A stretch of 64,000 nt of DNA. It comes from Tachypleus tridentatus (lineage: Eukaryota; Arthropoda; Merostomata; Xiphosura; Limulidae). The stretch is taken from contig NC_134834.1 in assembly GCF_004210375.1 (NCBI RefSeq), positions 159,421,290-159,485,289 of the forward strand, in the 5' to 3' direction. The notes below the pieces were generated by a model, which was given only the letters and a program-made list of their open reading frames with translations, was not told the DNA's origin and searched no databases. The number at the start of each line of letters is the position of its first letter. Position 1 is the first letter of the stretch. This document shows, piece by piece, positions 1-64,000 of this stretch. The position numbers were made by a program, and so were the translations under genes.

Positions 1-3000
1 ACCTTTGGAATAGGTTGCTTTCGAATGTTATGGAGACAGTAAATTAAAGTCTAAGAGAAAGTTTGATAAGTATATGAATGATGAGGGCTGGCTTTGAGAT
101 TTAAAAAAAATTTAGATATTAATAGTTTTATTTTAGAGAATTGATAGCTGAGATAAACCAATAGGTTCCATGTTGTCCCAAAACATTTAGTTTTCATATC
201 TCATTTGCATAATCATCAGAACTTTTCAAATAAATATCAGAAGTTTTAATCACATCAGTTTCCTTTTAATTTATTTCTGTAATCCTTGTGTTAAAATCAC
301 ACAATTTTTTTTTAATTTTATAGTTTTGTTTTTATAATCCTTTTGTCAACAATTACAACATTTACTATAATTTTTTCTTTAGTCAAAAGCAGTAAATCGT
401 GGAAGGAGTCCACTAGTTGTTTGTCCTTAGAGATTTGAGTATAATGTTTCAAAGAACATTTGAGCAGATAAAGTTTTAGATGTTTAAATGAAGTTTTCTC
501 ATGATAAGCTGAGAAGTTTCTAATTTTTACATATTAGTTAACTTTGTTAAATGTGTAACAATAAATAAAAACAATGATTTATAGTGCTTACTGCATATTC
601 AAGCTATTTTGCACTAAAGTAAGAGTAATACATTCATACATATGCATTTAGAAAACAAAAAGTATATCAATCACGAGAATAATGTCTCAAAAGTGTTATA
701 ATCTATTTGGTTTATGTGTATGCTATTAACTCTTGCAATGGGTTAAAGGTCAAAGGCTATGTTGCTGCTGTTGACTTCATTCAAAATTTGAAGTACGATG
801 AATTTTTATCAGTAAGTTTGGTAACAAATTGTAAATTATAATCCAAACTTTAGTATTATATATGAGCTAATTTCTTAGTTTTAAAGTAAATATTAAAAGA
901 TTAACCTAAATATTGACTTTTGTGAGTCATGTTATATGTTTAATGCATCCTTGGTTAAAATTAGATGTTTATAATGTAAAAATACCAAGTCTATAACTTT
1001 TTGTGAATTAGGAACTCAAATTAACAATACTGACAAGTCACAAGATTTTATTTCATATTCTGTCTTTTATATTTTGCTGAGATACAGCTTATGTACTAAA
1101 TCAAACACAATGGTCCTATTTGTCTGTCTCCATTTTTGGAAATGGTACCCTGTATACAATTACTTTAATATGTGAGTAACCAATCAACAGGTTAGAATGT
1201 CCCTCTTGTGGTTTTCTTCAGTCATTTTAATCTGTTAAAAGGCTACCACTTTCTTTTGAACCAACAGTTCAAGAAGGTAGGTTATGTCTTTAGTCTGTTC
1301 CAAGTTTCCTATTTTTTAGACCTAATTATAACTTAGAATTCCACTGTAATTTATCAAACTTATTAAATATGGTACCAATGTAGTAATTTGTGAATTTTTG
1401 GTTGTTCAACTGCATACATAAAAACTAAAATAATACTTTATTTCATATCCTCCATGTGCACAATTTTAAAAGGCTTAGGAGCCTATGTCCAACAGCAACA
1501 AAGTTCAAAGGTTGTGGCTAGAAGAAATAGTTTACTTCTTTATTTATTGTTGTATATTTTAAGAGAACTAAGTTAAACTTATTTCTAAATAGAAATAATC
1601 TATTTACTTGTGTAATATATAATAATTGAAATGTGATTGTCTTACAAAATACTAGTCCACCAAAATAAGCCAAAAAAGGTTCACTCTGTAAAGACTAAGG
1701 GTCAGTTTTGTGTTATTGAATATAGGAATTTGAGTGTTCATGCACTGCATTAATGCAAGTTATGTAATGCTAGCCAGGCACTAGTGGAAGATTAAGATTA
1801 ATATAATTACATGATTAAAAATACACACACACATAACATTATGAGACTTGTGCTACTTAAACTAAACATTTGTATTTTCATATTGTAATTTTTTGTCATT
1901 CTAGCATGAAAGAAAACATATTTTATAATAGTCTTAATTCTTTTATGATGATTATGGGGTTTGTAAAATTGACATCTCTCAAAGTTGGGGTAGAGTAAAT
2001 GGCGAAATATAAAGTCTTACTGAAAACAAACATTTGGAATGCACTTAGAAGATTTTATGGATAACAAAAACAGTATTTGAAAAACATTTTTGGGTCAAAG
2101 AATAGTTTTTTTAATCACAACATGAAATCACTTCTTGCTTGGACTAATAGTGAAAGTCTCTTCACATACAAATCTGTAGTAAAAAAAATTTTGTTAAAAA
2201 ATGTGTTTCTTTGTGTATGAAAAACTTGTAATCTTTACTAAAATTCTACCTACTGCCTCGAAAGTTATAATTTAAATACTTAACATATGCAGATGTGTGT
2301 ACAAACTCGTGTATGTTATTCCGAGTCTGTTGTTAAACAAAAATTCCTCTATAGTGTTGAGGGCACCAAAATATAATCACCAAATATGAAGCAATTCTGC
2401 TAACTGCCATTTTATGATGGGAAACTGAATAATAGCTTGTAAGGTGTACTTAGAGGGGAATTTTCTCTTTCTATTGGTTACAAACATGTTCATCTATGTA
2501 ACATTAATTATCAAACATACTTGAAAGTAAAAGAAAGATGGGTGGACTTTAGTTGGTTTGATGAACTTGATATTCCAGCAAAGCAAGAAAGGTACTTGTT
2601 CAGTTTTCAGATTCTTGTTTATAATTAGTGTATAGTTTGTGTTTGTAATTGGTTAGAAACTGCAGCAGTTTATTTTTGAAGTTTGAAACATTTGAAATAG
2701 AGAAGTCAGATCTTGCATGCATCACATGGCACAAAAATCATAATTGAAAGTTTTTATGTGTAATATATTTTTTTTCATTCGTATTCTAAGACAGCTGTCC
2801 CTTAAAGTTTTGCAGCCAATCATATTATGTGGTGGCTTTGTACATTTCTGGTGAATTAGCATTTGAAACAATCTCTGCTGGTATTTACCAATTAACAGAA
2901 ATGCTTTCTAGAGTGATAGAATGCTTCTTTAGTAAACAAGATTTACTTTAAAGTAGATCATATATGTACTAGAAACTTTTATACTGGAGTTGTTTTTGAT

Positions 3001-3179
3001 GTGGTATTATTATTTACTGATAACTTAGATTTAATATATTTAAGTCAGTAACTGTATCCCAAGAAAACGTACTGATTTAAGCTTATTGTCACACTAAAAC
3101 CTGATTGAGTTAATAGGTCATAGTTTAAAATAAAACCCTTTTTTCATTGATTTTGGCTGTTGATATTTTTGTGCTCTAG
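1..3179 (+). other. Intronic sequence of MYCBP2
   Basis: AT-rich, no exon that fits the reading frame of the downstream exons. It contains one copy of a 1.2-kb dispersed repeat (about 1070-2360). Nothing else recognised. Confidence 0.6.
1070..2360 (+). repeat. Dispersed repeat, copy 1
   Basis: Collinear, same-strand similarity with about 13775-15050: for example gctgagatac-gcttatgtac at 1077 and 13784, the stretch around tcattctagcatgaaa (1896) and tcattctagtatgaaa (14572), and cttaattcttttatgatg (1933 and 14609). Divergence and indels indicate an old duplication or an old non-coding mobile element. No ORF, no clear terminal repeats. Confidence 0.7.
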
Positions 3180-3287
3180 TTATGGTTAGCCCTAGCATCT
3201 CTGTGTGTCCTTGACCATGATCATGTAGAACGATTATCATCAGGTCAGTGGGTTGGAGCCTCAGATGGTCAGCCATCTCATCATAGG
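3180..3287 (+). CDS. MYCBP2: MYCBP2 exon A ([12 protein letters not shown] segment)
   Basis: Acceptor ctctag, donor gtatgt, 36 codons, phase 0 to 0. It encodes the conserved segment [20 protein letters not shown] that lies just before the B-box-like finger in MYCBP2 orthologs. It is the first exon of the gene that I can support in the window; sequence before it is intron. Confidence 0.9.
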
Positions 3288-6200
3288 GTATGTATGATCG
3301 AGTTTATTAGAATAAAAATTTGGTAAAACTTGAGAAATAACTTGTATTTAGATGAAATTTTAAAGATGGTGAAAACTTCAGGTTTCATGTTTGACAGCTG
3401 AAGTTTAAGCTTGTCTATCTCTACTTCTGAGGTTTTCTTCTTGAGTCTACAAATGAGGTTTGACTCATTTAGTTTATCATAAAATTTGAAGAATGTGTTT
3501 TTTTCTATCTAATCATAATAGAACTCTACTTCTGAATCATTCTGTTTCTGCAGGTAATAACATAAGGTTTGATTCATTTAATTAGTCAGTCTGATTTTCT
3601 TTTTTCAACAGATAGTAATGTGAGGTTTGACAAGATTGGTCATAAAGTTTAAGGAATGGTCCCAACCACTTCATAAGTAACAGGGACTCTTAGTTTGTCT
3701 CAGTGTTAGTACAGTATTTAAACTGAAAACTTTCATTCACTGACTTTCCTGTTTTATGTTGCTACATAAATATGGGTATCTATGATGATGCTTTTGATAT
3801 TATAAAGTCATATTCAATTAACCACAGCATGTGTGTGTGTCATGTATTATATCTGTAAGTGAAATTAAATACTGACAAAGATTTAAAAAAAAAAACATTT
3901 TATATCTATAAATCAAATGCTTTTGACTGAGTGGATCTGATTCAATATATTTATCTGACTGTTGTGTTGTGTGCCAGTATATTAGACATTTAAACCTGAA
4001 TTTTTGTGTTAAATCTAATAATTAGTGATGGTTTAGAAGCAGTTCTGAGACCAGTAGCTTCAAACCAGAGAAAGCCATAGTTTTAAAAGGTTGATTAAGA
4101 AGTTAGAGAAAGTTGGAAAATTATCCTTATATAAAACAAGTCTGGAAAAAATGTTTATCTCCCTTTGTTTTTATTATTTCAGAACCAGTAAGTGCACACA
4201 AACCATACTTCCTAAGTGTACCAGTTATATATTTTAACATTATTTTAATCAGTCACTCTGTTAATCTATATGGTGTTATCTAATTCATTAAATTTGATAA
4301 CGTGCGAGATAAATATTGTATTTTGTATGAATATGGACGTTTTATTTTTTACCGTCAAATTGAGATGACTTTGTTTAAAGATTTGTTTTTTCTGTAGAAC
4401 CAATTTCAATTAAATAAGGTCCAAAATCTTTATTACACTTTTTACCTTATAAACTAAAGTAATATTTATTGGGAAGAATTACTAGGAAAAGTTGAAATAA
4501 CATTGTATTGCAAGCCTGGAGAATCTGGGAAATTTTTTGAAAGAACGTTGCCGCTCTGATCTACTAGAATAGCTATGGGATGTGACCCTATGGTGGGGCT
4601 CAAGCAGAAATTGTGAATTGGCAACAGATTTCTGTGAAAATAGTTTCTGTAAATAGTGACATATTCAAAGTTGCTTTGTTTTCTCAACCTCTTCACTGTG
4701 TGATTATGCTGTGGGGAAGATATTACCTTTTATTTTGTCTTTATAAATTTTAAGTTTTTGTGTAGTGCTACATGAGGGCACTAGTGTTCACAACTACCCC
4801 TAATTTTGAAGTGATGAAGTACAGAGAAGGTAGCTAGTCAACACAAATGGACAACTTCAAACATCCTCTTATAGTGCACCCCTGACACCAAAATATAGTG
4901 TGTTTTTGTTGCTATGATATTTGAACTGTGAATCCTAAAATTAAATGTTTGGGCATAATAATCGTCAGGATGATTTTGGTCTTTCTCTTTAGTATCTTAC
5001 ATGTTTTACAATCAAGTATTTTAAAGTTATGGAATAATTTAAAAATTAACTGTATTGAATTGTTCTTACGCTAGCATTCTTTTCAGAATGGTGGTTACTT
5101 TCTGATTTTTATTTATTTGTGATCATTTCTCTTTCACAAAAAGAAAGGTTTGTAAGTGAAAAGGTTTGAGAATCCATTGTCTTTTAGGATTAAAATTTAA
5201 GAGTCATTTTCAGTGAATTTAATGAAAAACTACAGAAAGTGAGAAATACTGAAAAATAATATCATTTGCATTTTGATTTTTCATGTTCTTAGTTTCAAAG
5301 CCAGCACTGAAAAGCATTTGTGTCATAGGGATATAACAGTTATTGACATACCATAATAACTCAATATGAACATTAGAAAAATAAGAAGTTTACATTCAGT
5401 TTAAAAATACTAAAATAGTGTTCTAAATTTTATGCTAAGGTGAATACATGTAACTTTAAAGCTGATTTGAATAAAAGAGAAAATAAAAAGTTGCACATTT
5501 AAGTTTTTGTTTATCTTCAGCCTACTTGTGACAACCATGATGATGGAGAAACTTTGGCCATCATCTTGTGCAATACCTGTGGCAACTTGTGTGCTGACTG
5601 TGATAGGTTTTTACACTTGCATAGAAAGACCCGTTCCCACCAAAGACAGGTGAGTTTTGTTTTTTTTTGTTTAGCCTCGTGCAGGTAAGGTTTAATACTT
5701 GTGGTAACTTGTGTGTTGACTGTGATAGTAATTTTTTTCAAGTGCACAGAGAGATGCATTCAATGAAAGGATGGCAAGTTTTATTATTTAAACTCATACA
5801 GATACCTGTAGTATCTTGTGTGCAGACAGTGATAAGTACTATTATTTAAACTCATACAGATACCTGTAGTATCTTGTGTGCTGACAGTGATAAGTTTTAT
5901 TATTTAAACTCATACAGATACCTGTAGTATCTTGTGTGCTGACAGTGATAAGTTTTATTATTTAAACTCGTACAGATACCTGTAGTATCTTGTGTGCCAA
6001 CAGTGATAAGTTTTATTATTTAAACTCATACAGATACCTGTAGTATCTTGTGTGCTGACAGTGATAAGATTTATTATTTAAACTCATACAGATACCTGTA
6101 GTATCTTGTGTGCCGACAGTGATAAGTTTTATTATTTAAACTCATACAGATACCTGTAGTATCTTGTGTGCTGACAGTGATAAGATTTATTATTTAAACT

Positions 6201-9200
6201 CATACAGATACCTGTAGTATCTTGTGTGCCAACAGTGATAAGTATTATTATTTAAACTCATACAGATACCTGTAGTATCTTGTGTGCCGACAGTGATAAG
6301 TTTTATTATTTAAACTCATACAGATACCTGTAGTATCTTGTGTGCCGACAGTGATAAGTATTATTATTTAAACTCATACAGATACCTGTAGTATCTTGTG
6401 TGCCGACAGTGATAAGTTTTATTATTTAAACTCATACAGATACCTGTAGTATCTTGTGTGCTGACAGTGATAAGTATTATTATTTAAACTCATACAGATA
6501 CCTGTAGTATCTTGTGTGCCAACAGTGATAAGTTTTATTTTTTTTGGCTGCACCTAAAATTCCATTAAGACCAAAGACAGGTAAGATTTGATGCTGAACG
6601 AGTTTGTACAGCCACATTATAAACGTGGAAACTGTTTGCTGTTTATATGTGCAATATAAATTATGTTAAAAGAATTTACCAGATCATGAGTGAAGATTAC
6701 ACAAAATAGTTTGAATGGTTATTAAAAATGTTGCATATTTGTTTGTTAAAGGTTTCAGGGTTGTTTTTGAAAGTATTAAATTTTGCTGTAGTTAGTATTT
6801 ATCTTGTTTCTCAGGTATTTAAGGAAGAAGAAGAGGCCATCAAAGTTGACTTGCATGAAGGCTGTGGGAGGACAAAACTTTTCTGGGTTATGGCTTTAGC
6901 AGACTCTAGAACCCTGAAGGCTATGGTAGAGTTCAGAGAGGGAACAAGAGGTATACAATAGTTAAATAATCAAATATGCTTTCATGCAGGTGTCTCAGCA
7001 GCTGATCCATGGACTAACACTAATCTACAGACATGTTTTTACTAGTTTGCAGAAATATCCAGTGAAAGAAAATTTAAGAAAAACTATGAAAGGTTCAATT
7101 TTCTTAAATTTTTTTATACACAAGTTGAGAATAGGTGATATGTATTGTTTCCTTTTAAGTTCATCTAAATTAACATTAAAACTTTCATTTCAAAGCTTCT
7201 TGAAGAAGCTAAATTCTGAAACTGTCTGTGTACTCTTAATTGTCCATAGGGTTTTACTAAGATTTTATTCATCTATGGAATGAAAAAAAGTGGTCAAAGG
7301 CTCCTTTGTAGATGCTTGGAAAATAGTTATTACAATTAAAAAAATACACATGTTGTAATGTTACTAATTACTGGCTTTAGTGTGTGTAGCTGTAGCTTTG
7401 TGTTTACTTTCAGCTTTTTTTTTCTTTTCATTGTGTTTTTTTTCCAGTTGTATTAACATTATGTTAAATGCTAGTATGGGAAAGTCTCCTGAATAAAGTA
7501 CAGTTAACTGATAATTTGACTCTCGCTAAAAACACTTGGAAGATATTATTAAACTTCCTCTTTAGTCTTTTTTTATCTAATTAATTTGTAAAGGTTCATT
7601 AATTTTGCTGTCCTAAATTATCTGTATATTTCAATTTGTAGAGAACATTGATAAAAGCTTAAAAGTTTAGTGTCTTAGAATATTAATTCAAGTTATATTT
7701 TGGTTCTTAACTGTCTTTTGATTCCCCTCAGGACTAATTATATATTTTTCAACATATTATGTAATACTGATAGAATCATTTATATAAGATAATCTGCAAT
7801 TTATGATGAAAAGTATCGTAAAAATAGTTGTTTAGTACGTCTCCAATAAACAACAAGCACTTTTTTATTTTTTATCATGGGTAAAAATAGCAGCTTTAAT
7901 TTAATTATTTTTAACAAAAAGAAAATCAGACATAATTTAAGACTGCATCTCTTTTATTGGAATTAGTTAATTGTGACTATTCTAGTTTATCCACTTGGTG
8001 TTATTGTAGACAAAAACAAATATAAAGATGTTTACAGTGATAGAGGTAACTTTACTTTCATTTAATAATATAAAAATTGAATGGTAAAGATTAAGGGGTA
8101 ATCACCACTCATTATCAAGATTGGGCTAGAGGTCTTATGAACTAGGATTTATTGATATCAAAGTAGGATGCTATATAATATATATATCCTAATAATATAT
8201 CCTTTTTACTTACTTTATCGAAGTATTTATATAAGAGACCATCAAAATTGACTTGCATGTAAAGTCAAAGAATTAACTCACTTTTGGTTTTCCTTACAGA
8301 ACTTGTCTATTCACTCCACTGCATGTGTAGTCTGATTTTAGTAAAGTGGATGTACTGTTTTTTCCACATTAGATAAGACAACAACTTCTTCAGGAACTTG
8401 TAGATTTTGTGGAGCTACAGGTCAAACCGGATTACTTGCCATTGGTAACGTTTGCAGTGAACCAGAATGTCAAGTAAGTTGGTAAATATTTAGTGCTTAA
8501 GGTGGCTATTTTACTTTTATAGTAATTTTATTTAACAGTTACTATGTGAGATTTTGTTGCTAAAATACATAAGAATTAAATCTAGAAGCTAATGTACAAC
8601 ATCCACCTGTAAGTATGAGAACTCCCAAGTGTTACCATTTAAGAAGATTACAACAACAGTTAAAATGCTGATTTCTGTTTAATAGAAATTTGTTAGAAAA
8701 ATTGGTGAGGATGAGGAAGGTTTATAGAAATGACCTGAAATGCACACAGCAGAATCAGTTTAAGAACAAGTTGCTTTCACTTAATAGAATTTTGTGAAAC
8801 TATAGAAACATACTTTTGTAGGAAAAAATATATTTCTAAAACGTTTGTTTTTACATACAAACTACTTTGAATATCACACAAATAGCAGTTTTCAGTCATT
8901 TTTAATTAACTCTAATATGTCCTGTGATCATTAGTATTTTGGTTGCCAGAATATTCATTTCTCTTTTTTTTCTAAAGTATTTTTGCTTCTTAAACATGCT
9001 GATTAATAGAATCTGCTGTAAAGTTAATAATTCTAATTGAACAAAACATAAGATTTTAATTTAAGATAAATATTTTTTTATGATTTATATAGTTTATACA
9101 CAAAATCAGATATTCTGATAGTTTGTATGTTTTTTTAATTCTACATTTTATGATACTACAATTTATGTACATTCTTGTAGGTTTACAACAGAACTACTCG

Positions 9201-12200
9201 TGTAGAGAAATATATCATTTCTACATGAAAACAGATTTTTTTGAAGCATGTGCTGACAGTTTTGCTGTTGCACTGTGTATTGGCTAGCAATATTTTAATT
9301 TTGTATTTTGCTTTCTACTTTCTTAACATACAGAACTTTTTTATATGTATGCAAATCACTATGAATTGAAGTCGTTTCATTCGCATTTCAAACTTGTAGT
9401 ATGCTAATATTAGTAATTTAACATTTTTAATTATTTAGGTATTCTTTCCTTGTCTATTCTGACAGCTTTTAGCACCTTTACATTTAATATTTCCAAATTA
9501 ATGCACTTAGACTAGCACATTGTTTTGAGTGATTCTGTTGAGTTCCTCTACATTTAAAGTTAAAGTTTTAAAGACTAATTTGTCTAAAATGTGGGTTATA
9601 TTTCTCACTGTAGTAGCTTTCTGTTTGGAAAATCTTGGTTATTACATTAATTTACAAAATGTTCAATAATTACGTTTCATTACCCTTAATATTACTATCA
9701 CTGATATATGAAATATTTATACAGTGTCTTAATGCATTGAACTTCTCTATCAACTGTCTTTAGTTAATTTGATTTATTTCTTTGAGCAAGTTGAATGGCT
9801 GTTTTAAGGTGGATTTGATCTTTCTTGGTTTATTCAGATATTTGAAATCATTTTTCTACTTACCTCTCTTATCCTTGATCATTCTACTTTAAAACTAGCC
9901 AGTCTTGTTGTATGCATTGAAATAATATTTTTGTGTAGATGTAAGTTCCTTAGTCATGTAAGGTTTGTTTAAGTACCTGATGTAATAATGTTCTATTATC
10001 ACTCCTTAGATGTCTGTGTACATTTGGTTTTTAAATCATTCCTGCCCAGATTATTTTGTATAGTTTTTTTCTGGACTTTATCAGTATCCACAAATTACTG
10101 TTGACCTCTTCATTGTTAGTGGATATTATAATACAATTTAGTAGTTTGGGCATTCTTGTCAGCATTTTGTAAATGAGATTCTTGCATAAGTGAAAAAGTT
10201 CTTTTTGAAATCCCATTTGATATAATATAGGGGCTATGCATGTGATTACATGCACTGTACTGGTTTTGTTTATTCTGCCATACTGGACATTAGAACAAAT
10301 AGTTGAAATAGTTGTGAAACTAGCAGTTATTTACATGCCTAGAACTGAGTCGTGTAGTAATACCAGCTGATTACATTTCTGTTGGTTGTACAAACAACCT
10401 GAATAGAATTCTGAAACTGTCATTCTACAGATTCCAAGTGATTCAATTATGAAGGAATAGGTGGGTCACTTTGGTGAAATGAGCATATCCAAACAGTCAT
10501 TGGCCCATAATGGTATGTCTGCAGACTTTCACCACTAGAAACTGAGTTTTGATACCTGTGGTGGACAAAGCACAGATCGCCCATTGTGTAGCTTTGTGCT
10601 TAACTTTAAACAAACTAAGCAGTTGTGACAAGGAATGGAAACAACAGCTTACTGTAGAATTTGAAGGTCACATTTCATCTCAAGTTAATGTTTTCATTTA
10701 TAGTTTTTATACATGACAACTACACAATGTAGTCACATTACTTTTTACAAAATTTAGATAAGCTGAATTTATAGACGATGCTATAGATCTATTTAATTGT
10801 CAGTAAACATACACTTTGTTTTAGGAGTAGGTCTAAATGTACAGACTACTGAGATCTGCTGCGTGCAGATCTCTGCGAGCACATGTCGGACCAACTGCTT
10901 TTCCTTTATAGATATTGACTTGTTTATGCTGACTTATTTTCATTTTAGGTAAAAAAAGAGAAAGTGGCATTCCACTTCAGTCACACTTTGTGCTATTTAA
11001 TCATGCATGCATGCACATGCGCATACTAGCACACACAAAAATTACATTACCTCAAATACTTAAGTAAATTTAGGAACCTGTAGTTGATGCTCTAAAGTGT
11101 TTGTTTCATGGAAAATGTGAATATTTGAACAGAATTATACATTAAAAGCTTTACTAGTAAAGGGCCTATAAAACACAAAGGTAAACCTAATGTTAATTTT
11201 AGAATTCACGTATTATGTCATTAAATAATCAGATTTATATTCTAAGCCTAATGTTGAGAAATTTACCTTTTAATTTAAAACAGAATCAATCACAACACAA
11301 ATTTCTGACATTTTACCTTGTAACGATGTTCAGATTGTTGATCTAAATCCTCTGTCAGAGTTCTAAACATAGTTTTCTGTACAGAATGTATCATTACAAC
11401 TTGAAAAGACATCATCTCTCTGCCCAAAACAGCAGATGATGAAACTAATTTTGCTTTTATCTTGGTCTTTCAGTAGTAGTCAAAGAAATCATAAATTATA
11501 TAGACTGTATACAATGGGAATAGTCAAGGAAACCATAAATAATTTAGTCTTACTCCACTGGTAATTGTTAAGGAAGCCATGGATATTTTATGCTGTATCA
11601 TTCTTGATAATATTTTAATACCAACATTGTTGGAACTGTGTAGAAGAGAGTATGACCTTTTACGACACGTCAACATACCTTGTTCTTCCATGCACAGTTT
11701 GGAGGTAACATGGCCTAGTATTTTGAGGTTTCTATTCATAACTGAGAATTGAAACTGTATTGTCAACTCTGATCAGTATCTTCTGACCTATTCATCTGAG
11801 TCAGTTTTGTGCTATTCATATTGTTGTGACTGTAACTTGCTGTTATTGTTAACTTTGATTAGTAGTATGTGTTAACCTATATCTTGGGCAGCATTATACT
11901 GTTTACATAATTATGTGGCTGTGATTGGCTGTACTGTAAGTTATAATTCCCAGTAGTGTAAACTATAAGAATCAGTCTATTACATTTCCAAAACCAGCTG
12001 TATACATTTTGATCTGGAGTGCCCTCTCCTTTCTGCTCCTAAATTTTAAGTTCTACTTTATTTTACAAGTGATGTTTTTAATTAAACATTAAATCTTTGG
12101 TGGTATAACTCTTATTACTTTATGAGTTATGAGGAGATACCTCTTTTACTTGAGTACTTTCTTCAAATCACACTGTGTAGTGTCTGCTTTATTTTTTGAA

Positions 12201-15200
12201 AATTATCTCATCTTTTGACCTCTTTGTTTGAAATGGTAATGATATGGATTGATCAAAATTTGGAATGTTGATAGATGTTACTAAACAATGAAAAAACTTA
12301 TCTGAAGTGATAGTATATTACTCTTTTATTGAAGAGAGAAATATTTCCAAAATCATAACATACTTCCTGATCTAAATCACCCTGCTTTTATCGCAGGGGC
12401 ATGCTCGCGGTGCTTGCACAAAGCTCCTGCCGTGTGGCCACATGTGTGGGGGAATACGCAACGAGAACACTTGTTTACCATGCCTGCACGGTTGTAATGG
12501 AGAGTCTTCTGGACTGCGGCAGGATGGGGACGACATGTGCATGATCTGTTTTACAGAGGCACTAGCTTGTGCCCCAGCTATTCAGGTGGGTTAGTCAGCC
12601 ATTATTGTTTATGTTTATCTCAGTTTAGGGCTTTGTATGCTTTCTTTGTTTTTGGCTTGCATGTGTGTTGGCTGTAATTTGGTACTAATGGAATAATTTT
12701 GCAATAACTGATATCAAAACATCATACAGAAAAACACACAATGACAAAAAGGTTTGAACTACCTATGAATTTTGTTTATTTTGTACATAAGGGCATTAAT
12801 ATACCAGGAAATATTACATTAGGAAACATTTTTGTAGTGAAGTATTTATCTACCAAGATATTATACATTTGAATAATGACAATTTTCTTGAATAATTAGA
12901 TATAATCTTATCATATTTTTATTTGCTTTATTTTTGTAGCTTTAAATACGTAACTGTGAGAAGAAGTAATAACATTATAATTTGTTTTTATATTTAAAGT
13001 TCCTTGAATGGTTATTCTTGGTTTTTGTTATCAGAAATTTGAAGGTAGTTTATAAGTTTGCTGCTGTGCTCTAATAATTATCCATAAAATGAAGATTTCT
13101 GCAATCATTCATTGTTTAGAAGGTTAATTGCACTTTACCAGCACACTGCAAGTGCTGATGTAATGGCATGTCATTAAATATGCAACACATTTAATACCTG
13201 TGCATTTGACTCATGGCAAAGTTTAGACCATTTAGGAAATTTCATAATGTTAAATAAACATGTAGGTTCAAGAAGTCCTTTATAGAAATGAAATAAAAAA
13301 ACCTGTAACCTGAATGCTTTTCTCAAAGCAGATTTTGGTTAAATGTGTGTGAAGTTGTGCTCAGGTTTTAGGGTTTCTATTTCACTTTTTAAGGAAAGAT
13401 ATTAATAAAATTGAAGTAACAAAAAGATGCAAAGGTTATTTCAAAGATGACTGATGCAATGAATGGTGTTGAAGAGAAAATCAACACACCCAGCCTGTTT
13501 CCAAATACACAGACTCTGGGGAACCTCTTCATGAAGTAATTGCTTATCAAGGTAGATATTTTTTAGGCAACAGTATACAAAATAATTTACAACTATTCAA
13601 CCCTTCTTAAAAAACACAAGCTGCTTTTGAGGAACATTTACAAAAGAAAGATAAACTCTATGAAACAAGTTTGTAACGCTGAATAAGGACTATATGGCTA
13701 AAAAAAAAAAAAAATTAGTAATTTACTGTACCACGAACATTTATGGACTTTCCAACATAAAATAAAATCTTCTTTTCATTTAGCTGAGATACTGCTTATG
13801 TACTAAATCAAACACAGTGGCCACATTCACCTATTTCCATTTTTGGAAGCAGTTTCTTATATTCACTTCAAACTATGATATCTGAATAACCAATCAACAG
13901 CTTAGAATCTCCCTCATGATCTTCTCAGCCATTTTAATCTACTAAAAGACTACCATGTTCTTTCAAACCAAGATTTCAAGGAGGTAGTTATCTTTAGTTT
14001 GCTCTAAGTTTGTTTTTTTTAGACCTAAATACAGCTTAGTTATTATGCTTGGTAAATTATAGTGGAATTCTAATGTAAGGATATAGTAATTTATGAATTT
14101 TTTGGTTATTCAACTGTATTTTAAAAAATCTAAAATTTTTGTTTCACATTCTCCACTTGTGAAATTTTAAAAAGCTCAATGAACTATGTCCAGCAGCAAG
14201 AGTTCAAAGGTTGTAGCTAGAAGAGATAATTGTTTGCTTTACTTGTTTATTTTAATAAAAATAAGTTTAATAACTTATTTTTAAATAGTAATAATCTATA
14301 TACATAAAAATATAATTGATATGTGACTGTATATAAGAAAATACTAGTCTATTATAAAGAGGCTAAAACAGGACCACTTTGTAGGACTAAAGGTCAGTTT
14401 TATATTATTTGATGTCATAACATGAATGCATGTGCACTGCATAAATGCAAGTTATGTAATGTTAGTCAAGCATCACTGGAAGGTCAATATAATGAAAAAT
14501 AAGAAATAAATATATAATCTTATGAGACTTAATCTTGTTAGACTAAACTTTTGTATATTCTTATTTGTAGTCATTCTAGTATGAAAAAGCATAATTTATG
14601 CTTAATTCTTTTATGATGGTTACAAGGTTGGTCAAATTGATAGATCCAACATAAGTTGGGTAGAGAAAATAACAGAAAAAATATAAAGTTGTACTGAAAA
14701 CAAATGCTTGAAATGTATTAAGGAGGGTTTAGAGATTACACAAATAATATTTGAGATTTTTGGGACAAACGTTTTTTTTTAATTATAACATGAAATCACT
14801 TGATGCTTGGACTAGAAACAAAACAGTCTTGATAATTTCACAAACATATTTTTAGTAAAAATACTTCATTAAAAAATTTGTAATCTTTACTAAAAATCTA
14901 CCAAGTGTGAACTCAGGTATATTACACCAAGCCTGTTGCAAAAGGTTTAAAACAAAAATGAACTTTAGTGTCAGTTTTAATTCGGATAATAACTAATCAT
15001 ACAAGTAAAATTCTTCTTACACTGAGGCTGAGGTGCCAAAAAGGTATGGCTTCCATCAAGTTGCAACATCCAAGTCCACAACAATATTTTGTGAACTATG
15101 AAAAGTGACATTATTATTCATGATATCATGTTCTACAACATGTGTATGTGAAATCACATGACTGTGCATTATGTTCTTCCATGCATTTACTTAAATGTCT

Positions 15201-18200
15201 TGGAAGCATGAGTCCATATTCACAAGAATGAATGACCTTGTTAACCTTTCCAGATATTTGTTACAGTTGATATTGTAATATGAAGTAGTGATGTTTAATC
15301 ATAGCCACTAGGATAAGCATGAATGATAATGGAGGAGGTAGTTCTAAGGAGGTTATGGAACTAGAAATATTGAACTTATGAAGAACTATTAACCTTCTAT
15401 TTAAGCCAGTGAAAAGTACAAAATTGTTTAAAAGCTTAGAAAAACATCAATAAAAAGAGTTGGAAAGGAAATGTAATATATTTACAGATTTTGGAAAATG
15501 TTTGATTAACCCAAATTCATTTGTATTCTATATTTGCTAACTTCCTTAAGTAATTTCATTCAAGTTTTGAAAATTGAACCATTTTCTAAAATTTCAGTTG
15601 TTGTAACATGTATGTGCAATATATATATCAAAAATCTGAAATGTATTTACTTTTGTAAGTAATTTTTGTTGTGATATGTTGAAAAAATAGAAAATGAATA
15701 TTGCACAAAGAATACAATAAGTAGTTCTTAAGATATTCAATTAACCTTCAATTGTATTCATATAAAATTAATTCAAACAAACAAAAGAGTGAAAACCTAT
15801 CAAATGTTTTGTTATTTGTTCAACTAAATATTTTATTTAGTTGCTGTGGATGTTCTTATCTTGAATTTTTTAAATTTTACAAATATAAATGTTTCGTAGC
15901 TGTGATTAAGAAAAAAAATCCTTATCTTGTACAATGCAAATTATATGTAATGTAAAGTCTAATTTACATATTCATATTTGGAAAAAAACATTAAGATTTC
16001 TTGACAACCCTTATACCAGCACTACTTTGTATAATGTTTCATTAAATATACTAAAATGAATGTGCAAATTTTCAACATTCCTATGTATCTTTCTTAACCT
16101 GAAGACAACCTTGGAAGGTCGAAACATTGTTCTCTGCTTATCAGTAAAAGTGATAATACCCATACCAGCCATTCTGAGATACATTTTTATTTCAAGTGGG
16201 TTTCCCATCATCATGAAAGATTTTAACATACCTGTTTTTCATAGAGCTAACTTAGTGATATTTAGCTGAGACTTTGATATTTTTATCACCTGAGTACAGC
16301 TGTTTTAATGTTTTTATACTATCACTTACAATGAGAGAAGTAACTAAATATACCAAGAAGGGCAATACCATCAACTCCAGATATTGGATAGTTTCACTAT
16401 GTTCTCACATTACATATTTCATACTGGTAACCAGTTGATCACTTACAGCTGTTATTTGTTCTCACATTTTGCTAATTTCAAGATGCTACTTTTGTTATTC
16501 CTTTAGCTAATAAATATGGGAGAACTTTCCCACTTAGAATATCCTAGACTTACCCATACTTGTGTTAACCGTCAAATTACCTACTTTGGGATTCATATGG
16601 ACTACAGCAGTAATTAGTGGGATTAACTGCAGTATTAATATTATCTTTGTCTAAATTTGTGATGACGAAAAACCCAATTGAAGTAGAAAGGCATCTCGGG
16701 TCTGCTGGTATGGGTATTAACACTTTTATGAATAAAGCAGAGAACATTGTTTTGGGTGTGAGACTCGTAATGGATGCTATTAAACTTTACAGTTTTGGAC
16801 CCAAAGTAACTTCTATATTTGTTAGGTAACAGTATAAAATATACTTTCTAACGTTCATGAACTTTACATATGTCCTGTTATTCGTTACGTTTTTCTAAGG
16901 ATTATAAAATTTAAATAACTTTCCATCGGCTTCTTAATTTTGAGTAGTAACATTTAAAATAGTAGTGCGTGTGACGGAAAAATGCAATTCATGTGTTTCT
17001 TTATAAGCATATCGACAAGATTGAATTTAAGTTAAATAATTCTCCAATATTCTTAAAAGTAATTTTTTTCATTGGCATTTTTAAGTTATAAAACTAAAAT
17101 CAATAATAATTATAAAAGACCTAACATTAGGTTTTGGTGTTTAATAGTGGTTTTTGATCTTAAACTTATTGATTTTGTAAAGAGTACTGAATACTTTTTG
17201 TTATTTGGATTAAATGCATGTTTTGAAATCAACTTAAAACTATTTCATTTTACTTTTACCAGCTTAAATGTGGACATGTTTTTCATCTTCACTGTTCCCG
17301 TGCAGTTCTAAGTAAACGATGGTTAGGACCACGAATAACTTTTGGATTTTCTTTATGTCCAATTTGTAAGGTATGTCCAGAAAGTAAAACAATGTTTAGT
17401 TTTTATTTAGCTTATGCAGTAAAAAATATTTAATGTTATTCATGGTTTAAAACTTCAAATGCTGAAAGCCAGGAAAACATTAGAAACCAATAAACCTAAA
17501 ATATGTGATAAAATCACAAACTGCAATGTTTTGAGTTTTTGCCACTTTCCTCTCAATTAGTTAAGTGGGAATTCAACATCAGAGGCCTGGAAAACACTTT
17601 CAGGCTTATTCATCTCTAACAAGTAACTTCTCAAAATGCCTTTTCTTCAATAGCAGAACTTGTTTACTTACATGACTTTATCACAGTTTTAGGCTTATTA
17701 GTATTCCGTTTTTTGTTAAATGAAGCTACCTCACTCAGATAAATGGAAAGTGTAGTTATAGAAATGAGAAGAAATTTAGAAGTATATATAATTTAGTTGC
17801 AGGGATACTTGGACACTCATTTATATACAAATAGAACATAGTGTACAAGAACAGTAAAGAAAACATTCTCCATGTTGTCTTAAGTGCTATAAACTAGCTA
17901 ATACCATTAAAGCCCACCAGTGGCACAGCCATACATCTGTAGATTTGCTGTTAAAAACTAGGTTTTGATACCCATGGAAGGCAGAGTACAGATAACCCAT
18001 TGGGTAGTTTTATACTTAATTATAAATAAATAAAATAAACAAAAATATGATTAAAATAAGAATATCCAGTAGTAGCTGTAAATCAACACAGCTAGACTAG
18101 TAGTGTAAAGGTATAATCCATGTATGATAGAATTTATTTGAAAAGTTGAGAAAAATGTATTTGTTTTACACTCTAGAAATCTAAACAAACATCTCTGTGG

Positions 18201-21200
18201 AAGTTTAGTTAAACTAAGATAAAGAGAATAGATTTCTTTATTTGAAAGTTGTTACAGATCTCCATATGGAAAGTTTTTGCATTATATCTGCACGTCATGT
18301 GATAAATTTTTATGGAGCACTTTTAAATTTAAAAAAGTATTATCTGATTTATCTTTTTCCAGGCTCCAATGGAGCATCTAGTGTTAAAAGATCTTCTTGA
18401 CCCAATTCGTGCCCTTTATGAGGATGTAAAGCGTAAGGCCCTTATGAGGTTAGAATACGAAGGTCTGCACAAAGCCGAAGCTATCACAACCCCAGGAGCT
18501 CGATTCTATTCGGACCCGTCAGGGTTTGCCATGGAGAGATATGCTTACTATGTTTGTTTCAAGTGTAAAAAGGTGAACTACATGACTTCATAAACATCTT
18601 ATTTTAATGTATTTTCATTGCTTGATGTAATTTGGTTTTTATCTCAGCTATTCTGTTGATTAATCATTGAAAATATAAATAACTTGTTATCACTCAAACA
18701 GCTTTAATTCACATTAATTTTCAATGATGTGTACTCCAAGTGCTGTCAACACCAATAAAATTAGAAATGTCATATTAAGAATTTTAATAAAGCAGAAATA
18801 ACTATTATTAATGTATCTAGGCTAGTAACCTTAGAAGAAATATGTTTGAAAACTACAGTGTTTGCTATTAGTTTAAAACTAAATTTTTATTTACTATGTA
18901 GTTTTCAAATGTTGCTATTTTCAGTGGTGTAAGTTCATTAGTCCATTGGTTAGTGTATGGAAACATTTTCATTTGCTTAGAATATGGTAGACTTGCCCAA
19001 GCATGTATTAACCCTCAAATGACCAACTTTGGGGTTTATGTGGATAGCAGTAATTAGTGGGGTTAAATACAATATTAATGTTATCTTTGTTTAAACTTTT
19101 TAGGTGAATGCTAATTTTGTCAGAGATGCTGTAACCAAATATGTCTTGGACTCAAATGTAACTGGATGCATAAATGTGTAAAATATAACATGAATGATAA
19201 TTTATGAATAATTAATTTTATTAATTACTAAGAATAGATTAGTTTTTTGTTGGAAACAAACCTTGTGTGTGAAGTGTGTTCACATACCTACAGAGTTCCA
19301 GTTATAATTAAAACTGGGTTTTATTAGAACAGAGAGCAATTAGAAGTAAAGTGGTAAATGTGTTTTGGATTTGTAGGCCTACTATGGGGGAGAAGCAAGA
19401 TGTGATGTTGAGGCTGGAATAGCTGAAGATTATGACCCAACTGAGCTTGTTTGTGGGGCTTGCTCAGACGTTTCCCGAGCCCAGGTTAGTCTGACAGAAG
19501 AATCAATGAATAATCTAAGTGGAACTTGTTCAAAATGTTGTATCGTGTTAGTAGTCCTCTGCCCAGAACAAAATATAAAAAACAGAGCTGGTTTCTTCAA
19601 CTTGTTCATGTATTTCCTGAACACGTTAATTTCATATGAAATGGTATATTAAACAATAGTTTAATTGAACACAATTATTTTTAACAAATGTGGTCTGTTA
19701 AACAACAGACTTAAAGTATGAGGCTTTTCAGACATCTGAAAGCATATTATAAGTAATGTGATGTGTTAAACAACAGAGGTAAAATTGGAGGTTATTCAGA
19801 TGTCTCGTGAACAGTTATTTATGAGAAATGTAGTGTTTTAAACAACAGAAAGTAAAGAATGTTTTCTTGGTGAAGATTTTGGCTCAGGTTATGTGTTTTT
19901 GTTTTTTTAATTTTTAAAGTTCACAGAGCTTGTGAAACAAAAGAAAATATTATTGGTAACTATCATGTCCTATGTGCTTTAGCTTTGATATTTGATACTA
20001 GCACACAAAATTAACAACAATAGGAGTATACTTTTTTTTTTAAAAGATCGGGTTGTCATTTGGTGGTGCAAAAGTATTTTAGTTACATTGTTTACTTTGA
20101 ATGCAAGGGTTTACAAAAAAAAAACTTAGCATGCCTCAATTGAACTTGGCAAGTTAGCATTGTGAAACCAAACCTAAACAAGTGCAGACTTGACCATATT
20201 CCCAAGGAACTTAGATAAGAAGTGGATTGCTCAGCTTGTTAAATATGAAGGTATAATTATTTGCACATTGTAGGGATGAGAAAACATCAATATAAGACTG
20301 ACACTGATTTTAAGTTTGTTTGTTTTTTTGTTTTATTATTGGTCAGTAGACTTGGCATTATAGTGTTTTAACTACTATATCTGTTGTTGTCTGTTGCCAA
20401 CAAATAAACTGTAAACAGCCTTGTAAATTCTTGACTGTGGGTAATTTTCATAAGGTGAGGTGGTTTGCCATTATACTTAAAAATTTGCAAGTAATTTAAA
20501 ACCACAATACTCTGTGTAGTATGTACAGTGATACTGATTTTAATATTTATTACTGAATGAAATTGAATTTTGTAGATGTGTCCAAAGCACGGAACAGACT
20601 TTTTGGAGTACAAATGTCGTTACTGTTGCTCTGTAGCTGTATTTTTCTGTTTTGGCACAACACATTTCTGTAATGCTTGCCATGATGATTTCCAACGAGT
20701 AACAAACATACCAAAAAATGAATTACCTCACTGTCCTGCAGGTGAGTTTGTTTTAAATGAAAATGAAGAGCTGTTTTGAAGTTTTTTTTAAATGTGACTT
20801 TCAAATTGTTGTAAACTATATATTATTATATTTATGTTATGAAACTTCTAAATAAAATGACATGAAAGTACAATTGTTAAGGTAAAGATATTTTTTGTAA
20901 TTTTCCTTAAGTTCAGATATGTGATGTATTAAAGTGTTTGTCAAACTGACTGTTTAAGATACTTGTGTGCATCTTTGTATGTCTTTGTTATTATGCAAAC
21001 ATAATTACCATAAACACCATTGCCTTTTTTTATACTATACTAAGACATGTATTTTCATATTTCTCTGGTGCTTGTTTGGTTTAATTTTAAGTCTTTTTTC
21101 AGATTGTTTACTTGAGTAAAATAAACTATTCCTAGTAATGTTTAAGGTCTTTCCATTATGCCAGCAAGATAGTTTGATCGTTTGTTTTCTTTTTCATTCA

Positions 21201-22415
21201 TGTTTTTGCTTATTAAATAGTATACTGGTTTCACATTTTTATTTCATGAACTGTCTTACTTTGTTACTTTATTTTCCTAGTTTTTTCCATTACTTTATAC
21301 AAACTATTTGTACTTGTCATTCTTATTTGCTGTTGTACTCTACCAGTATATAAGTATTACGGAAGTTTGTGTGTAGTTTCTTCATATTTCTGTTATATTG
21401 ATTCTACACCATGAGTTTTATGGAGTTTTGTGAAATAGTTTTTTTGTGCATTGTTTAATTCTTTGTGCTAGTTTTGTTCAAAATAATGTGTAATATTAAA
21501 AGGTCTGTCTATATCTGTTTTCTTTTGTACTCCTGCCATGTTGATGTTTCTAACACTGTTCTGTAATCAACAGTGAATTAGCTTTGGAATGTTACTAGAT
21601 TTAACACTCACAAGTTCACAATAATCAATTAATTTTAGGGAGTTACTAGTTTCCACAATCACAGCAATGCTTACTAAGCAAATCACCTATTTAATAGTTT
21701 AAGTTGTGTGTGTTTGTCTTTCTTTTCAAAATGCATGTTTCACTGAACAATTTTTAATTCAGAAAATAATTATTTTGAAATTTATTATATGATCCCTAAA
21801 AATTTTAGAATAGAATACTTTTACCTTTTACTGTCGTTTAATGTATGATTATCCAGTGTATTTCACTTTGGAATTTATGATTTAAAGCACTGTAGACATC
21901 AATCAAAAATGTACTAAATGTAAAATGATTTGTTATTGTTCAGTTTCATTACAACATTATTTTTTCGTGACTTAAAAGAATGCTGAGACAAATAGTCAGT
22001 ACTCAAGTATCCTATGCTTTCTTTAATACTTTATTAGTGTAACTTTAATATCATTTAGTTAAATAATATATAAATATTTCTTCTTGTTTAATTTTATTAT
22101 GAAAAGACTTGCATGTTAAAATTTTTAACTTACGTGAAATTGGATTTTAAAATATAACTTCATGAGGTGCCTTGCCAGAGATAAAAAATTAAGGTGCTGA
22201 AATCCTTCTTACCCAGTCCTGAATAATTGTAGTGATTCTACAATTGCTACAAGATGTTCCAAAGAATACATAAATCATTATTGTTTCTTACTGTTACAGG
22301 TCCAAAAGCCAAACAACTGGAAGGAGAGGAATGTCCACTACATGTGAAACATCCACCTACAGGGGAAGAGTTTGCACTTGGTTGTGGTGTCTGTAGGAAT
22401 GCTCACACATTCTGA
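3180..22415 (+). CDS. MYCBP2: MYCBP2/highwire ortholog, C-terminal ten exons (partial gene)
   Basis: Ten exons join in frame: 3180-3287, 5521-5649, 6815-6950, 8373-8473, 12397-12585, 17263-17370, 18363-18572, 19377-19484, 20576-20741 and 22300-22415 (1371 nt, 456 residues plus stop). All introns are GT-AG and all phases match. The product matches the C-terminus of the giant (about 4600-residue) PHR ubiquitin ligase that controls synapse and axon development. Order: B-box-like zinc finger (residues 37-79), second Cys/His-rich stretch (130-200), RING-H2 with C206, C209, C224, H226, H229, C232, C253, C256, then the tandem-cysteine domain (about 320-456). The two Cys known in the human enzyme to relay and esterify ubiquitin (C4520, C4572) correspond to C336 and C388, with the same 52-residue spacing; the proposed general base His corresponds to H399. 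Upstream exons lie outside the window. I am confident of identity; exact splice points are read by eye. Confidence 0.96.
3400..3690 (+). repeat. Degenerate tandem repeat, about three units
   Basis: The phrase aggtttga(c/t)tcattta followed by an ATAAA(G/A)TTT-like block recurs near 3450, 3563 and 3620. Units are strongly diverged and of unequal length. Intronic. Confidence 0.35.
4770..4880 (-). repeat. Ancient family-A SINE fragment
   Basis: Around 4798-4850 the sequence follows the family-A SINE core (ccctaattt, a gap, then aaggtagctagtca) with many substitutions. It is the oldest-looking copy in the window and sits inside a MYCBP2 intron. Confidence 0.45.
5521..5649 (+). CDS. MYCBP2: MYCBP2 exon B, B-box-like zinc finger
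   Basis: Acceptor cttcag, donor gtgagt, 43 codons, phase 0 to 0. Encodes the Cys/His pattern CxxH, CxxC, CxxC, HxH and H expected of the MYCBP2 B-box-like finger. Part of this exon also exists as a decayed copy and as a minisatellite unit in the following intron. Confidence 0.95.
5690..5782 (+). pseudogene. Decayed copy of the MYCBP2 B-box exon
   Basis: Starting 41 bp after the real exon, the sequence at 5693-5780 repeats its Cys codons: it would read [12 protein letters not shown], then an HRE-H motif, against [12 protein letters not shown] and HRK-H in the exon. The first Cys codon (tgc) is ttt, an extra residue is present, and no good donor follows, so it is unlikely to be spliced in. It links the real exon to the downstream minisatellite. 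Confidence 0.7.
5775..6545 (+). repeat. 58-bp minisatellite, 13 copies, exon-derived
   Basis: The phrase cagatacctgtagtatcttg occurs at 5799, 5857, 5915, 5973, 6031, 6089, 6147, 6205, 6263, 6321, 6379, 6437 and 6495: exactly 58 bp apart, 13 units, nearly identical. About 41 bp of each unit align with the B-box exon (5571-5612) at roughly 35/41 identity, including cttgtgtgctgac. Unlike CRISPR, there are no unique spacers. Lies in the intron between exons B and C. Confidence 0.9.
6553..6590 (+). repeat. Copy of the B-box exon 3' end and donor
   Basis: The string accaaagacaggtaagattt at 6568 repeats the end of the real exon and its donor (accaaagacaggtgagtttt at 5638). It sits directly after the last minisatellite unit, so the array is flanked on both sides by exon-derived sequence. 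Confidence 0.65.
6815..6950 (+). CDS. MYCBP2: MYCBP2 exon C ([20 protein letters not shown] segment)
   Basis: Acceptor ttctcag, donor gtatac; 45 codons plus one base, phase 0 to 1. Encodes the highly conserved [20 protein letters not shown] followed by [20 protein letters not shown]. The reading frame is open further upstream to 6728, but that part is intron. Confidence 0.93.
6951..8372 (+). other. MYCBP2 intron without recognised features
   Basis: AT-rich intron. Open frames such as 6984-7283 have no similarity I recognise and no splice context in frame. Nothing else seen. Confidence 0.5.
8373..8473 (+). CDS. MYCBP2: MYCBP2 exon D ([10 protein letters not shown] segment)
   Basis: Acceptor cattag, donor gtaagt, phase 1 to 0. 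Encodes a Ser/Thr-rich linker, then a CxxC pair (TCRFCG) and a second Cys pair (VCSEPEC) of the Cys-rich region before the RING. The intron after it is 3.9 kb. Confidence 0.92.
10495..10625 (+). mobile_element. SINE family B (tRNA-derived)
   Basis: tRNA-like head (ggtatgtctgcagact, then a B-box-like gagttttgatacctgtgg) and tail ending gtagctttgtgcttaa then A/C-rich. Moderately diverged; inside the 3.9-kb intron between exons D and E, which otherwise shows nothing recognisable. Confidence 0.8.
12397..12585 (+). CDS. MYCBP2: MYCBP2 exon E, Cys-rich region and start of RING
   Basis: Acceptor tcgcag, donor gtgggt, 63 codons, phase 0 to 0. Encodes [13 protein letters not shown] and CLPCLHGC metal-ligand clusters and the first RING pair C206 and C209 in [12 protein letters not shown]. 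Locally GC-richer than the surrounding intron, as expected for coding sequence. Confidence 0.95.
13775..15050 (+). repeat. Dispersed repeat, copy 2
   Basis: Partner of the repeat at 1070-2360, in the intron between MYCBP2 exons E and F. Order of matching blocks is the same over the whole length. See copy 1. Confidence 0.7.
16040..16235 (+). mobile_element. Penelope-type terminal fragment with hammerhead-like core
   Basis: At 16099-16124 the order is CTGAAGA, a 15-nt segment with ACC/GGT pairing, GAAA, then CATTGTTC. The same layout occurs at 35728-35753, right after Penelope endonuclease remnants. The following text (cataccagccattctgagat) recurs inverted at 16655-16755. Intronic. Confidence 0.55.
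16540..16860 (+). repeat. Dispersed repeat carrying an inverted Penelope-type fragment
   Basis: 16555-16655 and 16760-16850 match 18985-19195 (cagcagtaattagtggg, tattatctttgt, then gatgct and a block ending in tataaaatata). The stretch 16655-16755 is the reverse complement of the terminal fragment at 16120-16225 and is absent from the 18.9-kb copy. Confidence 0.55.
17263..17370 (+). CDS. MYCBP2: MYCBP2 exon F, rest of RING-H2
   Basis: Acceptor ttaccag, donor gtatgt, 36 codons. Supplies the RING ligands C224, H226, H229, C232 and the final CPIC pair (C253, C256), completing a C3H2C3 finger. The segment [11 protein letters not shown] is nearly invariant in MYCBP2 orthologs. Confidence 0.95.
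17914..18045 (+). mobile_element. SINE family B, diverged
   Basis: Starts cagtggcacagccatacatc, has the B-box-like ggttttgatacccatgg, and ends in an A-rich taaataaa tail. Lies in the MYCBP2 intron between exons F and G. Confidence 0.75.
18363..18572 (+). CDS. MYCBP2: MYCBP2 exon G, linker helix after RING
   Basis: Acceptor ttccag, donor gtgaac, 70 codons. Encodes the charged helical linker ([20 protein letters not shown]) between RING and tandem-cysteine domain, and the first Cys pair CFKC of the latter. Confidence 0.95.
18975..19200 (+). repeat. Dispersed repeat, partner of 16540-16860
   Basis: Same-strand copy of the element described at 16540-16860, without the inverted insert. Lies in the intron between exons G and H. 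Confidence 0.55.
19377..19484 (+). CDS. MYCBP2: MYCBP2 exon H, upstream relay cysteine
   Basis: Acceptor tttgtag, donor gttagt, 36 codons. The codon tgt at 19401-19403 (residue 336, in [11 protein letters not shown]) aligns with human C4520, the first of the two cysteines that relay ubiquitin. A CxxC pair (CGAC) follows. Confidence 0.95.
19635..19860 (+). repeat. Degenerate tandem repeat, about 70-bp unit
   Basis: The phrase ttaaacaacag recurs at about 19697, 19766 and 19837, with a weaker copy near 19650, each followed by similar text (ttcagacatctg / ttcagatgtctc). About three copies in an intron. Confidence 0.5.
20576..20741 (+). CDS. MYCBP2: MYCBP2 exon I, ester-forming cysteine
   Basis: Acceptor ttgtag, donor gtgagt, 55 codons plus one base, phase 0 to 1. 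The tgt at 20648-20650 (residue 388, in [11 protein letters not shown]) aligns with human C4572, which passes ubiquitin to Thr; H399 in NACHDD aligns with the proposed general base. Almost identical to vertebrates. Confidence 0.96.
20742..22299 (+). other. MYCBP2 last intron
   Basis: AT-rich, no element or exon recognised. The open frame 21138-21353 is T-rich and shows no coding signature. Confidence 0.5.
22300..22415 (+). CDS. MYCBP2: MYCBP2 terminal exon with stop
   Basis: Acceptor gttacag, phase 1, 38 codons then tga at 22413-22415. Ends in [10 protein letters not shown], the usual C-terminus of MYCBP2 proteins, so the gene ends normally here. Confidence 0.95.
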
Positions 22416-23450
22416 TTGATGATTGTGGGAGATTGTCAAGTTAAATGATACACTGTAATATAGTTGTGGGAAATTCCTTATGAAAATTTAGGGTAGTAAT
22501 GAAAAAAAGTCTTTCTAATCAACTCTGATTATGTAATGATTGATATATAACGGTCTAAAACAACATTGGAGTTGATGGGTTCTGCAAGAACATAATTTAC
22601 AGACATGTGAAAACTTAAGGTCGGTTTTGTATGCATCATTACAATACTGTGTTTTAGTGTTTTTCTTTTTCTAGATACTCCATAATGAAATATATGGCAA
22701 AAAGGTATTATGAAACCAATATTGTGTGTAAGTATTGAATTCTGCCAGTTATAGCTGGTGTTTTATTCATTTATACAGCAGTGTTACTAAGTACAATTTT
22801 ATGTTCAGGAATTATCTTGTACATATTAGTTGTTACTCCTAAATGTAGAATGTGAACTAACTTCAAGTTGGAATCATTTTAACATCTGTCTCCATTACAG
22901 TTTCTAAGTCTACTTTGTGTACATTCTTTCTGTCAGGAGAAAATGAGTCTAATACAGACAAATTAATTTTTTATGCTGTGATATGTTTGTATCATACGTG
23001 CCATTGATTTCTGTTTTCATTTGATGTTGCTCTGTAGTTAGAAGCAATATTATATCCTGTTAAAAATGAATCAAAACTTTGTGAATCAATGTCGTACTAT
23101 TTTGGCTTGATATTTAACATTATTGCTTTGAGTAATATTCATCTTTTTCCATACTTTTCTTATTTTTGTGTTCTTCCTCAGTAAGTAAGTGGTGAAACCT
23201 GAACCTCCCAAAGTTTCTAAACTTTACATCTTAATCCTTGATTTTTTTTTAAATTAAAGTTTGTATAATTGTCTTGTTTTGGCACATTTCCTCAATATTA
23301 AAGCTTGAAGAAGATTTAGACCTTCCAAATCTGGTGTTTCTGGATGAAAGAACTTGAGTGATTCTTGTAACTTGTTAACCTGAAACATTTTAGGTTTGAT
23401 TGTAACAGAACAATGAATAAAAAAAATAAACATTTTATCTAGTATTCCCT
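22416..23450 (+). promoter_or_regulatory. MYCBP2: MYCBP2 3' UTR with polyadenylation signals
   Basis: AT-rich sequence without coding potential after the stop. Two AATAAA hexamers at 23416-23421 and 23425-23430 are followed by a GT-rich stretch (about 23446-23475), a plausible cleavage region about 1 kb after the stop. Transcript ends are inferred, not seen. Confidence 0.5.
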
Positions 23451-23764
23451 GTTGTCATGAGTTTTAAAGGTTTTGTTAATTTTACAAAACCTGTATTCTC
23501 TTCAGAGTACGGCATTATTAAAATGTTTATAAAGAAAGTTAAAACAACAGTATAACTGTTTCCTGTAAACTTGCAGTAAAGAATCTCTTTTTTTTTTTTA
23601 AAAGGTCTCAATTTGTTATAACAGGGGTCAACTTTGTCTTAAAATTGTTTTTTTACTTTTTATCATAAAGTGATAAATCAGATAATCCTCAGTACTCTAA
23701 CAAACTTAAGTCCAATCATATAACTAAAAATCAAAAACCTGGTCCTTTATCTGATGCTACTCAA

Positions 23765-23865
23765 ATGGTTAGTTTGAAGGGCTGATAATGCTTAAAATTG
23801 GATTTTGATACTTGTGGTGAGTATAGCCTATAGCTTTGTGCTTGATAACAAACACAAAATCTGAC
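23765..23865 (+). mobile_element. SINE family B fragment
   Basis: Contains gattttgatacttgtggtga and a tail atagctttgtgcttgataac; the 5' part of the head is worn. First insertion after the MYCBP2 3' end. Confidence 0.6.
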
Positions 23866-24214
23866 AGATTTTTCCACATCTGGAAGGTTATGTAAAATTA
23901 TGCAGAAAACTACTAAAAATCAGTAGCATTTATCCCTTTATTTTAATGGAAACAAGATGGAATGTGTATCTATGACAGAAGGGTAACAAAAGGGTACAAA
24001 GTTTTGAACTTAGTTCTATATGTTACAAAAACTCTATAAAGTTAATGATTAAGAAGATAAAATTGTTTTAATATTATATAGATAAGTAATATTACTTGTG
24101 ACTGTTTTCAACTGCAATAGATACAGATATAATTGACAAAATATTCATTTTTTATGTGGTTTTCTAACTTTGTTTCTGAGGGTGTTTCACCTAATATTGT
24201 TACACAAACTGAAT

Positions 24215-25434
24215 CATTCCTGTGACCCCTCTGTGTGGATTCCTGTACGTAGTGAGAGGGACTTCCCAGTAATGATTCTGTTCTTTCACTTTACCTCCTC
24301 TGGGATCTAAACATCTGTTCATGTTTGCCACGTATGATCTGTGAAGGGGAGGAGAGGATCCTGGTGGTTGAGGGATCTAACCCTAACACATCACTTTGGC
24401 CTTGAATTCCTGTCAGCTGGTCCACTTGGACTAGGGTCAACCAAGTATCAGTGTTGGATGTTTGCAACAGATGTTGTGAACACTATATCTGATGCTGGTG
24501 TTTGGGTATAGCACTCGCAAACCCTGGCATTGTCGTAGTGTCCTTGTTTGGCATTGTAGTGCATCTGCTCATACAGCCCCATGGTGAATGGGGTAAGTGG
24601 GCACCAAAATATTCTTTCCTTATTGTCCATTGTTGGGATAGCTGTAAGTTTACAGATTTACAATGCTAAAATCAGGGGCTTGATTCATCGTGGCAGACAC
24701 AGCAGAAAGCCTGATGTGGCTTTGATGTAAGAAAACATGCACTCTTTTCTTATTATAGATCCCCTAACTAAAAATAAAAATAGACCATAAGTAAACAACC
24801 ATGTTTTGAAAAATCTGAGCAGCAACCTTCACCTGTAACACCTGTACCTAATTTTTTTTATATTACATTCTATTTCAGACAAACCTTTTCAGCAAATGTC
24901 TCCCTTTTTTTATTCAGAAGGGACTTGCTGGCTCTCCAAAGTTAGTCCAAAAGCTTTGCTCTGGTGAATTATTGGTGGAAACATCCATATCTAAACACAC
25001 TGAACTCCTCTTACATTCAAAGGCAATTGGGTTAATATATGTATTGAGGTTATGCCTTATGCAACTTTGAATTCATCATGAGGAGTTATTGTTGAGAAGA
25101 ATTTGAAGAACGTCCCTGTGTCAGAGATTCTCGCTGGATTCTCCACTCAAGGAGTTTCTGCAGTGAAGTGCATCTCCACTCGCAAAGATGGAATTATGAT
25201 GCTGGCCAATGTCCTCATTTTAACATTTACATCACTGTGTCTACCTGTCACCATCAAGGAAGGTTATCTTAATTGCAAGGTATGGCCATACATTCTAAAT
25301 CCTCTCAGATGTTTCCAGTGTCAGCTGTTCAATTGCTCAAAGACGACATATCGTGGTTCCTTGACCTGTGCTTGTTGCAGTGCCAAAGACTGTGATGCCT
25401 ATGAGTGTGAAATAGGCCCTCATTGCAATGGCTC
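24215..25434 (+). mobile_element. Jockey-like LINE relic: 5' region and ORF1 (gag)
   Basis: 24885-25434 reads, with stops and frame breaks, as the ORF1 protein of Jockey-group non-LTR elements: a frame giving FLFIQKGLAGSPKLVQKL, then 25103-25434 giving NVPVSEILAGFSTQGVSAVK and a zinc-knuckle region (PLRCFQCQ, CSKTTYRGSLTCACC, CDAYEC). 24215-24640 is GC-richer and looks like its 5' UTR. A family-C SINE interrupts it at 24648-24752. The element stops abruptly at a SINE; no reverse transcriptase part is present here. Confidence 0.7.
24648..24752 (+). mobile_element. SINE family C
   Basis: Carries acagatttacaatgctaaaa, tcaggggcttgattcatcgt and a tail with gatgtggctttgatgtaaga. Inserted in the LINE 5' region. 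Confidence 0.65.
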
Positions 25435-25441
25435 TCAATAG
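25103..25441 (+). pseudogene. LINE ORF1 (gag-like) fragment, zinc knuckles
   Basis: Longest surviving frame of the LINE ORF1, about 111 residues. Several knuckle residues differ from the usual CxxCxxxxHxxxxC pattern (His replaced by Asn in QLFNCSKT; CSAKDCDAYEC in the next). ORF1 proteins of this group bind RNA and package the element. The last codons and stop already belong to the adjoining SINE, so this is not a host gene. Confidence 0.7.
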
Positions 25442-25573
25442 TGGGATTGACCGTAACATTAAAATGCCCCCACGGCTGAAAGGGCGAGCATGTTTGGCGC
25501 AACGGGGATGTAAACCCGCGACCCTCAGATTACGAGTTGCACGCCTTAACTCACCTGGCCATGCCGGGCCTGA
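25433..25573 (-). mobile_element. SINE family A, tRNA-like head end
   Basis: Head half only: from atagtgggattgaccg to ggccatgccgggcc. Read on the minus strand it starts GGCCCGGCATGGCCAGGTGA with a CTCGTAATC loop (threonine-like anticodon CGT) and a B box. It joins the LINE relic without the usual tail, so a deletion or recombination made this junction. Confidence 0.85.
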
Positions 25574-26902
25574 CATGTTTTGTTCCAAGGTTTACCCTTA
25601 ACGTTGGACAGTGTCATCGGCGATGGCGATACTGTCTACCTTGCAAATGTTTTTAGATTTTTAAACACCAATGACCTTTCTAACACTATTTAAGTTTTTA
25701 ATTAATAACTTTAATCTTTTTTATGATTCCTTTTTGAAGTAGAACTAATTCGATATGAAATTAGAAAATGGTCGGAATGTCAAATAACTTGAAACCAGGA
25801 CTGGAAAGGACAACTTCGGGTAACTAACGCTGATGTTTGAACTTGCCCGTTAGTCATCCTGGAGAGTTATAATAATTAAAATAAAATTACAGAATGTCCT
25901 TTAAATCTAGTATTACTGTAATTTCTCTCTTATTGCTGTACACCAGATATAGAAATTGGATTTCCTGCTGTGTAAGTTTTAATTCAAAAATTCAAATTTG
26001 TCTTGTTTTACCTTGATTCCTTTTTATGAATTTTAATACTTTTATTTTACTTTTAAATTTTTACCAGATGTTTGGCACAGATAGCCTAGTTGTTTTGAGC
26101 CATAAAACGTTAAACTGACCTACCCACGCATCCTAAAATTCTACAATGTAGAACTCCCATTTAAGATATAAAAAGCAAAATGTATTTTTATCGTAGAAAT
26201 AAACCACACTATATATTTTTTTTACAAAATTTGCACCCTTTAATGCAATAATTGGTGATGTTAAAAAGAACCAAAAACAATTATGTTAATAGTTCTTAAT
26301 CTCCTGTCTTCTTCGTTTATCTTGAAAAAGGGTGACATGTAGAAATCAAGTGAGCTCAGACAAGTCAAAGTACCTGAAGTTATTCCTTCCACCCTAGTTT
26401 AACGAACATAATCTAAATACGTTAGTAACTTAAACCAAAACTAACCTTGAGTAATTAACGCCCTATAAGTTCTCCACAACGCAATGAAAGACAAATTTTG
26501 ATTTAATTTTATAATGTTTTTGTATTAAGTTCATTGTTGTTTAATAGTGCTGAATTTTAATCACCTATGGACAATTACCTTATTTCATAGCATTAGATAT
26601 ATTTAAGTAAATTACAATTTAAAAAAACAACAATTACATCAGTATAGTAATGCCTTGATATCTTGGTATATATGACCAAAAGTCGTTTGGGGGGCTGCAA
26701 TACTAAATTCAAGAGCAGTTTTTCTGTCTTCTGGTTGTTTTATCATATACTAAATGTTGTTTTGTTTATATTTTTCGAGCAACAACTTTACTACATTTGG
26801 TTACAAACAACGAAAGGTAATAAAGATGTGGGCGTTATGGGCACCAACATCTGTTACTTTTCTTTTCTAAACATGTGAAACGGACGAAGTTGAGGTTAAA
26901 CT
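25574..26902. other. Sequence without recognised features
   Basis: AT-rich, unique-looking. The open frame at 26663-26878 has no recognisable similarity. Its end (26845-26888) has a pyrimidine tract, a ctaaac branch-like site and an AG, used in the split-exon hypothesis given in the findings. Confidence 0.4.
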
Positions 26903-27122
26903 GGGTAGAGCAGTGGTTCCCAAACTGTGCACTGGAGCGCCGCGGGATATTTTAAACTTTCGAGGGAAGCACAGCGATATCGACATCTGTCGGACAATTT
27001 TAACATTAGATCGCGTTACATTCCTCTCGATGGAATTCTTGAATATTTGAGATATGTTTTTGTTTACTTGTACTTTCGGTTACATCAGTAACTTCTCGAA
27101 CTTTCTCGTTTCTTAAATTTTG

Positions 27123-27160
27123 TATATAAATACCTGTCGACTCTTCGGGCCCATCAGTAA
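27123..27160 (+). promoter_or_regulatory. hAT transposase promoter: TATA box and initiator
   Basis: TATATAAA at 27123-27130 and an arthropod-type initiator catcagta with TCAGT at 27154-27158, 33 bp from the TATA start to the A. The transposase ATG (27255, A at -3, G at +4) follows about 100 bp later. Confidence 0.55.
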
Positions 27161-27254
27161 TCGAAATAACTGAAGGATGTTGTGATCAAGTGTCTGCAAA
27201 GTCTAGCGAAGTTCAGTGAATTAGTTTGTTGATTTTTAGCTCTTGTGCATAAAA

Positions 27255-29300
27255 ATGGAAAGATTTTTGAACATTAGTAAGAAATGTGGGAGTGAAGAAA
27301 AGGATGGTGAACCACAGACCAGTGACAAAGTCGTGAAGAAACGTAAGTATCGGAAATATGACAGTAGTTATCTAGATTTTGGCTTCACTTCGGTGCATGT
27401 TAATCATGAAAAGCGTTGTAGGTATTATGCCTGAAAGTGTTAGCATCAGGGTGCATGCTTCCAAGTAAACTAAAATGCCACTTAGAGATCAGTCATCCTA
27501 ACATGACTTGTAAATCCCGTGATTATTTTACCAGAAAGTTAAAAGAATTGAAAGAACAAAAAGGTACATTTTTGAAACAAGTATCAATACCAACCAATGC
27601 TTTGCTGGCATTCTATAAGGTGGTATATAGAGTCGTGGAATATAAAAAACCTCACACCATTGCAGAAGAACTGATTTTACCAGCTGCGGCTGATATAGTA
27701 AACATTGTGGTTAGTAAATCTGCGGAAAGACTGCCTTCAAAGGTGCCTTTTTTTCAGCAATACTATCAATCATAAAATCCAACACATGGCCAGACACCTC
27801 AACGATCAGCTGATTGAAAAAATGAAAGGGAAGGAATTCGGGTTACAGCTGGTAGAGGTGATGAATAGTAACAAGGATGCTCATTTAATTTGATACACAT
27901 GGTTCATAGATGGTGACAAAATTGTGGATTACCTTCTCTTTTGTAAAAGTATCACTGCAGGTGCAAAGGCTCAAGACTTGTTTGAGATCCTTGACAGTTT
28001 TATATGTGAAAACAACTTAGACTGGACTAAGTGCATTGGCGACTGTACCGATGGGGGTCACTCTACGTCCAACTGTTATGGAGGATTGCAGGCACTCATA
28101 CAAAGCAAAGTTCTTAATGCACTGTGGACCCAATGCATAATCCACATGGAAGCTCTTGCGTCAAAGTACCCGAGTTCTCCACTGAATCTAATCCTGGAAA
28201 GTTTGTTGAAAGTGGTGAACTTCATAAAAACTCGGCCAAAGAAGGCGAGGTTTTAAAAGACCTGAGTGAGGATATAAGATCTGAGCACACATCTTTGTTG
28301 TACTACTGTAGCTCGCGATGGCTCTCCCGTCGAAATGTACTGCCCTGTGTGTTCGAATTACAACAGGAACTCTACTCTTATCTAGAAGAAGAACACGAAT
28401 GTGCTAAAAACCTTTTTGGATACTGATTTTTTGTCAAACTTAGCACACCTGTGTGATCTCTTTGAAAAAAAAAATGAAGGTAGGGAAGCAACACGCACAT
28501 TCCGAAACTCGCAGAGAAGGTTTCAGCCTTCAGAAAAAAGTTACTACTATGAAGAAGAAAAATGAACGAAAATAGTAGCAAAGACTGTTTCCCTTTATTG
28601 AAGCAAATTGTTACATCCAATGAAGTTGGTTTGACTTACGAAATAAAATCTATTTTTGAGGAGCACCTAACACATCTCAGTAACCGGTTTGAAAATTACT
28701 GTGCAGAAGATATGGAGAAGTTTGCATGGATCCAAGACCCATTCAACGCTAAGGCCCCATCTAAATATACCTCTGTAGAAGATTGGTTTGTTTGATTTGT
28801 TTTGAACTTCGCGCAAAGTTACACGAGGACTATTAGCCGTCCCTAATTTAGCAGTGTAAGCATTTAGGGCAGGCAGCATCACCACCCACCGCCAACTCTT
28901 GGGCTACTCTTTACCATCAAATAGTAGGATTGACCGTCACATTATAACGCCTCTCATTGCTGAAAGGGCGAGCATGTTTGGTGTGACGGGGATCTCTGTA
29001 GAAGAAGAAAATCTTATTGAGCTGTGACAAGACTTTAAAACAAAATTTGACAGCATGGAACTAACTGAGTTTTGGATATCAGTAAAAGATGAATATACGT
29101 TGCTAGTTGCTAAAGCTTAGCGAATCCAAATTCCATTTGCAACTTCATATCTCTGCGAAGCTGTGTTTTCGGCAGTTGTAATAAAAAGCAAGTACCGCGC
29201 AAAAATCAATGTAGAACTGGAAATGAGTTGGCGGGGTCCAATCTGATTCCAAGGTTTGAGAAGCTGTGCAGTACCCAACAGGCGCACACATCCCACTAGT
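27255..29300 (+). pseudogene. hAT transposase (ZBED5/FAM200-like) with stops, frameshifts and SINE insert
   Basis: Pieces in order: 27255-27434, N-terminus and BED finger (start MERFLNISKK; one Cys of the first pair is lost, stop at 27432); 27437-27775, rest of the finger (CHLEISH) and helical linker (TIAEELILPAAADIV); 27924-28426, catalytic RNase-H-like part with the GDCTDGGHS segment and, in another frame, CSSRWLSRRNVL; 28562-28795; after the SINE, 28994-29280 with the dimerisation region (ELTEFWISVKDEYTLL, IPFATSYLCEAVFSA). At least two stops and three frameshifts. An inactive transposase; relatives of this family have been domesticated in vertebrates, but this copy cannot be expressed whole. 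Confidence 0.85.
28797..28993 (-). mobile_element. SINE family A nested in hAT
   Basis: Tail to core of family A (ttgatttgttttgaacttcg to gtgtgacgggga). The flanks repeat ctctgtagaaga (at 28769-28780 and 28993-29004 approximately), a 12-bp target duplication. The tRNA head proper is missing, so the copy ends early. Confidence 0.8.
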
Positions 29301-29530
29301 CGTTGTTATTTAAAAATGAAATAAAAATATTGTTTTACTTTCAATTTACCTGTATCATTCTTTCAAACGGCTACTAAGTTGTTACCTATTAAAAATTAAG
29401 TTATTTGGGCCTGACTATTTAATAAACGGAACTGTTAGGTTTTTCGTTTTGCCTAGGGGCACCGTCAAAAAATTGCTGAGACACTTAGGGCGCCGTGAAC
29501 CGAGAAAGTTTGGGATACGCTGGGGTAGAT

Positions 29531-29722
29531 GGCGTATCCCAATGCAGTTTGGGTCTTATTTCTACCAGAACCCCAATATACCAGAGGGTAAAATACATGA
29601 TGACTTATATTATGACTTGTACCCTGATTTTGATTGTTTTGATTCTTTGGAATTAATCACACAGCTACATAATCGACTATCTGTGCTGTTCAACACTGAC
29701 GTCGAAATTCGGCTTCTAACGG
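29531..29722 (+). other. Exon-like open frame with consensus donor, unrecognised
   Basis: Directly after the hAT target site a frame runs for about 64 codons (…RIPMQFGSYFYQNPNIPEGK… then an acidic, aromatic stretch DDLYYDLYPDFDCFDSLELI) and reaches a perfect donor, gtaagt, at about 29725. The composition is far less AT-biased than the surroundings. I do not recognise the protein. It could be a real or dead host exon, or part of an unknown element. No upstream or downstream partner exon was found. Confidence 0.35.
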
Positions 29723-29730
29723 TGTAAGTC

Positions 29731-30319
29731 TGCAGTAAGTGTAACTGTGCCATTAGGGTAGGAGTCCCCTGGTGTTGGATGTTTATTTTGTGGCTGCATT
29801 TTTGTTGTTTCTTTGAGATGATTATTTCTTCACTCCATAAAATATAATTTACGTGCGTAAATAATATAACATAAAACGAATATGTTTATCTAACCTTAAA
29901 AGTTGTGTTAAGGAACTGGATGAACCGGTTTCAATTAAATTTGGTGCAAGAACCCAGGTGGACCCGAAAGACTGAGTTTAAATTTGTATAAAATCTGATA
30001 AATTGTTCGAGCGCGAGAGTCAGTTTAGTTTTCTCGTTTTAATGCCGCAGTTTAAAGCTCAACTGAGGATTTATATTTAGTGCGTTGCGCGGCTAAAACA
30101 ATCTCCTGCAGAACGCAGTGTGTTACTAACAGAAGTGGTACTGTCTCAAGATACATTATAACAGAAGTGACAGTTTAGCTAATTTCCACCTTGTATAGCT
30201 AGGACTGTGGTAATTCAAACTATCATATATATTTTGAGGAAGTGCTATACTGGACGGTTACTTCATATAACATATTTCAAGACAATTCTTTACGAAATAG
30301 ATGAGATATAAAATCTTCA
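29731..30319. other. Sequence without recognised features
   Basis: No element or exon recognised between the exon-like frame and the next SINE. Confidence 0.4.
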
Positions 30320-30329
30320 GTTGTTATTG

Positions 30330-30601
30330 TTTGTTTGGGAATTTCGCACAAAGCTACTCGAGGGCTATCTGTGCTAGCCGTCCCTAATTTAGCAGTGTAA
30401 GACTAGAGGGAAGGCAGCTAGTCATCACCACCCACCGCCAACTCTTGGGCTACTCTTTACCAACGAATAGTGGGATTGACCGTCACATTATATACACCCC
30501 CACGGCTGGGAGGGCGAGCATGTTCAGCGCGACGCGGGCGCGAACCCGCGACCCTCGGATTACGAGTAGCACGCCTTACGCGCTAGGCCATGCCGGGCCT
30601 G
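30330..30601 (-). mobile_element. SINE family A, full length
   Basis: Complete copy, tail at left (tttgtttgggaatttcgcac) and tRNA-like head at right (ggccatgccgggcc). Flanked by a 10-bp target duplication gttgttattg (30320-30329 and 30602-30611). One of the best-preserved copies. Confidence 0.92.
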
Positions 30602-30838
30602 GTTGTTATTGAGTGTCTTCCTTTTTCTTTTTTTTCACCAAAAATACGAGAACTGTATTTAATAGAAAACATGTTTAACTTTTATGGATTTTTTTTTTTT
30701 GTAAGTTTGGTACTCTGATAGATCTTTTCAATTTACAAGTTGGAGTCTCATTTGGTGCAAATATAAGTCATGTCCAAAGTTATTCAACAAAAACCGTCAA
30801 ATTTGTCGAACATGTGTACCATCATGCAAAAAGTCACA

Positions 30839-31088
30839 GCCCGGTATGGCAAGGTGGTTAAGGCATTCGACCGGTCACACCAAACATGCTCGCCCTTTCA
30901 GCCATAGGGGCGTTATGATGTGACGGTCAATCCCATTGTTCGTTGGTAAAAGAGTAGCCCAAGAGTTGGCGGTGGGTGGTGATGACCAGCTGCCTTCCCT
31001 CTAGCCTTACACTACTAAATTAGGGACGGCTAGCAAAGATAGCCCTCGTGTAGCTTTGCGCGAAATTCAAAACAAACCAAACCAAATA
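30839..31088 (+). mobile_element. SINE family A, opposite orientation
   Basis: Head cccggtatggcaaggtggtt at left; the anticodon arm and T arm are partly deleted (cgaccggtcacaccaaac). Core and tail (gtagctttgcgcgaaattca) are intact. It forms an inverted pair with the SINE 237 bp upstream. Confidence 0.9.
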
Positions 31089-31537
31089 ATCACCATGAGT
31101 TAAAAGACTATCATATTTACTGCAGTTTCAACTAAAAATAAAAGTGGATCGATTTTAGTTTTTCATTCAGATTAAAGACGGCTGATTTAGAGTAGCAAAA
31201 CATGTACAAATGTACAGTGAAAAGTTGTACAAATACATAAGTTTTAATGAGGTCAAGAGAACTAAATTAGCAGTTTCTAGCTAAAGTTTTCCCAAGAAAA
31301 ATAGGTGGATGGGTATTATTCATTGCCTACTTTTCATAACAAATTTATTAAATAGTATGAAATTATCCTAGCTAAAGAATGTTAAGCGTCATGTGCTTAA
31401 AATAAGAAATAAACATTAATATTTATATATTCGATACGGTTGTACTGATTGCATGGGGAAAGAGTGACAAGAAACTGTTCATCTGAATTTCATGACGTTA
31501 CTATAAAGGAAGCTATTTGTACTGTTTTAGAGAAGTT

Positions 31538-31790
31538 TGGTTTATTTTGAATTTCACGCAAAGCTACAGGAGGGCTATCTGCGCTAACCGTGCCTAATTT
31601 TGCAGTGTAAGACTAGAGGGAACAGCTCGTCATTACCACCCACCGCCAACTATTGGGCCACTCGTTTATCAACGAATAGCACAATTGACCGCCACATTAT
31701 AACGCTCCCATAGCTGAAAGGGCGTGCATGTTTTGTGGGACGGGGATTAGATCCCACGATCCTTATATTGCGATCATCGCGCCCTGTTAC
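31538..31790 (-). mobile_element. SINE family A, diverged head
   Basis: Tail gaatttcacgcaaagctaca, core ccaccgccaact, head region worn (ggggattagatcccacgatc). Confidence 0.85.
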
Positions 31791-31799
31791 ACTGTTAAA

Positions 31800-32437
31800 T
31801 GGTCAAATATTTAACGTCAATTAAACGTACAGGTGCAAAACATGTTATACAAATTTTTCGTACAAAGTGTGTTCAATCCTCTGTAGATGCCCAGTACTCT
31901 TACAATATTAATTCCATATATATATTTGGTGATGATGATAGTATTTCCTATAAACAGATGAAATTAGGGAAAAACTATAGACAAAAAAATCTTTCCGAGT
32001 TCAGTAAAAGTTAAACAACCCTAACACTAAATAATTAATAAAATTAGTCCATATGGAAGGGACAGCCGCAAATTTACAGACACAATTGTAACGTGCTGAG
32101 GTCGATTTCCCCAAGTAGACACAGCAAATATTCTAATATTGGTTTGCTAAATAATTTATAAATTATGATATAATATAGCCACGTTATACAATTATTTTAC
32201 ACTTGTTTTTCAATAGCAAATGTACTTTTTATGTTAAAACTAAAAATATCAGAATCGTAGTTATCCAGAAAAACATTCTTTTTGGAAAAATGGGATTTTG
32301 TTAATTCAGAAAACCACCATTCTGGGAATTTTTCTTTACAAATAATATCGTTCAATCAAACAAGATAGCGTTAGTTAGCTTTGAGAAATACTGATGTTTA
32401 TTAGAAATTTGTTAGGACATAATATACCATACATAAG
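31800..32437. other. Sequence without recognised features
   Basis: The open frame 31799-32014 has no recognisable similarity; nothing else seen. Confidence 0.4.
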
Positions 32438-32755
32438 TTTTGATTAGTTTGAATTTCGCACAAAGTTACACGAGTGTTATCTATGCTAGCCTTTCCTAAT
32501 TGAGTAATGTAAGACTAGAGGGAAGGTAGCTAGTCATCACCACCCACCGCCAATTCTTGGACTACTCTTTCACCAATAATTGTGGGATTGATCGTCACAT
32601 TATAACGTCTCCACAGCTGAAGCATGTTTAGTGTGACGGGGATGTGAACCGGCGACCCTTGGATTACGAGTCGAATGCCTTAACCACCTGGCCATGCTGG
32701 GACACAGATAGCCCTCGAGTAACTTTGTGCGAAATTCAAAGACAACAACAAATCG
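32438..32755 (-). mobile_element. SINE family A plus opposed tail fragment
   Basis: Minus-strand copy 32438-32702, then directly a plus-strand tail fragment 32703-32745 (gatagccctcgagtaactttgtgcgaaattc). The head-to-tail-fragment junction suggests insertion of one copy into, or recombination with, another. Confidence 0.85.
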
Positions 32756-32945
32756 TTAGCCGTTCCTTATGTTCAAGTGATACACTACTACCAACTCTTG
32801 TATTATGTTATTTCTTATCCAGGATTATTACTGTTATTATGTTTAAAACTTAGTGTATAAGGGTAAGAAATATCCTGTTATCAAGCCCAGAAGAAAAAAA
32901 AAAAAGGAACATACTAGTAACCACTACTGTGTGTTCGGTTAATGT

Positions 32946-33070
32946 TTCCCCACAGGTGGCTTGGTGGTAACCATGAGAGTTTATAGCACGAATATCTCGG
33001 TTCGATACACCCGATGGGCACACCACAAATGGTTTATTGTGTATCTTTGAGCTGATAAAAAAAATGAAAC
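32946..33070 (+). mobile_element. SINE family B, strongly diverged
   Basis: Weak copy: cacaggtggcttggtggtaa, a B-box-like cggttcgatac, and ttattgtgtatctttgagct in place of the usual tail, then A-rich. Confidence 0.5.
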
Positions 33071-33582
33071 AAATTTGGCGTGGAAGTAATGTGGTTACCC
33101 TGACAAGTAATCAAAAAATTTCTAATACAGTTTATTACAGCTTTAAAATATTTATTTTTCATAACAGTTACTACATTGTATTTTATTTTTACATTTTTAT
33201 GTAGCAAACAGACGTATTCATGCTTAACAAGCAGCATTTACTTTTGAAACTATGAAAAATCTATTAAGGTTGTATGTATGTATTGATAACTACTGGCGTG
33301 TTCCAAATAATAGTGCAGGGTGAAAAAAATTTAGACTCAAATTTAATGAATGTACAGGTCGAAATCATAGGATTAAATTGAAATTTGTGTTGTTATTTAA
33401 AAATGACCGAAAAACAAATTGTGAAGACTTATATAATCATCTTGCACGATGGAAAATTTCTCCGAGTTAATCGGATGAGAACGATTATTTGGAATACGAA
33501 AGCAGTGCTCTCTAGTGACAAATAATAAAATAGCATTATATAACAAAATTTTTCATAAAATTTCCTATTAATTTTTTTTTTA

Positions 33583-33622
33583 TAACCGTGTAGCTATGTG
33601 CGAGATTCAAAACAAACAGTCC
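33583..33622 (+). repeat. SINE tail fragment
   Basis: Only the shared 3' tail is present (gtgtagctatgtgcgagattcaaaacaaac, given in part). 5'-truncated copy. Confidence 0.5.
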
Positions 33623-34195
33623 AGGATAGACATGGCAGTGTATAGAGTTTTTAAAAAATCCCCGAGTACTTTTTCATTTGGTCTATAACTTCGTTACCAC
33701 GACCCTAACCGTAATAAATATCGATATAGTAATAGTGGTCGCAACCAGTATATTGATTTATCATTAACCAAAATATTAATCTTTGCAAGCCATGCGACAG
33801 GAAAGTATCATTGGGACCGGGAAGTTGTAAAATATTTGTTATGGACAGACAAACAGACATAAGCCACTTTATTTTAGGAAAGCTACAGCTACATGTTCCT
33901 CTATGCAAATACTACAGTACCATGTTCCATACCTTGGCGTTTGTTAGCGTGTCGGATGATGAAGCTAAGGGGGTCTTGGTTCTCGTCATGTTTACTCAAA
34001 AAAGTGTTCCTAGTAGGTTTCTCATTTTTTGATATTGGCGACTGTTTTAATTTCTTCTTCGTTGCTGACTTATCGGCTACTTTTAAAATTTATAAATTAT
34101 TTTTCAGGGAACTTGAAAGTATTTCACAATAATATGGTGAAAGGTTTAAAATATAATATAGCATATTTCTTAGGAATATATAACCATTCAAAAGG

Positions 34196-34475
34196 TATGT
34201 CTGTTTTTTTAATTTCGCGCAAAGCTACTCGAGGGCTATCTACGCTAGCCGTTCCCTAATTTAGCAGTGTAAGACTAGAGGGAAAGCAGCTAGTCATCAC
34301 TACCCACCGCCAACCGTTGTGCTACTCTTTTGCCAACGAATAGTGGGATTGATCGTAAATTATAACGCCCCTACGGCTGAAAGGGAGAGCATGTTTGATG
34401 CGACGAGGATTCGAACCCGCGACTCTCAGATTACGAGTCTAACGCCTTAATCCACCTGACCATGCTGGGCACTCC
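34196..34475 (-). mobile_element. SINE family A, full length
   Basis: Complete copy from tail (atttcgcgcaaagctactcg) to head (accatgctgggc). Flanked by the 9-bp repeat ttcaaaagg at 34187-34195 and 34476-34484. Confidence 0.9.
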
Positions 34476-34689
34476 TTCAAAAGGAAATCTAATTTTTGTA
34501 CAGCCATTACGTCAACAAAACAAATACAGCGAGTAACGCGAATACTTTTGCTTTTTGGTTATGTGATGGATTTACTATCATATATCTGTTCTAATATCGA
34601 TGTTTGTTTATGTTAAATTTATATTTAGAAATATACATGACATATACTGTTAAATCTGTATTGTGAAACTACTGTTTTTTCACTAAGAT

Positions 34690-35310
34690 TGTAGAAGATT
34701 CTTGAATGTAAGAATCAACGATATATATGTGTACATAAACACTAATCTTTCGTCTATATTGTTGTTCAAGATGAAAATTTTCGAAACTCTCCTCACACCT
34801 ATAAATGTAACCAACGCGACCCGCCATACTATAAATCTCGGAAGCTATAATTGTGATTACCGCTTATTAATCGGGAACTTCAGATATTTTACGAAGGACG
34901 TTTATAAATTTCGAACATTACAAACCATTCAACTTCAGTGGATTCACATCGGACATTCGTAATTTTGCGAAGACATTATGTAACTTTAGCGGTGAAAAAT
35001 TCGACATGTGATCAACGAAGAACGCAGAGCAAGACAGCTTCCTATCAGGCGAATTGCCTCTCAATCAACTTAAGATTAATTTGCTGTTCGTGATCCCTCG
35101 ATAAGATACCAAAGAAGTTCCAAAACAAACAGACTACTCAATACTGTTTACAAGTTTATAAAACTCTTGCACATATATCATTATTTGTAATCACCGTTAT
35201 TGTAAATTGTACCATTGTTCGTATAATATATTTGTATTAGAAAAAAACAACAACTATGTGTATTTGTCTTGTTGGCAAATATAAGTTGGATACATATCGA
35301 CATCTTCTTA
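34690..35310 (+). repeat. LTR-like dispersed repeat, copy 1
   Basis: Matches the reverse complement of about 62995-63620 over most of its length: cataaactatgt/ctataaatgt followed by aacccaacgcg/aaccaacgcga, then ggaagctataa, ttattaatcgg, tttcgaacatta, aaccattcaacttcagtg, and near the end gatacatatcga. Size and single-copy form suggest a solo LTR or similar unit, but target duplications were not identified. The open frame 34702-34962 in it is not conserved in the other copy. Confidence 0.6.
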
Positions 35311-35321
35311 ACTTCAAAATG

Positions 35322-35397
35322 TAAAACCAGTGGCACAGCTGTATGTCTGTGGACTCCCACCCCTAGAAACCGGGTTTCGAAACCTTTGGTAGGCAGA
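35322..35397 (+). mobile_element. SINE family B head fragment
   Basis: ccagtggcacagctgtatgt to aaccgggtttcgaaaccttt; the tail is missing and the sequence joins Penelope coding remnants at about 35398. Confidence 0.7.
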
Positions 35398-35611
35398 AAA
35401 ATGGAAACCAGATTCAAAGAACACAGAAAGTCACCTTCACACATTTTCGAACACTATAAAATCAAATAAACACAACATAACCAAAGAAAACACCCACATA
35501 CTAAATAACGAAACAAAAATAAACAAACGCAAAATTAAAGAAGCCTTACTTATTCAACAACTCAAGCCCAAAATAAACCAATATAAAGGAACACCTTTAT
35601 ATCTATATTAA
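35398..35611 (+). pseudogene. GIY-YIG endonuclease C-terminal fragment (Penelope-like)
   Basis: About 70 residues of the end of the reverse transcriptase-endonuclease polyprotein. One frameshift near 35470 and loss of all upstream domains make it dead. The basic end (KINKRKIKEALLIQQLKPKI) is typical of the final part of the GIY-YIG domain of these elements. Confidence 0.7.
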
Positions 35612-35727
35612 TAAATATAATCAAACATTTAAGTAAGCACGCCTTCTACATTCCTACACTCAGTTACACAACCCCCTTTGAACATGTGGTCAGCTGTCGG
35701 TCAGTCACATCTGTCTTTCTTGTGAAC

Positions 35728-35765
35728 CTGACGATGACCGAAGAAGGTCGAAACGTTGTTCGCTC
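35728..35765 (+). ncRNA. Hammerhead ribozyme-like core
   Basis: CTGACGA (35728-35734) fits the CUGANGA box; GACC/GGTC (35736-35739 and 35746-35749) can form stem II with a GAAGAA loop; GAAA follows at 35750-35753, then CGTTGTTC. Stem I and the exact cleavage position could not be settled by eye. Confidence 0.5.
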
Positions 35766-35839
35766 CTCTATATAAAATTTTTTCTCAACCCAAACCAGCC
35801 GTTTTTTACATATAAGGCTAGAACCGTTGTTAATTAAAT

Positions 35840-36950
35840 ACATTTTGGAAGAAAAAAAAAGTAATAATATGAAATAACTTGCAACGAAACGATCAAAATT
35901 ATATTTTGTTTGAAATATTTGAAATGTCTGTCTTTTCTACCATAAGCGAGATCGCTTTGTGCAAACTGTCATATGTGGTTAGATTTTGTTTTTTTGAGCT
36001 TGATGACAACGAATGATAATGCTGAATTTATTACTCTCTGTGCGGTCCTTTATGGTCCTCTGCCTTAATCAGACTAGTAATCCATACTACATGTACTTCC
36101 GCAGCTCCCGAAAGTATTTTGTTTCAAGAGTAAATAAAACCAAAATTAAGAGTAACAGATATTTTTATTTATTGATTTTGAAATTCATATGTCACTCTAT
36201 GTTGCGGCCTGCAGAGTGCATAAATCTTCTCGTGGAGTCATGACATACGAACGTTTTACTGGCAGTATAGATTGCAACGTTAAGGGTCCCTGATGTGGCA
36301 TCATTTTAAAATCTGCTGATTGACTGACAGACAACATACTACTCTATTGTGGTGCAAATTATTATGACAAGTAAACATTCCAAGTCTTCTTTAGCACCCC
36401 CTTTCGGGAAAACTATGTTTTTAAAAAAAAGAACTATTCGTTCTTTACCAAATGTCAGACATCGGTGTACTAATTTGATTATTTATATTCAAATAGATCA
36501 TTATAGTACGAGTTTCTTAAGGTCATGATTTTTATGTGGTACAAGCTTGAGAATGATTTCGAATGCAGCATTTATTCGTTGGTTAGCGCTTCTGTTTTAC
36601 CAAAAGTGTGAATCTGTTATAATAATACTCAGAATTTTGTTTTTCATGAAACTGCGCGCGCACTTTACTATCTAAATGCGCAGACGCGCGCACTTCATTT
36701 TAACGGATGTGAACAAAAAGCAGGTATAAATATATCTCAGTAGACATTTTATTCTATAACATATTAAAAACATATCATCAAAGTTTTAACAAAGTCTAAC
36801 GTAGGGTAGTATTGACAATATAAAGTACAGTATAGTTTTGACTTATCTAAATTAAAGCAAGAAGAAAAACCTATACAAATTACAGTGTAAATTTACCTCT
36901 TTATGGAATATAATATACTCTAGTAGACATTTTGTATAACAACAAGATAT
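35840..36950. other. Sequence without recognised features
   Basis: Contains a GC-alternating patch (gcgcgcgcac near 36654 and 36685). No gene or element recognised. Confidence 0.4.
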
Positions 36951-36954
36951 TAAA

Positions 36955-37255
36955 GGCTGTATGGCACAGGAAGTCAGCTGCTCTAACTTAATGATACTTT
37001 ACTGTATGTCACAGGAAGTCAGCTGCTCTAACTTAATGACACTCTTTTGTATGACACACGAAGTCAGATGCTCTAACTTAATGATACTTCACTGTATAGC
37101 ATAGGAAGTCAGCTGCTCTAACTTAATGATACTTTACTGTATGTCACAGGAAGTCAGCTGCTCTAACTTAATAATACTTTACTGTATGTCACAGGAAGTC
37201 AGCTGCTCTAACTCATGATATTTTACTTTATGGAACAAGAAGTCAGCTGTTGTAA
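36955..37255 (+). repeat. 45-bp minisatellite, about 6.5 copies
   Basis: Unit begins atgtcacaggaagtcagctg and ends in tttactgt; starts near 36960, 37005, 37050, 37095, 37140, 37185 and 37229. Copies differ at a few sites; the last is partial. Confidence 0.85.
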
Positions 37256-37611
37256 AATGAAACGAGAAGAGAGCTCAAGATCGGATATTATCATCTTCAC
37301 TTCGTTTTTACGTTTAGCGAGGAAATGAATATATCTTATTGATGTTACCACATTATCCCTTTCTTTTATTACGTCGATGTCAGAAGGTCGTTTGCCCTTT
37401 ACTCGTCCTTGACCTACTTCCAATGCGTTATTAACAACCTTTCTCCGCCCTTATCACCCTTGCTGACCCGGTTTATAGTCAGTGTTTTGGGTAAGGCAGA
37501 AGTTACGCCAGTTCTTGCTCTTTAATTTTATTCAAGTATCTATAAAAACCGAAAGTGGGACAGAGTATTTTTTTATTTATTCTATACACAATCAGCAGTT
37601 CTTAAATACGC

Positions 37612-37735
37612 TGTCTCCCAGTGGCATGTCTGTGGACTCACACCGCTAGAAACTGGGTTTCGATACCCGTGGTGGAGAGAGCAGAGATAGCTCTTTGTGT
37701 AGCTTTGTTCTTAATTACAAACAATCAATAAGATT
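37612..37735 (+). mobile_element. SINE family B
   Basis: Head tcccagtggcatgtctgtgg (a short deletion), B box gggtttcgatacccgtggtg, tail gtagctttgttcttaattac. It lies between two minisatellites. Confidence 0.85.
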
Positions 37736-37744
37736 TACTATGTA

Positions 37745-38215
37745 AAACAAGATAAATTTAACAAACTGTACTTTAAAGACATTAAACCATTATGCACAGA
37801 ACAGGATAAATTTAACAAACTGTACTTTAAAGACATTAAACCACTATGCACAGAACAGGATACATTTATCAAACTGTACTTTAAAGACATTAAACCATTA
37901 TGCACAGAACAGGATACATTTATCAAAGTGTACTTTAAAGACATTAAACCATTATGTACACAACAGGATATATTTATCAAAAGTGTACTTTAAAACATTA
38001 AACGATTATGTACATAACAAGATACATTCATTAAAACTGTACTTTAAAGGAATTAAACTAATATGTACACAACAGGATATCTTTATCTAATATGTATTTT
38101 AAAGACATTAAACCATTATGTATACAACCGAATACATTTATCTAAACTGTACTTTAAAGATATAAACCATTATGTACTCAAAAGGATACATTTATTAAAA
38201 CTGTATCTTAAAAAA
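37745..38215 (+). repeat. 54-bp minisatellite, about 9 copies
   Basis: Unit: aacaggatacatttatcaaa, then ctgtactttaaagacattaa, then accattatgcacag. Starts at about 37747, 37801, 37855, 37909, 37963, 38016, 38070, 38124 and 38178; divergence grows toward the right end. Because 54 is a multiple of three, both strands show open frames with an 18-residue repeat. Confidence 0.88.
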
Positions 38216-38686
38216 AACTTCAACCTGTCAGATTACCATGAAACTTCCAAGATATTTTGGATACTCTCCAAGGGGTTTCTAAAACCTCTTATTTTATTAA
38301 TTTTCTCATTTTTATAAGTTTGAGAAACCCCTCACTTTTCCTCCTTACCATATACTGACTTTTTAAACTCTGATAGCCATGATAGCTGGGCGTGGCCTGT
38401 TAGTTTGCGTGCCAGAGAATAATAAAAATGCTTAAATAGAAACAAAAAAGTCAAGTTTTCACCACAGATTAGAAAAAAATATTTGTATAGCATTTTATTA
38501 AATAACTTAGTTTAGGAAAACGATGCCCATCTTCGGTGTTTTTGTGACCTATTAGTTTTTTGTTTTGTTTTTTGCGTACGTAATTGGTTTTACGTAATGC
38601 AGAGATAAATTTTCCGCCATTACTGTTGTTGTCGGTTTTTTTTTGTGTATGTGCAAGACTGCACAAATATTGTCTTGTGTGTTTGT

Positions 38687-38800
38687 GTTTTTCTTATAGC
38701 AAAGCCACATCGGGCTATCTGCTCAGCCCACCGAAGGGAATCGAACCTCTGACTTTAGCGTTGTAAATCCGAAGACATACCACTGTACTAGCGGGGATCA
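38687..38800 (-). mobile_element. SINE family C
   Basis: Plus-strand text agcaaagccacatcgggcta, then cgaagggaatcgaacctctg and gtaaatccgaagacatacca. tRNA-like head at the right end. Confidence 0.8.
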
Positions 38801-39026
38801 AATATTGTTTTACCTAATTATGGAATATGACTGTTCCTTTTATGGTGCAACAACTTTCCCGAAATGTGTACCCCGTTTTGAACATTGTCTTTTGGTTTTA
38901 GAATGGACGAGACTTTTTTCTGGTTTTGTGATTTTCAGCTCAGTGTTCTTTCTTCTGTCTAATGATTAGCGTCTCGGGCTATGAGTCGTAACTTTCAGTA
39001 TTTGAAACTTGATATTACGGAATACT

Positions 39027-39160
39027 CTCTGTTGTTGTTGTTTTGAATTAAGCACAAAGTTATACAATGGACTATCTGTGCTCTGCCAACCACGGGTATC
39101 GAAATCCGGTTTTTAGCGTTGTAAATCCGCAGACATGCCGCTGAGCCACTGGGGGAGGGC
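39027..39160 (-). mobile_element. SINE family B
   Basis: Tail at left (ttgaattaagcacaaagtta), head at right (gacatgccgctgagccactg), with B box gggtatcgaaatccgg. Confidence 0.88.
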
Positions 39161-39667
39161 GAAATACTCTCTGTGCTTTAAGTTTGGTGCTCTTTATAAA
39201 AATGACGTTCAAATAAGTTATCCGTTTTACTAAACTACACTAAATCATTGTGGCGGTAGTTGCTACTAGCTGGCTATTATCAGTTCAAAGTTAGGAACGA
39301 CTGTACCTGAACTATACATGAGAGACTCTGATTGGACCGCTTAGTTTACGTGCGCATAAAGCACTGTTCAGATTGAAAAATTTTTAATTCTCTAATTTTA
39401 TAATAATTTATCAACACATTATTTAATACCATTAATCAGCAAGTGTGTTAATTAACTCTTAACTTGGTAGTAATTATTTCTGTGTGCGATGTCTTTTTCA
39501 GTTGTTTCACACAATTTAAAAACAAACAAGACGATAAACACGTGCATATCTTTTTTATTTTAGTATAAAAGATCTGAATTTACAAAAAGCACGATTTTAG
39601 GCATTTGAATTTTTTAAAATTTCTTTTCATTTTCTATAAGAAAATATTTTGTATGACGTAAGAGTGG

Positions 39668-39945
39668 CGGCCCGGCATGGCCAAGTGTGTTAAGGCGTTC
39701 GACTCGTAATCCGAGGGTCGCGGGTTTGAATCCCACTCGCAACAAAAGTGCTCACTCTGTCAGCCGTGGGGGCATTATAGTGTGATGGTCAATCCCACTA
39801 TTCGTTGGTAAAAGAGTAACTTAAGAGTTGGCAGTGGGTGGTGATGACTAGCCGCCTTCCCTCTAGTCTTACACCGCTAAATTAGGGGCGGCTTGCGCAG
39901 ATAGCCCTCGAGTAGCTTTGCGTGAAATTCAAAAAACAAACAGAC
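39668..39945 (+). mobile_element. SINE family A, full length
   Basis: Head cggcccggcatggccaagtg with loop ctcgtaatc and B box gggtttgaatccc; core and tail (gtagctttgcgtgaaattca) complete. Good reference copy for the family on the plus strand. Confidence 0.92.
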
Positions 39946-40062
39946 TTAAGAATGAAGCTGTACATCAGTTGTGTCTGGCGTTGAGTTACGAAGGGACACT
40001 TGTATTTATTTTAACAGATGTAGCTCCGCAGATCCACGAAAGTGTTGTGTTTTAGGAATAAA

Positions 40063-40162
40063 TAAAAAAACTGGGTTTCGATACACGTTGTAGGCAGAAC
40101 ACAGAAAGCTCATTGTGCAGCTTTGTGTTTACCTTTTAACAAGCAAATAAACAAACAAGTCC
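40063..40162 (+). mobile_element. SINE family B, 5'-truncated
   Basis: Begins inside the head (aaactgggtttcgatacacg), tail cagctttgtgtttacctttt then aaataaacaaac. Confidence 0.75.
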
Positions 40163-40427
40163 AATGGCTGACCATCTTGGTGAACTGTATGATAAAGCTA
40201 TGTGTATACCCAGTCATAGTTCAAATCAGTGTCTTGCAGTAAAAATTATACTGAAATTAAAAATAACGATGATAGATGGACGAACAATGGAAGAGAAAGG
40301 TGGTGCTTGTCTTGATAGTCGAGCCCTAAATTCTAGTATTTTAAGATCTCAAGTTTACTGCTGAATTGCTCAGGGACACTTTAAATATTATATAACAAAA
40401 GATATATTATATATATATATATATATA

Positions 40428-40553
40428 TGTTGTTGTTTTGAATTAAGCACAAAGCTACACAATGGGCTATCTGTGCTCTGCCCACCACGAGTATCGAAAC
40501 CTGGATTTTAGCGTTGTAAGTCCGCAGACATACCGCTGAGTCCCCCCATATAT
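40428..40553 (-). mobile_element. SINE family B in an (AT)n tract
   Basis: Near-complete copy (tail ttgttttgaattaagcacaa, head gcagacataccgctgagtcc). (AT)n lies on both sides, 40405-40428 and 40551-40556, so the target duplication is AT repeats. Confidence 0.85.
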
Positions 40554-41582
40554 ATAACTTTAGCCACTGAACAAATTGACACCTCTGTAATTAATATTAT
40601 TCGTACCCTGGATTTTAGCGTTTTAGTCCTTAATCTTACTCATATCAGTAATTCATATTTAGAACCTTCAATAATGTAAGGTACATACATGTTAGTGTCA
40701 CGAGGAAGGAAACCACGCATAGCAAATAACATTACAACGAAACCTCAGGCAATTCTGATACATTTGTTTTATTCACTATTTACTGAATTTTATAATGTTC
40801 GTTGTGATGTTTTTCTGACATATTATTATCTTAATCTTTATAATAACAACTGCTTGTAGTTGCAAAAAGTTACTAAAATGTTTTAAAATCGTACATTGAA
40901 AATAACGCAAAGCAATATTTGAAAGTGCCTAAATATTAGGCTTATATGTACATATTCTGTGTGTCTACACGTTTTCACCTTATTACCTCAACACACTACG
41001 ATAACTGCATGTTAAGAATAACCTACTCCACATAATCTAACCTTCCAGGATGACCTATATGTCTTGTCTGTGTAACATTCTCCATTATATCAAACCTTTG
41101 TGACAAGTAAAGTATCACACGTTTTTCAAAGGTTACTCAACTCTTGAACTACTGTATCTTAGGTTATTCTGCCTCAAGGAGTATTAATCTCACGTCACAG
41201 AACTCCTAAAATGGTAGAACATGAAACACTTGGAGGTTAAAATAACTCTCTCTCTCTTTTTTTTTTTTTTTTCTCGCAGCTCCAAAATGCAGTATTTTAT
41301 GGCTGGTCCTTTGCGCACAGATGTTTAAAACCGAAAATAAAATATTTATTTTGCCTGAATATAATGATTAATATTCGAAACTGTATAGTAGCTAAAAACA
41401 ACAAGAAACGTATATTTCTGTATTACAGTATTCAATGGCTTCCCTTTTAGAAAAAAAACAACAGACTAATCTTAAAATATTTTCTGTGACTTGAATAAAA
41501 TTATTTTTTTAAAAGAAAACAACACCAATTAATGAGAATTGCTAAATTAATTTGATTAATTGTACTTTGCCGGCAAAATGAG

Positions 41583-42030
41583 AAGAACCTATACACTGGA
41601 TAGGTATGACAAGCTCAAGGAAGATCCGGTTCAATCTGCATTTTGATGAATGTGTGTTATTGGGTTATCATCAGTAACCCTGACTGGACCTCTCTTGAAC
41701 TTTAGACTTCGAGATTAAATAAAACAATTTTCAGAACTGAGGTTGTTGTGTTTTTTTTTTATTAGATTTGTTATTGCACGGCTACATAACATGAAGAACC
41801 GGATAGTGGCTAATGACACTTCATTTCACCTATCCAGTATGTAGGTTTTACTCATAGTGACTACAAAGCACGTTCACACCGACAATATGTTTTACACTTT
41901 TCTCCGCGATATAAGCCCAGCTTATTTCTTTAGTTAACTTGTGTTCAGGGTTACTGATGAGGAAGGGAATTCTCTGAAAATAGTATAACCCAATAACACA
42001 CGTTGTTCAAAGTGTAGATTGAACTGGACT
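41583..42030. repeat. Inverted, permuted repeat pair
   Basis: 41585-41603 (acctatacactggatagg) pairs with 41829-41849, while 41630-41682 (ttcaatctgc, gtgtgttattgggttat, cagtaaccctg) pairs with 41947-42027 in opposite orientation. The block order is permuted between the arms, as if the unit had been tandem before inversion. Identity of the unit unknown. Confidence 0.45.
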
Positions 42031-42039
42031 TTGATATTA

Positions 42040-43180
42040 AGCAGCTTTTTAGAATTCTAAGTTTATTTATTATATATATTTTATTATAATTTAAAACAGA
42101 TTAAATTAAAAGATTTTAATTTCATAAATTTTATCCTTTTTTGGCAATTAAACCCAAAATATAGAACATTTTTCGAATATTTTCCAACTTCAACATGACT
42201 GAAGAACATTACTGCTAAGGAAGGAAAAACATGTTTAGTTCATTAAAGTTCTGATGTGTGTCTGTACTTTTTGTTTATTTTTTTTGGGGGGGGATGTCAA
42301 CTGAAGTGGCGTTGTTTGCAATCATTACTGACAATGAAATAGATGAATAAAATGCAAAAAACTTTGAAAAGTTGATTTATATGAAATAGAAAACTCAGAA
42401 CTCTACTGAAGTAAAAAAAAAAAAGACAAACTTTCTGGCACTGAAGTGAATGTTGAAGCTTCAAATTATTCACTGCTCTTATATTCTGTCAATAGGGCTT
42501 GAAAATACAGCAACGACCTCTATGGTTAGCTTCAGTTCTAAAGTGAAGAGAACATAACCTCCTTGACGCCCTAGAAAAACGGGAAAGAAGGGAAGGTAAG
42601 TAAAACTGGAATTTATATTTTCCAATAGCAGATGTGCAAGTTTGTCTCTCTGAGTCTTGATGAAAAGACTTCTACAGAACCTAACCTAACCTAACCTGCC
42701 CTGGTAAACAAGAATAGGTACTCGTGTACCACTAATTTGTTCATAGAATGGTTATTCTCTTCAGGAGCTCTTTCCGAGCCGTGGAATCATTGGAAAAAGC
42801 CTACTGTAGCGTATTATTTAGAGGGATTCTGTAAACTATTTATAATTCAATGGCTACCAAGCTCTACTAAATACCTTGATGAAACAGTAGATTACTATCT
42901 TAATTTAAACATGAAACATGTGAAGCTACTGCCAACTAACAAGAGTTTGTTGTAGTTTTCACAAAGTTCTGTTGCACCACTGAAGAGAAAGCCACTCATC
43001 TAAAAGTCCTATATTACCTGGAGCTTCTGGAGTAAGAAGATGAAGAAACACAAAAATGGAAACTCAGTAGATGATTGTCCTGAGTTGCTAGAAATGTATC
43101 ATTATATGATAAAGCAAAGCGACTGCAAACATAAAGTACCGAAATAGAAGACATTCCTTATTTCCCATGTTTCTTTCTTT
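42040..43180. other. Sequence without recognised features
   Basis: Includes an open frame at 42737-42955 with no recognisable similarity or splice context, and a short taacc repeat near 42680-42700. Nothing else seen. Confidence 0.4.
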
Positions 43181-43185
43181 TCTAA

Positions 43186-43315
43186 ATGCCTCCCAGTGGC
43201 ACAAAGGTATGCTTGTTGGCTTACAACGCTAAAACCTGGTTTTGATACCGTGTTGTACAGAGCACAGACAGCCCACTGTGTAGCCCACTTTGTGCTTAAT
43301 TACAAAAGATTTTTT
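43186..43315 (+). mobile_element. SINE family B
   Basis: Head cccagtggcacaaaggtatg, loop cttacaacgc (valine-like anticodon TAC), B box ggttttgatacc, tail with an internal duplication (tgtgtagcccactttgtgct). Confidence 0.85.
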
Positions 43316-43321
43316 TGTAAA

Positions 43322-43402
43322 TGATTGGTTGGTTGGTTGGTTGGTTTGGCGTTTTAAGGCGTAAAGCAACTAGGCTATCTGCGCCAAACATCCTATTTTT
43401 GT
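43322..43402 (-). repeat. (TTGG)n plus fourth SINE-tail type
   Basis: After ttggttggttggttggtt the sequence tggcgttttaaggcgtaaag and caactaggctatctgcgcca reads on the minus strand as a tail, gcgcagatagcctagttgct, like the tails of families A-C. Confidence 0.55.
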
Positions 43403-45780
43403 AAATGAGTAGTTAAGCCTAAGGCTTGAACTCCCTGTGGTACAGTGTGAACAAACAAATAACTAAGCTAAATAGAACTGTTTTACTTTGCTTAACTAAC
43501 TAGTAAATAAAAAATACGTAATTGAAAAACCTTACGAAGCACTTTTTTGTTTTAAAATTCAATGTTGCTTGTGTCTACCTATGTGATCTGCTGCGTGAAT
43601 GATCCTATGCAACTCCGCCCATCAGTTTAGGACACTTTTCAAAATCCGAATTAATCATTTATCATAGCTTTTTGCATCGGTAAAAAACGATTTTGCTGAG
43701 TTTGAAGTAAAAGAGGTCGGACACGCTAAATTGCATTACGAGGAATAAATGTCACCTGACATTTTCCATCAATACTCGTTCCAAATTACTGCTGCGTATA
43801 CATTTTTAATATAAATACTGATATGGTACTGTTGTTTAAACGTGAGCTGCACATTATGCAAACATGGTCTAAGCGGTCAGGTCGGAGATCCTAGTGTTCA
43901 AGTACAGTCTTCCGTAATGTGGAACAACTGATCAAAGGGAAGGTGGCTAGTATGAAACTCTGAAATGAATACCTGGATTGATTGTAACTGCATCGCAGTG
44001 AAAGCTTTGGATTTTTTAATCCATAGTCCGACACGACATACTAATCGCCACGTGCGCGAAGCTCAGCCAAAAATGTATATATATATGCAAAAATATAAAT
44101 CATAGTTAAATATACATAAAGAAATAGGTGGATAGCTACAGGCCTTTAATAATAAGTATATATATTTACGATTGGATGCACAGGTTCAAACAGTATACAA
44201 TGTAATGAATATGTAAATAGACTATTACGTACATGACTCGCTTTCCAGACAAAAATTATGTATAGTGTAGTAGTTTCAAAACAGTTTAAAACTGAAGAAT
44301 ACGACCTATGCCTTAAAATATAGAATACAAGCTATAGTCTAGAATATAGAAGACAGTCTTAAATAAAAATTTAAAGTTATATATGGATCAATAAAAATTA
44401 TCTTAAAGCGCATAACACATTACTTAAAATCTTAAATTTGGCATGATGCTCTGGCAGTTTCTGTTCGATAAATATTACGAAATCTTCTGTTTGATTTTTA
44501 TCACATAAAACTTACTATATTTTGTCACTTTGATTAGAGTCTAAAAATGAGTTATTTCATTTCACTGAATCATACTGAAATTCAACAATTCTGATTAAGC
44601 AAACAGACTAACATAAATCTGTAAAAAAAAGGCGTAAAACCCACGGCCTACAAATTCTTAACATAGTTATTTATACAAAAGCGTTTTACTCATTATTTCC
44701 TGTTTCTTAAATACTGGCAGGATTTTAAATATATTTACAAAATGTAAGAAACTACTGACAGGTGTAATATAAAAATATATTCTATGGATTGTGATGTGCA
44801 TACGCATGTATTGTAGTGACATATACTTTCCTATTAGTCAACGTCACTGGCTGTTGAGGTGGAAATGAATGAATCTCTGATCAAACCAGACCAATTACTG
44901 TAAAATATGCAACCATTTAAAAAAAATCAAACTCAAAATATTTAAAATAATTGAAAAGAGTTTTGGAAACACTCCAATTGTTAACAAAACGTTTGTTAGT
45001 TTTAAGTGCTAGCTGTTACAAAAAATCTCAGTTTCCCAAAATTTCACTTTTAAAATAGCTGAAAAGTTGTCTTAATATAAGTACAAAAGTAAGAAACCCT
45101 ACAATATGAGTACTTTTGGAAGATGGACTTTTGTTTTCCATTAATAAAGAAAGGCATTATCTTTCGAAAAAGTCCGTGTTATAATATTTATTTCTTTTGC
45201 CTTGGATATTTTGAACCTATATTTTTCTAACATTGTGTCTTAATATAAGTATTTGTATTTAAAGTGGCTAGTGTGAAAATATCCCATTTTAAAACTGTTC
45301 GCTTCTCTAGATGGAGTTTGGACTTACCTTGTGCAGTCACTTTTTGTTCTATCTCAGCAATTTTACGTAATAAATTACGTTAAAGGTTAGGATAGCCACA
45401 CGATAGGGTTAATACAAGGCACGTGTATGCTCTGTTCTATGCAGGTTACGAGAACTATAGGTCAGTCGAGTACAATATCCTACCTTACTTTCATAACGAC
45501 CTATATCACGTAACAGACACTTAATTATGAGATAATCCCAGTGACGAAGTATACTCATTCCTTTAATACACGTTTATGTTCCAAGGGAATATTAGAAAGT
45601 GATAGGACTACACGACCAAGACTGGTTAAGATATGCAATTTCAAGCTCTGCTTATCGAATGTACATAACAAAACTCTCAGTGTTGGCAGGACATGACCTA
45701 GAGGTTAGCTACCGTGCCCAGTTTGTGAATCCCAGATCACTCTGCGCATTACCGTCTCTATTTGTGAATGATTTACTAGA
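43403..45780. other. Sequence without recognised features
   Basis: AT-rich with no gene or element that I can identify. Confidence 0.35.
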
Positions 45781-45789
45781 AGGAAGAAA

Positions 45790-45895
45790 TCTAATCGACA
45801 GCAGCCACCACCACCTCTTGGGCTATTCTTGTCTCACTGAATAGTGGGATTTGACTTTCACACTAATAACGCACTTACTGATTCTAATTCATAGT
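45790..45895 (-). mobile_element. SINE family A, diverged core fragment
   Basis: Matches the family core only (ccaccacctcttgggctatt, tgaatagtgggatttgactt). Ends are lost. Confidence 0.6.
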
Positions 45896-46031
45896 TCGGT
45901 ACGCTAAATGAGGGAGAGACTTCTGATCAGATATTAAGTTTCTGAGTATTTTTTTCAAGAATATTTTCATATTTTGATGTATTTCACCAAAAGAGACTTT
46001 TGGTTTAATTTTAAAACTATTAGCTATTTAC

Positions 46032-46295
46032 TTGTTTGTTTTCGAATTTCGCACAAAGCTACTCAAGGGCTATCTGTCCCTAATTTAGCAGTGTAAGACT
46101 AAAGGGAAAGCAGCTAGTTATCACCACCCACCGCCAACTCTTGGACTACTCTTTTACCAACGAATAGTGGGATTGACCGTCACATTATACACCCCCACGG
46201 CTGACAGGGCGAAGATGTTTGGCGCGACTGGGATTCGAACCCACAAACCTCAGACTAGGAGTCGCACGCCTTAACACGCTTGGCCATGCCGTGTC
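46032..46295 (-). mobile_element. SINE family A, full length
   Basis: Tail cgaatttcgcacaaagctac to head ttggccatgccg. The repeat tagctatttac at 46021-46031 and 46313-46323 may be the target duplication, with about 17 bp extra at the head side. Confidence 0.88.
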
Positions 46296-46404
46296 AAAAT
46301 TGTAACGCTTAATAGCTATTTACAATTTGAAACAGTGAAACTGCTCGTTATAGAAACAATGATAGAAAGGAATATGTGTAAATTATGAAAGGTGCAAAAA
46401 CCTT

Positions 46405-46493
46405 TCGAGCATGTTTGGTGCGACCGGGATTCGTACCCGCGACCCTTAGATTACGAGTCGAACGCCTTAACACTTTTGCACATGCCAGGCCTT
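46405..46493 (-). mobile_element. SINE family A, tRNA-like head only
   Basis: From tcgagcatgtttggtgcgac to gcacatgccaggcc: the head without core or tail. Confidence 0.8.
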
Positions 46494-46499
46494 CTGTCG

Positions 46500-47440
46500 T
46501 AAAAGTTACATGCGTTCTCGGAAAAGAAGTGTTATTAGTTTGATGCTATATCAGGAGTTTCGCGATAACAGGGACTGTGAGGTAGCTGATATTATCATGG
46601 GTTTCAGGATATGCACGTACATTTTCTTTCAGTAGTTCAACGATCGTGTTTGACGAGCATGACAAAATTTTAGCCTTCATTTCGGCGTTATTCAAATGAA
46701 TAATAAAGTTTGTTAGAAATTATTTTAACTATCTGCACTCAATCCAAGGAAACGTGAAAACATATAACCGAAGTCCAGCAACACACATTTGCTTGAAGCG
46801 TCTCGCGTCTCAGAGCTCCAGTTGTTCGATCACAACAAACCCTTTACCACGCCATCTATATTGGAAAGTGTAAAGATTTACATAGAAAAAACACAACATT
46901 CTTATTGGGATTAAATCGTGCGTGAGCTTTAAATTAGATCTATTCATATATGTATATATATGTTTAAAATAGTAGCATAAACAAAAATTGTGTTTGGGCT
47001 ACAAACAACAGAAATGTCATATATCTTCATTGTGTTTAGCGATTCTTTATTCACACACATACATATAGCTGTATTGAGAACAATAAATATACATAGAGTT
47101 AATGATAAACTCATGTTGCTCGCTAATGATCCGTTAAATAATAAATCAGAAAATCAAACAGGGCCTATGATAAACAGTTGGATTATAATATTAAAAGTAA
47201 GCAAAAAATTTAAATGGAAAATGAACAATTATAAGATGTTAATGTTGTTTTTATTGATGACTGGGATAGCTTAACTTCTGAATGTTTTCTTCTCTTTTAT
47301 TTTTGCAAGAGAAATTGTTAGAAATATTTTTGGCTATGAACATTTTATATAAAGTATTGAGACTGGCCTTATTCACGAGATATTAATCCCTTGGAGGTAA
47401 CAACAACAACAAACAACAACTGAAAAACTAAAAATAGATA
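46500..47440. other. Sequence without recognised features
   Basis: The open frame 46990-47274 (94 codons) is very AT-rich and has no recognised similarity or splice context. Confidence 0.35.
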
Positions 47441-47444
47441 AAAC

Positions 47445-48425
47445 ATTAGATAGTGTTCTCTCCAGGGTTTTAAGAGAGGTCAAAGACCTGGCATGTGAGC
47501 CTATTCTTTCATTGTTGATAGACCGATATTCAGACAGTGTGCAACTGTTTGAATACTGAGGAATTTCTTATGTTTGTTTGTTTGGGAATTTCGCACAAAG
47601 CTACTCGAGGGCTATCTGTGCTAGCCGTCCCTAATTTAGCAGTGTAAGACTAGAGGGAAGGCAGCTAGTCACCACCACCCACCGCTAACTCTTGGGCTAC
47701 TTTTTTACCAACGAATAGTGGGATTGACCGTCACATTATAATACCCCCACAGCTGGGAGGGCGAGCATGTTTGGCGCGACGGGGATGCGAACCCGCGACC
47801 CTCAGATTACGAGTCGCACGCCTTAACGCCCATGCCGGGCCTTATTTCTTATGTTACTAATATTTGTAAAGACAGTGATAACAGTTGCCCTGTAAACTGT
47901 AGATTAATTAGTTTTATTTTAACTCAGGTTTATTTAAACCGAAAATATCCTAAAGCCTTGAGTTTTATAAAACTCTTTTGCAAGATTATCTAATAAAATA
48001 TGATAAAAGAAAACCAGCATTGGTTAACAAAAAAAAGGAAAAAAAGATTTCCCTTACAAATCCTTTAATTGTTTCGAGGATATTATTTGTTATAGCGATG
48101 GTTGAAAAGGTGTAGTCTTGGTGGAAATAGATTTTCAAAAAGCTTTGTTGAGGTGTTATACACAAGCTCAAATAAGAAAACCACTTAAATGATGTTTGAG
48201 TAAAAATATAAATTGTTGGATGGTCAGATGACAGAAAGCAAAAAATTATTACTAATTTAGTCCAGTGAAAATGAACCATTGTTGCTGGTAAAGTGTCTCA
48301 GGGGTCAGTGCTTTGGTCTTTTCTTTTTCGTATTTATATCGATAGGGAAATAATTAATAAAACTTCATATGACATTACATCCTTCGATAATTATAATTCT
48401 ATCTGTACTAAGAACGTTGAGGTGC
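47445..48425 (+). pseudogene. Non-LTR reverse transcriptase relic, interrupted by SINE
   Basis: Two parts around the SINE at 47575-47843. Left: text like the start of a LINE RT domain. Right: remnants readable as NSCPVNCRLISF (motif around the fingers), FEDIICYSDG, VEIDFQKAL (equivalent of LDFxKAFD), and at 48288-48418 KVSQGSVLWSFLFRIYID (equivalent of GVPQGSVLGPLLFxIYI). Many stops. Group (CR1/Jockey-like) not settled. Confidence 0.6.
47575..47843 (-). mobile_element. SINE family A with target duplication
   Basis: Full-length copy (gggaatttcgcacaaagcta to catgccgggcct). Exact 12-bp duplication atttcttatgtt at 47563-47574 and 47844-47855. Inserted in the LINE relic. Confidence 0.93.
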
Positions 48426-48429
48426 TATA

Positions 48430-49150
48430 GCATTACTTAGATTAATTGGCTAGTTGATAATGGCTAATAAACTATATAAAAGCATTCTAAAATGTTATTA
48501 CAAAGAATAATAAACTGTTAAAAGAACCAAATATAATGAGAAAACTAATATTAAGTTTCTTGTGTTTATTTGGCCAATAATGATACGATTAGCGAACGTA
48601 ACGTTTACACTGAGTAACGAAGACAAAAGGCTTGTTAATAGAAAGGTTTGTCATCTTTAAATTTTATAAGCCACTATCATCTTATTGAAGGTTATAATTG
48701 TAATAAGCTTCTATTTAATGCAAACCAGCTTCGGAAAGTATTTGATAAAGTTGTAAGATAAATATTACTGTATTTTCTCGGTTTTCTTCAGGATACTGTC
48801 AGCTGTTTACTTTTTAAAATCTCTGTTTTCCACATATTGTAACTAAACACATCTTTTTCCTAAAGCAAATGAGATAACATATCGTTTATAAACATTTCTT
48901 TTCACTTTTCTTTTTTTACAATTTTCTCTTTTAGTAGCGATTTTAGAGATACCGATAACTAAGTATGTTTTCTCACTGCAGTCCTAACACAATAATTTCT
49001 GTTGTGCATAGTATACACCACATAGTATACACCACATACAATGATATTTCGAGGAATGTTTCTTGGGGGGGGGGAGGTGCAGAGTAGGGGCAAAGATGTA
49101 GCTAGAGGAGCAGAAAAAATTAATATTTTCATCTCAGAAGGAATCGCAAT
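48430..49150. other. Sequence without recognised features
   Basis: Contains a small direct duplication (cacatagtatacac near 49018-49034) and a G run at 49065-49074. Nothing else. Confidence 0.4.
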
Positions 49151-49154
49151 GTAT

Positions 49155-49278
49155 TATTTTTGTTAGTTTTAGAACAGAGCCACAATGGAATATTTGCTTT
49201 GTCCAACGCAAAAAATCGAACCCCGGATTTTAGTGTTCTAAGTCTGTAAACTTACTGCTATCCCACCGGAGAACACAT
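49155..49278 (-). mobile_element. SINE family C, diverged
   Basis: Text gaacagagccacaatggaat, aatcgaaccccggattttag and gtaaacttactgctatccca. Head at right. Confidence 0.65.
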
Positions 49279-49898
49279 AATATGAGGAAAATTTAAAAAA
49301 ATATATATTAAAATACTAAATCCTGATATCTCGTATTGCAGGAAGAAAAGCTTACCATTGGGAATCTACCCCCCACTCCATTCTAGTGGACACGCTCTGT
49401 CTTCTATTGGATTATCACAATGACTTTCGTGTTTCAACCATTTAAACCGTCCTTTGAATAAAATATGGGTCATGGACAAGAGGTTTAATGACTTTATCAA
49501 GAAAAGCGACCAAGGCCTGCAAGCAATCCTGGCAGCAGCACGTGCACTATGAGGGGCAGAGGGCTTATAAAACGTAACCGAAATTAATTGAGCTCGTTAC
49601 TGTTACATGTCACTGTACATTGATTAATAAATCATACGATTGCGCATTATAATGAAACATTCACGCAAATGTAGTTCCCTTGATTTTTAAAAACTATTGA
49701 TGTTGTTATTAAATCTGGACTACTAATCATTATTATATTTAAATTTAAACTGCATACAATTTTGATTTTTTGACTTTTGTTTAACTTGACTATTTTCATA
49801 TCAATCTGGAACACCAGACGATAGGGAGAACACAAGATCTAAATTGGATAGGCAATAGGAAAACAATCAGCGGATTGTAAAAGAATATTTTGTTTTGT

Positions 49899-50042
49899 TG
49901 GTAAAAGAGTAGCCCAACCGTTGGCGGTGGGCGGTGATGACTAGCTGCCTTCCCTCTAGTCGTACACTGCTAAATTAGGGACAGGTAATGCAGATAGCCC
50001 TCGAGTAGCTTTGCGCGAAATTCAAAACAAACCAAACAAACC
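49899..50042 (+). mobile_element. SINE family A, head missing
   Basis: Starts in the core (ttggtaaaagagtagcccaa) and runs to the tail gtagctttgcgcgaaattca then aaacaaaccaaac. 5'-truncated, as happens in target-primed insertion. Confidence 0.87.
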
Positions 50043-50542
50043 TTTTTAGTGTTTTTAATGTTTAACGTATTTAGAATTTGTGTAAGGAACTTCGTATATT
50101 TATCAGTCTAAATCAGCGACGATTGTGAAATACAAAAGATACCAAATCTTGCAGCATATACAGTGTCGATATAAGTTCTTCTTTGAAATATTGTTGTACA
50201 CCTTTCTTGAAACGTCCTGAGGAAATGAATAATAAATGTACTATTAGAAATCCAACAGGCCAAATACTAATACAAATATAATTAAATATGATCATGCTTC
50301 GCTAGCCTTGAAAAATGTGATTATACCAGAACAGTTTTTGCTGTAACAAATGATTACCATTTTTGTTGTGTCTTATCCGGTCTGGTTAGTTACGTATCGA
50401 TCGAAAAGTGACATCACTAATGTATATGGCAGACAATATGTCTTTAAAATACTGTTATACACTTTTGTTCTTTTTTTTAAAACCACAACACACTGAATAA
50501 GGAATGTAGTGTTCATACCACATGTAATATTTAACACCAATG

Positions 50543-50675
50543 TCTTACGAGAGCTTTTCAGTTCGCTCAGCGATAAATCTGAAGGCTAAAAATTGGGTCT
50601 CGATTTCCTATGAGAACACAACGAAGATAACCCATTGTGTAGCTTTGCCCTTAACCACAAGTATCTATATAAATA
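50543..50675 (+). mobile_element. SINE family B, diverged
   Basis: Head region tcagttcgctcagcgataaa, then aattgggtctcgatttccta and tail gtgtagctttgcccttaacc. Confidence 0.65.
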
Positions 50676-51165
50676 TAATAGTACTGTCTGCTGATTGTTC
50701 AAGTAACAACTTCGCAGGGTGTGGATGGATCTTCACGAAAATTAGTACAGAGGCTCATTAGGTCCATGCTGAGGTACATATAAATTTTCATTTTTGCATT
50801 TTGAGGTTTTTATAAGCGTTTTCGCATTTTCTACCACTTCTTTCGCCCTCTTTAAATAGTTCTTCACCAAATTTGGTGTGAAGGTTCATTGGGTCTGTAC
50901 TGGGATACATGCAAAGTTGTAGTTTTGAATTTTGTGTTTTACTGTTTTTATGTGGTTGTTGTTTTTTTAGTATTACATATAAGGGAAGCAACATTTCATG
51001 TCCTAATATAACCTTTCATTAATTATAAATTTACATAACCTTCGTCCAGGGGACGAGTGCTCCAGCAAATAATTAATAAATGTGCTTATAATCACTGTAC
51101 CAATGTCACTCTAGTTAGCAAGCGTATTAATTACATTGTCTTTTGAGTTACGCTTCGAATTGTGC

Positions 51166-51292
51166 TCCCCAGTGGCACAGTGGTATGTCTGCGGACTTAA
51201 CCACTAGAAAATGGGTTTCGATACTCGCGGTGAGTAGAGCACAGATAGCCCTTTATGCAGCTTTGTGCTTAATAACAAAAAATAACCAATCG
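51166..51292 (+). mobile_element. SINE family B
   Basis: Head ccccagtggcacagtggtat, B box gggtttcgatactcgcgg, tail gcagctttgtgcttaataac then A-rich. Well preserved. Confidence 0.88.
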
Positions 51293-51481
51293 AATTAACG
51301 TACAAAGCCACTTATTTCTAAAGCTATGAATGAAACTACGTAATTTTTTCTCGAAGAATGTTTCAAGACCTTACAAACGTATAAACAATGTTAATCTGAT
51401 GTTTTTAATTATCTTTTTCGATTAGGCTTTCTGAGAAGTATACATGTATATCGCAAAATTGAGTGAAAACTATAATAGAAA

Positions 51482-51635
51482 AATATCTTATTATTAAGTA
51501 ATTATGGTATTTTCACTAATTAACTACAAAGATATTAACAACTAGTAATATCTTATCAGTAAGTAATTATGATATTTTCGCTAATTAACCATAAAGTTAT
51601 TAACAACTCGTGATATCTTATCATTAAGGAAGGAA
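51482..51635 (+). repeat. 66-bp tandem repeat, about 2.3 copies
   Basis: Units begin atcttat at about 51484, 51550 and 51616 and share aagtaattatg, attttc-ctaattaac and tattaacaact. Confidence 0.6.
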
Positions 51636-51837
51636 GTTGATATCACTAAGTTAAAAATAGATAACTTATAAATTGTTTCAGTACTTAGCACAAATAGTTG
51701 TGTGTTTAATAACTTGCTAGTTTTACTGAAATGTATCACACTTACTTGTGCATTCACACATCGAAAACTTTAGTGATTCAGATGTGAACTATACAAAACT
51801 CAGTCCCAATAATAAAAACCTTAGCCTAATACTATTT

Positions 51838-52505
51838 CAGCCAACCGTGCGTCTTGTTCACAGCCTGAATATGCTATGGAATGGATCCTACAAGTTTGTG
51901 GTAGCTATCAGATTAGAATTTTCTGCATTGATAAAACAGGAGTTCTTCCAAAGTGTGTAACGTAGAAGGTATTAGGTCTATTTTATTCGATTGAGATATA
52001 TGAACTTTGTGGTAGTCCGAAAGGTATATGTTTGTGTTTGTTTTCTTATGGAAAAATCCCATCGGGCTGTCTTCTGTGTCTGTCGAGGGGAATAAAATTC
52101 CTGATTTAACATTATAAATCCGAAGACTTATCGTTTTCTCACCAGCAGAGATCCTAGAAAGTTGGTAAAGATCTTCTTTATGCTCTTCAAACTTACTGCG
52201 GATGATATAACCATGATCGGTGGTTGGATTGTCATCCTGAACCAGCCCGTTATGATACAAATATAGCATTATGGAATGAATGTGTTTGAAAATGATGCAC
52301 AGGTATTTACAAGATGTAAGATGCCTTTGATGGAATAGGCTGTGGCAAGAACGTGACTTCCATATTCCCTTCTCCACTTGTCTGCATAGTTGAAAAACAA
52401 AATAAAACTGGAAGGATCGATTGGCCACTCTATACCATTTTTTACAAAATTAAAAGGTGTAATGGAACTCATCGGATCACACGTTTCTTGTCGTTTCGCT
52501 TCCAT
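51838..52505 (-). pseudogene. Tc1-like transposase relic with SINE insert
   Basis: Minus strand. Recognisable parts: a segment before the catalytic core (52505-52330); TSCKYLCIIFKHIH then LYLYHNGLVQDDN with the second catalytic Asp (about 52305-52205); SKFEEHKEDLYQLS; then a family-C SINE; then PSTLHTLEELLF and DSYHKLVGSIP and HIQAVNKTHGWL near 51860, the usual C-terminal end. Frames change several times and the third acidic residue region is lost at the SINE. It is a different subfamily from the Tc1 element at 60.1 kb. A continuous 171-codon frame (51913-52428) is an accident of relic plus SINE. Confidence 0.7.
52030..52153 (-). mobile_element. SINE family C in Tc1 relic
   Basis: Text atggaaaaatcccatcgggc, gtcgaggggaataaaattcc, and ataaatccgaagacttatcg. 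It is inserted where the transposase would continue past the middle of its catalytic domain. Confidence 0.7.
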
Positions 52506-52509
52506 TCTT

Positions 52510-53140
52510 GATGATTTTTACACCATTGAAGTATTTTGATTTTTGGCAAAAATGAGTGCGTAACAACTAAGATCCATTTATGGAAGTTTTCTATGTTTAG
52601 ATTTTGTGATATGCAGATATATAGCTAGAATTTTTAATCTTATTTTATCATTAAAGTAAACGTTTAAGTTAAGCTTTAAAATGTTACGATCTTTTCCAGT
52701 TGTGTGAACAACAGAATGTTGGTCAGATAATGTGGTTAAGTTCCTTTCGATCTAATTACTAATAATTCTGGGTCATTCTTCTATAGTATCAAATGCACTT
52801 TCTAGTGGAAAAGTTTGCTATAGGATAGAATACAATATTTAAAGGCAAACAGTAATCTTTTTCACTGAGTAAGTGGTACCTTAAGAATACACTCCATAAC
52901 TGTTACTTGAAAAACTATCAATAAAGTGAATAACACATTTGTACTAAGTTGAAGTATTTTTAAGATGTACCAATACAGAACAGAATCGAGACAGGATAGC
53001 CTTTGATTTCCTAGTCAACCTCGTTCTACTTTTATGGAGTTCAACAAAAATGCATTTTTTAAGCATGTTAAAGCTCTAACACTTCGTAACATAATTTCGT
53101 CTGACGCAATAAATATTTTATACCTTTATTAAGATCGATG
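52510..53140. other. Sequence without recognised features
   Basis: AT-rich; no gene or element recognised. Confidence 0.4.
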
Positions 53141-53146
53141 ACGTCC

Positions 53147-53270
53147 TCCGCTGGTACAGTGGTAAGTCTACGGATTTACAACACTAAAATCAGCGGTTTG
53201 ATTCCTCTCGGTGGTCTTAGCAGATTGCTAGATATGGCTTTGCTGTCAGGAAAACACACACAAAAGATCA
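53147..53270 (+). mobile_element. SINE family C
   Basis: Plus-strand reference copy: tccgctggtacagtggtaag, acaacactaaaatcagcggt, tttgattcctctcggtgg, tail gatatggctttgctgtcagg then acacacac. Confidence 0.82.
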
Positions 53271-53477
53271 ATGACACATAATGAAATTGGCCAAACGAGC
53301 AACCTTTTTTTCATTTAGAAATATCAACTTGATACGATAAATAGAAACATAATGTCTATATATGTGTGTGAATTATTTCTATTAAACACTTGATGCTGAT
53401 ATATTTTATAAGAGATAATTTTGAAAAATAACTACATAAGCATAATCACTTAAAAATAAGTTAGCGAGCCAGAAAGA

Positions 53478-53670
53478 CATTCGACAAAAGCTACACAGGA
53501 GGCACCCTCACTAGCCCTCCCTAAAATTAAACCGAAAGAATAGAGGAATAATAGCTTGTCAGCAGCACCCGCTGACAACTCTTAGTGTGGGATTTGACAG
53601 TCACTTTTATAATGCCCCCACGACACCCTTAAAGCGGGAATAGCGATTTTGCAGCAACAGGGATCGACAA
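53478..53670 (-). mobile_element. SINE family A, old copy
   Basis: Diverged tail (aaaagctacacaggaggcac), core (cagcacccgctgacaactct) and ataatgccccca. Head unrecognisable. Confidence 0.65.
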
Positions 53671-53679
53671 CAAGTAAAA

Positions 53680-55430
53680 TATGAGGTGTATTCTAGATCC
53701 ACCGTTGGGAAGAGGGACATTCTATGGCATGATAAAAAAAATAATGTTCAAGTAAGAATACTTTTTACATAAATAATATATCTGCATGTTTGTTTGCCTG
53801 TTTCTGGAGCTACGCCTACTTGTTGCTCGACAAATTAGAGCTAAAATATTTGTTTCTGTAAATAACGTAAGTTGATCGTACAGTTTGTACGTAAAGAAAC
53901 TCGTGAAATCATAATAAAATATCACCGGAAGTGTAAAACTCACGTAATTATGTATCGTAAACAGAAGCAAGACTCATAATTCATGAAAGTTATTTTGTAA
54001 ATTTCTCTACTTAAGTTGTTTTCTGTACTTTCACGACTGAGATACACCACTTATTTGATATTATTCATAAACCATAATAAAAACAGGTAGTCTAGAAGAA
54101 ATGAGGTTTATATAGGAACAGAATATCGTAAAATAACTCTGCTGGATTGGTGAAAAGATACGTGTTCTGCACAACGGTCTAAAAATCTGACATAAACACA
54201 AAACATTTTCTTCTGTCCCGATTTGGTCCAATTTGTAGGAGCTATGACTAATACAGAAACGCGTGGCAATCCTTTCCTTACAAGTCTTTTTCTATTTCGG
54301 AAGAATTTGGGGTTATTTTTACAAGATTAAAGTGCCATCCTATCAGGGTACTCAAAAATCGTATGTATGTACGCCCATCGAGCTGCATCTGGTTCATGAA
54401 CATGTTATTTCTGACTGAAATACTGCAGTTGTTGTTTTTATATAGGGTTCACAGCTTAGTCAGTTTCATACATTGTATTCGAATCTTTTTATTTATTTAT
54501 AGGAAGGCCACTGAGGCTATCCACCGCTGTTCAACCGAACTACTCACCAGAGGGAAAACAGCGAGTCAGCAACACCCTACCATCCACTATAAACGTGAAG
54601 AATAATTTGCGTGGCGAATTTAAGAATATATACATAAATTAGTTGTAATTAAGACGAATAAAGACAGACCTAAGCGAACATGTTTCCTCCTCCATTCATA
54701 TACGCAAGAGCTTCGAGTAGTAGCTGGATAGGGTTAACCTACATAGTCGATTACACGTCACAGCTGACGTCGGTCTTCATTCATTCATTTTAAAATCATA
54801 AACGCTTCGTGCGGAATCGCACGTTTCAAAACTATGAGTGTGATTAACGTGCAGAGGTCAGTGAATATATTCTCGCGACAACAGAAGTGGGTCATTGTGA
54901 TAGAGAAAGGTTTTCGGCCGCGATTGGCCCATTGTCCCCATAACCTGGCCATGTATATGATATTTCTCTCATGGTCGGCTCTTTAAAGACAAAGCTATCA
55001 GCACTTCTATTATGAGTTAATTGTAAAAGCTGGGACTGTGAGCGTCAAGTTAGTGAACATTTTCTATATTGCAGATTATATGAACTAATTTGGTAAGGGT
55101 CAACATTAATTATTAATCAAGCCAAAATACAATCTGTGACAAGTTGTTATCTAGTTAATCATAAAATGTAAGTAACAAAACGAAAATAAGATATCGTATA
55201 AACTTTACAAATTATAAATTCCTAGTTTTAATTATTATGTTGAAAGCATTTTGAGATATACTGAATTAGAAAGAGTCATATACACGATGCGTCTCACAAA
55301 AATGCTATCTGTACCTTGGGACCATGGACCCGCTATAATAGTAACAATAAATTTCCATTAATCGACAAGACTAAAGCAGCCTAAAAGTTGCTTGTGAATA
55401 CTGTTGACTACTTGTCTTCCTCTACTAGAT
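53680..55430. other. Mostly unrecognised sequence
   Basis: A stretch at 54500-54590 vaguely follows a SINE core (ggctatccaccgctg, agagggaaaacagcgagtca) but is too worn to assign. Otherwise nothing recognised. Confidence 0.35.
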
Positions 55431-55436
55431 TCTCGG

Positions 55437-55668
55437 GTTGGTTTATTTTGAATTTTGCGTAAAGCTACACAAAGGACATCTGCACTAGCTGTCCCTAATT
55501 TATAAGTAAAAGACTAGAGAGAAGACAGTTTGTTATCACCACCCACCGACAACTCTGGGGCTACTCTTTTGCCAACAAATACTGAGAGTGACCGTCAAAT
55601 TATTAAGCTCTCATGACTGAGAGCATATTTGATGTTACGGGGACTCTAACCCGTGATCCTCTAGATTC
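55437..55668 (-). mobile_element. SINE family A, old copy
   Basis: gaattttgcgtaaagctaca, ccacccaccgacaactctgg and tactgagagtgaccgtcaaa match the family with many changes. Confidence 0.8.
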
Positions 55669-55756
55669 TGTAAGATCAACATTAGTAATGGCTATGAGCA
55701 GCTAATACTTTAATTTTTAACGATTAAATTCACAGTGTTGAATCGTTTACATAGAC

Positions 55757-55883
55757 TTATTTGTTTGTTGTTAAGTATAAAACTACACGATGGCTATTTA
55801 TGCTGTGCCAACCGTAGGTACCGAAATCTGGTTTTTAGTGTTATGTCCGTAGACTTGCCGCTGTGCCACTAGGATGCAATTAC
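55757..55883 (-). mobile_element. SINE family B
   Basis: Tail tgttgttaagtataaaacta, B box aggtaccgaaatctgg, head gtagacttgccgctgtgcca. About 400 bp upstream of the esterase-like gene promoter. Confidence 0.8.
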
Positions 55884-56276
55884 ATAGAGATCTCAAATTA
55901 GAATGGGGAATTTTATCGCTTTTATGTCTACTGTGTGACTTCATTGTTGTCTGTCTTGTTTTTTTACTGGTTATTTTGTAAATAGCCACACGTTTAAATG
56001 TAAAGTGTTAATGCCAAATTTCAAGTAGTTTGAAATAACGCATGTAAGTTTGTTTTGTTTTTTGTTTGATTAGTGCAGCATTGGCAATGAAACTATCAGA
56101 TTAAGATCTAAATCAGAAATCTTTAAGTCCTCGTTCATTTAGCACCTAACCTCTTGACAGGCCTGTTACACCAGAATAAGTTATGAGCAACATTACCTAG
56201 AGGCAGTGAAAGTTAGCGCCAGGTAAATGAGGTCAGTGGCAATTCCGTTGATGTGATTATCTACCGAAGTAGGCTA

Positions 56277-56325
56277 TCTGGGATATAAAAGAGACGCGGA
56301 CCTCTTCTCATCGTAGATTCACTTT
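56277..56325 (+). promoter_or_regulatory. Core promoter of the esterase-like gene
   Basis: TATAAAA at 56284-56290 in a locally GC-richer setting; initiator-like tctcatcg with A at 56310, or ttcactt with A at 56321, 26-37 bp downstream. The ATG is at 56442, giving a 5' UTR of about 120-130 nt if unspliced. Inferred from sequence alone. Confidence 0.5.
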
Positions 56326-56441
56326 CGCTGTGAAACGGTGTAAGCCTGAAGAAATATTCAAAATCTAAACTTGACCAAGACTATTGTTCTACCAGTTAGA
56401 TAAACAAATTTATATATCGACTGCTTACAACAAACTTAATA

Positions 56442-58423
56442 ATGGTTGTTAGCTTAATAATTTGGTTATTTTGGTTAACCTTGGGAGTCAGGTCCGTCAT
56501 GATTAAAATAACACCACAGGTAACTACTACTTCTGGTAAGCTGCTCGGTAGGTCAGTAAACACCCAATTTGGTCCTGTTGACCAGTACCTAGGAATTCCC
56601 TATGCCAAGGCACCATTAGGAAATCTACGGTTTCAGCCTCCCCGTCCAATAGACAAAGAAGAAGCTCACATTACTCGAGATGCCTCCAAGTTTGGCCCAA
56701 TATGTTTGCAACCACCTCACATAAAAGAAGTGATTAGTCCACTTCTTCAAACTAGCAATAGTGGCCAATCCACGGCTAGTGAAGACTGTCTGACTCTGAA
56801 TATTTACAAACCAGCTGGGAAACAATTAGACATTTTACCAGTAATGGTGTGGCTTCCAGGTGAAGGGTTTGACTATGCTGATGCTAGTCAGTTTGATGGT
56901 ACTTTTCTAGCGACACTAGGAAATGTTATTGTAGTAACAATCAACTACCGAGTCTCCGTTTTTGGGTTCCTGTCTACTCTTACTCCAGAAGCTCCAGGTA
57001 ACATTGGATTCTTGGATCAGCGGCTTGCCCTCCAGTGGATTCAAGAAAACATTTGTCAATTTCATGGAAATCCCAATAAAATCACTTTTTTCGGTAGGTT
57101 CACAGGTTCCATGAGTATAAGTGCTCACATGGTGTCTCCGTTAAACAAAGGTGATAATCAACTTTTTCATAGGGTTATTCTGCAGAGTGGGATAGCCACT
57201 GGACAGTGGATATTTGACAGAGATCCTCTAAACGCTACCAAACAGTTAGCTGAAGCTACTGACTGCGATTTCACTGCTCTGGACACAATGGTAAGCTGCT
57301 TGCAGCAAATTCCAGCTGAAACTCTTTTGACTAAGTCATTTGTGATTCCTCAACGATGGAGACCAATAATAGATGGACACTTTTTGACCGAAGATCCACT
57401 GTCTTCGGTCAGTAAAGGTCAACATGCTGCTGTGGACGTGATTCTAGGAGTCAACAGTGATGAAGGTTCATTATGTCTCTTATCCTTGTTTGCTCAGAAG
57501 TCTGCATTTTATCAAAAGATACTGGATGGCAAGCTGACAGATGAAGACTTAAGTTATCTCATAAAGTCAGGCCTGAAAGATTTTGTAAAGAAAACTGACC
57601 ATTCTCTCAATAAATTAGTAGCACACGAATACCAACATTTCAAAAATACCAGCCTGAGGGATAGGTATATGGACTTCTGTGGAAATATGTATATCAAAAC
57701 CCAAACAGAAGAGTTTGCTCGACAATTGGTTAAGAATGGAAATTCCAAAGTCTTTATGTACGAGTTTAGTCACAGGCCTTCTTTTTCAATCCATCCTGAT
57801 TTCATCCAGGCCGCTCACGGAGACGACGTTCTCTTCACATTTGGCCTTGTGCACCAGTTGTCCCACGTCCGGAGTGAAGAGGCAAACCTGACTAAAAGGG
57901 TCATTGCTGCTTTCTCAAACTTCGCTAATACAGGGTAAGAATATTTATCGTGTTGTATATTTTGTGTACATTTCAGTATACAGTTGAAATATTATATAGT
58001 TTTTCTTTTTTTTTGTCATGAATATTAAAACTAATGTGTTTTTACAGAAACCCTAATCCAATAGACGATGAAGTCAAGCTCCAGTGGCCCGAATTCAGCT
58101 CATCAAAACATCTGATTCTTGAATTCTCAGTCAACATGACTGAAGATTCCATCAGGCATTCGAAGTACGAGAAAGATGTGGCGTTCTGGTATAATGTTGT
58201 TAACTGGTTAAAAGATGACACATTTGCAACCTTAACTTCCCTTAGTGTGTTAAATAATAAATCTTCCAAAATAAGCATTTTAGGTTCTAACATGCGTGTT
58301 AAAATGGTAGAGAATATTTTGGTAGGTCTAATTATTGCTGTTGTAATACTGAGTGTTGGGTTACTTACCTCACTACGATATATATTTGTACATCATAAAT
58401 ACAAGCAGTTCTTTAATGTATAA
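56442..58423 (+). CDS. Membrane-anchored carboxylesterase-like protein, probably non-catalytic
   Basis: Two exons: 56442-57934 (donor gtaaga) and 58048-58423 (acceptor tttacag), phase 2, 622 residues. Signal peptide about 1-18; alpha/beta-hydrolase fold of the carboxylesterase/cholinesterase family; family Cys in FGPIC88 and SEDC116, and a second likely disulfide C275-C286. Nucleophile elbow reads GRFTG (218-222), so the catalytic Ser is Phe220 (ttc, 57099-57101). The oxyanion HGGG is PGEG (139-142). The acid E341 (SDEGS) and H459 (AHGDD) remain. Transmembrane segment about 587-607, 15-residue basic tail ending FFNV. N-glycosylation sites at 264, 402, 482 and in VNMTEDS. This layout resembles cholinesterase-like adhesion molecules (neurotactin, gliotactin, neuroligin), but none is specifically matched. 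Ser loss predicts no esterase activity. Confidence 0.9.
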
Positions 58424-59448
58424 AAATACATGTTTAATTAGTTTAAGAAAACGAGTTACGTATCGTTATTTTATTGCCGTGAAAATAATGAACACAAAGA
58501 TGTCGTTTTGTTTATTTGTATAGTAATTGTAGAGTTCATGAACTTTTTTAATGCAATGTAGATGATATTTCCACCACTGGTTGGTGCTGTTCTATTGCAT
58601 TTGTCATATACACATATGGAATTTGTTTTATCATCAATGTCGAAATGGATCTCATGTTTCTCAATCCTAAAGGGTCGTCTTGTTATTAAGTTAGAGATTT
58701 CTTAGTGAATAACCAACTATCAGAAAAGGTTATTCTGTAAATGATTTTCGAACAAATTGGTATTGGTATTCATTATCTACAAAAAAACTATACTATAAAA
58801 AACCTCTATCTTCAATAATAACGATGTTTTGTAATAAATCAGTGAATTTAACAAACTGACAGTTACCTGAGATTCTGGAATTAATATAACGATTAGTGAA
58901 TAAAACAACTATTATTTACTCTTATTACCAATGTAGTAACATTACTATTCTAAGAAAAAAAATATCTAAGACTGAGACGTTCCCCAGTTGGATCATAAAG
59001 CCAGAGAAAGTAGGCTATTAATGGGTGTGATTATGTTGAAATGGAAAACATGGTTATAAAAGAAAATTCAATTTGATGTGTCCTGGTTGTCATTTCGAAA
59101 CTCTCACTAATTATAACTTCTAGTCAAGACATCCTGGCGTACTCCTTTCCAATTATACAACTCGGAAGTGTGCCATACTTAAGGTTGTGTTGTTAAAGCT
59201 GTACATTCAGTGTTGTTGTTTTCAGAAACCAGATCTCTGTTTATCAAGTAGATATTTAAAATATGTTTTTTTGTGTGTTAAGTTTTTTCTTTTTGTACAA
59301 AGCAGATCTAAATAATTGGTCTAATGAAATGTTTAAAATGTAGTATGCACTACTGTGTTATTATTAAGCATTTTTACGTTTTAAATAAGTGTTATGTTGT
59401 TTATTTTGTACCTGAAGTAAATGTGTAGTCTGACAGAAAGTACTGTAC
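58424..59448 (+). other. Presumed 3' UTR of the esterase-like gene
   Basis: AT-rich, no coding potential, no repeat recognised, up to the candidate poly(A) signal. Confidence 0.4.
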
Positions 59449-59454
59449 AATAAA
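59449..59454 (+). terminator. Polyadenylation signal of the esterase-like gene (candidate)
   Basis: AATAAA in gtacaataaaaatattttga, about 1.03 kb after the stop. Earlier AATAAA hexamers near 58832 and 58899 are alternatives. Confidence 0.4.
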
Positions 59455-60018
59455 AATATTTTGAGTACAGAAAAATAAAAAATGCAATTGCTTCATAGGC
59501 TATTTTATCTCTCTCCCTTTTAGAACAAACCTTACCTAAAGCACTTAGTGTCAATGGATGTCACCATTAACCAACAAAATATAAACTTCACATATAGCAC
59601 TTAGTTGTTGGGTTGAAAAAAGTTACTTATCACTGGATAAAATTAGCATTAAATAAAACATATCCAAGTTACATAAAGCACTTATTATTTGTCATTAAAT
59701 GGCACCATTAATCAAAAAGCCTTTCTGTAACTTCGTGCTTTTTGGCTGATCAACGGAATTTCCTGCAATTTTGCGCACAAATACTTCAAGCTAAGAAGAA
59801 TTAAAAATGTTTTTAATTGTTCTAAGAGCTTTACAAATACCTTGTAAATGAAAGAAAACACAAGTGACACGTTTCTTCGCCCAACTGTTTAGCAAGTGAT
59901 TCTTATGAAACTATTGGTTGTCACTTGTCACACGTTTAAAATTCTTTGTTGTGTGACTGAGGGGTCGTTTAATTTAAAAAAAAAAAAAAAAAGAAAAACT
60001 CAATAGTTTCTTGCCAAC

Positions 60019-60019
<1 letters not shown>

Positions 60020-60054
<35 letters not shown>

Positions 60055-60056
60055 GT
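60020..60056. repeat. (AT)n(GT)n microsatellite
   Basis: atatatatatgtgtgtgtgt and onward to gtgcgtgcg, directly before the Tc1 element. Confidence 0.9.
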
Positions 60057-60111
60057 GCGAAAACATATCAGTTTGAACAGCAAATGCAGAAGACTCCAGA
60101 ATAGATATATA

Positions 60112-61682
60112 CACTGCTGGCCAAAATCTTCAGGCCAATAAACATAAACAAAAAAAAATTTTTTTTTTCATTGTTAGACTCAAACACTTATTTCAGTAGA
60201 GCTTCGAAAGATGAAAATAAGAAAAGGGAATATAAAAATAAAAAACCTTTTTAGCATTTAATAAAGAAAATGTGAACACTATGAAATTAGTTTAAATACT
60301 AGCTGGTCAAAAGTTTAAGAGCATACCAAAAAGAAGTCCTAAACAGGATAGAGAACGCCCAACAAGAGGTCTCAGTAGTGAGTTGCACGCCCATCATTGC
60401 GAATAACTTCCAAAATTTGCTTTGGCATAGTCGATATAAGCGTGTGCAGAGAGCTGGCTGGAATGTTATACTAAGTGGTGAAGATGGCTTCACGAAGATC
60501 ATGTACTGTTTGGAATTGACGTCCATTTCTATAGACTTCCCTTGTCATCCACCCCTAAACATTTTCAATAGGGTTCAGTTCGGACGAACATGTTGGATGG
60601 TCCAAAAGAATCACGTTATTCACCATGAAAAAGTATTTTGTCCTGTGGGCATTGTGGAGTGCAGCATTGTCCTGTTGAAAGATCCAATGATTTTCACACA
60701 AGCGAGGGCCTTCAATCAATAAGGATGCTCTCTCCAACATGCCAATGTAGCCAGCTGCTGTTTGACGCCCCTGTATAACCTGAAGCTCCATTGTTCCATG
60801 GAAGGAGAAAGCATCACATATCATGATGGAACCTCCTCAACTGTGTCGTGTAGAAAATGTCTCCGGTGGGATATCCTTATTATGCCAGTAACGTTGGAAG
60901 CTATCTGGAACATCCAGGTTAAATTTTTTCTCATCAGAGAACAAAATTTTCGTCCACTTTTCTACGTCCCGTGTTTAGTGCTTTTCAGCTATGCTTAACC
61001 GAGCTGTTTCGTGGCCTTTGAAGACGTTTACGATTTTTAAAGCCTTTCTCTTGTAGATGCCGTCTTATTGTTCTTTAGCTGCATTCTTCGTTCGTAAAGG
61101 TCTTAATCTGGTTCGACGATCGGCTAGTGTCTTGCCGAACAACACGTCGAATCCTTCTGCTCAACGCCGGCGAAATTTTCTTGTTCCGACCACTTGAAAT
61201 TCTCGTTCCGTATCCCTTAGGGTCTTTTAAAAAATTTGTAACATCAGTTTTACTACGCCCAATCTCACCAGCGATGGCACGTTGAGAGAGACCTTGCTTT
61301 TGCAGCTCAACAATTCTGCCACGTTCAAACTCTGTCAACTTTTAGCCTTTGCCACGTTTTTACCCAATGTAACAAAGGGGATGTCAGTGGGAGATGTTGA
61401 CAACGCTAATGCTTAAACACAAATGACTAAATTTCATTACGTGTTTAACGATTAACGCTTCGTTTCAGTATGGTCTTAAACGTTTGACCAGCTAGTAATT
61501 AGGCTAATTTCATAGTGTTCACATTTTCCCTATTAAATGCTAAAATGTTTTTTTTTGTTTTTATTTTCTCTTTTCTTATTTTCATCTTTCGAAGCTCTAC
61601 TCAAATAAGTGGTTGAGTCAAACAACGCAAAATGCATATTTTTTCTTTATGTTCATTGGCCTTAAGATTTTGGCCAGCAGTG
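60112..61682 (-). mobile_element. Tc1 DNA transposon with inner/outer terminal repeats
   Basis: Ends cactgctggccaaaatctt (60112) and aagattttggccagcagtg (to 61682), with TA target duplication at 60110-60111 and 61683-61684; 1571 bp. The terminal inverted repeats extend about 200 bp. A second, related motif lies inside each (tagctggtcaaaagtttaag at 60300; cttaaacgtttgaccagcta at 61473), the IR/DR layout of Tc1-type elements whose transposase binds two sites per end. Confidence 0.92.
60372..61355 (-). pseudogene. Tc1 transposase, DD34E, inactivated
   Basis: Minus strand. 61338-61075: paired-like helix-turn-helix DNA-binding part (LTEFERGRIVELQKQGLSQR, AIAGEIGRSK). A worn middle follows, then the catalytic part: first Asp in FSDEKKFNL (about 60935), second Asp in FQQDNA (about 60662), Glu in SELNPIENV (about 60561) with 34 residues between, and an end reading IRNDGRATHY before tga at 60374-60372. 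A stop lies just before the start of the first block (GKG-stop-KLTEF), and there are further stops after TNEECS, after TRHS and after PIENV. No functional product. Confidence 0.88.
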
Positions 61683-61689
61683 TATATAC

Positions 61690-62220
61690 ATGTCTAATCC
61701 ATTAACTATGAGAAGATTAAACCTTTAATAAAACTTTTTTTAACTTTTGTAAGTTAACTTCACAAAATTTTCCTTACATTAAAATGTCAAACTTTCTATA
61801 TGGATAAAGTTGTTTTGTGTGCACCAGATTATGCAATTAAGATATTCAACGAGCTTATGCAACCCCGCAAATTATGACAATGATATCAATAAGACTGAAA
61901 GAGAAGACTGCGTGTTTATCTTTAGCACTTGCTAAACGTTTTTAATTATATATTTACGGAACAGTGCGTGGCTTAAATATAACATGCCTGAATTGCGAAT
62001 TCGACTATTCCAGATATGTAGCTGGTTCCTAGAAACACATTTTCTATACTTTTGGGTCTTCGATGCACTAAAAGATCAAAGCTTAAGTTCTACTATTCTA
62101 TCAGACAAGAATAACTAATTTCAGTCGGCAGTGTGCTCTGTTTATCAGTTACCTTCTTTCTAGCCTCTCAATTCAAAATTAGGAAAGGTCATGGGCAGAT
62201 ATTCATTTGCAGTGTGGCCT
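61690..62220. other. Sequence without recognised features
   Basis: Between the Tc1 element and the next SINE; nothing recognised. Confidence 0.4.
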
Positions 62221-62225
62221 ATCTG

Positions 62226-62350
62226 CTTTCCTGTAGTTTAAGCACAAAGCTATTCAATGGGCTATCTGTGCTCTGCCCATTAACGGTATCGAAACCTGGT
62301 TTCTTTCATTGTAAATCTACAGACATACCGCTATGCCACTGAGACGTGTT
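62226..62350 (-). mobile_element. SINE family B
   Basis: Tail gtttaagcacaaagctattc, ggctatctgtgctctgccca, B box cggtatcgaaacctgg, head acagacataccgctatgcca. Confidence 0.85.
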
Positions 62351-62477
62351 TGGAAGATAAGATTACGAGATGTTAAAGTAATAATGCGGCAATTTAATAT
62401 TAGAATAAAAGTACCTGTGGGTCATTACTGAGTTTAAGTTTAAATTTTTCTTTTACAGACTTCAGTGTTTTTTTTTT

Positions 62478-62590
62478 TTTTCATATAGTAAAGCCACATT
62501 GGGCTATCTGCTGAGTCCACCGAGGGGAATCGAATCCCTGATTTTAACATTGCAAATCCGCGGACTTACCGCTCTACTAGCGGGGGACAC
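62478..62590 (-). mobile_element. SINE family C
   Basis: atagtaaagccacattgggc, gaggggaatcgaatccctga and gcggacttaccgctctacta. Head at right. Well preserved. Confidence 0.82.
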
Positions 62591-62724
62591 AAACTTGAGA
62601 TAGGTCGTTGTTAGAGTGTGATAATTTGTTCACGGCATAGTTTATTCCTAGGTAAAGAGCATGGGTCTGTTTCTATATAAAATATCATTCATACATCAAT
62701 ATAACTCGTACAGGTTAAGATATT

Positions 62725-62775
62725 TTTTTGAATTTCGTGCAAAGCTGCTTAAGGGCAATCTGAACACAAACAAAC
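62725..62775 (-). repeat. Family-A SINE tail fragment
   Basis: Only the tail region remains: gaatttcgtgcaaagctgct then taagggcaatctg. Confidence 0.6.
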
Positions 62776-62994
62776 TATTAACCATCTGTCCAATCACTAT
62801 CCCTAACAAATTTTCATGATAGGGTGTTTTGTCCTCGGAATTTCTTTGTTTATATTTAAGATGAATAAGTACATTATATTCAAGGCGTTTTTAAATCTAT
62901 AACTTAGTATTGTTGTTACGTATTATAATTCATCCCAAATGAGTCTCCGATATATTATGTTACGTATATTATGTATAAAGATTTCAAGTAGACA

Positions 62995-63620
62995 GAAATT
63001 TTAACTTTAATTTAGTAGTTGGTTAAATTTCGATATGTATCAAATTTATGTTACTTGTCAACAAAATTGACACACAAAATTTTATTTCTTAACATAAATA
63101 TATTTTAATATACAACCAATAACGGCTACTACAGTTAGTTAATATAAACGATAGTTTATATACAAGAGTTTTACAAGTTTACAAACAATACTGAATTTTA
63201 TATCTTGTCTGAAACTGAATCTTTTATCGACATTCACCGAGAGCAAATTAATTCTTTGTTGATACACATGTACACTTCTTTTGACGGCTAACTAGCATGA
63301 AAAATTCGTAAGTCTTCACCGACGACAATATATAATGTTCTAGTAGAAATACTAACATCCGAAGTTAATTCACTGAAGTTAAACGGTTTATAATGTTCGA
63401 AACCTATAAAAGTTCCTGGTCAAATTCTGTAGCTTCCGATTAATAATCGTTAATTACAGTTATAGCTTCCAAGGCTTATAGTATACTGACTGTAGTTGAC
63501 CATTAATAATAAGTTTCTTGACGCGTTGGGTTACATAGTTTAAGGTGAGACTCAACAATGTTCGAAAACACGTGAACGACATATTGTTGATTTTTACTCT
63601 CAAGAATGTTTTACAAATTT
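62995..63620 (-). repeat. LTR-like dispersed repeat, copy 2 (inverted)
   Basis: Reverse complement matches 34690-35310 over about 600 bp with moderate divergence and small indels. See copy 1. The two copies lie 28 kb apart and in opposite orientation. Confidence 0.6.
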
Positions 63621-63770
63621 AGGGAACAGGAAGAACTTGCGCAATACACATCCAACAATGTAATTCACATGCATAAAAAATAACTATACTGAAACAGATG
63701 TAGGTATTAAAATAAATGCACAACGGTAAATTCTTTACACCTCCATCCTTCGAGAATTAAAAATTGGCAT

Positions 63771-63875
63771 AAGTTTGTTATAACTAAAAACAAGCCGAAG
63801 CAATTAGTACAGCGTCTTTTGTTTCTATTTTCAATTTATATTTGTTTCGGCTTGTTTTTGTTATAATAAACTAAT
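63771..63875. repeat. Foldback (long hairpin)
   Basis: Arms at about 63771-63803 and 63836-63870 share aacaagccgaa(g/a)caa in opposite orientation with few mismatches over about 30 bp, around a 30-bp loop. Confidence 0.6.
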
Positions 63876-64000
63876 GTAATTAATCAGAGGTTTGGATTTG
63901 CTGTTTCTAACGCAGTCCTTCCTTTTGATTTTCCTTACTTAACTCTATCAGTATTAATATTATCTAATATATATATATTAATTCTTTATCGATTTTTATT

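Follow-up and report, generated by a model that had tools for sequence, protein, structure and literature searches.

The window, a stretch of 64,000 nucleotides, contains exons of a gene assigned to MYCBP2, and in the intron after one of them (exon E, 5521-5649) lies a tandem array with a 58-bp unit. The features in and around this intron are:

5521..5649, + strand: exon E (E1), the MYCBP2 coding exon that served as source; 129 nt, phase 0-0, open frame
5650..5684, + strand: spacer 1, the intron start separating E1 from E2, a homologue of spacer 2
5694..5775, + strand: E2, a degenerate copy of the 3' half of exon E, from alignments and peptide searches
5774..5801, + strand: spacer 2, between E2 and E3, the non-exon part of the 58-bp unit
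5776..6543, + strand: minisatellite, 58-bp unit in 13.2 copies (768 bp, 95% matches), each unit being the exon core of E3 plus spacer 2
6498..6590, + strand: E3, the last unit continuing into the exon 3' end and a donor-like CAG|GTAAGA (GT at 6581)
6815..6950, + strand: exon F, the next MYCBP2 exon, open frame with an acceptor at 6814, found by peptide search
8233..8259, + strand: a 27-bp piece of exon F copied into the following intron (25/27 identical), not amplified

The donor of exon E, CAG|GTGAGT at 5650, scores 9/9, and by our reading its splice phases agree with those of exons F and G; the intron would presumably be removed whole, from 5650 to 6814. A peptide search of the genome listed no second locus for the exon E peptide. 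One downstream exon has a stretch of 26 residues that matches PDB chains named MYCBP2, which supports the MYCBP2 assignment made in an earlier, sequence-only reading; the B-box label which that reading gave to exon E is weak (Pfam E 0.26, missing the cut-off). The host of the array is probably a horseshoe crab gene. Coagulogen-like exons make a chelicerate source likely, coagulogen not being known outside horseshoe crabs; as far as the 14 control genomes are named, the comparison covers prokaryotes. A tRNA scan (0 found) and a bacterial promoter scan (2 versus 1.6 expected) were not informative.

The array is a minisatellite: its units run head to tail, their length falls within roughly 10–100 bp, and the total amounts to hundreds of bases. 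The sequence-only reading described thirteen exact units starting at 5571. The 58-bp period and the copy number stand; the exactness does not, the 12 complete units comprising 9 distinct sequences with 6 variable columns and a mean pairwise identity of 96.5%, and position 5571 falls inside exon E, the array beginning at 5776. Three of the six variable columns lie, on our reading, in CpG-derived dinucleotides. The terminal unit is incomplete, the 13th breaking off into E3. Since 58 is not a multiple of three, each unit shifts the reading frame.

The unit consensus is identical to exon E at 33 of 39 bases. This alignment scores 48, against a maximum of 26 among 2000 shuffles, none of which reaches it (Gumbel p 1.3e-9), and a best score of 29 among window tiles outside the locus (n=1459). 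When four units were used as a query against the whole genome, represented by one assembly, five matches were listed, four in the array itself and the fifth in exon E (39 bp, 87%, E 8.3e-4). No unit outside the locus was listed in 2.17 Gb, with one candidate region scored and common words skipped; the sensitivity of this search is low, a query with exon F having missed the known 27-bp copy 1.4 kb away, so short diverged copies of the unit may exist elsewhere. The proposed derivation of the unit from exon text is thus borne out, with an identity well above that of shuffled sequence and no 58-bp unit found elsewhere by a search that short diverged copies could escape. An origin in a transposon or dispersed satellite, or an exon likeness due to chance, can be given next to no credence: the dispersed related copies that a transposon-derived tandem repeat would have were not listed in the 2.17 Gb searched, and chance is contradicted by both the shuffles and the window tiles.

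The array is accompanied by two degenerate copies of the 3' half of exon E together with its 5' splice site. The first, E2, is identical to exon E at 49 of 61 positions (Gumbel p 4.4e-12; no shuffle of 2000 matches it) and is picked up by peptide search (E 0.12 in the genome, 2e-4 in 264 kb). Its donor position has been altered to ATG|GCAAGT, and its length is 80 nt versus 78 in exon E, so that the frame is lost at the end. The second, E3, shows 66% identity to the exon over 83 bp (E 1.8e-5 in the window), and its tail matches the exon end and donor at 19 of 21 positions (p 1.3e-4; no shuffle of 2000 reaches the score). In a separate test of this tail 1/2000 shuffles reached the score against E1 and 13/2000 against E2; the tail homology by itself is modest evidence. 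In a three-way alignment exon, E2 and E3 are colinear through the donor, and an 11-bp stretch preceding E2 (5684-5694) has no counterpart in E3. The two spacers share 20 identities in 35 columns (0/5000 shuffles reach the score). Intron homology past the E3 donor is at best marginal by global alignment (212/5000 and 339/5000 shuffles reach the score) and at chance level by local alignment (2934/5000 and 4541/5000). Whether the exon start and acceptor had been copied as well was also considered and rejected: 5490-5572 against the text before E2 was equalled by 155/2000 shuffles in global and 350/2000 in local alignment, and two shorter alignment trials were not significant (1494/2000 and 1489/2000). 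The idea that a local exon duplication seeded the array is supported, with the correction that the array is not the first copy; E2, which precedes it, had been missed, as had the exon homology that continues past the last unit.

Two words mark the probable edges of the first duplication:

5565..5572, + strand: CTTGTGCA, inside exon E, at the left boundary of the segment that was duplicated
5676..5683, + strand: CTCGTGCA, its intronic partner, the probable first-round duplication junction

They lie 111 bp apart and differ by one mismatch (P 0.014 in shuffled spacer, post hoc). The short-repeat junctions of both rounds proposed below were selected post hoc, as were the AAGTTTT-like words in the E1 exon (AGGTTTTTA) and donor (GAGTTTTGT), which are older than the array. 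The E2 word matching the second-round junction has itself changed, to AGTAATTTTTTT.

We consider it highly probable that the array is a neutral minisatellite for which the 3' half of the MYCBP2 exon was the starting material, with one round of duplication nested in another. In the first round a tandem duplication of about 111 bp, running from 5572 in the exon through the donor into the intron, would have copied the exon 3' half, the donor and about 30–45 bp of intron to give E2 and E3; slippage or unequal exchange involving the exonic CTTGTGCA and the intronic CTCGTGCA is the probable mechanism. Both copies, being unconstrained, would then have decayed. In the second round a AAGTTTTATT-like word present at the old donor of E2 and again within E3, 58 bp apart, would have permitted repeated slippage, amplifying the intervening 58-bp segment to 13 units inside E3; unequal exchange, gene conversion and CpG decay may since have kept the units similar, not identical. 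This explanation builds on what is directly seen: the homologies, their order and colinearity, the single locus in the genome search and an E2 that looks unconstrained. Slippage as the agent we infer, as we do the timing and the lack of function, the array being most likely without one.

There is no sign of coding constraint in E2, where change is near neutral: over 24 codons there are 12 nonsynonymous and 5 synonymous changes (neutral expectation 4.0 synonymous, P 0.36). E2 nevertheless remains open in one frame across 5664-5780, retains NTCGNLC-DCD-H, and has a core better kept than its flank, features which would suit a once functional duplicated exon (e.g. a mutually exclusive one) that was later lost. 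That history is very unlikely. A stop-free E2 has a probability of 0.56 under neutral change, the 5' part of the exon (17 codons) is undetected in spacer 1, and the CAG at 5684 is, on our reading, the one acceptor-like site ahead of E2 that keeps the frame; neither E2 nor the units combine the full length, splice sites and frame of a functional or mutually exclusive exon.

One observation counts against simple neutral decay. The 17 differences of E2 in 72 sites are unevenly spread, with 3 in the 35 sites of the core and, by subtraction, 14 in the remaining 37. The similarity of the core could have been maintained by gene conversion between the exon and its copies, in which case the copies would be older than they appear; the stretch is short, the events are few and local alignment is biased to good regions, and we regard such conversion as possible, on balance doubtful. 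It would modify the two-round explanation, not replace it.

The intron holds several potential splice sites. Donor-like sites scoring at least 7/9 are found at 5650 (the real one, 9/9), 5685 (8/9), 5774 (GC type, 8/9 when C is allowed in the scoring) and 6581 (8/9). A mediocre acceptor-like CAG lies ahead of all 13 units, with a pyrimidine fraction of 0.62 versus 0.69 at the real exon acceptor, and a stronger acceptor-like site is present at 5674 (0.88); the 13 CAG sites stand upstream of one near-consensus donor, that at 6581. For Caenorhabditis elegans, the part of PMC4039745 consulted describes an enrichment of one intronic minisatellite close to exons that are multiply spliced. It is conceivable from such sites that E2 or E3 is at times included, at a rate governed by the length of the array, as a frame-breaking pseudoexon that reduces MYCBP2 output. 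We think this very improbable, since the sites are consensus counts, the acceptor-like ones are broken by A-rich text, no unit has an internal donor of at least 7/9, and E2 has changed neutrally.

Tandem exon duplication is a known process, and the MYCBP2 locus resembles it in that part of an exon has been copied into the neighbouring intron; it differs in that the 3' part alone was copied, and has decayed, leaving no usable cassette. In the minisatellite of IFI6 (6-16), a source of several splice donors (Turri et al. 1995, as cited in PMC4526556), the array likewise adjoins or overlaps an exon end and is built of splice-junction text; here, by contrast, no unit contains a donor of at least 7/9, and one donor-like site follows the array. 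Models of minisatellite birth invoke short flanking direct repeats and slippage at noncontiguous repeats, and are credited to Haber and Louis 1998 and Taylor and Breden 2000 in the portion of PMC3389668 consulted. The incomplete terminal unit and the head-to-tail array are of this type as described there, and the near-repeats picked post hoc at both nested junctions may correspond to the short direct repeats (5–20 bp) expected at the seed ends before amplification. A difference is that the present array was seeded by a coding exon together with its 5' splice site, and that the intermediates are still visible. Earthworm metallothionein genes also combine intronic minisatellites with duplicated exons, the latter absent from the transcript; an exon origin of the repeats, unlike that of the present array, is not stated in the part of PMC12783039 consulted. 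Among the literature matches listed, in a search with subscription journals mostly outside its scope, no title named an intronic minisatellite from a coding exon.

A neutral rate of 1.37e-9 per site per year for Carcinoscorpius rotundicauda, and a split of 135 My between it and the Atlantic species, are given in the part of PMC7210998 consulted. If this rate applies to the present animal, the 17/72 differences would place E2, very roughly, at 100–210 My; the mean divergence of 3.5% among units suggests a turnover far younger than E2. E2 and E3 are thus predicted in some or all living horseshoe crabs, with arrays that differ. How a minisatellite arose is difficult to investigate after its seed has been erased; here exon, both copies and array are still readable, which opens the two steps of a nested birth to dating and testing in the other living horseshoe crabs. 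The locus is an unusually readable birth record of a kind of repeat already known, and the consequence for the biology of the gene is probably none.

Short adjacent duplications are common nearby, with 13 pairs in 264 kb versus 2 in one block-shuffled control, so that the array is probably a product of ordinary mutation in which an exon was caught up by chance. The 13 leave out pairs overlapping tandem arrays, E1/E2 among them; the lowest, at 35.4 bits, is no higher than the two null pairs (35.4) of what is a single shuffle, and three of the pairs come from tiles that are hit 3, 10 and 17 times across the region. A run on reversed sequence gave 26 pairs, and as it retains repeats it is no null. 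The 27-bp copy from exon F (p 7.3e-7 and 2.6e-6 in two tests; E 0.001 in 264 kb) was not listed by the whole-genome search with exon F. Parts of exons have been copied into the downstream intron for 2 of the 4 MYCBP2 exons tested, and for none of 6 coding stretches from other genes (lowest p 0.08 among 12 comparisons), those six being 6 of 84 UCH-domain matches chosen for short stop-free frames, with exon ends unverified; the tests took exon F as 6815-6951 and exon G as 8372-8473, one base off the final ends. That MYCBP2 is more prone than other genes to copying parts of its exons into the introns downstream of them, and that one copy is now a length-variable acceptor-like array before a near-consensus donor, making a tunable frame-breaking pseudoexon, would be a most unlikely combination. 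The other minisatellites of the window (45, 54, 44 and 65 bp) were considered as exon-derived and gave no hit at E<=5 in exons E–H. When 22 merged arrays in 264 kb were compared with their 3-kb flanks, five had a flank match at E<=0.01, and among these the 58-bp array alone matched one of the exons identified.

The consensus unit of the 58-bp minisatellite lying in the intron after a coding exon of MYCBP2 (exon E, or E1) agrees with that exon in 33 of 39 positions. This match scores 48; no more than 26 was reached in 2000 dinucleotide shuffles, and no more than 29 by any of the 1459 tiles of the window that lie outside the locus. Two degenerate copies of the 3' half of exon E, E2 and E3, lie in the same intron, the array sitting inside E3. 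The sequence-only reading, that a local exon duplication had seeded the array, is borne out by these homologies; its details are corrected below. The features are:

5521–5649, exon E, phase 0-0
5694–5775, E2, copy of the 3' half of exon E, between exon and array
5776–6543, minisatellite, 58-bp units, 13.2 copies, 95% matches
6815–6950, exon F
8233–8259, partial copy of exon F (source 6831–6857), 27 bp
8373–8473, exon G

The splice sites and phases of exons E, F and G are, in our own reading, mutually compatible, and 26 residues of a further exon at about 12397–12585 match PDB chain 5o6c_A (E 1.2e-6), which is named E3 ubiquitin-protein ligase MYCBP2. No second MYCBP2 locus was listed in the genome when the peptide of exons E and F served as query. 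The B-box label given to exon E is tentative, the Pfam match to an ANCHR-like B-box (E 0.26) being below the cut-off.

The array has the top score among the nine tandem-repeat rows of the window. Its units had been described as exact; the 12 complete ones comprise nine distinct sequences with six variable columns and a mean identity of 96.5%. Three of these columns are in CpG-derived dinucleotides (GCCGAC, GCTGAC, GCCAAC; CTCGTAC, CTCATAC), a pattern suggestive of methylated-CpG decay; the observed/expected ratio of CpG for the window is 0.62. The matches listed when the 2.17-Gb assembly was searched with four units were four in the array and one in exon E (E 8.3e-4), none being unconnected with MYCBP2, in a search that scored one candidate region and skipped common words, so that short diverged copies may escape it. 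Since a 27-bp copy of exon F, 1.4 kb from its source, went unlisted when exon F was the query of the same search, such copies of the unit may exist elsewhere.

E2 and the tail of E3 had both been overlooked. E2 matches exon E at 49/61 positions in its best stretch (Gumbel p 4.4e-12) and shows 50% identity in peptide searches (E 0.12 in the genome, 2e-4 in the 264-kb region that has the window at its end). After the last unit, homology to exon E continues in register as far as the end of the exon and a donor-like CAG/GTAAGA at 6581 (19/21, p 1.3e-4). E3 is 66% identical to exon E over 83 bp (E 1.8e-5 in the window); the score of its tail alone was reached by 1/2000 shuffles against E1 and 13/2000 against E2. 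When E1, E2 and E3 were aligned together, flanks included, identities were 76/111, 71/112 and 69/114, and the alignment is colinear through the donor.

The stretches of intron after the E1 donor and the former E2 donor are homologous (0/5000 shuffles reach the score), and no homology upstream of 5572 was detected by alignment in the copies; the older duplication unit would thus have been the 3' half of exon E, its donor and the intron start. Past the E3 donor, any homology is marginal at most (global, 212 and 339/5000 shuffles; local, 2934 and 4541/5000). The older junction would join CTTGTGCA in the exon (5565–5572) with CTCGTGCA in the intron (5676–5683), words 111 bp apart that differ at one base (P 0.014, a post hoc value). 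The 58-bp unit consists of the exon core of E3 plus the spacer between E2 and E3, and connects AAGTTTTATT at the E2 donor with the identical word inside E3. Each of the two words has a forerunner in E1 (AGGTTTTTA inside the exon, GAGTTTTGT at the donor), and the near-repeat is therefore older than the array. Such words are what two models of minisatellite birth, as set out in PMC3389668, require; slippage would have been the amplifying agent. Events of this kind are known; the fossil record left at this locus is unusually complete.

The E2 core has 3 differences in 35 sites versus 14 in the other 37 compared, for which gene conversion is one reading. At 5684–5694, before E2, 11 bp without counterpart in E3 carry CAG/GTAAGG after a pyrimidine tract. 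The succession of tract, CAG and GTAAGG (5656–5694) is recursive-splice-like, resembling a joined acceptor and donor, only 35 nt from the exon E donor.

Among 24 comparable codons E2 differs from exon E by 12 nonsynonymous and 5 synonymous changes, random change giving 4.0 synonymous on average (P 0.36). It holds no stop codon (probability 0.56 under random change), goes out of frame at its end and does not include the 5' part of the exon. A pseudoexon is possible but unsupported: an acceptor-like CAG precedes each unit (0.62 pyrimidines versus 0.69 at the real exon acceptor; 0.88 at an acceptor-like site at 5674) and donor-like sites occur at 5685, 5774 (GC) and 6581, but the 58-bp units contain no donor of 7/9 or better. 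We take the array to be probably neutral.

Outside tandem arrays, the 264-kb region contains 13 adjacent duplicate pairs (periods 89–244 bp, 35.4–71.1 bits), against two of 35.4 bits each in a single block-shuffled control; three of the 13 fall in tiles that hit the region 3, 10 and 17 times. Left out because it adjoins the array, the E1/E2 pair has a score inside this range (56.8). Adjacent duplication is common here, and the overlap of one with an exon is not surprising. The duplications are about 50–116 bp long. Flank matches were found for 5/22 arrays of the region, only that at 5776–6543 matching an identified exon. The exon F copy (25/27; p 7.3e-7 and p 2.6e-6) lies in that exon's own downstream intron and is not amplified. 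Of eight MYCBP2 exon-flank comparisons (four exons, each on both sides), two were positive, each on the downstream side, versus 0/12 for six UCH-domain stretches from other genes, a small, unannotated sample. Two further minisatellites, about 490 bp apart (36957–37249, 45 bp x 6.5; 37739–38213, 54 bp x 8.8), matched none of the exons examined.

Coagulogen is not known outside horseshoe crabs. Coagulin had no match in 14 control genomes, those named being prokaryotes, and 19 matches in this genome, which makes a horseshoe crab the most likely source. The main coagulogen-like locus is C11:9016804-9022066, others including C7:19216972-20544518 and C11:42928882-42964722, which suggests a small gene family.
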